Below are positions 1 to 64,000 of a stretch of 64,000 nucleotides of DNA, in pieces (position 1 is the first letter of the stretch; every line of letters starts with the position of its first letter). The notes under the pieces are model-generated. The model was not told the DNA's origin and made no database searches. It worked only from the letters and a program-made list of their open reading frames with translations. The translations under genes and the position numbers were made by a program. This DNA comes from Polytrichum commune. Taxonomy: Eukaryota; Streptophyta; Polytrichopsida; Polytrichales; Polytrichaceae. The stretch spans positions 30,938,001 through 31,002,000 of the forward strand of contig OX485806.1 in NCBI GenBank assembly GCA_950295325.1, written 5' to 3'.

Positions 1-697
1 TCATAAAGAAACATGTTTATTAGAGATTGGACAATGTCTTCAAATATTAATAACTACTCTACACTCAACAATGAACACAACTGGGAGGACACCACCATAT
101 TCGAAATTTTGGGAGATTTCCAGTCTCCCAATCTGATGACAGTTTAGGTGGAGTCGACCTAAACTGTATTTTCCCAAAATCATGGAATTTTCCCAAAATT
201 TCGAATATGGTGTTGGACCTATGTATCCAATTGAGAAATCAACAAACATGCACTTCCGATAACCATAATGAAACGAGGAGAGGGCCGGTTTTCAACCCGA
301 TTGTTGTAGATGTTTCATCGTAAATTTGTTGGCAACACGAATTTTGTTGTGTAAACAAAATTGGAAGAAGTTAGAGAACATTAAAATAGCGAACCGATAA
401 CTTAAGTTACACCCAACTTCTATTTGGTTCATTTTTTTCATCTTCTCCAACTTCTACCAATTCGATTTACGCAACAAGACTCGTGTTGCAAGCAAATCTA
501 CGACTAAACATGTGCAAACATATGATTGAAAATCGGGCCTCTCCTAATTTAGTCGTGGTTACTGGAAGTGCATGGTTGTTGATTTGTCAACTGGATACAT
601 AAGGTCCTCCCAATTGTGTTTACCGTTGAGTGTAGAGTAGTTATTGATATTTGAAGACATAATCCAAATTCTTTTAAATATGTGACTTTACGATGTT
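1..697. mobile_element. Long foldback (inverted-repeat) element, cut by window edge
   Basis: The left arm (about 1-396) and the right arm (about 433-697) are reverse complements of each other, with scattered mismatches, around a short loop. Matching landmarks are the GTCTTCAAATAT block near 39 and 648, CTACTCTACACTCAAC near 54 and 625, and CATGCACTTCC near 248 and 567. The arms differ in length mainly because the left one holds a 124-bp nested insertion. No protein is encoded. The structure is that of a MITE or foldback DNA element. The left end lies outside the window, so no target duplication can be read. Confidence 0.7.
91..214. mobile_element. 124-bp MITE nested in the foldback element
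   Basis: Near-perfect terminal inverted repeats of about 24 bp (CACCATATTCGAAATTTT core) begin at 91 and end at 214, flanked on both sides by GGAC (87-90 and 215-218), which looks like a 4-bp target duplication. The matching arm of the outer foldback element lacks this block, so the insertion is directly visible. A second perfect hairpin with 11-bp arms (139-149 and 157-167) sits inside it. Confidence 0.7.
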
Positions 698-779
698 TGC
701 TATTTGATCCAATATAGGGGTCCCATTAAGAGAACGAGCCACTTAAGACCCATCTACCTTATTGGTTGGGTTTCTTGCT

Positions 780-2193
780 CCATCTCTTCCCTTCCTTTCC
801 CTTCCCTTCCCTTCCCTTCCCTGTCTGCCTGCCTTCCTTCGTTCTTCGTCACCGAACATAAATCATCGCAACAAATAAATAGACAAACAGACAGACTCGG
901 AACCGGAGCCTCCGACTCGAGCAGGCTCCGCTTAGAGTTAACACCCGGCGCCATTACTTACTTACCGCATCTCCCAGCGCTTTTCTTTCGTTTTCACCTC
1001 CATACTGGACTCCTCTGCTCTCTCCTCTGCCTCTCCTCCTCAGTGGAGGGACCAATTCTAACTGCAGCAGTTATTATTACTTATAATTTTGCTTACTATT
1101 GCTGCTGCTTCCTCCCTCGTCACAAGAGAGGAGGAGCACGACAAACAAAACAAACGCCGCACGCAGGCAGGCAGGCAGGCAGACACGCAGACACGCAGAC
1201 AGACAGACAGACAGACAATAACTTCCAATCCGGTGTCGCAGACACTACCTACACTGCTGCTGCTGCTGCGGTGAGTGTCTGTCTGTGGTTCCTTCGTTCA
1301 TGTTGACCGATGTCTTGTGAATAATTAGGTCACCTCGAGGCAGCACCGTCGCTCGTCTTGGCGCTTCAATTTGCTTGGAACTTAAAATTTGTACCGTGGA
1401 GATGAGATGAGATGAGGGAGTTCTGTCACTGTTTCTTTCCGCGTTGGCGGTTTTTTAGTTAATTAATCAATCCAAATTGTTTTTAGTTATATTTAAGTAT
1501 TTTATTTGTGTGTGTGTGTGTGTGTTCTGGATCTGCGTTCAAGCGGTGTACTTACGCCGGGCGTGGTAATTTTCTGTTGCGTGAGTTTTGATTTCTGGTT
1601 TTAGTCGTGGCGGTGATTCTAGAAATGTGCGATGGTTTGAAGGTGTCTTAAGGATGCCCTCTGTGCTGCATTGAGTGTGATTGGCTGTTATGGCTATCCG
1701 TGTTTCGCCTCAGGTTGCAGCAACCTAATTATAAGAGAGACGTTAAGTAATGTGCGTGTTCTTAGGTTCGAGGGTTTGTGCTTTGCCTATCGAAGGGCCA
1801 AGAAACCTTGTCACGTTAGCAGGCTGGCAGAAATTTTCTGCTTGCTGCGTTCCCTCTGTGTAGCAGAACCTCAAATTGACGAGGAATTAATTGATCTCGC
1901 ATCGTGCAGAGTGTATGGTGTGTTGCATCGGGTAGAAGAGTTGCTGTGGAGGCTGCCGCAGAAGCCAGCCTGCATTAGAGGGCCGTTGAGACGTTCTGCA
2001 GCAGTCCACCGGTAAGAAGAGGAATTTTTATTGATTTCTATCCAATTGTTCACAGACTTGTTGTGTCTCCAATTGGGAGCTCTTTGCCCCTGGCCGTGAT
2101 AATCTATCTTCCCGCTAGGCTCAGAGCTGTGGTTTGGTTTATTGCACTTTTAATCAGGGTGGAGACAAGGGCGTAGGAGAGTAGTACGTCAAG
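780..2193 (+). promoter_or_regulatory. 5' leader region of the UBP1-like gene with likely leader intron
   Basis: Pyrimidine-rich CCCTTCC repeats (about 785-822) and CAGG/CAGACA repeats (about 1165-1217) look like a plant promoter or 5' UTR. GCG|GTGAGT at 1270/1271 is a strong donor and TTTTAATCAG|G at 2157/2158 a usable acceptor. This suggests an 887-bp intron in the leader, 36 bases before the start codon at 2194. The transcription start cannot be seen. Reading frames crossing this stretch are low-complexity and not credible as proteins. Confidence 0.45.
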
Positions 2194-5100
2194 ATGTACG
2201 CATTGCAGCAGAGCGAGCATCACATGTATCAGCAACGGCTAAAACAACAGGCCATAGTGCAGCAGGCCATTCTTCAGCAGCAACACCAGCATCCGCAGCA
2301 GCAACATATGTATCACCCAGGCTTGATCACTGCCTTGTCTCAGGCACTTCGTCTCTCTCTGATCCTCATTTATTTTTCGAGCTTCATATTGTAGAAGCAG
2401 AAGTCATTGACTGATATGGTTAACAACTCCAACAAATGGATGTTCTGAGCATCCCATGCACTTCTTGAAGTGATCATAGATTCTTTATAATGTTGGGGGA
2501 TGGTCTTAGGACTAGGTATGTGGGTCGTACCTTCTGGAATCAAATGAGGAATTTACCGAATCATAAATGGCAAAGCAATAACAAGAACCGATTAGTCATT
2601 CCATATGTGTAGGTTTATAAGCACCACGTCGTTAGACTTCTGTTGTTTATGCGTGTATAGTCAATATCTATATTAGATTGGAAAGAGTCTCTCTCTCTTG
2701 GGGTTGCTCCTATCTCAAAGAATAAAAGTATTCCCAATGCCTGTAGCTGTTGATGATGTTCCTTTGGACATTATATTTGTCAGTGTTGAAAATCTCAGTA
2801 CTGACAAGAGACATTCCTGTCATCTGGAGCTTCGTGTCTGTAGTTTCAATGTCCTGGAAGCCTTGTAATACTCTTCTAAAATTTCCAACTTAGCCCGTGT
2901 AGCTTTCTGTTGTATAGCAGTGAATTTTTTTTTGATGACGTCCCTGAGAGTTTCTGTTTTTGTTTCAGGTTTGAAGAGTAGGATATTACCTTTTGTGCTT
3001 CTGTTCACTTGTTTAGTTTTCCATTTTCTCTGCCTTTTTTTGCAGATGGAACCAATTCCGAGTGGGAACCTGCCCCCTGGGTTTGATGCAACTTCTTGTC
3101 GTAGTGTGTAAGTGCATTGCTGCTTCTATTATTTCAGCAGCTGTAGCACAGTCGCACGTTGTGCATTTATTTTGTCATTTAAAAAACATTTAACATCTTT
3201 TAGCTACATATTAACATTGTTCACATTTATGATTTGGTTACATGATCTGCTAAGGTAGTCTAATTCCAACTTCGAGAAGTCACCCTGCAATGAAGAATGC
3301 ACCAATTTAAGAAGAGTTTTTCTTTGTTGTTTGTTTCTTAATTTCTTAATTTTCTTTTTTTCTTATTTTTTCTTATTTTCTTTTGACGTTTGTTTTTCCC
3401 TGGTTTGTGATTTGTGGTCCTTCTGCAGAAGTAATGTCAGGATCTTAACATTGAATTTCATATTGATAAGAGTCTAGAGTAATGTTCTTGTGCAGCTATG
3501 TTGGCAACATACACACAAAAGTAACGGAAGGCCTGCTTGCTGAAGTCTTCTCCAGTGCAGGTGCATTGGAGGGCTGCAAACTGATCAGGAAAGAGAAGGT
3601 AAGAAGTCATTCTGCATTGATTTGATGAATCCAAAATTCTAGCAGTGCTTTGTGGGTGTGTTTGGCTTGTAAAAATGTATTTGCTTGTGCTTAAGGAGAT
3701 GTCTTGTCTAGATTGCTTCTGTGCATTCGAAGTATTTTGTTCTTATATACAAGTTTCTGTGTCATGAGCACAAGATTGAAGACTACAATGGTGGGAGGTC
3801 CTGTTTATTTTGTCTATGTAGCATCATATTTATTCACAGCAATGAATTGTGTGTTTTGTATGAGTCTGGAGCACTTTGGGTTATGTAGTTGTTGTCTTAG
3901 AATTGCAAGGCAACTTGTGTATATGCTTGTGCACATTACCTTTCCTTCCCTGGTGAAGAACACGATTGAAGGTCACACATCACATTTTAGCTTTGATATT
4001 CAAGTTGAGCTAGACCTTCCTATTATTCGATTCTTAAGTTCATTCTTGCACTGAAGTTTAATTGGTGTGGTTGTGAGATTGATTGAATCTCAACATTTGT
4101 TGGTCATGGCAGTCATCATATGGATTTGTTGACTATTTTGACCATCGCTCAGCTGCAGCTGCATTATCGAGTCTCAATGGCAGGCAAATGTAAATCTCTA
4201 CGCTGCACAGTTGTAGATCTGCCAGTTTTGCCATTGATTGCACTAGTGTTTGGTTCTTTGGCCTCACAGCCTGAGAGAGCAGAAAACATGAAGCATGTAA
4301 GCATGGGCATTTTCTGGTCATTGTTGTTATGCACCTACACCAACCTTTGCAGTTGAATTGGTGTATCTTTGGAGGATAACATTCTTAACTTTTCACTAGT
4401 TCCCATTGGTGAAATTATACAGGTTTGGACAGCCTATCAAGGTCAATTGGGCATATGCCAGTGGACAAAGAGAGGATACAACAGGTGGCTGGAACCCCTT
4501 TGCACTACTCTCTGGTGTTTTGTGGTGATTGTGGGTTTTGTTTACAGAGTAAACTGCAAAGCAATCAAGAAAACATTCAGCCTGCTGTATTGTATTTCAC
4601 TAATCTGCATTCACTGTGTCAGGGCACTACAATGTCTTTGTTGGAGACCTCAGTCCAGAGGTAACTGATGCAACTTTGTTTGCCGCCTTTTGCGTCTTCC
4701 CCAGCTGCTCGTAAGTGACTGGTGATAAAATTCTAGCATACTTCTAGATTTTAGTATGTTAATTCAATCATTCTGATATAACACCAGAGTGACAGTATTA
4801 TCTTGCTGGTAGACAAAAACAATTCGGCAATTCTTTGTTCAAGATAGCGCTAGGAGTTCCAACACATGTAAGGAGACTACAAATTTATTTCAATGAAAAA
4901 ATTCTCTGAAGAACCTGAACTAGATAATATTAAAGACTATCATTTCTGAAGGCTGTATGGTAGATTCATACACACAGCCTGTGTCTGGCTGAGGTTCATT
5001 GTTTCTGGAAATGAGATCTCTATCCATCTCTGGAGAGCAGTGAATGCATGATAGGCTCAAATCTATGTACCTAAGCTGAGTTGTTCCTCTGATTTATTGT

Positions 5101-7936
5101 TGATTGGCATGGGGTTGCACAAAAAGACTACATTTCCAAGCAATGAACACTTGATATGTTTAAAGTGATCTCTTAGAGAAAAAGTGCTGATTATATGTCA
5201 GCTTTAAAGTGTCAAGTGTCTTTTTGGAGAAAATAACACATTTAGTGTATCATATACAATTTCATTGAGTGATTACATACTTTACTGCATTGGGATGGTG
5301 ACAGAGATGCTCGAGTTATGTGGGATCAGCGCTCAGGTCGGTCTAGAGGTTTCGGCTTTGTTTCATTCCGAAATCAACAGGTAGTTTCCAAAAACACATG
5401 TAGTTTCTGTAAGAGCTTAATGGGACTCTGTTGGTAAATTTTGTGGCCCTATAAACTTCTCTGTGTGTCAACTTTTGAAATCTCTCAAATAGGGTTTTTC
5501 AACGAATTCATGGCCAGCTTGTGTACTCCAGAAAGCAGCTACTATTACCTTCAGCCTGCGTTCCTTTCAGTTATTCTTATATTGGCTGACATGTCAATAT
5601 GACCACCTTCTTGACTGCTCGAGCTACTTATGCTTGGTATATACAGGAAGCTGAGACTGCAATCGCTGAAATGACTGGTAAGGTGTTTACTTCAATACAT
5701 TTTTCTGGCAATTGTTATACTCGATCAGTAAGAAAGCTTCTTTTTGTTTACGTTGTGTACAAGAAAGTTAACAGTGCCAGGCTCTGCAGAGGTGGTTGTC
5801 TTGGAGTAGTGTAGAGATGTCTCGCACCCTCTAATCTTGGCGATCAATCTTTTCCAATATTGTTGTGTAATTGTTTTCAGGCAAGTTGCTTGGGACACGA
5901 CCCATTCGATGCAATTGGGCAACAAAGACAAACATGGCTCTGCAGGGTGATGATGTCAACAATAATGGTCATGCACTTGGAATGAATGGTTCTGTTGATC
6001 AGATCATGACACTGCAGTCACCTCTTGTCCAAGGTGAAATTCCTGAGGCAGCAGTGCTGACTTGCATTTCTGATGGTGAATCTTGTCTGCAGAAGTGATT
6101 ATGATGCCTTCCTTGAAGGATGATGTTCTATAATAATCTTTAGCCACACCATCAGGAGACAATATATTCCAAACTGGCCTTTGAATTTGTGTAGGCATTT
6201 GAATTTGTGGATTATATAGTGAACTGTGTGTTGATGTTGCAGAAGTCCGCCCTGAAGAACGCCAGGAAGGTTCCTCTGGTGATGCACCAGAAAATAATCT
6301 TCAATATACCACCGTATATGTTGGCAACTTGGCTCATGAGGTACAAACTATCAGTCGTTCCAGTTTCTACATTCTGAATTTTATCATTTAAAAAAATTAA
6401 TGCTAGATGTTTTGCTTTGAGCTTGAACCAGAGTGGCTGTATTGTGATTAGAACATTTGTGGAATAGAATATGTCCACTAAACCTGGTCAGGATCTGTAT
6501 ATGATTGTTATCATAAATCTCAGTAGTGCTTGTAGATAGCAAGTACTCCTGCAACCAAACGATGAGTTCTTCTCCAATGATGAAACGACATGATGTAGAT
6601 TAGTTTTTTCTCTGATCTCCCTCAGTAACTGTAATGGAAGGTATTCCTCATGATGTAATAGGCAGACCACTGATGAGGCCCTTGCTTTAGATGGAGGTCA
6701 TAAAATCTCAATCTCCTGGTATCAAGTGAAAGGATGTTTAGAACACTAATTGAAAGAGAATCTTAGGTCGAGGATTGAATTGCACTTTTGCTGATCCTAA
6801 AAAAGTCAATGAACAGGGCTGCCAGTATATGTATTGGTGTTTTCAAGGTAGGTAGTGACTACTGTCAGTAGGGCGTGAAGCTTAGGTTGAGCTGTCCTTA
6901 GCATTCAATTGATTGTTAGGCTTTGAATGCATGTACTCATTTAATCAGTTAATATTCTCCTATCTAGTGATCTGGCGACAAGCCTTTGCAAAGCATACAG
7001 AACATCTGATATCTTTCCATAAGGGGGGCAGATTCTGATAGTCTGGCATTTTACAGCAGCTTGGTAATCTTGACCTTGAACCGTCCCTGCAGGTGACTCA
7101 AGCTGAGCTTCATCGTCAGTTCCTCTCACTGAGAGCTGGCATGATTGAAGATGTGCGTGTGCAAAAAGATAAAGGTTTTGGTTTTGTGAGGTATCGTACA
7201 CATGAAGAAGCTGCTTTAGCCATTCAAGCTGCTAATGGCAGGGTTATTTGTGGCAAGTCTGTTAAGGTATTCCATATTTGTGCACTACTATTCTTGGTTT
7301 TATTCTTACTAGTTTGGGCCCTTGCTGCCCCAGCCCATTGAACCTGTGCATATGCATTAATGTCTTGGGCCATCCTGCACTATCCACTAAATATTCTGCC
7401 TGCGTCAGCCAGCACTTTTTTTTAGATTGGACATTGACAGCCTCACTGCCCATGTGCACTTGCTGTTCAACCTTTTAAAAATGTATAGTAGATACTGAGT
7501 AGGTGGATAGTGTTTTGTCATTCCTCATTACTGGGAATACAATTGCTGCAAGTAGCTAGGTAGATGCAAGCGGGATTGTAACTTGTGTTGTAGATTTGAC
7601 ACTATACATTTGTGTGTGTGGCAGTGTTCTTGGGGAAGTAAGCCAACGCCACCAGGGACTTCATCAGGGTCACTTGCCCTGCCCCCTCCAGTAGGTCCTT
7701 TCCAGGGAGTCATGGCATCAGGACTAAACCTCGGATACACTACTAATGACCTCCTGGCTTATCAGCGCCAAGTTAACATGACCCAAGCAGGTGCAGGTCG
7801 TGCTCTGTTACCCCTTCCCCATCCCAATCTAGGAGTCGGTATTGGACAAGGTAATCCCGGAAGCCGGGGAGTTTACGATAGCTTTCAGGCAGGTGCCATT
7901 TCAGGAGCATTAGCCCAGCAGCGCATGTTCTACTGA
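2194..7936 (+). CDS. UBP1: UBP1-like (TIA-1 family) three-RRM RNA-binding protein
   Basis: Exons read as 2194-2343, 3046-3107, 3496-3598, 4113-4189, 4423-4484, 4623-4710, 5305-5380, 5647-5677, 5881-6075, 6243-6340, 7093-7266 and 7625-7936. They join in frame to 475 codons plus stop. The product opens with a glutamine-rich segment (residues 1-50) and [16 protein letters not shown]1 follows from about 71 (VYVGNI, YGFVDYF), RRM2 from about 155 ([14 protein letters not shown]) and RRM3 from about 305 ([14 protein letters not shown]). It ends in a Gly/Gln/Pro-rich tail with the family's LLAYQRQ and QQRMFY motifs. Plant UBP1 proteins bind U-rich pre-mRNA, affect splicing and mRNA stability, and join stress granules. 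Length and domain order match the family. Intron 1 needs a GC donor (CAG|GCACTT). Retention of intron 9 would end the protein at TGA 6096. Orthology within UBP1/RBP45/RBP47 is inferred from the UBP1-specific N-terminus. Confidence 0.93.
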
Positions 7937-8629
7937 AGTCTAGCATTATCCTAATAGTGTACCTATCTAGAGGAGAGGAGAGCCTGCAGTAGTTAGTCAA
8001 AGGGGCTCTCATGCAGGTTTTAGGTCAATAGTAGTACTATTTTCTTCCAGGGTGAAGCCTCTGAGTTCTAGGCTGTGGTCTGAGGTGATTGGTAGATAGA
8101 TTTCTCTTTTTGTGCTCATGGGGGTGGTCTTCATCGCAAGCTTTACCAAGGTACGCCAACTTTTGTGCTCAGAATGTGTGGGTTTCTGAAGGATCCCGTG
8201 CAAGTAGGTCTGCATCCATGTAAATGACAGAACACGAGTGAAAATTAGATTAGTGAAATGGTGAAATGTACGTACCTGTCTGTGCATGGGCCAGCAGAGA
8301 TGGGTCAGATAGCGGAAATGGTGACAACTTTGGATTCTCACCTAAACATCTGCTGCTCCCTTTTTGTGTCAGATGTAATCCTACCTCATCAACAGAAGCA
8401 TTCTGAAGCATGGGCAAGGATGTGCCCTTTTGAGAGTCAAGGTCCTTGATCACATGCATGAATGTCAAGCATGGTCAAGTGGCAAGCTAGTCACCACCTC
8501 ATTGTTACCTAGCTTTGCACTAAACCTTTGCCCATCTACCAAGATTCAACCTAAAGACCTTGCCAAAAGAATCTCAACAAGTGCATACTCTGCAAGATAC
8601 TTATCAGGGTAGGCGGGTGTTATTCAGTT
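7937..8629 (+). other. Probable 3' UTR of UBP1-like gene, then spacer
   Basis: The stretch after the stop at 7934-7936 has no credible reading frame and no further exon continuing the protein. The first few hundred bases are probably 3' UTR. No clear poly(A) signal was identified. Confidence 0.35.
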
Positions 8630-9150
8630 ATTTTTCTTAATCGGGCACCTCTATTTTATTAGTATGATTAGGTGAGGATCAAAGAACAAACACCATAAAT
8701 ACACATGTTTCAAAAAGATTGGACTGCTTCAGATTTTATCTAGTACTCCACAATTGGGAGGACCTATGCATTCAGGTAAGCAATTAACAACCATGCACAT
8801 CGGATAACCATAACTGAATCCAGGGAGGTGTGATTCTGAATCTCGTTTTGGTTGATGTTTCATGATAGGTTTTTGTTGATGGAACACAAATTTGAAGACA
8901 TGAATCTGATCAATAGAAAATGGAGTAGAAAAATTAACCAAATAACACATGTATATCTCACATCACTTAAGAACGCATCTGGTTACTTTTCTTAACCGGA
9001 CACATACATTTTAGTGGTGTGTGGTTAGGTGGGATCCAAGATCGGACATCAGAAAGACATGTGTACAAAGAAACTGGACTATGTGCTAAAAGTTTGTTGA
9101 GCATTCTAGGCTCAATAGTCAACATAATTGGGGGGACATACGTGATCATT
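8630..9150. repeat. Two diverged direct copies related to the left-edge foldback repeat
   Basis: Copy A (about 8634-8970) and copy B (about 8989-9145) both start with TTTTCTTAA-CGG-CAC and share a GATTAGGTG-like block, an ACATGT block and GATTGGACT/AACTGGACTA. Copy A then continues with CAATTGGGAGGACCTATG, AACAACCATGCAC and GATAACCATAA, as in the arm of the 1-697 element. These are single arms or relics, not full foldbacks. Confidence 0.5.
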
Positions 9151-11085
9151 TAATGAGAGAGTCTTGACTTTGATATTGAACAAGATACACTTTCAAGTTT
9201 GTAGTATCACACTTATTGCAACCAAAGTGTGTGATATTATGGAGTTAGGTAGTCTTAACATGGATGTGTGATAATAGAGATTTAGTGCAGCATGTGACAT
9301 TATGGAATAACACAAAGTGCAACATTGTGATGCTGAAATTGATGCTCATAATAGGCCAAGTTAGGTGCTTGAAGGTTTGAATCTCAAGATTCAAAGGAAC
9401 AAGATGCACATGCGTCACTAATGAGAAGCAATCGACAATACTTTGATTACAGTGAGTGCGGATGAAATCTAGTATGTATAGAAGATTTGTCTTCTTTGTG
9501 ACAAATGATACTAATTGGTGTAGATCACTTAACAATGTATTGGTATTGATCCTCTCAAATGAGATAAGAATAGAAGACAAAAAATGCCATGGGGAGACAA
9601 TCAAAACAACTTGCCACACTCCTTGCGGTAGGGAGTGTGGGATATTTGAAGGAGCAAGTTTACATCATTATGGATAATGATGATGATAATTCTCTCTTCA
9701 TGAAAACATGCTAAACCCTAAAACCTTGCCCAACATGGTTGCCACCTCTAACTCTCGCCTCATGAATCTCATTATTGGAATGCCACAAAAATATAAGTCA
9801 TTTGCCGTGATGGACGTTATACAAAATCATGATTTTATGTTTCTTCCACAAGGATTTTGCACCCAAGTATTCTACATTTGAGGAGTAACTCTAGATCATT
9901 GTTGGCATTAAAATCTAGACTTGCCTGAATGCTAAAACCCTCAAAGTAGGAAAATGGTGTGCAACCTTTGAACGTGCATGAGGTTTGTGTGGAGCTTGAA
10001 ATTCACAATTTCACATATTGCCAAATTCTTGCTCCCACTATCTCAAAGCTCCATGACAAATTGATTGGTAATATTATGAGGTTTTACTTCCCACTCCTAC
10101 CAGCATTGTAGAACGAAGTTCTTGGCAATTGAGCACTTTGTGCACCAACTATACAATAAAACACAATTTCTCTTCACTGAACTCCCCACGATCAATTATT
10201 TTGTAGATGTAAAATCACACTAGACTATTGGAATTGTAAAAAGAATTTAACACACGTTGTTAGAATCTCGCAAGTTATTTGGGGGATGAGTATTGAGCTT
10301 CAAATTCTTCCTAAGCTTGATCAATCCAAGCTTCCTAACCAACTATCTCCAAACTACAAAACCTTAAACCCTCCTTTGCATCACCGAAACCCCAGCACAC
10401 TAGTGAGCACCAAACCCCTCTGAATATTCATCCAATTCAAGAAGTGCAAACATGTGGCATGATGCAAGGGTGTGGGTTGACTTCTTTGGTGATTGCATTA
10501 ATGGCAAAAGTTGTGATATAAGGGAGAGAAATATGACAATAAGGAGTGAGAATTGAATTGTGAACCTCCGTTCCCTAGGATATCATGATATTAGAGAGTG
10601 AGTGACAATATGGGGATTGATATTACAGAGTTTAAGGTGTATTCCTATGAGCTCCAAATGATAATCCACACTAATTGAAAGAAAATATGTAGTAGGTTGT
10701 GTCCCTCTTTACAACCCAAGCTTGAGCTTAGGGCTCCTGCAATTCTAGGAATCATGCATTGGGAAGTTGGGCAAATTTTCTTGGAATGAGAAAGCATGTG
10801 AAACTTGTAAGTTCTGAAACATTACCAAATTGAATTATGAAAAGAATCATGCCAATAGAAACTACAATCCCCTTAAATCTCTAAAGTTTTGAAGCTACCA
10901 ACTAGGGTGTATGTATCGATGTATCAATGTGTTATCGATCCAACTATTGAAAATGGTTTGAGAATGTTCTTCAATCACAATTGGCTATCAATTCTTGCAT
11001 GGTATGTAGAAACTTGGTGAAACAAACTTTGGCATTGTGAAAATAGAAGAATGGAATCCCATCAAGCAAGTGGAAACTCTTAAAT
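9151..11085. other. Intergenic, no gene seen
   Basis: AT-rich sequence with only short frames and no recognisable protein motif on either strand. Telomere-like CTAAACCCTAAAAC occurs once near 9711. Nothing else was identified. Confidence 0.4.
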
Positions 11086-11700
11086 GTGACTCCAAGGGTG
11101 ATGGGCAATGACACAGCCCAAGGTTTGGTGCCACAAGGTCTTGATGTGTCGTCTTCTTTAGGGTTTCACTTAGACCTCGTCTTGTTAGGTTACAAGACTA
11201 GAATGACAACATGGTACCATAATGGCTCCTACTATGTACATGTAACACCAAACCATGCAAATATAATGCAAGACTTAGACCATATGTTACTAGTCACAAA
11301 GAACCTACATAACACCCTTCCACCTACACAACCAAATGAAAACAACATTGTCCATTTCATAGAAGTCGCATACTGCAATGACCAGTTCTCGCCATAATAA
11401 ATAAAGCCAAATATAAACCCCTACTAGAAGATATCCAAAGACTAGGCTAGCAAACCACCCTCATTATCACAATTGATGTTGGTGCAAGACATGCGACACA
11501 TAAATTAAATACACGCTTAACATAGAACCCCGCCTAAAAAATTTACAAAACCGACATTAACAAGACACTCAAAGTTACACACACTAATGCAATCAAATGC
11601 CTACAACACAATATCCTAACAAAAAGAAGGATATAAAATAAGCAAGCACTCCCAAAGGACATTACGTAACTCCACTCACCAAATTATAAAACACCATGGG
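11086..11700 (+). mobile_element. Decayed LINE-like ORF2 fragment
   Basis: One forward frame reads through FIEVAYCNDQFS, then KYKPLLEDIQRLG, then LIITIDVGARHATH, and finally TNAIKCLQHNILTKRR, broken by several stops (for example after CNDQFSP at 11395 and four more downstream). The string of blocks resembles the conserved tail of reverse-transcriptase proteins of algal and lower-plant non-LTR elements as I remember them. I could not verify the family. The first part of the frame (11086-11260) is not recognisable. Treat it as a relic with no intact function. Confidence 0.35.
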
Positions 11701-13099
11701 CAAACTACTTCCAAAGGACCCCCAAACCACGCTAGCCTATCAAGACCAAATCCCCCCCCCCCCGGCTTCTCCCTAACATAGTTTTTGTCACTAGTCTTGA
11801 ATGCACGAGCTAATTATGGCCGTCCCAAATGATACAAATGTCGCCACCTTGGGGACCGCACATGGATAATTTACCCATTGTAATTTTCAATGTTTTGGTG
11901 TTACTAACTAGTAATATTTTAGTGTTATAATATTACAGTACACAAATGATTCATAATCATGATATGTGTACATGGTAGATCAATGTTCCCATATTGTTCC
12001 CTAGAGGGTTTCAATAATAAAGAACAAGACATGAGTGGATTTTGATGTTCCCCTCTGGAGGGGAACATCAAAGTCCTCTCCCGCTTTGCTCTTTGTTATT
12101 ATATAAAAGTGAGAAATTTCTACCATCTTCCTTAAGAATATGTGGATAGCTTAGTTGAAATTCTTGGGAGGAAGAAGATGTAGATTTGAGTCTTGTCACC
12201 TACACTTGCATTTTTGTTACATTAAATATAATTTTTACACATATGTTCTTTTTTAAGCATCCCAAAATTCTAAAACAAACAAGTCCCTTGACTTTATGCT
12301 GAACTCTAAAACACTAAAATATAAAAACATTCAATATTGAGTTTGTGTAAAGACTGGGTAGAATGTGAACATTTACATGTATGTGGTTTTGATGTGATAC
12401 ACATTGTCAAATTTTCCATGGCCATAATTAGCTTGTGCATTTGCAATTTGTGACAAAAACTATGTTGAAGCTCCCTTCTTTCCCCCCGCCCCCCCCCCCC
12501 CCGCCCAAAAGAAACACAAAGTCTACCACCTAAAAGGGGACATTAAGAATAGTACACAAAGTTGTGGCCCTAGTGGCCACCTCCATTGCACTACCCCCAA
12601 CAAACTCTTAATTTACATTGGCCCACTAGGGCCAAAGTTACTCTTTTTCTTTTCTTAGGTCAAGGTGTTGTGTGCAAAAGTAGAAGAAAACCCTGAAACC
12701 CTACACCCTACCAAATCCCATGTTTTTATGATTGATATTAGAGCATTGTTCACATGCATAATCTCTTCTACATTGGATATCAATTAGACTAGAGATAAGT
12801 TTGCACAAGCACATACACATACACAAAGGCATTTGAATAATGCTTGGTCTAGGATGATCTCATGCTCTTCTTGCTTTGCAATCCTTATGACAAATGCAAT
12901 GATATAATAAAATATGCTTATAAAATAAATCATGTTGGTCTTACAACCTACCCAAGTGAATGAAGTGAGCCGCGTGAATTCATTTGGTGTTGCAGCTCTT
13001 TGCACAAGAATCTCAACCATTTTTCCATAGTCTACCAACTGATCCAACTCCTAAAAGCAATCCCAACAGATATAATAAAACACTCATCAATCATGAAAG
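11701..13099. other. Intergenic with poly-C tracts
   Basis: A run of 12 C at 11752-11763 and a C-rich tract at about 12482-12505 (interrupted by single G) stand out in otherwise AT-rich DNA. No gene is supported. A minus-strand frame at 12784-13047 has no recognisable motif. Confidence 0.4.
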
Positions 13100-13850
13100 T
13101 CAAGATCAAATCACTTGGTTCAAAACAAGTGCTCGCATCACTTGGTTCATACTTGGTTTGATATCATATCCTCCATTGGGCAATACTTCAAACATATCTC
13201 TTGGTTTCCTAGTTTCTTTCTAATGAAGTGATGTTGTACATCGATATGTTTGGTGTGAGAATGGTGTGTGGGATTCTTTGCAAGTGCTATGCATCCTTGA
13301 TTGTCGCACATGATGGATCTTAGTCATTTTTGCACGTATCCCACATCCGCCAAAAGTTGCCTAACCCAAACCGTTTCTTTCGTGCAATGGCTAGTGGTCA
13401 TGTACTCTGTCTCCGTCGTAGACAAATACAATGGTTGGTTGTTTCTTGCATTTCCACGAAATGACTCCAACACTAACAAAATATACATACCCTGTAGTGA
13501 ATCTCCGGTTGTTTGCATCTCCCGCCCAATCCACATTGCAAAATCCTCTCAAGTCAATATCCTTGCCTTTGAGGCATAATTTGAACTCCACAGTGCCCTT
13601 CAACCTCATGATATGTTTCACAACCATCCAATGCGGTGGACTGGCCTTCGACATGAATTGGCTCACCGCACTCAGTGCAAATGCAATATCGGCCCTCGTG
13701 ACCATCATTGCATACATGAGAGATCCTACTTCAGCCTTGTATGGAACACCTTCCATTTCCCTTTGCACATTCCCAAACTCTTCATCTGAAAATTTTAACA
13801 ATTTCAAATTTGACATGATATTATCCATTTAATGCCATGTAAGATGACAT
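13100..13850 (-). mobile_element. Old Copia pol fragment (RT end and RNase H)
   Basis: The minus strand shows the end of a Ty1/Copia polyprotein: VGSLMYAMMVTRADIAFALS, then CNVDWAGDANNRR, then a TETEYM block, and close to 13200-13310 a region like the HSHTKHIDVQHHFIR motif. No LTRs or target duplication were found around it, so it is a truncated fossil, broken several times and clearly older than the two complete Copia insertions in this window. Confidence 0.75.
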
Positions 13851-14293
13851 GTAGATTTTTCTTCCATTTAAATAACTTGGACCGTCTCCAGATTCTTGAC
13901 CATTCACATAATTTGTATATCATTGGTCAAGGGCCCTCAACCTCTAGTGTAAAGCGGCCCTGATGGTTAAAACCTGCTCATGAACCCTTAAACCCTAAAC
14001 CCTACGGAATTCTTGCAACCTAAGCTTATATTTCTGACCGATACTATCGTAGGAGTGTTCACCGGCATCAAGTCTTTCGCGCACTGGCATTCAATTCATA
14101 AACCTCATGTTCAAACTTGAGAAATTAATCGAACAAACAAAGGCACTGAGTATTGCGTGAGCTCCGCAAATACTACTTAGAGGAAAGAATGCACCGGAAC
14201 AGGATCCTCTCAAATGAGAGGTACGTAACTTAGCGGTTGACATGAATAGCTTGTGATTAAAAGAACTCCAAAGAGCGGAGAGTTTGTGTAGAG
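13851..14293 (+). promoter_or_regulatory. Promoter-side region of the IPI1/TEX10-like gene
   Basis: This spacer leads directly to the start codon at 14294. It contains two overlapping telo boxes (AAACCCTA) at 13990-14004. No clear TATA box was seen. The 5' UTR boundary is unknown. Confidence 0.4.
13990..14004 (+). promoter_or_regulatory. Double telo box (AAACCCTA x2)
   Basis: AAACCCTAAACCCTA lies about 290 bp upstream of the start of the ribosome-biogenesis gene. Telo boxes are known in plants as promoter elements enriched upstream of ribosomal-protein and translation-related genes, so a regulatory role is plausible. It is inferred from position and motif only. Confidence 0.45.
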
Positions 14294-15108
14294 ATGGCGC
14301 CTACGAACAAGACGCCATGGAAAAGCGGCAAGAAGGCATTGAAGGCAAAAGGCGTTGGCATCGACTTCAAGGTGCGTTAATTTGTATTTGTTTCGCAGTT
14401 GAAACTTGAAGTGGAAAATGAATTTTGGTTTCCTTGATCGGTCGAGGTTTAGGAAGTCGTACTAGGGAGTGTTTACTGCAAGTTTGCTATGCGCTAGGTT
14501 AAATTTGTATTGTAGGGTTTAAGAGTCCCGAGGTTTTTTTCTTGCAATTTTGTGACGTAGCAATCTGAATCTTGGTTTGGAAATGATTCACTCGAAAGAA
14601 AGATGACTCCGATGTTGCCACCGGCGTAAATTATGGTGTTGCTTGATCTTCGAGTTGGCCTAAGCCTACATGTAATCCCGAAACGGGCATCACGAGAATT
14701 AGAGGGCCCCAAAGACTATCACCTCCTTTCAAAGTCCACCCGGAGACCCCCACGAGGATTGGATGGACCACAGGTGGTATACCGGAAATCAAGTGCTAGG
14801 AAGGGCACCAATCCAAGTATAAATCTGTCCTTTAGCCGCTTAACCTCGAGTCCCCATGGGATCCGGCTTAAGCCTTGGACTTAGGCCACCTCTTATTTCA
14901 CTCATATCCTGTTTGCAATGTGCAGAGAGTCAAGTCGAAAGTGGGAAGGAAGCTACCGCCTCCTACAAATGCGACTCGAACCGACTTCAAATCGAAAGGT
15001 TAACTTTCAATCGTCCAGGCATAATGCCTATTTTATCTGAAGCACATTGAACTAGGAGAGAACAGTAGCAAAGTGTTATACCCTTGGCGCAGCTTTCATA
15101 TGGTTTTG

Positions 15109-15139
<31 letters not shown>

Positions 15140-18100
15140 GTTGATTGGTTGATTGGTTGATTGGTTGATTGGTTGCTGCCTTTCTGATTTCCTGGTGCAG
15201 CCATTGTAATACCTGGCCAGAGCGTTGCGGCTGATAAGGATGGCGTAGCGGTGAACCAACGAAGACAGACATTGAAGGAACTTCTCACTCAGAGTATGCA
15301 CTACAGTGAGAAGGTTCGCAAAGGTAATCTGCAATCCTTCAATTTTCAATCTTTGACAGTCTTTCCTCAACAATCTGATGATGTAGGTACCTCTGGCTTG
15401 AAATACGAAAATTTCTGGCATCTCTCATACATTATCAATTTCTGAAGTCAATCCTTTCTCCTTTGTTCAACAGTAGAGCTAGACAGCTGTCAGAAATGTT
15501 CATGAAATGTATTGAAGGTTCAAAGGTTTGCCTTACAGAAAGCGTACTTGTGGGTAAATAATCAAGGAGAATGCCAAGAGAATGCTAAACCCTAATTTCT
15601 GAACCTTAAACACTTACCTTCTCATCTGATTCTTGTGCGCAGAGGCGCTATTGGGAATGAAGGATCTTTTTGCACGACATCCACAAGAATTGCCCATGCA
15701 TGCAATGGCAATTATAGAAAAGCTTTCCCCGCGAATAACAGACACTGATAGGACAGTTCGCCAAACATTTGTGCTCCTTCTGAAAACAACAATTTTGCCG
15801 GGCTTACCACAGGTATTATTCATACTGCTGAATTTGGTACTGCTTTCTGGTGCGGACATGAAGGAGGTTAAGGAATTTGGAGGGGGTATAAAGGTTGAGA
15901 AATGTCAAGTGTCCTCTATATAGGTTAAGTCAAACTGAGCTGGAGTGATACTTCAATTGCTTATCTGGATAACTGATATTTTCCTGTGCAGGGAATGATG
16001 ACACCGCTTGTACCAGGGTTGATGGCTCATGTGAGCAGTGCAATGACGCACTTGGCTATGGATGTGCGAGCATCTGCATGCTCCTTTCTGGACCTTCTTG
16101 TTCAGCACTATCCAGCCCTAGTTGTGTCCAGCTTTGCAGAACAGGTTCACATTCTGACGAATTTGAACCAGATACGGTTTGTTAATATGTGCTGAAGTGG
16201 AATCTCTTTCCAGGGATATTGTTTTCTGATAAAATCTAATGTTTTCCGTTGTCAAAATTCTACTACAGGCTCATGAATCTGCATTCCTCAAGCTGACTTG
16301 TCTATAAAGTTCATTTCTCTGGAAGGTCAGCTAATTAACCTAGGATCTGACAATGTGAGTTTGCTGTCAGATTGTGCAACATTATATGGATCTGCTTGGA
16401 AAAGGTGGTGTAAGTGGGCAGGCAGTGGGAAGTCTAGGTACTGTGCTCAATAGTCTTGTTAAATTTCTGACCTCACTGAAATCAAGCCTATCATCAGCAC
16501 AACCATCAAGTGGAGCCAGCAATGCCTCCCAGATACATTGCTGGGGTCAGAAGTATACCTCGACCAAACAGGTCTGTTTCAGATCATCTTGTCATGCCTT
16601 TGAGCATCTCCTCTTTCAGTAAGAAAGCTAAACATGCTCATAGACCCCAGCTGTAAGTGTTTGTTGCACATGCGTTCTGAATAGTGCATATCATGGCACA
16701 GGACGGTGCTAATGAACTCCAGGCCTTGCACGGGTATAAGAGTGTAAGACGTGAAGAACCTCTGACTTCTCAAGGGAACCATATAGAGCATGTCATCAAT
16801 TCAAGTCATAGCACAGAGAGTCAAGCTAAGGAGGCGGGTGAGTCCATTTCTTACCTCTTGTCATGTGTTAGACTGAAGCAGGCTCTAGTTGAAGGGTTAT
16901 TGCATTTTATGCTAAGATGTTGTGAACAAATCACTGATATTTGTCTCTTTGGCAGCGCGACAGACAAGGTTGGAATCTAAGAAGGCTCAGAATACAGGTA
17001 TGGCTCTAGATTATTCATTCTGCAATTCTGCAATTCATTCAAGAAATTAAACATTCTACCAATCGAACAGTCTCACAAGTAGTCCAACCTTAAAGAGCTT
17101 GTTGCCAAAATGCTCTTGTTATAAAAATATCACATTAAAGGACATTGTGTCTCGAGCAGGAGAACTTTGAGGCGAAGAGCGCGACAGTTAATACTGAAGA
17201 GGGCTGTTGTGCAATCTTTGAAGCTCTACTACTTAGCTTGTGCTGCAATGTTTTTGTGAGCTCATCCATTGGTCATTTGCATTTTTTCAAACAAAGTGAG
17301 GTCTTAATGTACATTGGGTTCACTGGATTGGGTAATTATGAGATGTATTATATCATTAACCATCAACAAGGAGAACAAAATAGTTTCCATAACTGTCATA
17401 ACTGTCAGCAAATAATGAGACAATTGTCCTCGTTCTAGATGAAGCTAATTGAATACCCAGTAACCACCTTGGGGCTCCATATTGTACTTAAGAAAATGCC
17501 ATTTTCAAAAGTGATGTACTGTTAATGCACAATTGTGTGGATCTTCAGGTGGGAAATTTGACAAAACCCCAAAAGTCATTGCTTCCTCATATGGACCCAA
17601 TTGTCACAATGTAAAATTTGTAATAATAACAGTTATAACGTTCTTCATCATACACTGCAAGTACTACACTAAATATGATATTTAGTGTCATATGGTATTT
17701 TATGTCACTATTGTAACTTTTCGGATGACACTTCTTACGAATAAGTGAATAAATATTCTTATGGATGATGGATGAGTTCATCCATTGGCCAGAACCCTTC
17801 CTTCTCTTGTCAGCAACTTGTGATGAAATATTTTCGTTGAAATTTGGATGAAAAAATACTTGGTAAGTGGCTGTAATTGCAACAGTGTAAATTTATAGTC
17901 ATCCAATTTTTTTACAAGGAATGACAAATAATGTTGGGTTAACATTTAGTGTTGTTGACACTATAGTGCAGTTTACAACTACAGTAGTATTGAGCAAGAC
18001 AATTAGAATTGATGACACTAAATATCGTATTTAGTGTAGCCTTAAATAAGTTATATACAAAATTTGTTGCATGAAAGAGTAATATGTACGTGAGGTTGGT

Positions 18101-21100
18101 AGGTAATGTGTAAAGAGTGGGTTTTGTGTCCACATAACAATGTTATATGCCTTGATCCTTTTGCAGATAATGTGGGACAAATGGTAGTGATTGCAGCACC
18201 CCTTGTTCCAGTCCTTATAGAATGTTGGGCGGACTGTTCACCCACAGTATGTTCAGGCCCCATTCCTGATACTGCCAACCTCAGCTGTATGATTTCTATC
18301 ACCCAAGCTCTCTCTCTCCTTTTCCAGTGCTTTGCCCTAGAAGGCTCAACAGCATCATCATCCTGGAGATTGGACAAGCGTAGTTTGTTGTTAAGCTCTG
18401 AACGGGGGGAAGAAGAATGGGACATGCGAGCTTGGATGAGGCAGCAGTTCCTACCAGGCCTTGAAAAGCATGTTTTAATTGTCTTCCCAATTGCTGCACC
18501 TTCAATTCGTCTACCTGCCAAGGTTCATTTTATTAAAATTCCTTTTCACATGAAGTTGTTACATGAACTGTCTTTGACTGGAGTTATAGGCTTGATTATA
18601 AGTCTCAGTGGTTGCATTTGACTTGCTGATGTGACCTATTCTGCCCCTCTATTTTAGTGGTCAGATGAGTACATGAAAATGCCATTTTCTGCTACAGATG
18701 TAATAAGTCACACCATTGGTGAACATTGACCAGCTCACACTGGACATCTGTGCGGTTGAGATTCAGGTGAAGGAGGACTTGGTGGCATTGAATGTTGGAA
18801 TTTGCGAGCTGATGTTGCGTTTGATTGTGCCTCCCAACACAGAATCTGATAACAGGACTCTCTGGTACTATAGAGATGCACTATATGGCAAGGTACTTAC
18901 AGTCACTCTCAACCCTCTGTTTGCTGATTATGCATCCACCAATCTAAAGGTTCGTCTTAGACAAGGGTCTCATTCTTAAGGAAGAACCAGACATGATTAT
19001 AAAGATCAAGATTACTATAGAAAGTGGCATGAAACTTAACTTTGGTTTCAAATTGATGTATCTCTTGATTAGGTCATAGTTTATTGACTGTCTTGCAGAG
19101 TTGTGATGAACGTTTTCAATTATAGCTCTTCAAAGAAAGAGAATCTCCTTATGTCTATGGGTGTTGCAGATGTTGCCATCATCAGAGATGGCTGAAGGTG
19201 TGGTTGACAAGAAGCTGGCTGAGCCCCATGTGAGGTTGCTCATAAGCCTCCTTCCTGGTGTACTCCCTTCTATCACAGAAGTCTGGGTGGTCTGGTTGTT
19301 GCAGGTACAGTCTACTTGCATGAATGTGCCTATCTAAATATGTCTATTTATATTTATTTTCATTTCTTAATTGTTCAACTTGCATTTCAACAGTGGTCAC
19401 TAAAGACCATAGCCTTTTACAATCAGTGTCATGTGTGATATTGAATATGTTGCAGGAGGACTTGATTACTGACAAAATTCTTGGATGCAGGCATTCACAG
19501 AAGTATTTGAAGGGAGCAAAGCACATTCTGCTACAAAACTGACTTGCCTGTCTGCAATGGCAGAAATTCTACTACCTGTGAGGATCCATCACTTATTTAT
19601 CTTCACCCGTTTATGAGATATTTGGAAATCATGTTCCCATTTTCTGCAACAAGCGTCTACGCGTAACCACTTTCTATGCATGAATAAGTGATATCATGAA
19701 CCTAAGTGATTTGTAATGAATGCATGTACAGCAAGTTTCTGGAGGCAAAGTTGCCATACCTATGCATTTTCAGAAACAATGGATGCAATCCCTGCCACGC
19801 CTTCTCTGGGAGCTCAAGCATACACACGCATCGATTTCACAGGTTTTGCTTGGCTCTATGTATCTTGTATAAAGTGAAACTCTGGTGTCCCATCATTCAT
19901 GCAAAGGACCAATCCCAGTTGCAGGTGTTCTTTGTTCTAATCTTACTTTCTATTTTTCAACTCTGATTTTTTTATGCAGAAAATTTGAATCAGTGAGTAT
20001 AGTGTCTATGCTGAGTTATAATGACCCTTCATGTGCACTTTTGCAGACTGTTCTACAAATGCTAGTACACATTGGGCGCTCTGCACCAGAGGGTTCCACA
20101 TTAGCTGACGAGTATGCAACACTGCAACCACATATGATACCTTTTTTCTGCACATTTCTGGCTTCCACCAGAAGTGATAGCCAATGTGAGAACGCTTGAA
20201 ATCTCTGGAATATTGTTTGTTGCTGTTGGGATGATTGGTTCAAAGATGCCTGGTTTTCTAACTGCTATATTAGTGACTTCTGTTTATGAATTACTGGAAA
20301 TGTAGTGTGGTTAGAAAGTGTTGGATTGTGGTACACAATTTCATATGTCAACTAAACGCATGTGTATCTTGAATATTGGTTGCAGGGAAGGTCCTCTTTG
20401 GACCATTTATCAAACTTCCAAGGGAGTGTCAAGAATTAGCTGTTGACATGTTATGTTATTGCAACAACTTTTCAGCAGCGTTTCTTAAAGCAGTGGCACA
20501 CTGTTGTCTGTGTAAGAATATCAAGCATTTTTAGTACTTCAGATTCTTTTCTTTAAATAGAGATGACTGTTGATTCACATGGATCTGGTTAAATCAATCC
20601 TGCTTGCCAGCATCATGGCTGAAATTTGTTAGAATAATTTGTTAGTTGTTGTGAAGATCAGATGGTGATTGTGTTACATTGTTTTGCCAAGAGAGATGTA
20701 TATCTGTCCAACGTGGTATAGATATACATGGTCCCTGGCTCATTAATAGGAGGATACAGAGCTTCCTGTAACCAAGGGTATCGTTGGTAATTGCATTCAG
20801 TGTTTTGGCATTTGTGTGACTCATTTATGTTAGAAGTAGGTTGATGTCTTAATACCTCCATAGAGATGGGAGCTTCAATGATGAACTTTGTTATACCTCA
20901 CCGCCTACAAAGATGAATAAACTTCAGTTTTCTCTTGGCAGCTGAGGAGGTGAGTGTGAAGGTGGTGATTCGGGCTGTCGAAGTACTTCAGAATGTCTTC
21001 TTACGGGGCTCTTCAGGGCTTGCTGAACATCTAAGTTTCCTAGTTACATTGCTTGCTGGCCGCACCACAGCTGACAACAATATCAGTATGAAAATTTGTT

Positions 21101-22982
21101 GTAAATGATCATTTTAAATTCGTTTTTCTTCACTTTACCTGCTGAGATGCTCCTACTCTCTTAGAACCTTGTACTTATAATTGTGGATGCAAATATTCAC
21201 AAAAGCAGGCAAACTAACTTTTACACTTGCTGTCCCAAGCAGGATCAACTAATGATAAGCAGGTGGTAATTGAAGGCTCATCATTCAAAACAAGGATAAA
21301 GGGGCTGACAGCATGTGAAGATCTAGGTGAAAGTCTCAGAAGTAGGAGGAGAGTAATTTCTGGAGTTGTTTGCTTCAGTCTAAGTGAACTTGGAGATTGC
21401 AACCTTGTGTTAACACTTCTCGGTCCATGGATTCAACAGGAGCTTGTGAGTTTTTGTCCATGAACAATGTGCTTCAGTTGCTGTTTCTTGTATGTTGGAG
21501 TTGTTATCTGCTTTCTCTCACATGACAGTAGCTATGTGATTGCCAGTGTCCTGCTGAAATGTAAAGGGGTATTTATGCTTACGCAGGCGAGGGCTTCTGT
21601 GTTAGAAACCATCCATGGTATTCTCTCTGCTGTTGCTGGCCTGACCACAGATCGAAGATCGGACACATCTTCTTTGCCTGAAGTGTTGAGAGAGAGTCTA
21701 CCACAGCATGTCGCAGAATTTCTCGTGAGCTTGTCCCTGGTAACATTTTCGGCCATGGCAAATTTTTGATTCTGAAGCTTTGGATTTGCACAGCGGAGAC
21801 ATAGGTTTCTAGAGAGGACGAGCCCGTATTCTGCAACTTAAAAGTCAGAGACTTGCCCCATTTGGTTTTAACATGCTTAAGGTTGCTGTCATGCAGAGGA
21901 GACCGCAAACAGAAGGCATTGACCACCTCCATATGATTTTGCATCGACCATGTTATGTATTGCTGTCCAGGATTCCCACGTTTACAACGGCAGTGCTAAA
22001 CAGTCTTCAGATGTTTCTCTGTGAAGGTATTAGGTTCTGTTGTCTTGATCTTCTGCAAAAATTTGTGCTGTACCGTGGTAGTCCTGGAATGAATTGAATG
22101 CGACTGAAAGCTATATTCCCTGAAGAGCTAATGTAATACCTAGTCACGATATACAGTTTTTGTCATATTTTTCCAAACAAGTTTAAATTGACACAATGCA
22201 CTACACATACTAAATTGAATGTTATGATGCCCTGCAGTTTCACAAGCATCAAGTGAGGAGTCTCTGAAGGATATGTGCGCCACAGCTAGAGCTTGTCTTC
22301 TGATTTTCAAGGAAGAAAAACTGTCCAGAGTCCTCTCCAAAGCAGAAGACTCATCAAAGGCTATTATTTGCACCTTGCAGGTATCTACGCACCCAATCAG
22401 ACCTTGTTTTGGCACTGGAGATTAAGTGATTAAGAAGTTATCTCAGAATGCAAGTGACCAGAGTTTATTGTTGAGTCAGCGTTCATCCATACCTTTCGGT
22501 TCTAACTTACCATTTAGCTATTGATGCATCCAACATTGTTTCAACTAATAACTCAACCTTTTAGGTGATCCAATAATTAAATTATATAACAACAGATTAA
22601 AGTGTAACTTTATGTTTAGTAGGCATTGATACAATGTGAAATCAGAGTTGATGTATGAATTTAGAGTTTTGTGATAGTCTGGTATTAGTGTTGTATGCTA
22701 ATTCCATTATAGGTCATCTACATAATTGTGATTTTAGAACATGTAGATATGGATTGTTAGAGTTTATTGCACTAGCAAAGATTGTATCTCCAGTAAATTT
22801 CTCGTTCTGATGGGGTAAGATAAATCATTGTGCTGTGTATGTTCTAGGCACATGTTTCAAACTACCAAAACACCGAAGAGCTTAGTGCATTATGCAGTCA
22901 ACTCGAAATTATAGCAAGGGCCCTTTATGGCTGGCAAATAGCGAATGTTCATGGTGGTGAAGTATCAGCTCCGCCCAGTTAA
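14294..22982 (+). CDS. IPI1: IPI1/TEX10-like ribosome biogenesis protein (Rix1/PELP1 complex)
   Basis: Exons read as 14294-14371, 14926-14998, 15201-15323, 15643-15812, 15992-16144, 16371-16571, 16702-16837, 16956-16997, 18167-18522, 18734-18892, 19170-19304, 19491-19577, 19732-19842, 20047-20185, 20386-20511, 20942-21085, 21243-21445, 21587-21739, 21897-22026, 22238-22380 and 22848-22982. All junctions stay in frame and give 998 codons plus stop. The start MAPTNKTPWKSGKK and a lysine-rich N-terminus suit a nucleolar protein. Residues about 120-225 (RITDTDRTVRQTFVLLLK, then AMTHLAMDVRASACSFLDLL) match the Ipi1 N-terminal domain. The rest is leucine-rich and helical, like ARM/HEAT repeats. In yeast and animals the family acts with Rix1/PELP1 and WDR18 in ITS2 processing and 60S maturation; the role here is inferred from that. 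Least certain are the 1169-bp intron 16998-18166 and the 21739/21897 junction. Confidence 0.88.
15111..15174 (+). repeat. GATT/GGTT microsatellite in intron 2 of the IPI1-like gene
   Basis: Uninterrupted GATTGATT units pass into GGTTGATT units across 64 bases between exons 2 and 3. This is a simple repeat likely to vary in length. Confidence 0.85.
17666..18037. repeat. Pair of 23-bp palindromes in an IPI1 intron
   Basis: ACACTAAATAT-G-ATATTTAGTGT at 17666-17688 and a copy with CG at its centre at 18015-18037 are each near-perfect palindromes, 349 bases apart, in AT-rich intron DNA. They may be the ends of a small inverted-repeat element of about 370 bp inserted in the intron. The sequence between them has no clear protein content and no target duplication was confirmed. 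Confidence 0.45.
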
Positions 22983-24049
22983 CTTTCCTGTAACTGGAAA
23001 AACAATTTTGTAGCAATTATGTAGAGGCACAAAGCTCTCAACGGGGCAACATGTAGGCATTACCTCATTGATTGATGGGCAACTTTCTGGGTGAATTTCT
23101 TACGTCCATTTTATGCAGGGTAATGCAAAAAGAATAGGGCAGGAATTCAAAAGGAGGTTCACTGAAATTGTTACTATAAACCATATGTTAAGTTGTACGA
23201 GTTTTATTTCTAATGCCATGGTAGAGGGGCCACCATCTCTTCTCTATTCTGTTTTGTCTCTTAGGAGCTTTAATGTTTTCCATGCATTCATATTTTTGTG
23301 ATACTGGTTTGCTACCTTGTGGTAGCACATGCTGGATCGGTTTGTGTCATTCTCTTAATAATTAATGCAAATTTGTTACTTATTGTATACTGGTAGTGAA
23401 GTCCTTTTGTGGGCCCTCACATTATCTGAGGAGAAGGTGAGGTGATAGCTGAGATGTGGCCCTATTGTGGGCATTTCCAATTCCCCACGCAATTTTGGCC
23501 ATTGGATTGGATTGGATTGGGAATTGCCTCATGTGGCTAGCAATTGCAAATCCCAAAGATTATTATTTCAAGTTTCAAAAAGCACACTTGAGATGCAAAA
23601 GCTTTAAGATGTCAAAGTGAAGAGTCTCCAGTCTTTAAACAAATTGTAGTTGCTATTTGAAATCACCAAGAACAATGTGGAAGAGCTTACAGATGCAAAA
23701 GGAATATAAGCTATACTCAGGGTGATTTCCTAAATTTCCAGTAAAGGTCCAACATTCATATATTTTATGTGAACTCCTATGGTGAATCCTGCTTGGTATG
23801 TGACATGGTTTTGGAGCATGGTGTAAAATGAAAACGCCATCTCTAAGTTATGTCAAGTTCAAATACATAGCATGTAGAATGAGATATTTCATGTTTTGTA
23901 CATCACATTCATCACAATCTACCCTTTGACATAGGGCACTTGTTGCCATATATTGAGGAGACACACAGATCATAAAACCTCTGGTGGAATGAAACCCCAC
24001 TCAGACCCCATGCACCTAGCTAAGGTAGCTGGAGCTAATACCAACACTA
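22983..24049. other. 3' UTR of the IPI1-like gene and spacer
   Basis: Non-coding. The bases just after the stop at 22980-22982 are probably 3' UTR. A short ATTGG repeat occurs near 23500-23519. No gene or RNA was recognised. Confidence 0.35.
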
Positions 24050-24535
24050 CGCCTTTGAGTACTCAAATGAAACTATGGGCTTCAACTTAGAATGCAAATC
24101 TAGGATCTCCAAGGAAGCTATAAGACATGCATTTGTTGCTAAAGAATGGACCTCTTTCCACAGCATAGGAAAGGAATTAGATTACCTCACCTCACGGAAT
24201 TTTGCAACTATGAATATGGATCATATTTGAAGCTACCATTGACATCACACCAACCTAAAACCATTGTTGCTTACTGCACCTCAAATCAGTTCATGGTTGA
24301 CGATCCCAATTTTTAGGGATACAAAACTTTGCCAATTTTGCTATGTAAATGCAATTGAAAATGAGGCACCGTTTGTGTTGGAGTGTCCTCTCTAGAACTC
24401 CATTAGAGATAGTCTCCCTTCCCTGTCAACACATACTGTCACTTGCAAGTTCACACAACCATATCAACTTGTGACACCAACTACTTATTCAAGAATCATG
24501 AGGATGATGGATGTAGAGACACTCTTGTGAATTAA
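24050..24535 (+). mobile_element. Decayed LINE-like C-terminal tail, copy 1
   Basis: A forward frame reads IENEAPFVLECPL, then a stop, then NSIRDSLPSLS and continues to about 24530. The form is that of the C-terminal Cys/His motif of non-LTR retroelement proteins (usual form VENEAHF-LECP-YN-IR). A related relic at about 61949-62365 shares the sequence GTTGAAAATGAGGCAC and its surroundings, supporting a dispersed family. Start and end are approximate. No intact protein is present. Confidence 0.4.
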
Positions 24536-25029
24536 GATAGGTCCCTATGCTTCTCACCTTCGCATTATTTTCATTTATGCATTTTCATTCCCAATTTTTT
24601 TTAAAATTTTTTAAAATTTTTTTAAGGGTTTGGTTGGATTTGGTTGCCTCATTTTTAATTTTTTTGTTTTTCCTTTATATAAAAGAAATTCAATGTTGTT
24701 CAATATCTGCATATATGCTCAATTGCTTAAAGTGCCGGTAATAGGTTCCTCTACTCATGGGAAGTAACACTAAACACCATGAGCATTGTACTAGGGAAGT
24801 TGTTGAGACCTATATCGTAGTATGTTTGAGCTGCCGCTTACATCAACTCATTAATTCCAAGAAGAAATGGAATTGAAGGAGAAATTGAAAAAACAGAATT
24901 CATAACAGTTCAGTTCTTCACAGTGACATGCATTTCGCTTAAAGATTCCACGCGCGTGTCGACATTCCACAGACATAATTCACTATCTCCTAATATCAGC
25001 AATATTGTTATCAAAGAAGCAATCCGGAG
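24536..25029. other. Intergenic AT-rich spacer
   Basis: A poly-T/poly-A rich stretch near 24590-24670, then ordinary spacer. No gene is supported. Confidence 0.4.
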
Positions 25030-25309
25030 TTTGGCCCCGGCTTAACTATTTGAATGAGCCGGATTCTTGGTACAAAGCGGAGGTAACGAGTCGAACGAAA
25101 GAGTAGAGATCTGGTTTGACGAAATAAGTGTAAGAGTCTTTTGATTATGCGGATCAATCGGTTGTCACTTGCAGCTGATCCATGGCATGCAACATAGAAA
25201 CTGTCACGCCAGCAATGTTGTTATATGTTCCCAAAGTTTCCGAGGCTGAGGATTCCTGCGGAGAAAACTGAAGATGATTTAAACATCCCATGGTAGTGGA
25301 TCTTTCAGT

Positions 25310-25503
25310 TGTAGAAACCAGAGACAGGAGCACTGTCTCGGAACAAGTCAGTTCAAGGTGAGCTTGGAGCTCAAGGTAAATATACATGAGGTGAAAGTAA
25401 ATGCTAACCCTAGAGAGTGCCCTAATGAACAGAACCCTAAGTAAATGAATAATCTAAGGATGAATAATACAGTAAGAGGGCGATAGAGCAAGAGCGTTCA
25501 ACA
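25310..25503 (-). repeat. 3' LTR of the young Copia element
   Basis: It starts TGTAGAAACC and ends GTTCAACA on the plus strand, and the terminal TG/CA are typical of Copia LTRs. It is the same length as its partner at 31316-31509 and I found no difference between them. It lies 61 bases upstream of the antisense F-box-like frame, so it could supply promoter sequence to it. Confidence 0.95.
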
Positions 25504-25564
25504 CTCCCCCCTGCTCGTTTAGCCCGGAAAGTGCTAAGTTACACGAGGTAATTTCTCGAGAGCA

Positions 25565-26281
25565 ATGGACTTGAGATTAAGAGAGTTGACTTGGGTCCGT
25601 CTGTTGACTCTGTTGCTATGGACGGTGTTGATGATGATAAGCCGCGGTATAACCCAGATTATAGGAAGAATTGAGGGTCAAATTTTCGACACAAGTGAAC
25701 CGACACTGAGAGAGAATGGTCGGAAGAGGGAATTAAGGGGAACCCTATTGTCGCCACTTGATGACGAGTTGGTGTTGCGGCGAATTTGGCCCCTGTTACA
25801 TAAGAAGGTAAATGTGTCGCTCCTGTGGAGATTGCGGCGTGTAAACAGAGCGTGGAAGAACGAAGTTGGGAAGACCATTGAATGGGCAGCATTAGAGATG
25901 GTGAGGCTGGATTCCCCCGGGTATCTTCTTTTCCTTGCTGAGCGAGGTGAGAGACGACCTTCGATGCAGGAACGAGTTGAGGTGGAGTTGAATGCGCTAA
26001 TGGTCCTGCTGTCGGAGTGCCTGGAGAGCGTCGTCGTTCGGTCGAGGGAGTTGCAGTCAGGGACTGTCATACAGGGATCCGCCGAGGGTGATAGGAGACG
26101 GCATTGGAAGGACTGCATGTGTAGGAGAGGATGGGCTCCATATCAGGAAATGAGTTCAGACATTAGAGAGATAGAGTTCAGCCGTAGTGAAGATGAGGAG
26201 GAAGAGAGTGAAGCATATGCTTCATCCACTGACAGTTCACTGTCAGTATGTTACCCTCGCCATGTATTGCGAATTAAGTGA
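25565..26281 (+). CDS. Antisense F-box-like frame carried inside the Copia element
   Basis: An uninterrupted 238-codon frame lies opposite to pol, filling the space between the 3' LTR (ends 25503) and the pol stop. The two frames converge and overlap by 8 bases (26274-26281). Residues about 64-118 (LDDELVLRRIWPLL, then LLWRLRRVNRAWKNEVG, then EWAALEMVRLDSPGYL) resemble an F-box-like segment with its Pro/Leu-Trp-Arg pattern, as I recall from repeated plant genes. This is from memory, not from a search. The N-terminus is hydrophobic (about 8-25) and residues 199-216 are acidic and Ser-rich. Extra antisense frames in this position are known in some plant LTR elements. An F-box-like product would suggest an SCF ubiquitin-ligase link, which is speculative. 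It could be a captured host gene or a family-specific element gene. Confidence 0.6.
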   Translation: MDLRLRELTWVRLLTLLLWTVLMMISRGITQIIGRIEGQIFDTSEPTLRENGRKRELRGTLLSPLDDELVLRRIWPLLHKKVNVSLLWRLRRVNRAWKNEVGKTIEWAALEMVRLDSPGYLLFLAERGERRPSMQERVEVELNALMVLLSECLESVVVRSRELQSGTVIQGSAEGDRRRHWKDCMCRRGWAPYQEMSSDIREIEFSRSEDEEEESEAYASSTDSSLSVCYPRHVLRIK

Positions 26282-29200
26282 AAGGGGTGCAGAGGTGTAG
26301 TTTGCTTCTGCAGTTGTCGAACTTAATTCGACCAAGAGATTTAGTAAGGATGTCAGCAGGTTGCATTTGAGAAGAAATAAATTCAACTTTGATGGCATTG
26401 GATTCAACCTTCTGTCGAGTGAAATGGAAGTCAATCTCGAAGTGTTTAGATCTTTCGTGAAAAACAGGGTTATAGCTAAGCTTGATACTGCTCTGATTGT
26501 CGCAGTAGATGTGAGTAGGCTTGTCATCCAGTATTCTAAGTTCACTCAATAGTCTTCGCAGCCATACTGCTTCACAAGAACATTGTGCTAGAGCCCTGTA
26601 TTCGGATTCACAGGAAGACCTTGAAGTGCTAGATTGCTTCTTGGAGTTCCAGGAAATGGGAGAGTTGCCGAGAAAGAAAATGTAGGCCCCTACGGAGATT
26701 CTGTCATCAATGTCCTGCCCATAGTCCGCATCAGTGTATCCTTTCAGACAGTTTTCCTCCCCTTGCTGAAAAAGCAAGCCAAGGTCTGGAAAGCGGCGGA
26801 CGTAACGCAGTATATGCTTAGCAGCCTGAAGGTGAGATTCCTGGGGCTCCTGCATAAATCGGCTAACCACGCTAACTGCATGGGAGATATCAGGACGGGT
26901 CTTAGTAAGAAAAAGAAGCTTACCGACAAGCATTCTGTACAGGGTCGCATCCACAGGAGGGGTGTCGGTGTGTTTCGAAAGAAGTAGGCCTTCAGGAAGA
27001 GGTGTCGAAGAGGGGTTACAGTTCTCCATCCCGAATTGGTGTAGGATACTGAGTGCATACTCAGTTTGATGCATGCGGAGGCGAGTGGGTGTGCGCTCAA
27101 ATTGTACTCCGAGGTAGCGTTGGATGGGCCCGAGATCATTGGTGCGGAAATTTTGATGTAGATGGGCTTTGAGTTGATCAAGAAGCCGAGTGTTGCTGCC
27201 AGTAATAAGAATATCATCCACGTACACCAGAAGCGCAATAGTGTCTTGGCCAATGTGAGCGAAATATAAATTTGGGTCGGAGTGAGACTGGATTAGGTTG
27301 TAAGCGAGGAGGGCAGCATGAAGCCTGGCGTACCAAGCGCGAGGACTTTGTTTTAGGCCGTATAGGGATTTATGTAGTTTACATACAAGATGTTCGGAAC
27401 CTGATTGAATAAAGCCGGGGGGTTGAAGCATATAAACATCTTCCCTAAGAATACCATTAAGAAAGGCGGTAAGGACATCTAATTGATGAATAGGCCAATT
27501 CAAATGAACAGCAATGGCAAGGAGGGTTCTAATGGTCTCCCAGCGCACAACCGGCGCAAAAGTCTCCTGAAAATCAACTCCTGTAGTCTGTTCGAATCCC
27601 CGAGCAACGAGGCGAGCCTTGTATCGAACCTGCTCACCATTAGGTCCTGGTTTAATTTTGAAAACCCATCGTGAGGTGATGGCTTTCGTGTTGGGTGGAA
27701 GAGGTACAAGGGACCAGGTGTTGTTGCTATAAATTGAATTGATCTCATCTTGCATAGCAGACCTCCAGTGAGGGTTGAGCTGAGCCTGGTGGAAAGTGAG
27801 ATTGGTGGTGGAGTCTTCAGGGATGTCGGCAGGAGGTTGTAGTTGAAGGTGGGCTGCAAAGTCATGTAGATGTTTGGGAAATTTACGAAGCCGTTCGGAA
27901 CGACGTGAGGGAGCAATTGTAGGAGAGGTTGGGACTCTTCTGGAGAGCAGCTGGGGATTGGTAGGTGTCCGTTCGGGGAGAGTCGGAGTGGATGCCGAAG
28001 AAATGTCGACAGTAGCGCTTGGAGAGGGTGATTCAGAGGAGAGAGGAGAGGCAGGTTGTGTCGTGGGTGAGTCCTCGTGTGTGGTCCCGTTGGGTAGAGT
28101 AGAGGTTCGGTGTGCCAATGGTGTCGAAGGGAGACATGCAGGCTGTCCGGTCGTCGGAATGTCGAGTAGTGGTGGAGCAGAGGGAGGTGGTGTAGTAGTG
28201 TCAGGAAGAGTTCGGAGTTCTTCGGCTGTGGTGGGAGCAGGGACGTTGTTATCATGAAGATCGGCTGTGAGATCGGCAGACTGAGGTGTAAGGAGGGAGG
28301 TAGTTTCATCAACTAGAAGATCTCTGGAGATGAAAACTTTTCTGGTAGAAGGTCGAAAACATCTGTAAGCTTTCGCCGTGTGATCAAAGCTCAGCAGAAT
28401 GCACTGCTCTGAGCGCGGGGCGAGCTTGGAACGAGAGACTTTAGGGATATGCACAAAAGCAGGAGAACCAAAGATTCGTAGATGACGAACAGTAGGTTTC
28501 TTACCAAAAAATAGTTCCTCCGGGGTTTTGTCTGGGTGCCGTTTAGTAGAACGGAGATTAAGAATATCGGCGGCGGCTTTGACAGCTTCAGCCCATAGGT
28601 ACCCAGGAAGAGATTTGTCCAGCAGTAAACATCGTGTAATGTCAAGAAGAGAGCGATTTCGACGCTCAGCGACTCCATTCCTCTCGGGCGTGTAGGGCGG
28701 AGGGAGTTCCCTCGAAATCCCTTTAGCTGAGCAGAAATTCGAGAAAGCTCGGGATGTGTATTCGCCTCCGTTGTCGGAGCGAATAGTTTGAATCCGCTGC
28801 CCAGTGGAAGTCTCCATAAGATGTACGAAATCTTGAAATTTCGTCAGGACTTCGCTTTTGTGACTGATGAAGTATATCCACATGCGGCGAGAGAAATCGT
28901 CGATGAAAGTGACGAAATATCGGTGACCTCCAAGTGAATTTAGCCGAAAAGGTCCACAGACGTCAGAGTGGATGAGTTCGAGGATGCGAGATGCCGAGTT
29001 CCTGGTAAGTTTGGGCAACTTAGTGCGAGTGTGCTTGCCCAACTGGCAGCCACTGCAAGTGTGTCTAGAAAACTGAAGAGGAGGAAGCCCTGTGACAGCT
29101 TCAAAACGAGTCATTCTTTGAAGGCCTTTCGTATGGAAATGGCCAAGCCTTTTATGCCACAATGTGGCTTGGGAGTTGGTGCAAGCTAAATGAGCCTCAG

Positions 29201-30884
29201 CCTGTGGAGGCTTTGAAGAGCCTGGGACTGCATCAGTGCACGCATCGGGAGGCAGGTTGCTAGGAACGTCTTGACAGCCGAGTGAACTCGGCACTGCGTT
29301 AGGCAGTTGTCGAATTCCTGGAAGGTGTCTGTGCCGGTGTCCATGATCGGGGATACCTACGGCACCTGAGAGTCGATAGAGACCTTTCCCGTTCTCTCGC
29401 GGAGCAAAGATTTCGACTTTAAGGGTAGAATTGTCAATTATGAAGCAGCCATTGGATCGAAAGACTAAGGTCTTGTGTTGGTCAGTGAGAGTGCCGACAC
29501 TTACCAAGTTCTTAGTGATGCCAGGGGTGTAGAGCACAGAGAAAAGAGATTTTATTTCTCCGGAAGAAAGCTGGATGTCGGCATTTCCGACACCAGAGAC
29601 CTTATGACTGTGACCTCCTGCCGATCTAACCTGATTACCACTAGTGGGTTGTATGAAGGAGAAGGCCGAAGAGTCCCCAGAAACATGGTGGGTGGCTCCA
29701 GAGTCTAGATACCAGGATGGTGTTTGAGAGGGTGTCTCGCATAGATTAAGTTCAACCAAGCAAGCGTCAACTACCTGGTCGGCGAAGGGGAAGGATTGAG
29801 AGTTCTGGTCATCGAGGGGCTCCTCAGTCGGCTCTTCGACATGATGAACTTGGCCACCGAAGTTTCGGTCACGCTGCTGCAAGAGGCGGTTCTCGTAATC
29901 CTTCATTCGGTCGAGAATGGAACGGAGGTCACACTCACGTTCGAAGTGACCATCAAGGCCACAGAAGTTGCAGCGGTCATTGCGAGGTTTCTCGGGTCCT
30001 CGGGGACGGTACTTAGGCTGATAAGTGGACTGCGAAGGATTTTTCCGGGCGGTAGATAGGTTCTTGTGTACCTGAGAATATCTGGACGAGTGAGCTCCGG
30101 TCTCTGCTGGAGATCGTCCTGCTGATGGTCCTCCCGAATCAGAGGGTCGTCGGTGACTGTAGGCGTTCCAAGGTGCTTGATGATGCCTGGTCAGCTGCGG
30201 GCGCCGGGAGCGGTCGAAGTGTGAGAAGAAAGCCTCACTGTCTTCTCGGGTCTGGCTCTCCATCTTGATAGCGGTCTCCTCTGATATCAGCTTGGCTTCA
30301 AGCTGTTCGTAAGTGGGGAGGGATTGCCCTGCAATCTGCATCCGCTTAAAAATCTCATACTCCTTTGGCAGATTCTTTAGCGTGTAGTACACTATAATGT
30401 CCTCCGGAATATTGACATCCACTTCTTCCAAGAGATTTGCTATCTCTTTAACTTCAGTGAGATGGGCGTCCATCGAAATTGACTCAGTCTTCCGTAGAGA
30501 GAAGAATTTGTCGATGAGCATTACCCGGCGAGGGCCACTGTCAGACTCATACCTTGTCTTCAAACCGGTCCAACACTCGTAAGGGTCGTTGTAACGGCGT
30601 AGGAGCTTAAGAGCATTATTCTTCGCATTGTTGTTGATAATGCTCATCACTTGTTGCCTTGCCGTCTTTTCTTCCTCCCCCATTATCTTGCTGGGCGGTG
30701 TGAGGCAGTAATGAAAGCGGCCATCCTTTTGAAGAAGATTCTTCATTCGGTAAGCCCAAACTCCAAAATTGTTGCCTCCATCAAGATGATATGTCTCGGG
30801 AAGTCCGCTGTCCCCGGCCATGGTGGAGAGTCTTGGGTAGGTGATCTGTGGAATGCTCTCAAATTCTTCTTCTATGGTGGACAT
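26274..30884 (-). CDS. Copia gag-pol polyprotein
   Basis: A single 1536-codon frame with the Copia domain order. Gag is at about residues 30-230 and a zinc knuckle CNFCGLDGHFEREC at 305-318. An aspartic protease (LDSGATHH) lies near 393-400. Next come the pre-integrase motif LWHKRLGHFH and an integrase core with HSDVCGPF, RSDNGGEY and TPERNGVAERRNRSL. Reverse transcriptase follows (KARLVARGFEQ, YVDDILITG), then RNase H with TDADYGQDIDDR and SCESEYRAL. Gag and pol are in one frame, as is usual for plant Copia. It looks whole. Confidence 0.95.
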   Translation of the reverse strand: MSTIEEEFESIPQITYPRLSTMAGDSGLPETYHLDGGNNFGVWAYRMKNLLQKDGRFHYCLTPPSKIMGEEEKTARQQVMSIINNNAKNNALKLLRRYNDPYECWTGLKTRYESDSGPRRVMLIDKFFSLRKTESISMDAHLTEVKEIANLLEEVDVNIPEDIIVYYTLKNLPKEYEIFKRMQIAGQSLPTYEQLEAKLISEETAIKMESQTREDSEAFFSHFDRSRRPQLTRHHQAPWNAYSHRRPSDSGGPSAGRSPAETGAHSSRYSQVHKNLSTARKNPSQSTYQPKYRPRGPEKPRNDRCNFCGLDGHFERECDLRSILDRMKDYENRLLQQRDRNFGGQVHHVEEPTEEPLDDQNSQSFPFADQVVDACLVELNLCETPSQTPSWYLDSGATHHVSGDSSAFSFIQPTSGNQVRSAGGHSHKVSGVGNADIQLSSGEIKSLFSVLYTPGITKNLVSVGTLTDQHKTLVFRSNGCFIIDNSTLKVEIFAPRENGKGLYRLSGAVGIPDHGHRHRHLPGIRQLPNAVPSSLGCQDVPSNLPPDACTDAVPGSSKPPQAEAHLACTNSQATLWHKRLGHFHTKGLQRMTRFEAVTGLPPLQFSRHTCSGCQLGKHTRTKLPKLTRNSASRILELIHSDVCGPFRLNSLGGHRYFVTFIDDFSRRMWIYFISHKSEVLTKFQDFVHLMETSTGQRIQTIRSDNGGEYTSRAFSNFCSAKGISRELPPPYTPERNGVAERRNRSLLDITRCLLLDKSLPGYLWAEAVKAAADILNLRSTKRHPDKTPEELFFGKKPTVRHLRIFGSPAFVHIPKVSRSKLAPRSEQCILLSFDHTAKAYRCFRPSTRKVFISRDLLVDETTSLLTPQSADLTADLHDNNVPAPTTAEELRTLPDTTTPPPSAPPLLDIPTTGQPACLPSTPLAHRTSTLPNGTTHEDSPTTQPASPLSSESPSPSATVDISSASTPTLPERTPTNPQLLSRRVPTSPTIAPSRRSERLRKFPKHLHDFAAHLQLQPPADIPEDSTTNLTFHQAQLNPHWRSAMQDEINSIYSNNTWSLVPLPPNTKAITSRWVFKIKPGPNGEQVRYKARLVARGFEQTTGVDFQETFAPVVRWETIRTLLAIAVHLNWPIHQLDVLTAFLNGILREDVYMLQPPGFIQSGSEHLVCKLHKSLYGLKQSPRAWYARLHAALLAYNLIQSHSDPNLYFAHIGQDTIALLVYVDDILITGSNTRLLDQLKAHLHQNFRTNDLGPIQRYLGVQFERTPTRLRMHQTEYALSILHQFGMENCNPSSTPLPEGLLLSKHTDTPPVDATLYRMLVGKLLFLTKTRPDISHAVSVVSRFMQEPQESHLQAAKHILRYVRRFPDLGLLFQQGEENCLKGYTDADYGQDIDDRISVGAYIFFLGNSPISWNSKKQSSTSRSSCESEYRALAQCSCEAVWLRRLLSELRILDDKPTHIYCDNQSSIKLSYNPVFHERSKHFEIDFHFTRQKVESNAIKVEFISSQMQPADILTKSLGRIKFDNCRSKLHLCTPFT

Positions 30885-31315
30885 CTACAGTTGTCTCTCT
30901 GTTACTAACAGTTCGAGGCGCTACAGATCCGAGCACGGCAGGTAATTGACAGAAGGAGCACACACTTCTGGAAATGACTACTCTAGATTACCACAGTAGA
31001 TCTCATTCGCATAACTTTTCTGGGTCAGAACTAATCAAGCTAGTACCAGAAAAAAAAAAAAAAAAAAAAACAGCCACTGCAGAGTCGAGCAGTATTTAGC
31101 GGTTCGAAATACTAACTGTTTGAACATAGAAAGTATCTACTGTTTCTCGCTACTTTCAATTAGCTGCAGAGTGTCTTTCTACAATCTACCAGAGACTATG
31201 TAGAAGACCAGAGAAATCGAGAGCAAGCTACTGTAAGTTGCAAGAAGAGAGAGGAGCCAAGAATTCAAAAAACACGCTAAGCTGTACTAGGTCGAAGGTA
31301 ACTGCTCTGATACCA

Positions 31316-31509
31316 TGTAGAAACCAGAGACAGGAGCACTGTCTCGGAACAAGTCAGTTCAAGGTGAGCTTGGAGCTCAAGGTAAATATACATGAGGTGA
31401 AAGTAAATGCTAACCCTAGAGAGTGCCCTAATGAACAGAACCCTAAGTAAATGAATAATCTAAGGATGAATAATACAGTAAGAGGGCGATAGAGCAAGAG
31501 CGTTCAACA
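31316..31509 (-). repeat. 5' LTR of the young Copia element
   Basis: The partner of the 25310-25503 LTR. The primer-binding site for initiator Met tRNA directly follows it on the minus strand, and the second TCAGT target duplication lies at 31510-31514. Confidence 0.95.
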
Positions 31510-32450
31510 TCAGTACACCTGTGGCGACCACGAGAGAGGTATCCGTTTTCAAAGGCAGGACACCAAGCAGAGAGTGCAAGCGCAAGGGAAAATAAGTCAT
31601 CAAGGAGTAATAAGGACTTTAGTGAAACGAGTGAAACGCATTCTTCATACAAAATTAGTGAGATGATGAGTTGAACGAAAGAGTAAAGCTCTGAGGGAAT
31701 GTATCGTTTTAGGAAGTCTGGGTTGACGAGGTAATGGCAAAAGAGTTCTGAATATGCAGGTCAGTCGGTCGTCACCTACAGCTGATCCATTGCATGTATA
31801 CAACTGTGGCATCAATGTTCTATGTTCCTTGAGTTCCGAAAGCAGGGAATTTCTGGGGGGAAAATTAATGATTTATAAATGAGACTGTACAGGATTTCTG
31901 AGTTGCCACTGCGAGAACGATACACATTTCCAAAGACAGGAGACCAAGGAGAGACTGGAAGGCAAAGGAAAATGTTGTCATCAAGAAACAAAGAGGAGTT
32001 TTAATTAGCTGTATCAATGACCCGGCCGGATTTTACATACGAAGTGGAGATGATGAGTAGAACGAACGAGAAAGGGTTTGAGGAGTCAAGAGGTGTATCT
32101 TTCTAGAGAGTCTGGTTCGGCGAAGCAATTGCAAGAGTTTTTTGATTATGCAGAACAATCGGTCGTCAATTGCAGCTGATCCATAGCATCACGGCAGCTA
32201 TGTTGTTGTATGTTCCCTAAGTTTCTTAAGGCCGTGGATTCCTACGGGGCGAAGATGATTTAGACATCCGATGCATGATAGTGGATCTTTGAGTGCACCT
32301 GTAGCCACCACGAGTGAGATGTATGTACGTTTCCAAAGGAGAGCAAGGAGGAGCAAGAACAAGAGCAAGAGTGCCAGACTGCAAGAGCAAGAGTGCCACG
32401 GTGCAAGAGCGAGGAAGAAATTGTCAACAAGAAGCAATAAGGGGTTTAGA

Positions 32451-32458
32451 TATATAAG
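32451..32458 (+). promoter_or_regulatory. TATA-like box (TATATAAG)
   Basis: TATATAAG lies 28 bases before the start codon at 32486, at the end of the third tandem unit. The spacing would leave almost no 5' UTR, so it is either a decoy or directs a very short leader; the true start may lie upstream. Confidence 0.3.
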
Positions 32459-32485
32459 TTCCGCCAGAAGTTTCTGTGAATAGCA

Positions 32486-35400
32486 ATGGTTATTTCGAAG
32501 AGAGGAACGTTGAGACCATTGTCTTGGCGCCGATGCTGCATCTTGGCTATGACGGCGGGAGTAATTATTTTCCTCATGTTCATTAACCGCGGCTCTTTAC
32601 CTCAGATTTGGCCATACTTTGTAAGCGTCGCGCCAGTGTTATTTCAGAAACCGTTTTGAAAATCATTCAATGCCTCACTTAATTTTTAGGTGCGAGAATC
32701 TCACCTAGAACAGGTTTTTGCAGGTTAAGGATGGTTGATTTTAGAGTTCTCCGAAAATTAGCTACTCATTTTCTCAAAAGGTGTGTTGCATGTATCCAGA
32801 GTCCACATCCATTTCTGTGCAAGAAAGACAAGCATGGAATGCATTGTCCGCCTGTAAGGTTTTTGTCCCGCTCAATTTTGTTTGATCTATGTTTTAAATT
32901 GTGAACGTTAGAAGACGCTGAAGATTCGAACTTAATTCTTCTGACGAATGCAAATCCATGCAGCTCAAAGAACCTGAGTCTCTATGGGAAAATCCATATT
33001 CTGCTATCAAAGACTGGGAGGCCTGTGCTGAGCAGAGACCTCCAAACTATACCCGTATGACACTCAACTTTAACAACCTGCCTGCCCTTATCAAATTGCA
33101 GGCATTACTGTAAACTGTGCGAATCACTGTGAACATAAACCGCCAGCCATGTCCTACTTTCTTTAGTTCAAATATATGCGAAATTCTAAAATTTTGCACA
33201 CGTCAATAAGTAAAATGCTGTGAGATCGCTGTCCGTATTTAGTAAACACTGCATACGGGAAGTTGCATAATATCTGTCGGCAGCTCGAGACCGACGATTA
33301 CTGCTCCTGAGTAGCAAAATGTCCAAACTCTCAGGCTACTCCAATGTTCTGTCGTATATGTCTCTTGTGCACATTTCAAGAGCTATTACCATTGCTGTTT
33401 TCTAAGCACGCTGATCATGGGATTTAATGATATGAAATTCCTGATCCGTCTGTGATGCAGCCCCGCCAGGCGAGAATGGGACCAATGGCTACATCAGCAT
33501 CATTGCCGAAGGAGGACTAAACCAGCAGCGAATTTCTGTGAGTTTCTTTCTTACTATGTCTAATATTTAGGAGGTCTGAAGTTCTTAGGAGTGTTACTAA
33601 CTCCTTTGCGGTCAGTGACAATCTTCATGGAGGAGACAGCATGGACTTCCTAGCATTAATACATCTTGCTTCGCGACACCTAATACAATAATGACTCGAT
33701 CACACAAAAAAAACAATATTCAAGCAGATATGCATTTACTTGGAGCATTGTTATGATTACTTACTACACTATTTTCTGTACTAAAGTGCGCTCTGACGAA
33801 AGTTGCATGGCAGATTATTAATGCTGTTGCAGTAGCGCGAATCATGAACTGCACATTGATACTTCCACTTTTCAAGCAGGACTCGATATGGAAAGATACA
33901 ACGTGAGGGGATCATTCCAAAAACATCTTTTTGCTTGAACATTCTTAAGCACATTATCATGAGTTAGAAGAAGACCTAATTTCTTTGAAGTACAGGGCTC
34001 TCGGAATAATTAGTGGTCTTGTTTCCGTGAATTTCACTCTTGTACAATTGTGTCTTGGTGTTGATAATTTTCCAACCTAATATCAAGCAGCAGAAAATCT
34101 GACCAATCTTATCGGACTCTGCAGGCAATTTGCTGATGTTTTTGACGTAGACCACTTCATCAACTATCTGAAAGATGACATACGAATATTGAGGGAGCCA
34201 CCTGATTGGATCCCTCACCACAAAAGTTTTTACACCTCTACCAGGTTTGTCCAGTGGTGAGTCCTCTTAGCAGAGGACATTCTTTCTCACGAGAATATGT
34301 GGATTATGATGTAGAAGCTCATTGTATGTTTATAGGTGCTACTCAAAGACTCAGCTCGGATTGCGTCTCGTGTCTCTGGTCGGATTGTGTCATAAGCTCG
34401 AATTATGTCGCATGTCTCATGCAACTGAACGTTTCCTTTCGACGTACCATGTTTTGAGGGTTTGTTGCAATTGCCTGAATAGTTGAACTTCCAGAAGTGA
34501 AAATGACAAACTCCGAGTAAATACTGGTGCATGAGCAGATTTACGGTGAAGAACATTCCTAAATATGCAAGTTCTCAATTCTATCTTGACAATGTGCTGC
34601 CACGCGCGAAGCAGAACAAACTTGTGTGTCTCAAGCCCTTCGTTGACAGGCTAGGGTACAGTTCTCTCTCCTTGTTCGATCCACGATCGTTTAACTGACA
34701 AAATCTCCTAATCAAGAAAGCATAACGAGCACATAAAGAGCAGCTGAATAGTGGATTTGATGGATATGTATTTGCCAGGAACCACTTGATGGGTATGTTA
34801 TTGGCCGTGTAAAGTGTTAGAAACAGAAGGAAATTTCACATGATTGAGTTGCTTCAATCAATTTTGTGAATATTGATCTGATGTTTCTGGTTTCTCAAGT
34901 GCAGATATGAAAACGTGCCACTAGAAATAAATAGATTGAGATGCCGAGTGAACTATCACGCCCTTCGATTCCTCCCTGCAACAGAGGAAATGGCAAATAT
35001 CCTGGTTTCAAGGATGCACAATCGCACGGGTAAACCACAACCATTCATGTACGTACATTCTCTTTGCCTTCTTAGTCCAAACACTTTTCGACAATTTGAA
35101 CTAGTCAGAAGCATAGGCGCGAGGTCTCAGCGGATGTGGTTTTCTCATGGAAATTTTCGAATACGATCAGGAACTCGTAAGGAGCTCATCAGGAGCTCAA
35201 CAAGGACGGCCTCACGTATATTATCTAGATCTTTTAGAGTGATAATTCAAGATGCAGTAAACCTGATTAAAGCCCTCAGTGAGGCCTTTTACGTCGGTGC
35301 TGTTTGATCAGTATGTGCCACTTGTTTCATGCATGGCACCATACTCACGGAGAAATATTCCATGCAAGAACAGTTAATGTCTTCGTTCTCGTCAAAGCTT

Positions 35401-36363
35401 ATGCAGCTTTTGTACCAGGGCGTTACATTTGCGGTTTGAGAAAGGCATGGTGGGGTTGTCATTCTGCAACTTTGTAGGGACGCGCAAAGAGAAGGCTGAG
35501 ATGCGAAGGTACAGAGAGAAGGAATGGCCAAGACGATTTAAGGTCATACCTTCTAACCATTCTGTTTCTCTTCAGAAACATTTCCCCATGACTGCAAAAT
35601 AACACGAAGTGACTAAGAAACTTAATCTAGGGCAGCACTGTGTTTACAAACTGACAGTGTTCTCATGCTGTCATGTATAGAATGATACAATAATGTGGAA
35701 GGAAGCACTATGCAAAAGAAAACAAGGGAAATGCCCTTTAGAACCTGGTGAAGTGGCCCTCATCCTTAAGGGCATGGGCTACAAAGCAGAAACTCAAATC
35801 TATGTTGCATCTGGTCCAGTTCACGGAGGAGAGACCCGGATGCGTCCGCTTCGAAACATGTACCCTAACTTGGTACGAGAATTCCAGTTTGCATTTCAGA
35901 AGAGGCGAATGAAAGTTGCCGTATGAATTTGTTCATATAACCTCTTGTTCTGACTCTCAAAATGACGGTTGCACAGGTCAGAAAGGAGGTCTTGGCAAGC
36001 AAAGAAGAATTGGCACCATTCTACAAGCATGTCACCTCTTTAGCCGCCATTGACTTTCTCGTGTGTTTACGATCAAATGTCTACGTGATGTCGCATGGTG
36101 GCAATTTCGCAAAGCTTATAATTGGCGCCCGCCGCTATGAAGGACACCAACGTAAGTCCATCAAGCCCAACAAAAGTCTGATGGCGTATGCACTTGGAAA
36201 TCCTTTCCTAAACTGGCCACAATTTATTGAAGAGGTTGCTGTCATGCACAACAGGAGAACTGGGTTGCCTGAGCTCACATTTCCCAACTATGACATTTTT
36301 GAGAACCCTCTGTCACATTGCATGTGTCCAAAGGGGAAGCACAAGCAGATGTCTGGCGTTTAG
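32486..36363 (+). CDS. Plant O-fucosyltransferase-like (DUF246/GT106-type) Golgi glycosyltransferase
   Basis: Exons read as 32486-32620, 32690-32713, 32800-32853, 32964-33054, 33461-33537, 33814-33902, 34125-34244, 34539-34655, 34905-35048, 35419-35542, 35681-35872 and 35977-36363. All joins are in frame and give 517 codons plus stop. Residues 1-16 are basic and 17-33 hydrophobic, a signal anchor for a type II Golgi protein. Conserved blocks follow: HCPPLKEPESLWENP, EGGLNQQRIS (118-127), DVFDVDHFINYLKDD, LKPFVDRLGYENVP, INRLRCRVNYHALRF, LHLRFEKGM (286-294), then HGGNFAKLIIGARR and SIKPNK. The HLRFE arginine corresponds to the GDP-sugar-binding Arg of O-fucosyltransferases. The family includes Arabidopsis MSR and RRT proteins (mannan and pectin synthesis), so a cell-wall or glycoprotein role is likely, but donor and acceptor are unknown. 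The gene appears intact. Confidence 0.9.
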
Positions 36364-38438
36364 GCTTTCATAGCCACAACCAAGTCTAAGGGCCGGTTCA
36401 CAGTAGGAGTCGAGACTGATTTTGTGTGTCTAATTCATAAGGCTCTAATCCATGCAACTTTTGAAATCGATGCCAACTCCGTTACACCTCGGGTATGGTG
36501 AGGCCGATTTCTTCAAAGGATTTTTTTATTCGGAGAAGACACGAGTCGACAGAGTCCTGGAGCTCAAGCAGACGAGTGCACCATTCTTGGAAGGCCAATT
36601 CTTGACCAATTTTGAATTTGAATAGTAAATCATTTTTTGAAATATTAACGAATAAAATGATTTTTTTAATCAGATTATATTCGTTAATATGAGACTTTGG
36701 AAAGTCTCAAACTAAATGCAAATGGTTTAATATCTAGTTTAATTTCTTATTATGATGACATGTATTTGTGCCAAATTGGTTGGTGTCGTCCATACAAATC
36801 GCTTTATTAAGTCACATTGAATATATTTATGTGTTTTTCTTGTTCTTTGTTTGGAAACCACGTCCTTAAATAGTCTCAAAATCATGAAAAAGTCTCCAAT
36901 TACCGAATGTAATGATTATAATAAATTTTTTGAAACGTTACAGGTTGTTTGACTGATTGGAAATCTAAATGCCTTCCTCTTTTCTTCTATTCCCTTAGTG
37001 TAATGGCATGCATTCTTTGGCATGAAGGCCATTGGACAGGGTAGGATTGACCCTTGTTGTAGTCATATTTTAGTGAGTACTTGGGACCAACTTCAAGGCT
37101 AATAGGGGCTGAAATATCATTGAATCGGTGTCCAAGAAAATTTCATTTTGGCCTGTAAACAAGCCCTAAGGAAGCTACACATGTGAGCGGCCCCTATTCA
37201 ATACCAAACCTCCTCTCAATAGGAATTGACTGACAACAATAGACCTAACCCTTAAATGCTCACGCAACCCAAAATGGGATACCATCTAATACTCTAATGG
37301 GGTTTGAGGAGCGTGTGTATTTGAATAATGTTATGTATTTGGAAGGTGTATTGAGTATGCTTATGGATGATAAATAAATGAATAAAATGTACAATTGGTG
37401 ATGTCATAGGCATGATTGATGCTATGTTTCTTGTATTTTTGGGGAGCGATTTATGGAGAAGGAAGGTGTTGGCCAAATTTCAGTAGCGATTCTGTTCTTC
37501 ATTTGATTTTTGAAAAATAAGAAAGAAAAGATAGATAGATAGATAGATAGATAGTGAATTAGTGTGGTGCTTCAAAATTTGTGAGTTGATCCTTAGCTAT
37601 AATGTTTGGTGTGTGGTTTTTGGAAGTGCTAATCACTCTCAACCCAAGCAATGTAGGTATCATTTGTTCTATTGTGGCAACTAATGCAATGGAATTGATT
37701 TCCTTTTTAAAGTCCGGGAAGCCAAAAGGCTTATGACACTAAGAGTATCTCCAAATGGTGTCAAAGCTACTAATTCCTTAGAGTGGCAGAGCACGGTAGA
37801 CTTTGCTAGATAGAGCCTAATATCAACTTGATGATCCAATTGAGAGAGTAGCGTATCGTATGCAATTATGGTTTGTGACTTTATTTTTCGTTTAGGCTTT
37901 GTTTGTAGGTTCTATCGTATTGGGAGTTTGAAAATCAAATGGTTTACCTAATTACCTCACAATTATTCAGTCAAAATATAAATAAATAATATGTAATTTA
38001 CATCTGAATAAAATATTTTGTTGATTGTACAAAAAAAACCAACAAAGAGTTTGCTTTGTAAATTGTTTGCAAATTCCAATGCATTGTGGTGATTTTGGGC
38101 AACGCTTGCATTTATGTTTTGTTTTATATATTTGAAAGATGGATTTAAGTGTGATTCATTAGAGAAGGGAGAAACCTGTGTGAAGCAGACAAAGTAACCA
38201 ATTTATAAATTGTGTGATGTGATTTGAGCAGTGTAAATTATCTGTCATCTCGTTGCAGTGTGGTGAATGGTTATTACAGACTAGAGTAATGTGTAAACCA
38301 AACTGAAGAATTAAGTTTTGTGATATGATTTTGCACCACAGTATTATGTTAGTTCGTTGCACAGTTGTGGTGTCTAGTTGCTATGGACAAAGTTCTATGT
38401 GATGCTGACTGAAAAAACAAAGTTATAAGTTTTTTGTG
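36364..38438. other. 3' UTR of the O-FucT-like gene and spacer
   Basis: AT-rich spacer with a GATA microsatellite at about 37530-37553. No gene or recognisable element. The sequence just after the stop at 36361-36363 is probably 3' UTR. Confidence 0.4.
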
Positions 38439-38447
38439 ATCCAGAAG

Positions 38448-38486
38448 GGCGGACATTAAGTCCAACCCTACGAACTTCGTAGGGGT
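38448..38486 (+). repeat. Left terminal inverted repeat of the MULE
   Basis: It begins GGCGGACATTAAG and includes an internal palindrome CCCTACGAA-C-TTCGTAGGG, a possible transposase-binding site. It matches the reverse complement of 51401-51439 at 34 of the first 37 positions. Confidence 0.85.
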
Positions 38487-39020
38487 TAGATCTGACAATG
38501 CCAGACGCTGCCCACAGCCAAAACTCCAGATCTACCCGACGATGACGTCATCCTGCCCGACGAACAGAAAAATATCCATCCTGCACATTGTTTCAGGGTA
38601 ATTCATCCACTGAACGATGTTCTTCGCGCCAGCGCCATGCAATATCTCTCACTTGGTTTAGGGTCCCATATCACAGAGTTATGGCTCAACAAAACATGTT
38701 ATTCAAAGGTTGTTTTTTCAAATCTTGTTCTGCACGTCCTGCAGATCTATTTTCCCTAAAATATCGGATCTAGATCTAGGGTTTAGTCGCCTCCGATGAG
38801 CTTTGGTGTTCTTTCTCCACTGTTTTGCATGCTCTACAGAGTCTTATCGTGTCTTCACTGTTTTGTGTTTCCTCCATGTCTTTTCATCATTGTTGTCCTT
38901 TGTTCTTTGATTCACTTGAGATGTGTACTCCTTAGATGCCTTTCACTAATGGGTTGGTGCTGCGATTTGTAAAGGACCATCTCACGCTTGTTTAGAATTT
39001 TGCTTTTACTCCATCCTTCC

Positions 39021-42000
39021 ATGTCTATGGACTCATTTGGTGATCATTTAGTGAATGTCAATCATCCACTTCCCATGCCCCATGGAGGGCTCCAATCTTC
39101 ATGTTTTTCAGATGATGAACTTGCACAAACTGACCCTATAGTGTTTCATGCAAAACAAGCTGGTCTAATCAAGACATTGAGAGAGAGAGAGTGCAGATTC
39201 CTCCTTCGGGGTCATTTTGCATGGAGGACCTTGTATGGACTGACCACTTGACAAGTGGTAAGGGAAAATAAAAATCCTCTAAGCTTGCTATCATTTTTTG
39301 GGACAGATTGGACGATTTCATTAAGGGGGAACAACACCATCCTCATGCACCCTGCAAATACACCAAAGAAACTGTAAGGGTTAACTTGCCGAACTCTTTG
39401 AGGTCACCTCGTGCACATAGCCCTGCACTCTTTTTGAGGTAACCACTGTTCTCCTTGTTCTTCGTCTACATCTCTTATGAATAACTAAGTTACTCAAGGT
39501 TTGTTACAATCCAGAATGAGTATTTTGATTATACAGCAAAAACTTAGTGCAAATCTTGACGTATCTTCAGGTCCTTCATATATATTATGTTTTCTAGTAA
39601 GTGTTTTCCAGGTGTCCTGCACATATTGCATGTACTTGTAAATAATTTTCCCATTCACTTCATGCTATTCATTGTTCTTCTTGTGTAGGATGGTTTTTTA
39701 TAAGAACTCATCATTTGACACCAATGTTGCAAAAATAATTCGATAATAACAGTTTTCCCTTGGCATATCAGATTTAGGTGTAACTTTGGTCCAGAGGACA
39801 AGTCTGCAATAGTGCCCCATGATATGCAAGCATTATTGAGATCAATCCAAAAGAAAAGAAAGAACAAGGTGGAGCAGAGGAAAAAAAAAAGGTAAGAAGG
39901 TTGTACCTGACTATGACGCCTTCCCGACCAACAAATTGATCCGTCCAAAGTGCACACGCATTGGCAAAACTCTCAAGTTGGAAATTCTGTGAAGGATGTA
40001 AGCATTGCGTTGTGGCAAAGAAGCCATATCTAGACCACTCTTTGTGTTTGTTGATATACGAAAACACATAACACTTGAATGCACAAGGTGAACATTGTCA
40101 TGGCTCCATGGTTGGTGGTGCTCGCTATGCACTCGGATCCGGATTATATGAGGAATTGAAATTGAAGATTGCTCAATTACATGCATTTGGTCTATCACCA
40201 TCACAAATTATGCAACAACACACTGCTCTTAGGGGGGGTAGTCATTGGTTGGAGTAGCAATATATGTGTGAACAAATGATAGGGTATTTTAAAAACATGG
40301 GGGCTAAAAATTATAAATGGACTTCAGAGTAATACAGGGTATCAAACATGGCACTGGACATCTTTAAAGTACTATAGGGTATGGAATAATAGGTAATTTG
40401 GAATTATAAGTAATGCAAACCATTTTTCTATTAACCCAAAGTAGAAATTTACATAATGATAGCATGTGAAAAAAAGAAGAGAATTGAAAGTAATACCCCC
40501 CTATAAAATAGTGGTTGTTCGCACCTATATCCTTAACTTTTTAACACACTGTCCCCCCCCCCCCCCCCGAGACACTGCTGAAGTACGAGAACTAACGATC
40601 TCCAATGGTGTTGTCACCCGAGACACATTCCTGTTACCCAATGATATAAGAAACATTTGTCGTAAAAGAGCCGAAGATCTTTGGGAGAATCATCCCTCCG
40701 ATCCCATGAGTGTTCGCATGTGCACAATGGAGAAACCAGGAGCACTCCTTAATGGACCTCAATTCACAAGTACAAGAAGACTCACCTTTCACCTTGGGCA
40801 TCCAAACTGAATGGCAACTACAGATGATGGCCAAGTTTGGCCACAACAAAGCTCTGTCACTTGATGCCACATTTGGGACTTCACAAACAAGGGTGAGCCA
40901 TGATTCTTTGTCCTTCATTGTCCTTCAACGTCGTTCGCACTTGGTCATGTATGCAGAACCATATTCATGTGAGTCACATCATTTCCATACTTGCATGAAC
41001 ACATTTTGTAATGCATTTACTTATGTAATCTTTACAATATCCACTATATACAGTTATGGTTTTCGACGATTGGAGGAATGGAATCCCTGTTGCTTTCTTC
41101 ATCATTTCACGAACACGTGAACAAGATCTTTACCCTGTTCTACAAGCTTTGCACCGTAGACTTCAAACGATTGCGGACAATTGGAGCCCCTCCGCCATTA
41201 TTGTTAACAACGCCCAAGCTGAGATTAACACCATAAGGTTATTCATAGTGCCCCACTTAAAATTTGATAAATTGCCACATATGTTATTCAATTGTGCATA
41301 CCTGTTTTTTGTCCTTGGTCTTCATTGTCTTGCATCTTGATTGTTGTTCCACTTGTGCAGCCTTGTATGGCCCAGTGCCAGAATATTTTTGTGCCTTTGG
41401 CATGTCCGCAAAGCTTGGGCTGAGAATGCAGTCAAGAAAATCAATGTTGTTGCAGAACGCACCATTGTTCTTCAATTGCTTGGGGATGTTATGTACGGTA
41501 ACGGGTGCGGCGTTGATGATGACCCTCTTGATTGGGCGCTCATGCAGCTCGATATGATTGCCAACTCGCATCCTAGGGCGACCACATTCATGAGGTACAT
41601 CAAGGATGTATGGAGGCCCAAAACATCAATGTGGTGTGTTGGGGCCCGACGGATACCCCATGCAGGTCAGAACACAAATACGGCCATTGAAACCTATCAC
41701 TCCAACCTGAACATTCTACACTCAGCAAAAGAAAGGTTTGTGGGTAGACGAATGGATTGGCTGATTTATCATCTGACGGGTGATGTTCTAACACACTACT
41801 GGTACACTGTTCAATGCAAAACATTTGGATTTGTGCGCAACATGAAACAAAAGTTCATTGTTGTATTTGCAATTATAAGGGCTAACGAAATACTTGATAC
41901 AAACGTCTTAATCTGCATGGATGAGGGCGTTGCATATGTTGCATCTGTGAACAACAAGCCAAAGGTCTGGACCATCCATGTGCCAGACTCTGAATGGGCA

Positions 42001-42660
42001 CAATGCAATTGCCCAGTCGCAAAGGAGGGTATGATATGTAAACACACTGTAAAAGTATTCAAGATGCTCCACCCCAACGTCGATGATGGTATCATGGTTC
42101 TTGAAGCAGGTACAAAACACGGTGTGGACAGTGCAACTCCAATGTCTCAATCCTTCACGAACATGTCCCAACACTCCACTCACATCCATGTTGCCTCAGA
42201 CGCTTCTACAACCGCCAATGTTGACAATGTTATGCAGGACACAAATATCCCTGTGGGCAGCTCAGTTGTACACAGAACATGTGGCCCTACAAGTACAATC
42301 CCAACAACACAGGACCAGTTTTGCACGTTATCGCCAATTGTAGATGGTGAGGCCTCCAACACTATAATTCCTCCCCAAACCAGTTCTTCTCATACTGCAA
42401 TTGCCACAACATCAGTTCACATATACAAATTTCTAGCCAAAAAGGTTGCAGAATATCCTATTTTGCAAGATTACTTGCTTGCAGATTTAAAGTTCATCAG
42501 AGGGAAGCAAGAACAACTAATATCACGCGGCATCGCTACAATGCAAGTCAGTCCCACAAGTTTTTCTTTTTCGGAAAGAAGTGGGGATAATTCCTTGAAG
42601 CGACATCGCAGTTTTTTGGAATCCCCATTGGCTAGGAAAAAAAAATCCAAGAACTCCTAA
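39021..42660 (+). pseudogene. MULE transposase (MURA type, SWIM finger), damaged
   Basis: Conserved pieces run in order. An N-terminal region reads LAIIFWDRLDDFIKGEQHHP and then DYDAFPTNKLIRPKCTR. A recognition segment reads NAQGEHCHGSMVGGARYALG. The DDE core has LDATFGTSQTR, FDDWRNGIPVAFF and IFLCLWHVRKAW, with TNTAIETYHSNLN carrying the likely catalytic Glu. A SWIM zinc finger is present, with CNCPVAKEGMICKH as its core. Introns such as 41237-41360 keep frame. The second catalytic Asp, expected in a VDDAQAEIN-like block, reads VNNAQAEIN here. Damage includes a stop at about 39273, a lost base at about 39989, a stop near 40069, a frame change in the A-run near 39890, a deletion near 40735 and the 344-bp insertion at 40228-40571. 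The last 439 codons (41341-42660) are open. The protein would not be made whole. Confidence 0.8.
40228..40571. mobile_element. 344-bp insertion with 8-bp duplication (hAT-like MITE) in the transposase
   Basis: ACACTGCT flanks it on both sides (40220-40227 and 40572-40579), and the transposase reading QQHTA|EVRELT continues across once one copy is removed. The ends are short inverted repeats with long G/C runs (CTTAGGGGGGG and the complement of a 17-C run). The inside is AT-rich and non-coding. An 8-bp duplication fits hAT-type MITEs, but the ends are not the usual CAGGG. Confidence 0.6.
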
Positions 42661-43338
42661 TATGGGTGCTGCAAATTACATATGTGTCATTCAAAAATTC
42701 AAAAGGCAATCTATTGCATGTACTATTTAAATTACCTGCGTTATTTGTCGATGGCATCCGCTTGTTACATCTTCGTGTGCATATTTATGTCCATATGCCC
42801 TCCCAATATCCGTATAGGATCTCTGAGGCCTAAACCCTAAAAACAATATGTTGTAGAACAGCTGACATAGGCTGCTGAAGAACATCTCAAATACTGATAC
42901 ACATTGGAAAAAAAACTTACAAAATAATAATAACTATCTAAATATTGAGGCATATTGAATAATATAATACTTATAACTTACAAGGACAATTGAAATACAA
43001 AGACATAATGAAGAACATAAAATTTACACTTTGAAGAACATAGCCTACAAACACTAACGACCACTGAGGTACAAAATAATACATATAAGACCTACACAAT
43101 TGAAGAACACTTCTATATTAATGCAAAACAAAAGTATATGGCTTATACTCTTTTAAGATAACCCAGTACTATAGTGAATTACATGTGCAGATCTTACAAT
43201 TTTCCGTCTTAAAAAAAATGCAATCCATACAAATGCCTTATATGATTGAACATTCAAAATCATCCAAGCTTTGATAACCTTGAAGCACTGCCAAAACCAT
43301 ATTGGTGTACACCAAAATATAAGCATTTTATACTCAAA
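42661..43338. other. Convergent spacer inside the MULE
   Basis: AT-rich, non-coding sequence between the ends of the transposase (+) and the Ulp1-like gene (-). CCTAAACCCTAAAAAC occurs near 42831. It probably holds both 3' UTRs. Confidence 0.4.
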
Positions 43339-46300
43339 TCACTTTCTACATTCAACCTTCTTCCTAGGTCTATGACTTCGTCTCGATTGTATTTGTATGT
43401 TGCTCGACCAATGTTCTGACTCCCTCATCACAACCTTGACGTTCCACTCCATCTTCTTCAGTATCCCAGATTGGACTACCCTAATCAACGCATTCCTTAT
43501 AACAGTCCTTGTTCGTGTTGCCTCGGTCTTGCTGTAGTTCAATGTTAAACCCTGCAGAATACCAATATTATTAAAAAAAATGAATATAACAAAAGTCCAA
43601 AATCTTATGTTCTTCAGGTTGCCTAGTATGTAATGTTTTTAATTATACCCTATCTTGAAATGAAAGTTGGTCTATGCCTTATTTATCTCATTCAATATAT
43701 TAGGTTTATGTCTCAACGCTTTTCAAACTCCAAAATATTCTTCAACATATAATAACCGCAAGCCCAACCCGAATTTTGTTGGGGTACTCGTACTTGTATC
43801 CACGAGTATGGAGACTGTGCCTCAGCCCACATCTCAGAATCATCATTATATTATTTCCTTGCACACCACAGTTTTGTAAAGAGGACACATTTTTCGGGTC
43901 TACGTGGAGCCCAGCAGTGACCATTGAATCAAAGTAGAAATACCCATAGTCCCCTAACACGTAAACGCTCCAATGTTTCCCACAAGAAAAAAGAATTATA
44001 AGTGTTGTGATGTCTAAGTCCGGCAGCTCGCCGTATTTGTTATGTATAAAATCTACAAAATCCTCTAAACCATCCCTCCCCGCCTCTTCCACACTCTGCA
44101 TTAAAATGGTAGGAATATATGGCAGGGTCATGTAACACTTAATATCCTCTAACTGTAGATTCAACCACAACCTTATCCATTCCAACATAAAAAAAGATAA
44201 CTCCCCGTATCTGTGCGCAAATGGAAGCATATGTGTCTTCCATTGGAGACACACATTTTCGCTACGATACAAAAAAGCTATGCGTGACAGCATTTTTCCA
44301 CTTGCGTCGGCGACGATAGTGTCGACTAGTTCTTCAAGTCTACATAATAATAATAAAAATAAAAATTTAAGTTAGTCAACTAGAACAAATCCTACATGCA
44401 ATAAACTTCAAAGTTCATGTTATATAGTATAAATAGAAAAATTGAAGAACTCGCGTGTCATCTGACTTGTGTGTGGTTTTTCCCAACACGTCGTCCAATG
44501 CTAGATCCTTCTTTATCGCACGTTGTGCCGTATTCCCTCCCATCTCTAGATGTTGTTTTAGGATCTCTAATGCTAACGAGGAAGTTGAAGGCTCTGAATC
44601 TAGATCACTAGATACAGCGACAACTGCATCCTGTTCTACATCATCTTTTGTTGGTTCTACACAATGTTCAATGTTTGTGTCCTTCATATCCTTCACTTGA
44701 TTGTGAAGAACATCTTCCATGTTCTTCACACAATCACTTTAAGTCCTACAAAAGCATGACCCAAGTTACATAACTTAATATAAAATAGTGGAATTACCTG
44801 GATTGCTAAATAAAATTCAATAAATGAACTAAAAATAATACAGGGGTTGTTACAAACATTTCTGGAATGGCGTCAAGTTCTCTTATCAATTGCGTGATGG
44901 TCAATTTTTGCGTTCCTAAGCCATCAACTTCGTCAAGCTGTATTTGGGAAGGCAAGGACACCGCTTCAATGTCGTCAAGGCCAAGGGTCTAACTAATATC
45001 ATTTTCAAAATGATTGAATACTACATCTGCATTTATGCCTTTGTAAAGAATTTTCCTTACAAAGCCTACATCCGCTACGATATCATCTGCTGGATCCTCT
45101 AGCTCCATGGCCACATACATCAGCCGTAATTGGGTTAACATTAATACTTTTAGAGTCTCTATGAGCTGTTGTTTGCGTTGATAAACACACTTGCACTTCT
45201 TTTGCAAATCTCCCAACAGAACAAAGCCAATGTCAATGTCTTCATGAAAAATTAGCTTAGAACACATAATTTGTATAAGAAACAAAAATAACGTCAGTGA
45301 TTGCATTGATGGTTGAACAAATACATTAAAGAGCTATAATTTAATTTCAATATATTAGATTATTTACCTCTTCACATTTCTCTTGTGACTTGTCTTTAGG
45401 TGTATAACAACTCTTCGGTGTATCACATATCCACAAGTTCAGTTGTATGATACATGCGCAACATGTCTGCAATGGCCATGTGCGCTAACTTGCCAAGAAA
45501 TGACTAGATCTTATTTATTACAACTTATTGTTTCGATGGCTCGCAGCCCAGCAACGCGAGAACGTCATTGCGAAGAGTTGTAAATTTTTCTGCAGCATCA
45601 GATATGCATGGAAAATATAAATCTCCCACTAATAGTAAGTTCTGCACAACATTCGTTAAGGACCCATAACGGTCTTATGACTGTACAAGATCAAAAAAAG
45701 ATTGTACACTTAAATCCGTGGTTGGATGGGCGAGTGGACGTTTTTGGCCTTCAAATGTCCGCATTAATTACAAAATAGCTCTTAGAATATCAGGGCATTC
45801 ATTATCCAATGAAAGTGCATTAATATTTACCGTCTGCAAAAGCGCATTGAACATGTCCGCCCATTCTTGCTCGGTGTGCTCCCAAGGACCGGAAGTGTAG
45901 TTTCTTAGACGTCATTTCTTGAATATTTGAAACAATGGCGACCAACTCCACTTCAATGCCTTTTGACATGCTTTCTCGGTCAAATCAAATTTTCTGAGCT
46001 CGTTTTGTACATGATTTCGGCGGAAATCCTTAAAACTCAGAGCTGCGGCCGCAACCTTCGCCTTATACTCCCTCTGTGCTATCCGATAGAGAAGGTAGTC
46101 CTTCAAGTTCTTCAGCTCTTCATACCGTTGTACATGAGTGTTACACTTGAAATACATGACATGGGCTTTTATTTTCTCTATGAGTTCATCGTGTACAATT
46201 GAATGCGATGTGTTCTGCAAATCTTGAAACATTACATACATATCAGTGAAGAACGTACATTCGTCTATTGAAGATTGGTGAATATTATGTTAAAGAACAA

Positions 46301-48002
46301 ACATCAAAATACATGAAAGATATATAAAGATACATGAAATATGAAACTAATTGAACAACCAACCTACCAACCAATAGAGCAACCAACATTAAATAAATAG
46401 GTAGCAATGTAGGTTGAAGGACACACATGTGTGTTGTCATACAAATATCACTGTCCAAACGCGTTGCCCATATGTTGGCCAATTGTCCCATCCTCCAACT
46501 GTTGGTGAAGGTATTGCATACAAGGGTTATTGATCGTCAACAAGTTCCTTCGCCACCCACGTATCACATGTCATAATAATGAGAATGTATAACCCATTGA
46601 TATCCACTTGAGGTGAAGGAACTTCAATGTCCCTGGTCTAATAAAAAAGTTGTGTGGCATTGCTTCAAGCTTGTTCTTCAACTTCTTCGCGTGACAAGGT
46701 GAAAGAAGGAGGTTGAAGGACACGAACGTGGCTTACCACACGAAACTCGGCCTCTGCAGTGGATGGAATAACGGTAGGTGAGTTCGAAGAACGCTCCTTA
46801 ATGCTAGAACAAGCCTCACTATGCGAAGTGAATGGAGCAACATCTTCCACGCATGACACAAGTTTGGGTTGAGGAGGCCGAGTGGCCTTCATCTTACACC
46901 GAGAGGGTAGAGGTGACATTAAAAATTTGGACACATCCCTCGTTGCCAAGGCGCGTGGCAACGGAACCTTGTTCTTCGACGGCGGACGAAGGTGCACTGG
47001 AGGACGTGTTGTGTCCTTCAATTTTTGGAACCGTTTTTTCCGAGGTGGCTCATGTTCTGCATGATTCATTAGCAGGGTGCGCTTCCTAGAAGGTTGAACA
47101 TCTAGGTCAAGAGGGGGTGGTATATCCTTGTGCGATGCAACACTTGAATGTGGGGGAGAAGAAACCTTGCCATACTTGGTAGCAATCCGTGATTTCTCAC
47201 CATGCTCACCGGGTTCTCAAGTTGGATACATCTTGAGAGGTTTATCTCCTTTATACACCTTGCAGAGGTTAAACATCCTATGATAAGAGACTATGTTTTT
47301 ATCCTTATGCGATGTTTTACAGTGAATGCAATGAAATGGATACATGTTGTTCGCCATTTTAACCTTTAACCGGGATTGCCAATATGCTTCTAGTACAACA
47401 TGCTCGTATTCACCTTCTTCAAACAGCACTGCACAATCCTTCCAATTTTGCTTCATAGTACATCGATAGACCCTGGATTTTCCATCATCCCCTACGAGAA
47501 CCTGCCCCCCCCCCCCCCCCAACGCACAATGGCATCAACTCAATAGCATTTCCTAATGGACCAAAAGGAGGAAATTTTAAGTGGAATTTAAAGAATGAAT
47601 ATTTGCAGTGTAAAACATTGCAGAACAACGTGATACACAGGATATTAAGATATTGAAAAATGATATCAAGTGCAAAACTATGAAGGACACCAAAAATTCA
47701 AAGAAGAATCAAATATTTAGAGAAAGGTGGAGGACACTTGAACTAACCCCATCTTGCCAGCCACTCTTGCCATGGATGCACAAATCAACAAACTTTTGCC
47801 TACCCAACCAGGATATCATTCGATCATCCTCCAAGACATGCAAGTTCGCACGTAGAGCCTCAGGTACAAGAGTAGCCGTCGTCCAAGGAAGTGTCACTCT
47901 GGGGGTAGATTTTGTTTCCACGATTGTACGCCGTAGAACCGATAAAGAGAGGTTTGGGGATGTTGACATTCCTAGCACCCGAGAAACAGAGGTTGTGAAC
48001 AT
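43339..48002 (-). pseudogene. Ulp1-like cysteine protease gene of the MULE
   Basis: Minus-strand coding blocks lie at about 47746-48002, 47217-47505, 46665-47069, 45912-46241, 44989-45306, 44415-44729, 43742-44293 and 43339-43553. The first junction is clear: SGWQDG|VLVGDDGKSRVY, with donor GGG|GTTAGT and acceptor GGGCAG|GTT. Before the protease are a Cys/His patch (CIHCKTSHKDKNIVSYHRMFNLC), a basic Pro-rich stretch and helical segments. The protease part has the catalytic order His (SCGKHWSVYVL), Asp (YFYFDSM) and Gln-Cys (PQQNSGWACGYYML). The tail is basic and could be a nuclear signal. Ulp1 enzymes cleave SUMO-like proteins. Between Asp and Cys the frame changes near 43850, so this copy is probably inactive unless an intron lies there. 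Several exon joins are inferred only. Confidence 0.65.
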
Positions 48003-48559
48003 ATATACACACCATTACTGTTGGTCCCTGATCCCTAAATTCTAAATCAAAAAGATCTACAAATCAAGTTATAAGCTCAGCGATGAAACGGTTACCTAAA
48101 CATGGACTCTTCAACTGCTGCAAGTGTTTTGAGGATTTGGAATTTGCAAGGCTAGATGGAGGGCTTCCAAATGCTCCATGTTCTCTGATATGTCAAGCGT
48201 AGAACAACAAAACAGGCAGGATTAGGTAATATTATTGTGTTTATGTCCTTGAAGTGCTGAAAACTTTCAGTAGTGTGTAGCATAGAGATGAGAAGCTTTG
48301 GAAAATTATGACCCAAAGTACAAGGGAGGGTTTTTCAAGATTGAAGGAGAAGAAGAGAAAAACATGCTTTACGTTGGACTGACTTTAGCAGGGGAAAAAA
48401 CTCTCTGAAGCTGAATGAAATGAAAGAATGAATAAATGAAAGAAGATTACGGCAACCGGCGCTAAACTTTCAATAGCGTATTGAGCCATGAGAAAAATCT
48501 AAGAGAGTTGGTGGTACACTTGCTTAACAAAAATGAAAGATTTGAGTAAACAAGGAGAC
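48003..48559. other. MULE interior, possible 5' side of the Ulp1-like gene
   Basis: No firm gene. It probably contains the leader or first exon of the minus-strand gene. A short plus-strand Cys-rich reading near 48105-48200 has no known match. Confidence 0.3.
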
Positions 48560-48725
48560 TGGATTAGTATTACCGCTCCTTCACGAAATGGTGTAACCTC
48601 CACACAGGCCGGGTCTTCAAAAGCCGCGTGGCCAAGTCCGGGTTCTTCTTCCCTCTCGCCTTTACAATCTTCCGATCCTCTCGTACGCTTTCAGCTCCCT
48701 GCTCCTACACCTGAAGAAATTTCAA
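48560..48725 (-). pseudogene. Captured pescadillo fragment, diverged copy
   Basis: The minus strand reads ELKAYER, then in another frame KARGKKNPDLATRLLKTRPVW followed by RLHHFVKER and a stop. It parallels the better copy at 49887-50165 (RLLKNRPVWRF-NHFVKERYPSF), so it is a second, more decayed piece of the same host exon. The two copies also match at DNA level (CCTCCACACAGGCCGG). No function is expected. Confidence 0.55.
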
Positions 48726-49886
48726 AGCTTATGAATTCCAAATTGATACCTAAAGCATCATAAAGATTCAGAAGAACCTGAAGAAAATATAGTGTCAAAA
48801 AGAAGAGCAGAACAAAAGAATTCACAAAATGCAGGCACACATACAACACTGCCTCCACCCCAAGAATTGGAATTTAAGAGATGATGTTTAGGGATTGAAG
48901 TGCATAATTTCGCTATATGAGTTGAATCGATGTTGAATAAATCAATAGCTCAATGATAAGTGCAAAAAGACAGTAAACTCTCAAAGGTCTCAACATCGAA
49001 CCCTGGTCAATTGTCATTGTGAGACGGTGCCCTCAAAGATAACTCCCCTTGAAGACACATAAACGGCGAAACTCCTAAAGTGGGTCCAAAACGGACACTT
49101 TTAGCTCTGCACACACGTCTTGTGCGATTAGTATGAGATAATTTAGCAAATCCAAATCGAGATTTGCAGTGAGTGTAAATTGTGCAGAACAAAAGAGCTT
49201 TAGCATAAACAATAGACTACTGAGTCTAAGAGAGTGAAGATTCTAGTAGGTGCATAGCAACTGAAAAGTATGATCATGCAAGGCGAAGAAACACCAATTG
49301 CTACAAAAAGGTTGCCAAAGGCTTGCAACTCCAACATACTTAGGAGCCACATAACAATCCCACAGACCATTCATAGGACTAATGGATTATGTGAAAGCCC
49401 CATCAACATCAAGTTTCTGAAAAGCTCATCTTGGATGAGAGCTAATAACTTGGGGTGCGGCTGAAAGACTGGCCTCTCACCTCAATTGATGAGTTAATAA
49501 GCAACAAGGCAAAATGTGGCACATCTTCATCACTAGCCAGTACAACCTAACCTGGGCTCAGAAGATCGATTATGTTCAAGAGTGAACATAAGAAGCTGAA
49601 TATTTCCACCATACAAGGGTCACCATAAGCCTCAATTGTAACATTAAGATCAAGAGTGACATCTCCTGCATGATTGGCATGTCCTTCATCCTTTGGAGCA
49701 GGACGTGGGGGTCTTTTGCTTCCCTCTTCGGAAGCTTCTTCCCAAGCATGATCAGCGTCTAGGCACGAAAGTAGAAAAGCACAGAACAAAACTACACCAA
49801 GGAACCCCTAAAGCCAGCACGACTCCGGAAATTTATTCGAGACATGTACAGAAAGCAGCAAGAGACAAGAAGTAGAAGAAACTCTC
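48726..49886. other. MULE interior without clear genes
   Basis: A diverged copy of the CCCTTGAAGA-A-GGCGAAACTCC motif occurs near 49046-49076. Otherwise there is no recognisable protein; a minus-strand frame at 49547-49789 has no known motif. Confidence 0.35.
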
Positions 49887-50165
49887 TCAATCCATGACCA
49901 AAGAGATGGCTATGCGGATGTGTTCCAGGCTAATCTTATGTGCATTATCAGCAGGAAGAGTGGCAAACAAATGTAGCATAGTGAGAGAGACATCTAGGTC
50001 ACGAAGAGCATCAACGAAGGAGGGATACCTCTCCTTCACAAAATGGTTAAACCTCCACACAGGCCGGTTCTTCAAAAGCCGCTCCGCCAAGTCCAGTTTC
50101 TTCTTCGCTCTTGCCCGCCCAAGCTTCTTCTCGTACGCTTTCAGCTTGTGCCAAGAAGGCGATGT
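49887..50165 (-). pseudogene. PES: Captured fragment of the host pescadillo (PES/NOP7) gene
   Basis: The minus strand reads LKAYEKKLGRARAKKKLDL, AERLLKNRPVWRFNHFVKER, then YPSFVDALRDLD and LTMLHLFATLPAD. This is the N-terminal pescadillo signature (compare RERYPTFIDALRDLDD-LTMVHLFA-LPA). Just upstream, in another frame, CTYSPVKDIAFLAQ matches the preceding pescadillo block, so a frame change is present near 50145. The homology then stops before the IARTHALRK block. Pescadillo acts in 60S ribosome assembly; this truncated piece cannot. It is best seen as host DNA picked up by the MULE. Confidence 0.75.
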
Positions 50166-50221
50166 CCTTCACAGGGGAGTATGTGCAATAGTGCCCTTCT
50201 GACCTCTTCTTCGGCTGACGA

Positions 50222-50870
50222 GGTCAGATTCCTGTTCAAGAGACAGAAATGGCGAAACTCCGGAAGCTTAGAGGACTTCTTCTTCGGCCCACGAGGGTGC
50301 CCCTTGAAGAAACAGAAATGGCGAAACTCCGCTCGCTTAATGTGCAGGCGATTCTAAACCCTTGTTACGCGTGATGTACTTGGCCGGCGACAGTGACAGC
50401 CAGCTGCGAGATAGGTCAGACAAGAGCAGGGACAACTCGGTGGAACGGCTGGCCACACCGCGGCATTTGATGGCAGGAGCCAGAAATTTACATTCAGGGG
50501 CAAAGGACAATTGGATGTACATTCTCCTCACAATCCTCTTGTTCTTGGTGACAGCCAGTTTGGTGCTTCACATGCGCTCTTCGTATAATCAACCGAGCTC
50601 ACGGCTACTTGCAGGTGACAAGTGCACTGATCAGCAACAGAAGCTGAAGGTGAACGCCAACACCATAGCCGTCCAAGCTGCATACTTGGCTACAACGGTG
50701 GTCGAGTTGCAGGAGAAGATTAGGGTGGCAAAATTATTGCAAAACTACAAGTTGAAGGAGAAGAATAGAAATGTTGATCCGAGCTCGCCTTCGGTGGATG
50801 CTCGACTTCTTCTTCGGCTCACGAGGGTGAATCCCCTTGAAGATCCAGAAACGGCGAAACTCCGGAAGAT
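50222..50870 (+). repeat. Repeated CCCTTGAAGA...GGCGAAACTCC motif
   Basis: The motif GA-ACAGAAATGGCGAAACTCC occurs near 50243 and 50313, with variants near 50840 and (outside this span) 49055. Two copies are preceded by TTCTTCGGC-CACGAGGGTG. The pattern suggests local duplication of a piece of captured coding DNA (ETEMAKLRSLN versus DPETAKLRKIN). Confidence 0.5.
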
Positions 50871-50940
50871 CAATCTGGATCTGCAAGTTTCAAACCCCTT
50901 CTCTGCTGGTTTGGTGGATTCTATGGTGGCTCGGTTGTGA
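50374..50940 (+). CDS. Hypothetical single-pass membrane/coiled-coil protein frame in the MULE
   Basis: An open frame of 188 codons from the ATG at 50374. The first 50 residues are polar and rich in Arg, Ser and Asp. A hydrophobic segment (WMYILLTILLFLVTASLVL, about residues 47-65) is a clear membrane span. After it come Lys/Gln-rich helical stretches with coiled-coil character (about 82-125) and a DPETAKLRKINLDLQ block that recurs upstream. I do not recognise the family. It sits about 200 bp downstream of the pescadillo fragment, on the opposite strand, and 500 bp inside the right end of the MULE. It could be captured host sequence or an element gene. No intron signals were needed. Confidence 0.4.
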   Translation: MYLAGDSDSQLRDRSDKSRDNSVERLATPRHLMAGARNLHSGAKDNWMYILLTILLFLVTASLVLHMRSSYNQPSSRLLAGDKCTDQQQKLKVNANTIAVQAAYLATTVVELQEKIRVAKLLQNYKLKEKNRNVDPSSPSVDARLLLRLTRVNPLEDPETAKLRKINLDLQVSNPFSAGLVDSMVARL

Positions 50941-51400
50941 TATGTTACAGATCAACTGGTGAAGCCAACCCTAATCCTTAAGCAACCCACATCAAAGATT
51001 TGATGTGGGAAGATCTAATCATTACAAATCTCATCATGTAATGTTTCTAATCACCAAACATCTAATCACCAGCAGGACAATGAAGGATTGAAGAGAGCCA
51101 AACCAAGAGTGACCCTAGAACACACACACTAGAACATAAGTGAAGTACATTGTGCCTCACAAATCTCCAAATTGAAGTACACTCAACCCTCAATATTTCA
51201 CAGTCCACCCTACACTCGAGGTTCTACACTCATTGTTCTTGCCCTCAATAATTCTCACTCATCCCGCGACCTCGAGGTTCTGCATGCCTTGCTCTCTCAT
51301 CCATGCTTCGTCAAATCCGTTGGTGGCGACCGGTGACCCGTTGCGCCGGTCACTAGTTGTGTGCGGGCAAGGCAAAAAATGTTATGCGCCTGCCCTGTCA

Positions 51401-51439
51401 GTCCCCACGAAGTTCGTAGGGTTCAACTTAATGTCCGCC
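51401..51439 (-). repeat. Right terminal inverted repeat of the MULE
   Basis: Its reverse complement starts GGCGGACATTAAG and matches the left end. It is followed at 51440-51448 by the second copy of the target duplication ATCCAGAAG. Confidence 0.85.
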
Positions 51440-51448
51440 ATCCAGAAG

Positions 51449-52434
51449 ACCCACAAATTTGCCTGGTGTGCAAGTCACTGGAGAAGAGAGAATAACCTTC
51501 AAGGATAGGGCCTAGTATGGGCTGATGAGTATTCAAGAAAGGAGGCACCTTGGATGCTATTGATAAGTGGGTGAAGAGGAACCATGATGAACAAAGGATG
51601 AGGGCTTACTGATCGGATTTGAGGTTTGTTCTAGAGGTTGATGGGAGCTGATTCACATGAGAGGGAGTTTTTTTTTTTTTTTGATCTTTCTTGTGTTATT
51701 GTGCACCGCTCCGCATGCTAGTGTGATACAGGTGAGAAAGGCAAGTGTTTTGTTCGCTAGACGTAGATTAAATCTACAGCAGGAGTGACCGAGTGGTCTC
51801 AGTGATTAGTTGAATACAAAAATGGACGCAGGTCAATGTGAAGCCAAATTCACCACCTTAAGCGTCATAGTCCGGGTGATGGTTTTGAGACTCGCATGTG
51901 TCACACCAAAAGTAGCAACATAAGATATAAGTCCCATCTCAATGAACCCCCAACTTCTCTTAAGTCATGATGTTTTATTAATGCAATTTTCTTGAGTGGA
52001 TATAGCATTGGCCGCCTCAAGGGTCCATCCCACGGCCTTAGCTACACATGCTCTTAAGGACTTCCCTCTTGAAACCTTAGTTCTGGCCGTTGATTCTTCA
52101 CTAGTGCTCGTCACCTCGCTGAAGTTGTGACTTGTTGACTCCATGTGATGAGTACACAAGTGTTAAAAAACACTCATCACTCTCATCACTTAGCGTTACA
52201 TCCTCTTCCGCAATTCTTCGCCATTCACTCCCAAGTTCGTTCATTCTTCACCATGGCACCCTTAAGTGCTTGATTACAATCCCAACAATTTAACTACAAG
52301 TTTTCCCCCTTGATATCATCTTATGATGCCTTGTAGTCAACCCCCTAGCTAAATGCTCATTACCTAATTAGCATTAGGTAATATTCTTATTAACTAACTA
52401 TGACCCAATCCAATGTCCCAGCTGTCTAACTTCT
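51449..52434. other. Spacer right of the MULE
   Basis: A poly-T run (about 51670-51682) and ordinary spacer. No supported gene or RNA. Confidence 0.4.
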
Positions 52435-52835
52435 GAACCCAATGCTGTATTTCCAGCAGCCTAACCTGACTAAATACTGTATTTCCAGCAACCTACCCTC
52501 TGACTAAACACTGTATTTCCAGCAGCCTAACCTGACTAAATATTGTATTTCCAGCAACTAAATATTGTATTTCCAGCAACCTACCCTCTGACTAAATACT
52601 GTATTTCCAGCAACTAAATATTGTATTTCCAACAACCTGCCATTTGACTAAATACTGTATTTCCAACAACCTGCCCTCTGACTAAACACTGTATTTCCAG
52701 CAGCCTAACCTGACTAACTATTGTATTTCCAGCAGCCTAACCTGACTAACTATTGTATTTCCAGCAGCCTAACCTGACTAAATATTGTATTTCCAGCAGC
52801 CTAACCTCTGACTAAATATTGTATTTTCCAAAGCT
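52435..52835 (+). repeat. Minisatellite, about 13 copies of a 22-35 bp unit
   Basis: Each unit contains TGTATTTCCAGCA followed by a variable CTAACCTGACTAAATAT-type linker. Long (CTACCCTCTGACTAAACAC), middle and short (ACTAAATAT) versions alternate, and one identical middle unit is repeated in a row near 52710-52770. The pattern indicates recent unequal exchange or slippage. Confidence 0.85.
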
Positions 52836-53660
52836 CTAAGAGTTCAACTCCTTAGATGAGAGAGAGCTTTACATTCAACATGAATGTGGATGCTATAATT
52901 CTAAATGTCATGATTCCAAACACTATAAATCTAAATATCATGAGTCTAAATTCTATAAGTCACATACAACAAGCTAAGCTCTAAATGTCTCAATCAAAGA
53001 CTACTCCTAACAAATGTCAAACTAACTTCAAGGTAAATTAGTCTTAGTTCTTCATCTTGAGACCTTACACGCACATGTGCTCCGTTTTTGCTTCCCACAC
53101 CCACACTTATAACACGTGGGGTACCAAGGAGCACGAAAGAAAAGAGGATGAGAGAGGGAAGAGTGAGAGTTTATATAGTGAGTTGAGAGGGAGTAGGTGA
53201 GCACCCCCAAGGCTCAAGATAAGCCTTTTGATCCTTTGTTACTTTGTAGGCTTTCATCCTATTCTTTAAGCCTTCAACTCTTAAACCAACAACTTAGGTC
53301 CTAATTCAAACATTTAAATCAATGAGCTACCTTTGCTTCACCATACACTACGCTCACCTAACTAAGGAATTTTCTTCACACCCCTAAACTTTTAATCAAC
53401 TACTTCACACAAGCCTAAGGTCTAAACATAACTTCATTCAAGCTTCATTCTTTTTATATTTTTGTGAATAATCATAAAACATCAAAACATAACTTCTAAT
53501 GGTTTCGAAGAGTTAAGAACACATGTGAACACCATTTTGGGCTCACAGTCAAATGAAGAGGGGAAATCGCACCTTGAACCTAAGAAAGAGTTTGGATTGT
53601 GGGACTTCGGAGATGCAACAACTTCGGTACTGCAGTTTTTTTGCCGTAGTTGTGCAGCTC
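52836..53660. other. Spacer left of the older Copia element
   Basis: AT-rich sequence with no supported gene. A short string of AT-TCTAAAT-TCATGA-like near-repeats occurs near 52895-52965. Confidence 0.4.
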
Positions 53661-53665
53661 CCAAT

Positions 53666-54006
53666 TAAAGCAGATTTAGCCAATTACACATATATATATG
53701 TGTATGAGACCTTCATTTTGTATCAACACAAATTTTATTTCTATTCAAAGTAATTACATCCTCCGGAGTATTTCTATCTAACCTCTCCTACGCCTGATGT
53801 ATCTCATCCATTCGTGTATTGCCGTATTTATTGCCTGTAACTAGACACACTACTACAAATGATAACTCCGTAATCTTAATTGTAAGAGTAATATACTTAA
53901 CTAACTAAGTTTCTAGAATCATCTAGTCTAGAGGTTTCCTAAAGACTAAACAGAATTCATCCACAGAGATTATTAATGAACGTATGCTCGAATCATCCAT
54001 TCATCA
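53666..54006 (-). repeat. 3' LTR of the older Copia element
   Basis: It begins TAAAGCAGATTTAGCC and ends CATTCATCA on the plus strand. It pairs with 59748-60088 with about 13 differences, clustered in part at a TATA-rich site near 53690. Confidence 0.92.
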
Positions 54007-54171
54007 CTCCCACTCATTCATTGATCACTCTCGAACCCTAACCCTTGCTAACTAAGAGATGGTGTGCACCTTAGCTAGTTCTAGACCTAACCCTAAACCT
54101 AGAATAACCTAACTATCTGTCCTTGTTGGATTTGATCTCCTTGTTGTTTGCAATGATGATGACCCACGGAG

Positions 54172-54566
54172 AGGTCACTTCATTGTCAAGTTGACACCAC
54201 GTGTGGACAAAGTTTGCTACCCCTATATTACATGCCATATATAATTTTAAAATTTATGATATTTTTTCTACATATACATAACCATTGATAGTATCTTTTG
54301 TATGTTTTTTTGAAATTTTTAGTCATCTTTATTTTTTTAAGTAATTTTTTTAGTTTAATTCTGTGTCATTCTAGTTAGAAATGGTATGTTTTATGTAAAA
54401 AACAAATCATCAAATTTAGTTACCATTTTTAACTATGTCATAGGTACTGTGTATATCTACTCATGAAAAAAAATTGATAAAATTTTGACCCATTTTGGTG
54501 GTGCAACTTACCAAAAGAAGATTGTTTTTGGTCGCACGTGGTGTTCAACTTGACAATGGAGTGATC
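54172..54566. repeat. Inverted repeat inside the older Copia element
   Basis: 54172-54203 and the reverse complement of 54535-54566 match closely (shared core CATTGTCAAGTTG-ACACCACGTG, with one extra base on one side). The 330 bp between is AT-rich and non-coding. It is probably a small inverted-repeat element inserted between pol and the 3' LTR, or a long hairpin native to the element. No target duplication was confirmed. Confidence 0.5.
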
Positions 54567-57500
54567 TACCCGTGTGATGACCTTGTACGATTCTGATACG
54601 AAAATCCTCATCATCATCACGAGGTATGGTGCTACATCTCCCTTGCTCATGTCATTGTTGATGTAAGATGTGACCAGTGAGTTTTTCCCATTTAGGGTTA
54701 GCTAGAAGACCCTCTTCGTTGATTTATCCTCTTCATTTTCACATCGTCTTCGCTAGAGTTCTTCTTGTGGATTTCTTGTGCTCAGACTAGGAGGTCTTCT
54801 ACGTCACTTTGCCTCTTCACTTCGCAGCGTCTTTGTTAGATCTAATCTTGTGAATCCCTCGTGCTCAGACTAGGAGGTCTTCTGCATCACTTTGTTTCTT
54901 CACTTCGCAGTGTTTTCTCTAGAATTCCTTTTGTGAATCTCCTGTTCCCAGATTTGAAGATCTTTTGCGTCACTTTGTTTTTTCCATTTCGCAGCATCTT
55001 CTTTGTTTCACAGTGTCTTCTTCAAAACTCTTCCATATGTATACTTCTTACATCTTGGTTGACAGGATTTTGTTGTCTTCTATTCTACTTTTCCTTTCTC
55101 AATGAAATATCTTGTATACTTGATATGTGTAGAAGTGATATACTTAAAGAAGTTGCATTCTATTCCGCTACACTGCTAACTTGTTGTCAGTCTGTTACTA
55201 AGCTGTTGCTAGCTACACTGCTAACCTGTTGTTTATCTATGAATAAGCTATTGCTAATCTGCGATAACGTTGTCATCCACTCTCCCACTCGTTAGAGGCA
55301 GATGAGCAACTAACCCTTGTAAAGCACGAAGATGTTGAAAGGATTCACGGGTAAGAGCTTTTGTAAGTAGATCAGCTAATTGATGTTTCGTATGGATATA
55401 GAAGACATCAATTTGCTTGCGGTCGTATTTCTCTCGAATCAAAAAATATTTGGTTTCGATGTGCTTAGTGCGTTTATGAAACTTGGGATTCTTGACTAAT
55501 TGTATTGCACCTTGATTGTCTGAGAAAATGGGGGTAGGTACCTTGGAAGGAAAACCAAGGCTGTGAAGAAGGCGACGCAGCCATATCGCTTCCTTAACTG
55601 ATTTGGCTATAGCCACAAATTCAGCTTCAGTTGTCGAGTCAGCAGTACAGCCTTGTCTTTTACTGCACCATTGGCGAGAAGAAAGAGGTAGCCGGTGCGA
55701 GATTTGCGATCATCGTGATCTCCTGCATAGTCGGCGTCACAGTAGCCGTGAAGCACAAGATCAGAGGGAGATCCATAGTAAGAAATACCCATTGTAGATG
55801 TACCGGAGAGATAACGAAATATCCGCTTGACAGCAGTCCAATGAGAAAGGCGAGGGTTGCTTGTGAATTTAGCGACACGGCTAACAACAAAGGCAATATC
55901 GGGACGAGTCAAAACCATGGCATACATTAGGCAGCCAACAGCTTCTCTATAAGGTATAGAGGGTGAAAGGGTAAGATCATCGTCTCCCAAGGTTTCCTGA
56001 AGTGGCATGTGTGTATCGGCTGGGGTTGAAACAGTATTTGCTTGATCAAGATTAAACCGCTTGATAATATCATAAATGTAACGAGTTTGGTTAATATGAA
56101 TAGTATGGGTAGTTGGGTCTTGATGAACCTGAAACCCTACATAATAATCCATCTCACCATGCGTAACCTTGAACATGGTTTGAAGATGAGTAATAACTGC
56201 ATCAAGGTCTTTAGCATCTGATGCGCAAACTATCCCGTCATCAACGAAGATCCCAACAATTAGATCCACCGAATTGTTGGCAGTAAGACGGTAATACACA
56301 CAGGTATCAGCATCACTAGTGAGGAGATTATACAACTCTAAGAAGGCATCAAAGGTATGGTTCTATAGTCTACCAGATTGTTTTAATCCGTAGAGACTTT
56401 TGAGTAAGGAACAAACATGAGAAGGATGTTTAGGATTGATAAAACCTTCGGGTTGTTGCATGTAAATCCTGGTTGTGAGATCATTGTTGAGATAAGTTGT
56501 GCCGATATCAAATTGACGCATGTGCATCCTTAGTTTCGCAGCAATAGCGAAAAGAACGCGAACAGAATCATGTTTTATAACATGGCTGAAAGTTTCTGTG
56601 TAGTCGATGCCATGTACTTGGCTGTAGCCTTTGGCGACGAGGCGTGCTTTGTATTTGTCGATGGCGCCATCAGAGGTATACTTGATACGATAAACCCATT
56701 TGCATTGAATGATATTACGGCCTGGTGGAGATGGAACCAGATCCCAGGTACAATTCTCCATCAATGAATCGTATTCTTTTTCCATAGCTGCTTTCCAATA
56801 AGCTGCTTGTGGGGACATAGTAGCTTGTTTATAAGTTGATGGTTCTCTGTAAGTTTCAGTAGCGTGAATCATGTTTGCAAATGATTGAGTAGGTTGAACA
56901 GGTACTGACTCTGTGGGAATTGAAGCAGAGTAAATATCTGTGAGAGATCGAAATCTGAGGTGTGCTGGTTCCTCAAGAGAGTGAGAAGGGTGTGAAGACG
57001 AAGGAAGATCGTGATCAGGTGGATCGGAAACAAGGAAAGAGTCTGTAACCTCTGTAGTAGGATGAGAGATGGAGAGAGCAGGGGAAGGGATATAGTCTGA
57101 AGTAGAAAAAGGAGGTGTGTCAAAACTATCGTCTGCGAGAGGGGGAATGGAGTCAGTGGATAGAGAATCTCCCACTGAATCAGAAGGGGGAATGATAGGA
57201 GGAGGATTAGGAAATGCATCGTTTAGAGGGAATGGGGAATTAATAATAAGATGCATTGGAATTGAGACAGGAGTGGTTTGTTTTGGCAGAAAGGAAGAAG
57301 GGGAATATCCAGTGGCTTCATCAAAAAGTACATCAGAGCTCTCGGAAACAAGGTCAGTAAGAGGGTTCCAAAATCGCCAACCCTTACTGGTGTTGCTGTA
57401 TCCAACGAAAATAACCATAGTTCCTTTTGGTTGGAACTTAGTTCGAAGAGATTTATTGATGAAGGTATAAGCAAGTGTGCCAAAGGTTCTGTAGTGAGAT

Positions 57501-59747
57501 ACAGTAGGTTTTGATTTGAACCAGAGTTCATATGGGGTGATAAAACCAACCTGACTGTTGATTGTGTGATTCAGGATATAAACCGCAGTATGAACAGCTT
57601 CGGCCCAAAGTTTGAGAGGAATATGATGAAGGTGTAACATACTCCGAGTAGCTTCACAGATAGTTCGATTGTCTCTTTCAATATAACCATTCTGTTGAGG
57701 AGTGTATGGCATGCTGGTTTCGCGCGCAACGCCTTCTCGTTCAAGAAGTAAGTCGAATTATGTACTGCAGAACTCGCCTCCTCGATCTGTCCGAAGTGTT
57801 TTAGTTCGATTACCTGTAGTACGCTCAATGGAACGTAAGACTTTTAGGAAGAATCGAATAGCGTCTCCCTTAGCCTTAGAAATGATACAAACATGTAGGA
57901 TGTACAGTCGTCCTTAATAAGGAAGTAGTAGTTAGCGCCCCCGAGAGATGGCTAGGACATCTTCCCGCACAGATTTGCATGCAGCAATTCTCCAGGAACT
58001 TTGCATCGCTCTTTGGAAGTATCGACAGGATAGGAAGCTTTATGTTGTTTACCCAGGGCGCATCCTCGACAGATGTTTGGGAGTTTACTAGCAGATTGAA
58101 TGGTAAAGTCCTGCAAACTTTCATGTATGCTCATGTTCTTGAGAACCTATGGGTTAACATGACCCATACGATTGTGCCAGAGTACAAGGTCAGCATCACT
58201 ATTACTTGTAGTAGTAAGAGTTGTAGATGTGTTTTGCTCTATCACTGTAATGTTGTTTGTATCACTAGCACTGGTAGTAAGAGCTGTAGAAAATTGTTGC
58301 TCTGAATCTGAAACTATTTCTAATGGTGATGGAGGTATAGGATCAATATACAGTTTGTATAGTGTACCAGTCTAGATGCCTTCCATGACTTTCGGACCCT
58401 TTCCTAAGTCTTGGAATAATGCGCACATCTCTCCAAGGGTTTGAAATGATAGGCGAGCTTTTGATGCAAGACCGATGGAAAAAAGATTACGACGTAATTC
58501 AGGTATGTATAATACCTTCTGTAAGACTCCTTTCTTGTGAATTCCGTCAACTATTCTTGTGATATGAATATCACCAATGCCTTGTACCCATAGATTCTTG
58601 TCATCCACAACCGTAACTGACCATGTACCAGATGGTATGGGTTTAAAGGTTGTGAACCAGTTTCTGTGCTCAGTCATGTGTGATGTAGCACCTAAGTCTG
58701 CGAACCAGGCTTTCTTGTCTAGATTGACACTATAGGGATGTGATTGCTTGCTTACTACTGTAAAAGCAAATGAATCATTTTCGGAATCAAAAGGAGAATT
58801 ACTCGAATCAGAATGAACCTGTTCGGTGGTTGCAACACACGCTTCACTGCGATGCCCTTTTGCATGTTTCTGGTGTCGATCGGAACGACCTTTTGATTGG
58901 TTCGAGAATTTGGTCTTGTCTTGACGTGGATGAGGACATTCAGCTGTCCAATGGTCGAATTCTCCGCAATTGTAACATCGAGTGCGACTCTTGAGCTCTT
59001 TGATGTAGATCTTAAAATTCTCATGAGTGTGTTTCTTGGTGTTGTGCGAGGATGCTTTGCTGGATCGGGTGAAGAAGGCTGAATCTCCTGCTGGTTCTCC
59101 GCTTTGCTTCGTTAAGAGATGCTCCAGTTGAAGCAGTCCTACCTTAAGATTTGCAATAGTCTGTTGTTCTTCGGGAAGATTGGCCCAGGCTGTGACAATA
59201 CTACTGTAGCTAGCAGGTAAACTACACATAATCTTTGTTATTAACATATCCTCTGGAAGTGGTTTCCCTAGATCCTTCAGTAGGTTTCCTATGCTTAGGA
59301 CCTTGTTAATATGAGTGGTTATTGAATCTCCTATGGTCATCTTGAACTCGAAGAAACTATTCTGAATCGTGTGAATATTTTCTTTTGATTTCTGCTGGTA
59401 GAATGAACATAGTGTGGACCACATAGAAGCTGCAGTTTCGCAATTAACCAAATTCTCAAGAACTTGCAAGGTTACTGACGAACCGATCAATTGTTTGGCC
59501 AGGTTGTCACGCTCCTCCCATGCTGCCTTTTCAATCTCCAGAGCACCAGCGTCCGGTTTGGGAATCGTTCCATCGACAATAGGCATAATCTTCTTTGTAA
59601 AAAAACATAGTTCCATATAGAACTTCCAGACTGGAAACTTAGTTCCATCGAACACTCTAAGATACTCAGAGTCCTTCTTATCCATTTTGTTGTGTTAGAA
59701 AAATAAAATTTATACAAAGTTATTTCCCATGCGGTGGGCCCATAACC

Positions 59748-60088
59748 TAAAGCAGATTTAGCCAATTACACATGTATCTGTGTGTATGAGACCTTCACTT
59801 TGTATCAACACAAATTTTATTTCTATTCAAAGCAATTACATCCTCTGGAGTATTTCTATCTAACCTCTCCTACGCCTGATGTATCTCATCCATTCATGTA
59901 TTGCCGCATCTATTGCATGTAACTAGACACACTACTACAAACGATAACTCCGTAATCTTAATTGTAAGAGTAATATACTTAACTAACTAAATTTCTAGAA
60001 TCATCTAGTCTAGAGGTTTCCTAAAGACTAAACAGAATTCATCCACAGAGATGATTAATGAACGTATGCTCGAATCATCCATTCATCA
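59748..60088 (-). repeat. 5' LTR of the older Copia element
   Basis: The partner of 53666-54006. The flanking CCAAT at 60089-60093 completes the target duplication. Confidence 0.92.
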
Positions 60089-60093
60089 CCAAT

Positions 60094-61948
60094 GTGATGT
60101 CAGCGACGTCAAAATCTTAGTTCTTAAGACAGGAGACTCCTCGAAGTGCAGCACAGAGATCAGCTGCGACAGGGGCCCAGATCTTGGTACGGGAGACTCC
60201 TCAAGATACAACCAAGAAGACCCAACTTGGCCAGATCTGCGACCCAAGGCTCCTCCACGATGCCTCACTGTGTCTACAATCTGCTTGTTTGTTCGCTTTG
60301 TTGTTGGAGTTTGGTTGTTGATGCTTCACCGGTGTTGCAAATAAATTTGCTCGATCGGCTTGAAAGAAGGTGTTCTGTAGAAGTCCTTGGAAATCCTATG
60401 TCGAATTCTCGCTTAGCCTGTACCCCTCCCACTTGTCTGCAAACCAACTAGGGAACAATGCCGAGAAACTCCTACATGAAATGTTTACATAATTTAGAGG
60501 AGGGCTCTTGAGTTAAGAGGTCGAATTCTTTGACCAATTTTTTGTGGGTATTTAGACGAGGGCAAGCATTGATTTAGTTCCTTGAGAATTTTGGTAGATT
60601 TGTGGTTATTTGTTATTCCAGGGTTCAAAGAGGAACAACTTCAAGAGAGATGTCGAGCTTTGATTGTGGCAAGACTTGGTATTGAACTGTTAGTCTTTGA
60701 TGGAGCAGTGATCCGGTGTTCTCTTTCTTTTTCCCTCAGCTTTCTGTTAATCGGGGAGGAGAATTTTACAATTAAGAGTTCTAAGTTGTTTATATTCAGT
60801 TTCAGTACAGGAAGATGGTTGTGCTCGCTTTAGAGGGATTCTTTTATCAGATGAATAGAAAACGCAAGTATGAATGAAGAACCTCTTTGGCCGATGCTTT
60901 TTTGAAAATTAGAGCAGCGCTTCCGCCCTTAACCCCAAAAACTTAAAGACAAAGAAGTTTTTTTTTTTAAATGCAATAAAAATGAATTATCTATGCTAGG
61001 TTGTTTGTGCTAGTTCTGGAAAGCAACGATGGAGGAACGTACCTGAGTCTGCAGTTAATTGTAAGCTTCGTTGTTGGAGCCTGCTTGCTGCTACTCCATT
61101 GATGTTGTAGGACCTACGATCAGGAGCACTTCTCCACTTCAGAAGATCCATCTCGGCTTCAAAAACCTCACCTTCCGTTCACTTCTCAGCTTCGAAACTT
61201 GCTGCCTCACAGCTTCGAAATTTCGAAACTCACTTGATGCAAGAATGAGTCTTCTCTCGATTCTTCAGACCGGTCGGTCATTGCGATCTGGAGCACTTCT
61301 CCACTTCAAAAGATCAGCTGCAAGACTCACCTTCCGTACTGTGAGTTGGTCATTCAAAGCTGCGTTGTAAGATTCAATTTCGAAACTCACAAATGGGTTG
61401 TTGGTTTCAAATGGAGTGATCTCCGAGTTCAGATCCGAGTTCCCTCTTCGATGCTCACAGATTCAGAACTCACACTTTTAAACTTCACAGCTTCGAAGCT
61501 GACAAATTTGAAACTCACAAATGGATTGTAGGATTCCTGCAAATGATCTCCGAGTTCCGCTTCGAAGCTCACACTTCAAAGCTCACCGGAAGTGGAGTTA
61601 CCTCCGAGTTCAGATCCGAGTCCCCTTTTCGAAGATCACCTCTTGTCCATGCTCTGGTACTCAAATTTTGGGAGGTGACTTTAAATACTTTCGTTGGAAG
61701 GTTTTCGAGAGGGGCATGAAGATACGTATGATGTTTCACATCAAAATGCATTCTTCAACAACCTATGATGTCAAATTGTGTTCTTTGACAACTTATCATG
61801 TCACAGTGCATTCTTCTATAACCTATCATATTTTGTTGCTCAAATTTGGAGAACTTTCCATGGAATTATACGCTCTAAAGCTAACTACGAGTTTTCAACA
61901 TCTTCGTTCAAGCAATCTCATTTTCTCGTCTCCTTGCTGAACAAGGGG
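60094..61948. other. Spacer with imperfect internal repeats
   Basis: GGAGACTCCTC recurs near 60131 and 60187. GGAGCACTTCTCCACTTC-A-AAGATC recurs near 61123 and 61290. CTTCGAA-CTCAC and TCCGAGTTCAGATCCGAGT recur several times between 61180 and 61640. Three 30-33 bp units lie at about 61749-61834. No credible protein: frames through here are shaped by the repeats. Confidence 0.45.
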
Positions 61949-62365
61949 ATGACACTAGGAATAAATCTACAACAATGTGAAAAGCATCCTGGGGTCTATC
62001 TCATCATGGGGATAATCCAACAGCATCAAAAATCACATTTGATAATATCAAAAAGGCTTCTTTTGCTAAACAGTGGAACTCTTTCCATTGAAATATAAAT
62101 GTGAATTATACTTGAAGAAACCATGGACACCACCACAAAGCTAAATCATTGCCTCTTACCGCATCTCAAATCAGAGTTGCCATCGGAACTGGATGGTGAT
62201 CAATACTATCACTGTCTCCAATAACAATATATTATGTCATTTTCGTTCTTATAATGTAGTTGAAAATGAGGCACACTTTGAGTTGGAATGTCCCCATTGC
62301 AGATAAGGTACAATCATTATTTGAGAAGGCAGGATTAGAGAGTCTTAGGACTTTCTTTCAAATAA
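61949..62365 (+). mobile_element. Decayed LINE-like C-terminal tail, copy 2
   Basis: A forward reading near 62240-62300 gives VVENEAHFELECP, the C-terminal Cys/His signature of non-LTR element proteins. DNA similarity to 24050-24535 extends over several hundred bases (for example ACC-CATCTCAAATCAG and GTTGAAAATGAGGCAC). Stops are frequent. Limits are approximate. Confidence 0.4.
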
Positions 62366-63678
62366 ACCATCAATTAACATTAGCCTCTACCTTACGGACA
62401 CCACCACACTACACCACTCTAGGAAATTAGTCAGTCTGACACCACACTCTTGTATCTTTGGTCCCATAAGCCTTTCAACTTCCCGTACTTCCCTACCCTA
62501 ATCAAAGGGTCATTTGAATCAATTCGTCCATTATTTCATTGGCCACCAAAGTTGTAAAGATGGTAACAGACCCTAAACCCTAAACCCTAGCCCTCGAGGC
62601 AAGCGTATACGAGAAGGTTGGTTTCGGTCGTCGCCTTAAATAGAAACACTACTATAGGTAAGTGGTTTCAAAATTATGTAGTAGTCTAATTCATTCATAT
62701 GATATGCAATTTATTTATTTTTGCTTCTGCCATGTCTAAGCCACGAAGCGAAATGGAGTCTAGGAAGACTAAATTGGCCAAGAGGTTTGATCAATGCAAG
62801 GAATCAAGTGTAGAAATGCTCCCCTTGCAACGAAGTGGCAAGCTACAAGTATATTATCCACCAAAATGATTCGCTTGTGACCCAACTGAAATAAACCTCT
62901 TGCAATCTAACTGTTAGTGGTACAAAACCAATATGGAACACACATCTGTAAGTGCATCTTTCCCTTCTTGGCTTCCCAAATCATGGCTGACCTAACATGG
63001 TAGACAAGATCAACTGCTATGAATCAATATCGATAGAAACGAACGAGCCACAAAGAAACATTCCTAAAAAGCGTCACAAATATGAATCCGAAACTCAGTA
63101 ACATTCCACTTCCATCCACTTACATAGTCCAACATCATTCTTCAGCACAGCACAGCACAGCAACCGCAACTAGTTCAGCAAAAAAGGGTGTTTTGTCCGT
63201 GATTAGCCAGTGGACACCAGACACTACCACTTGACTCCTAGTAACATTAAGATCCGCCAAAAAAACCGTACTTCAAAACAAAGATGGTTCCAGATGCCCA
63301 AGACTACACCAAACAACTACATGTCACAGTCCTCCTAAACGATTTCCACATCTGAAACCTACCCCATACACGTATGGGTACAGGTGAGCAACTCTACCCT
63401 ATCAGATGATAATACTACGCCACCACTCATCAATTTGTGGAAGTGCTGTACTTTCATGAGTCTTTGCCATCATTTGAGACAGGGGAAGCACTCCGATCCG
63501 ACCCCTGCAAGTAAAGTCCACAAAACTATTAGTCAGCATGCAATGCACTATACGAAATCCTCAGCTTTCTGCCAGACAATTCAACCACTTACCAGAACAA
63601 GCCACCCAGAAAACAAACTAATGACAACGTTTACTACCCATGTCTGTCACAACTTAACATGGCAGTAGGTTAACAATT
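62366..63678. other. Spacer and probable 3' UTR of the right-edge minus-strand gene
   Basis: A telomere-like run CCCTAAACCCTAAACCCTAG lies at 62571-62590. Plus-strand TATAG|GTAAGT near 62657 resembles a splice donor but no supported exon follows. The part closest to 63678 is likely 3' UTR of the minus-strand gene. Confidence 0.35.
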
Positions 63679-64000
63679 TCAAAACAAAAAAGTGCAAAAA
63701 AACACTACATTAGCCTTCTCGGCAGTCCCTGCTTTTGGACTGGCACTGCCATTCCTCTCTGCATCACTGGAGCTCCTTCCATTTTCGTTCTGTGTATAGG
63801 AAGGAAGTTGTTAGCTCACCTTCAGAGGATTCTCATTAACTGTTCGCACAGTTTCAGAAGTAATCTAAAAGGAAATTTAAACCCATCAACACCAACTTCA
63901 ACGAGCATTTTACAGGAGGGTTCTTGTTTGAAAATAAGTAAAATGAAGGTTAATAAATGCGACTCACCACAGCAGCAGGTGGAGACTTGGAACGACTTGG
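63679..64000 (-). CDS. 3' end of a probable SR-type (Arg/Ser-rich) gene, partial
   Basis: Two minus-strand exons are proposed: 63968-64000 (cut by the window edge), reading PSRSKSPPAAV, and 63679-63789, reading NENGRSSSDAERNGSASPKA, then GTAEKANVVFFCTFLF and stop. Donor GTG|GTGAGT and acceptor ACACAG|AAC join in the same phase. A short RS-rich piece followed by a Ser/Gly/Pro tail fits the C-terminus of a plant SR splicing factor or related RS protein, which act in pre-mRNA splicing in the nucleus. Too little is visible to name it, and the last residues could be an artefact of choosing this frame. Confidence 0.4.

Follow-up and report, generated by a model that had tools for sequence, protein, structure and literature searches.

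An antisense protein gene between pol and the 3′ LTR of a young Copia retrotransposon in Polytrichum commune

A young Copia element of Polytrichum commune carries a long open reading frame on the strand opposite to gag-pol, which raises the question of whether this frame is a real gene of the element and what kind of protein it encodes. The element lies in the window, that is, the whole stretch of 64,000 nucleotides analysed here (contig OX485806.1, positions 30,938,001 to 31,002,000). A first-pass annotation had proposed an F-box-like cargo or accessory gene. The element is 6.2 kb long and is delimited by the following features.

25305..25309, no strand: target-site duplication TCAGT at the 3′ LTR, same as 31510-31514 (sequence reading)
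25310..25503, minus strand: 3′ LTR, 194 bp, 100% identity to 31316-31509
25504..25511, minus strand: polypurine tract (PPT), GGGGGGAG in element sense (sequence reading)
26274..30884, minus strand: gag-pol, 1536 codons, in Copia order (ORF and domain search)
31304..31315, minus strand: primer-binding site (PBS) TGGTATCAGAGC, next to the 5′ LTR (sequence reading)
31316..31509, minus strand: 5′ LTR, 194 bp
31510..31514, no strand: target-site duplication TCAGT at the 5′ LTR (sequence reading)

The gag-pol frame contains gag, integrase and RVT_2 domains, with integrase preceding reverse transcriptase in one polyprotein. The LTR pair, the target-site duplication and the integrase-before-reverse-transcriptase order identify the element as a Ty1/Copia LTR retrotransposon. 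The two LTRs are identical over 194 of 194 bp, as they had seemed to be in the first-pass annotation, and the element is young. The PBS TGGTATCAGAGC presumably pairs with the initiator tRNA-Met at its 3′ end, and we take it to match the complete tRNA-Met 3′ end, unlike the half tRNA-Met type of Bryco/Osser elements. In the Bryco/Osser lineage of Copia, the PBS is described as complementary to half tRNA-Met (PMC6317226); the PBS of the window element, which starts with TGGTATCAGAGC, is not of this type.

Clean LTR pairs with 97-100% identity were present in ten out of eighteen longer stretches (L041-L046, L048, L051-L053). Among the same stretches, L055 has a looser pair (87.6%), L050 has a 188-bp pair of 97.9% amid other repeats, L047 has repeats of 71-73% alone and no clean LTR pair, and an LTR pair was absent in L039, L040, L049, L054 and L056. 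At L051 (C1:72220700-72229700), the pol of another Copia lineage is split near residue 1340 by an inserted family element whose LTRs are 100% identical. The window element itself is hosted by a diverged repeat array, in which a 79-bp stretch occurs three times, at 25110-25188, 31717-31795 and 32111-32189. The second and third copies have 77% and 85% identity to the first, with spacings of 394 bp and, the element subtracted, about 402 bp. In the Rfam scan of the whole window (1-64000), no family reached its gathering score.

The antisense frame and its parts are organised as follows.

25504..25564, plus strand: LTR-to-ATG spacer of 61 bases, PPT plus leader (sequence reading)
25565..26281, plus strand: antisense accessory gene, 238 codons, P0001 (ORF, homologues, codon-model selection)
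25571..25690, plus strand: residues 3-42, predicted continuous helix, hydrophobic at about residues 8-26 (structure model, hydropathy)
25745..25903, plus strand: residues 61-113, conserved Trp-rich helical core, the "F-box-like" stretch (alignment; omega 0.115 for alignment columns 61-158)

The frame is uninterrupted from ATG to stop on the strand opposite to gag-pol, and the two frames overlap tail to tail by eight bases (26274-26281). Both the stop-free 238-codon frame and its 8-base convergent overlap had been reported in the first-pass annotation. The same annotation described the frame as filling exactly the gap between the pol stop and the 3′ LTR, which holds on the pol side, where the overlap lies, and fails on the LTR side, where 61 bases intervene. 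In fifteen out of sixteen intact copies the tails of the antisense frame and pol overlap by 4-56 bases, and in L011 they are separated by a 1-base gap.

The search of the P. commune genome (one genome; 408 Mb in 64 contigs, of which C1-C7 measure 42-78 Mb) revealed 72 matches to the antisense protein at E up to 10. Twenty-one of these, including the window copy, span residues 1-236 or more, and the other twenty near-full-length loci share 47-62% amino-acid identity with the window protein. No inner stop was found in seventeen of the twenty-one, and L010, whose frame stays open from the ATG up to a stop of its own, is an eighteenth uninterrupted copy. The other matches are for the most part partial, with many of them broken.

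For the codon test, sixteen of the twenty-one near-full-length matches were used; L014, L021 and L030 were left out as interrupted, and L027 and L029 as near-duplicates of L026 and L028. L012, which spans residues 1-189, and L034, with residues 1-235 at 37% identity and five stops, were excluded too. Over these sixteen intact, non-redundant copies omega was 0.206 (2ΔlnL 897 against omega = 1), where the omega = 1 fits used a kappa grid up to 5. By alignment columns, omega was 0.175 for columns 1-60 (with the optimum of the omega = 1 fit at the grid edge), 0.115 for columns 61-158 and 0.361 for the rest. Shifted frames on the same strand of the same DNA gave 1.45 and 2.25, and differences at codon positions 1, 2 and 3 were 0.37, 0.29 and 0.57. 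The pol tails of fourteen of the sixteen copies gave an omega of 0.059 (L011 and L020, which match in pieces, were omitted, and L018 and L019 each had one stop masked). The comparison of Ka/Ks between the frame and pol, which the first-pass annotation had suggested as a check, contradicts a value near 1 for the frame. The antisense protein is under purifying selection and evolves faster than pol. Since selection has kept the frame working across divergent copies, the frame is probably useful to the element.

The identical LTRs would also suit a frame that is open by chance in a very young element. This explanation is refuted by the seventeen near-full-length copies without inner stops, by pairwise differences that reach 55% of residues among the fourteen copies compared, and by the omega of 0.206; its probability is practically nil. 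A second explanation is that the antisense transcript and not the protein matters, by making double-stranded RNA or by interfering with genomic RNA. Such a role has been discussed for frames of this kind (PMC7264820), and the antisense position and the overlap with pol agree with it. However, the overlap is just 4-56 bases, and selection acts on the amino acids of this frame, with omega 0.206 against 1.45 and 2.25 in the two shifted frames of the same strand. Because the codon evidence shows protein-level selection, RNA as the only role is disfavoured, and we rate it as very unlikely.

Pol abuts the antisense frame on the opposite strand in 28 out of 30 loci read among the 72 matches, the exceptions being L034, which is rearranged, and L036, without abutting pol. 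Conversely, among the matches listed, the frame was at the expected place in 28 out of 32 pol places with pol-tail identity of at least 70%, a count that rests on 140 scored of 1205 pol candidates. In three of the four frame-less places the pol match already ends at residue 165-184 of 276, and the fourth (C3:13722402) has a full-length pol-tail match with no frame match beside it. Beside distant pols (below 50% identity) no frame match was found in the 15 sampled out of 108 entries, a search in which a strongly diverged frame would be missed. The first-pass annotation had named absence of the frame, or random stops in it, among related elements as evidence against a gene. This is mostly contradicted, as 28 of 32 related places have the frame and seventeen of twenty-one copies are stop-free; the rest, and many of the fragments, are broken.

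Among the fourteen copies compared, the mean amino-acid difference was 0.47 for the antisense protein and 0.19 for pol, and the two sets of distances correlate (r 0.33; equalled in 39 of 9999 permutations), from which it follows that the frame has been passed on together with the element and diverges more quickly than pol does. The two trees share the close groups L009 and L010, L019 and L023, L022 and L024, and L013 and L026, and disagree elsewhere, for example in the placement of L025. Eleven out of sixteen intact frames adjoin a pol frame of fewer than 1400 codons, and the smaller target of the antisense frame may explain such intact frames beside a short pol. The frame is a genuine protein-coding gene that is transmitted along with the element. 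The real accessory gene in a young Copia element, as first annotated, is thus borne out by twenty homologous loci, by the related pol places and by omega.

Capture of a host gene, which the element would now carry as cargo, would be in keeping with the pol-LTR interval as a known place for extra genes. In the thirty loci read, a set to which the weak matches (E 0.01-1.3) do not belong, there was no clear host copy, and pol abuts in 28 of them. Moreover, the frame is inherited with the lineage and is not confined to one or a few copies, and host-gene capture is accordingly rated as unlikely, at about one chance in ten.

About 640 bases outside a family element, at L046:7505-7744 (C3:12029504), lies a broken and divergent relic of the antisense protein, with 27-43% identity to the family members matched. 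This relic hints at an older protein family, but its decay may have produced some of the divergence. In addition, weak matches to residues 78-146 (E 0.1-1.3) fall in recurrent frames whose lengths are the same or nearly so, listed below; they perhaps represent a further, distant repeat family that shares a related core, or are chance matches.

C5:44106968, C4:43703545 and C2:31753933: weak-match frames of 199 codons
C3:40823627 and C4:38749885: weak-match frames of 236 codons
C4:57070915 and C5:45063354: weak-match frames of 241 and 243 codons

Grande of maize and RIRE2 of rice are Gypsy elements. Antisense extra frames between pol and the 3′ LTR (aORF-3R or eORF-3′R) are described for Grande (gene23), RIRE2, Retand and PvRetro13 (PMC7264820, PMC11963269). 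Similar to these, the frame of the window element lies between pol and the 3′ LTR, opposite to gag-pol, and it accompanies 28 of the 32 related pols in the matches listed; position, opposite orientation and presence in most family copies are common to all five. The 250-codon cut-off of PMC6317226, which is a detection cut-off and not a biological one, is not reached in the window (238 codons) and is reached by five out of sixteen intact copies. Retand of Silene is described as a Gypsy element with a pol-LTR region of 2.9-6.6 kb containing Transposase_28 (PF04195) (PMC11963269). In contrast to Retand, Grande and RIRE2, the window element is a compact 6.2-kb Copia, in which the frame occupies nearly the whole pol-LTR space. 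A further difference is that the frame of the window element overlaps pol, possesses a hydrophobic N-terminal helix and lacks a Pfam domain.

SIRE elements also harbour an extra frame downstream of pol in a Copia element, named eORF-3′F (PMC6317226). According to the same source, the SIRE frames run in the sense direction and form 19 groups that resemble each other little or not at all, whereas the lineage of the window element has one homologous antisense protein throughout. The window frame, being antisense to gag-pol, is not an env-like sense frame. Copia eORF proteins have been sorted into 45 groups (PMC6317226), and a relative of the window protein may be among them. On the literature searched, an antisense protein that is conserved throughout a lineage of compact Copia elements is new within the eORF-3′R kind.

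The protein begins with the predicted helix of residues 3-42, modelled as a block with pLDDT of 89-98. The N-terminal hydrophobic stretch has a Kyte-Doolittle value of 1.79 in the window copy, and its peak lies between 1.58 and 2.05 in all sixteen intact copies, which makes the helix a possible membrane anchor. Because the hydrophobic stretch is short, contains an arginine at residue 12 (in fourteen of the sixteen copies) and has a borderline score, an amphipathic helix instead of a membrane span is also possible. Seventeen out of twenty-nine invariant positions in the family alignment fall in residues 61-113; the invariant residues include M1 D2 L3, W19, W75-P76, W88-R89-L90, W97 and W107. 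The C-terminal tail is variable, acidic and Ser-rich, with a conserved YYPRH-like motif at its end. The core model is poor, with a mean pLDDT of 76.9 for the best model and 51.6-57.9 for the other four. With these low-confidence models as queries, Foldseek found nothing at E 0.001 or better in the PDB and viral models.

LPx[DE][LVI] forms the start of F-box helix 1, and in P0-type F-boxes a proline follows LPxx[LI] after 10-13 residues. Neither the former nor the latter, polerovirus P0-type pattern was present in any of the sixteen intact copies. The F-box reading proposed at first pass is not supported, as no F-box model matched, no credible fold match was obtained and LPx[DE] is missing from all sixteen copies. 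The HMM search it had called for was run with Pfam on the window protein and on 18 whole and 24 core members, with zero F-box matches; every match that did appear was of a single member to an unrelated family (best E 0.024). PHROGs gave a single match, of E 0.2, to the core fragment, and NCBIfam gave nothing for the core fragment or the window protein. For the window protein, Pfam, PHROGs and NCBIfam were all empty, the outcome that the first-pass annotation had taken as counting against its proposal; this removes the F-box label and leaves the reality of the gene unaffected.

Further comparisons were negative or inconclusive, and the F-box label was dropped. PF00646 had at least 126 matches across the P. 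commune genome (150 of 252 candidates scored), none of them at loci of the antisense frame. The profile search of PDB sequences yielded none in one run and one unrelated chain (E 1.4) in another. Aligned by hhalign to a small TIR1-like F-box profile, the family covered 24 columns with a probability of 0.2% (P 0.24), and an HMM built from five PDB F-boxes scored ten of sixteen real proteins at -4.4 to -1.1 bits, below the 95% point of shuffles (0.6). F-box was not named among the Foldseek matches listed (best 50 of 65 in one search). These tests are to be read with a TIR1-like reference set, weak structure models and HMMER filters that hide weak matches. The motif on which the label was based is kept in the family, with LxDE[LVIF] in fifteen and the SLLWRL..V core in all sixteen intact copies; DELVLxRIW ... 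SLLWRLRRVNRAW is a loose motif in successive predicted helices.

This motif leaves room for a divergent F-box-like adaptor, whose core would bind host SKP1 and redirect the SCF ubiquitin ligase, for example against silencing proteins. The motif in successive helices and the 24 aligned columns speak for it, and some viral SKP1 binders also lack the canonical motif, crinivirus p22 using LKLLI, whereas LPxxI/L is the P0-type F-box motif (PMC6784205). The loose motif is the likeness to F-box proteins, polerovirus P0 and crinivirus p22; unlike them, the window protein, known here from sequence and a poor model, has no profile match and no LPxx[LI]. With the profile, genome, hhalign, HMM, pattern and Foldseek results all against it, we consider such an adaptor doubtful, and retain it as a less favoured interpretation, given that a non-canonical motif has been described in a viral protein that binds SKP1 (PMC6784205). 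Polerovirus P0 binds SKP1 and targets AGO1, which is degraded by autophagy and not by the proteasome alone (PMC6593998). The fuller version, in which a membrane-anchored antisense F-box-like adaptor made from a two-way LTR promoter turns the host ubiquitin ligase on the silencing machinery, is less probable still; if true, it would be a retrotransposon counterpart of viral SKP1-binding silencing suppressors. No F-box-like antisense frame in a Copia element is named in the open-licence literature searched, a weak negative given its partial coverage.

Upstream of the frame, two features were found.

25434..25440, plus strand: ACCCTAA within the LTR, reading in the same direction as the antisense gene (sequence reading; 20 of 20 copies)
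25486..25516, no strand: inverted repeat at the PPT/LTR junction, arms 25486-25490 and 25512-25516 (sequence reading)

ACCCTAA, which we take to be the telo-box core, is present within the 260 bp upstream of the ATG in all twenty copies in the orientation of the frame, and reversed in none. It occurs 26 times, whereas single-base shuffles contain it 0.5 times on average and at most 4 times. As the copies are related, this shows conservation of the boxes and not their function, and they may serve the sense promoter instead. The ATG lies 30-91 bases past the LTR end in the twenty copies measured. This conserved placement next to the LTR fits what a putative LTR promoter would require.

The inverted repeat reads CTTGTGTGCA ... 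TGCCCACAAG in element sense, with an internal arm and an LTR arm, so that the PPT would sit in the loop of a hairpin. Of 26 loci tried, among which L031 lacked a match to the search pattern, 24 other copies have the repeat at the corresponding position (alignment A4), and the stem is longer in relatives. Pairing was observed in 79.9% of 264 cells (equalled in two of 500 shuffles) and two-sided changes in 12 cells (none of 500 shuffles). Against a hairpin, 18 of 24 rows break one of the inner pairs, pairing in the control slides still amounts to 24-59%, and cells with two-sided changes number 13 in the +3 slide.

Overall, we favour, with a probability of roughly 0.62, an antisense accessory protein of the eORF-3′R class, which probably associates with a membrane and whose gene is probably transcribed from the LTR, and we do not file it as an F-box protein. 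Such a protein would be made from its own antisense mRNA, starting in or beside the 3′ LTR and reading towards pol; Grande's antisense gene is described as having its own promoter (PMC7264820). The conserved ACCCTAA boxes and the short distance of the ATG from the LTR end suggest that the 3′ LTR may act as a compact two-way promoter. The N-terminal hydrophobic helix would seat the protein on a membrane, with the helical Trp-rich core and the acidic Ser-rich tail facing the cytosol. In the weakest step of this proposal, the core would bind a host protein and thereby help the element, most probably by countering host control or by serving the traffic of particles or nuclear traffic.

The extra frames of plant LTR retrotransposons, including those of the Copia SIRE elements, have been described as so divergent that their functionality was questioned (PMC6317226). 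In the genome studied here, selection keeps one antisense protein through a Copia lineage, in an element with little spare room. The usefulness of proteins from antisense frames of retrotransposons is now testable, on one small gene with defined invariant residues and many natural variants.
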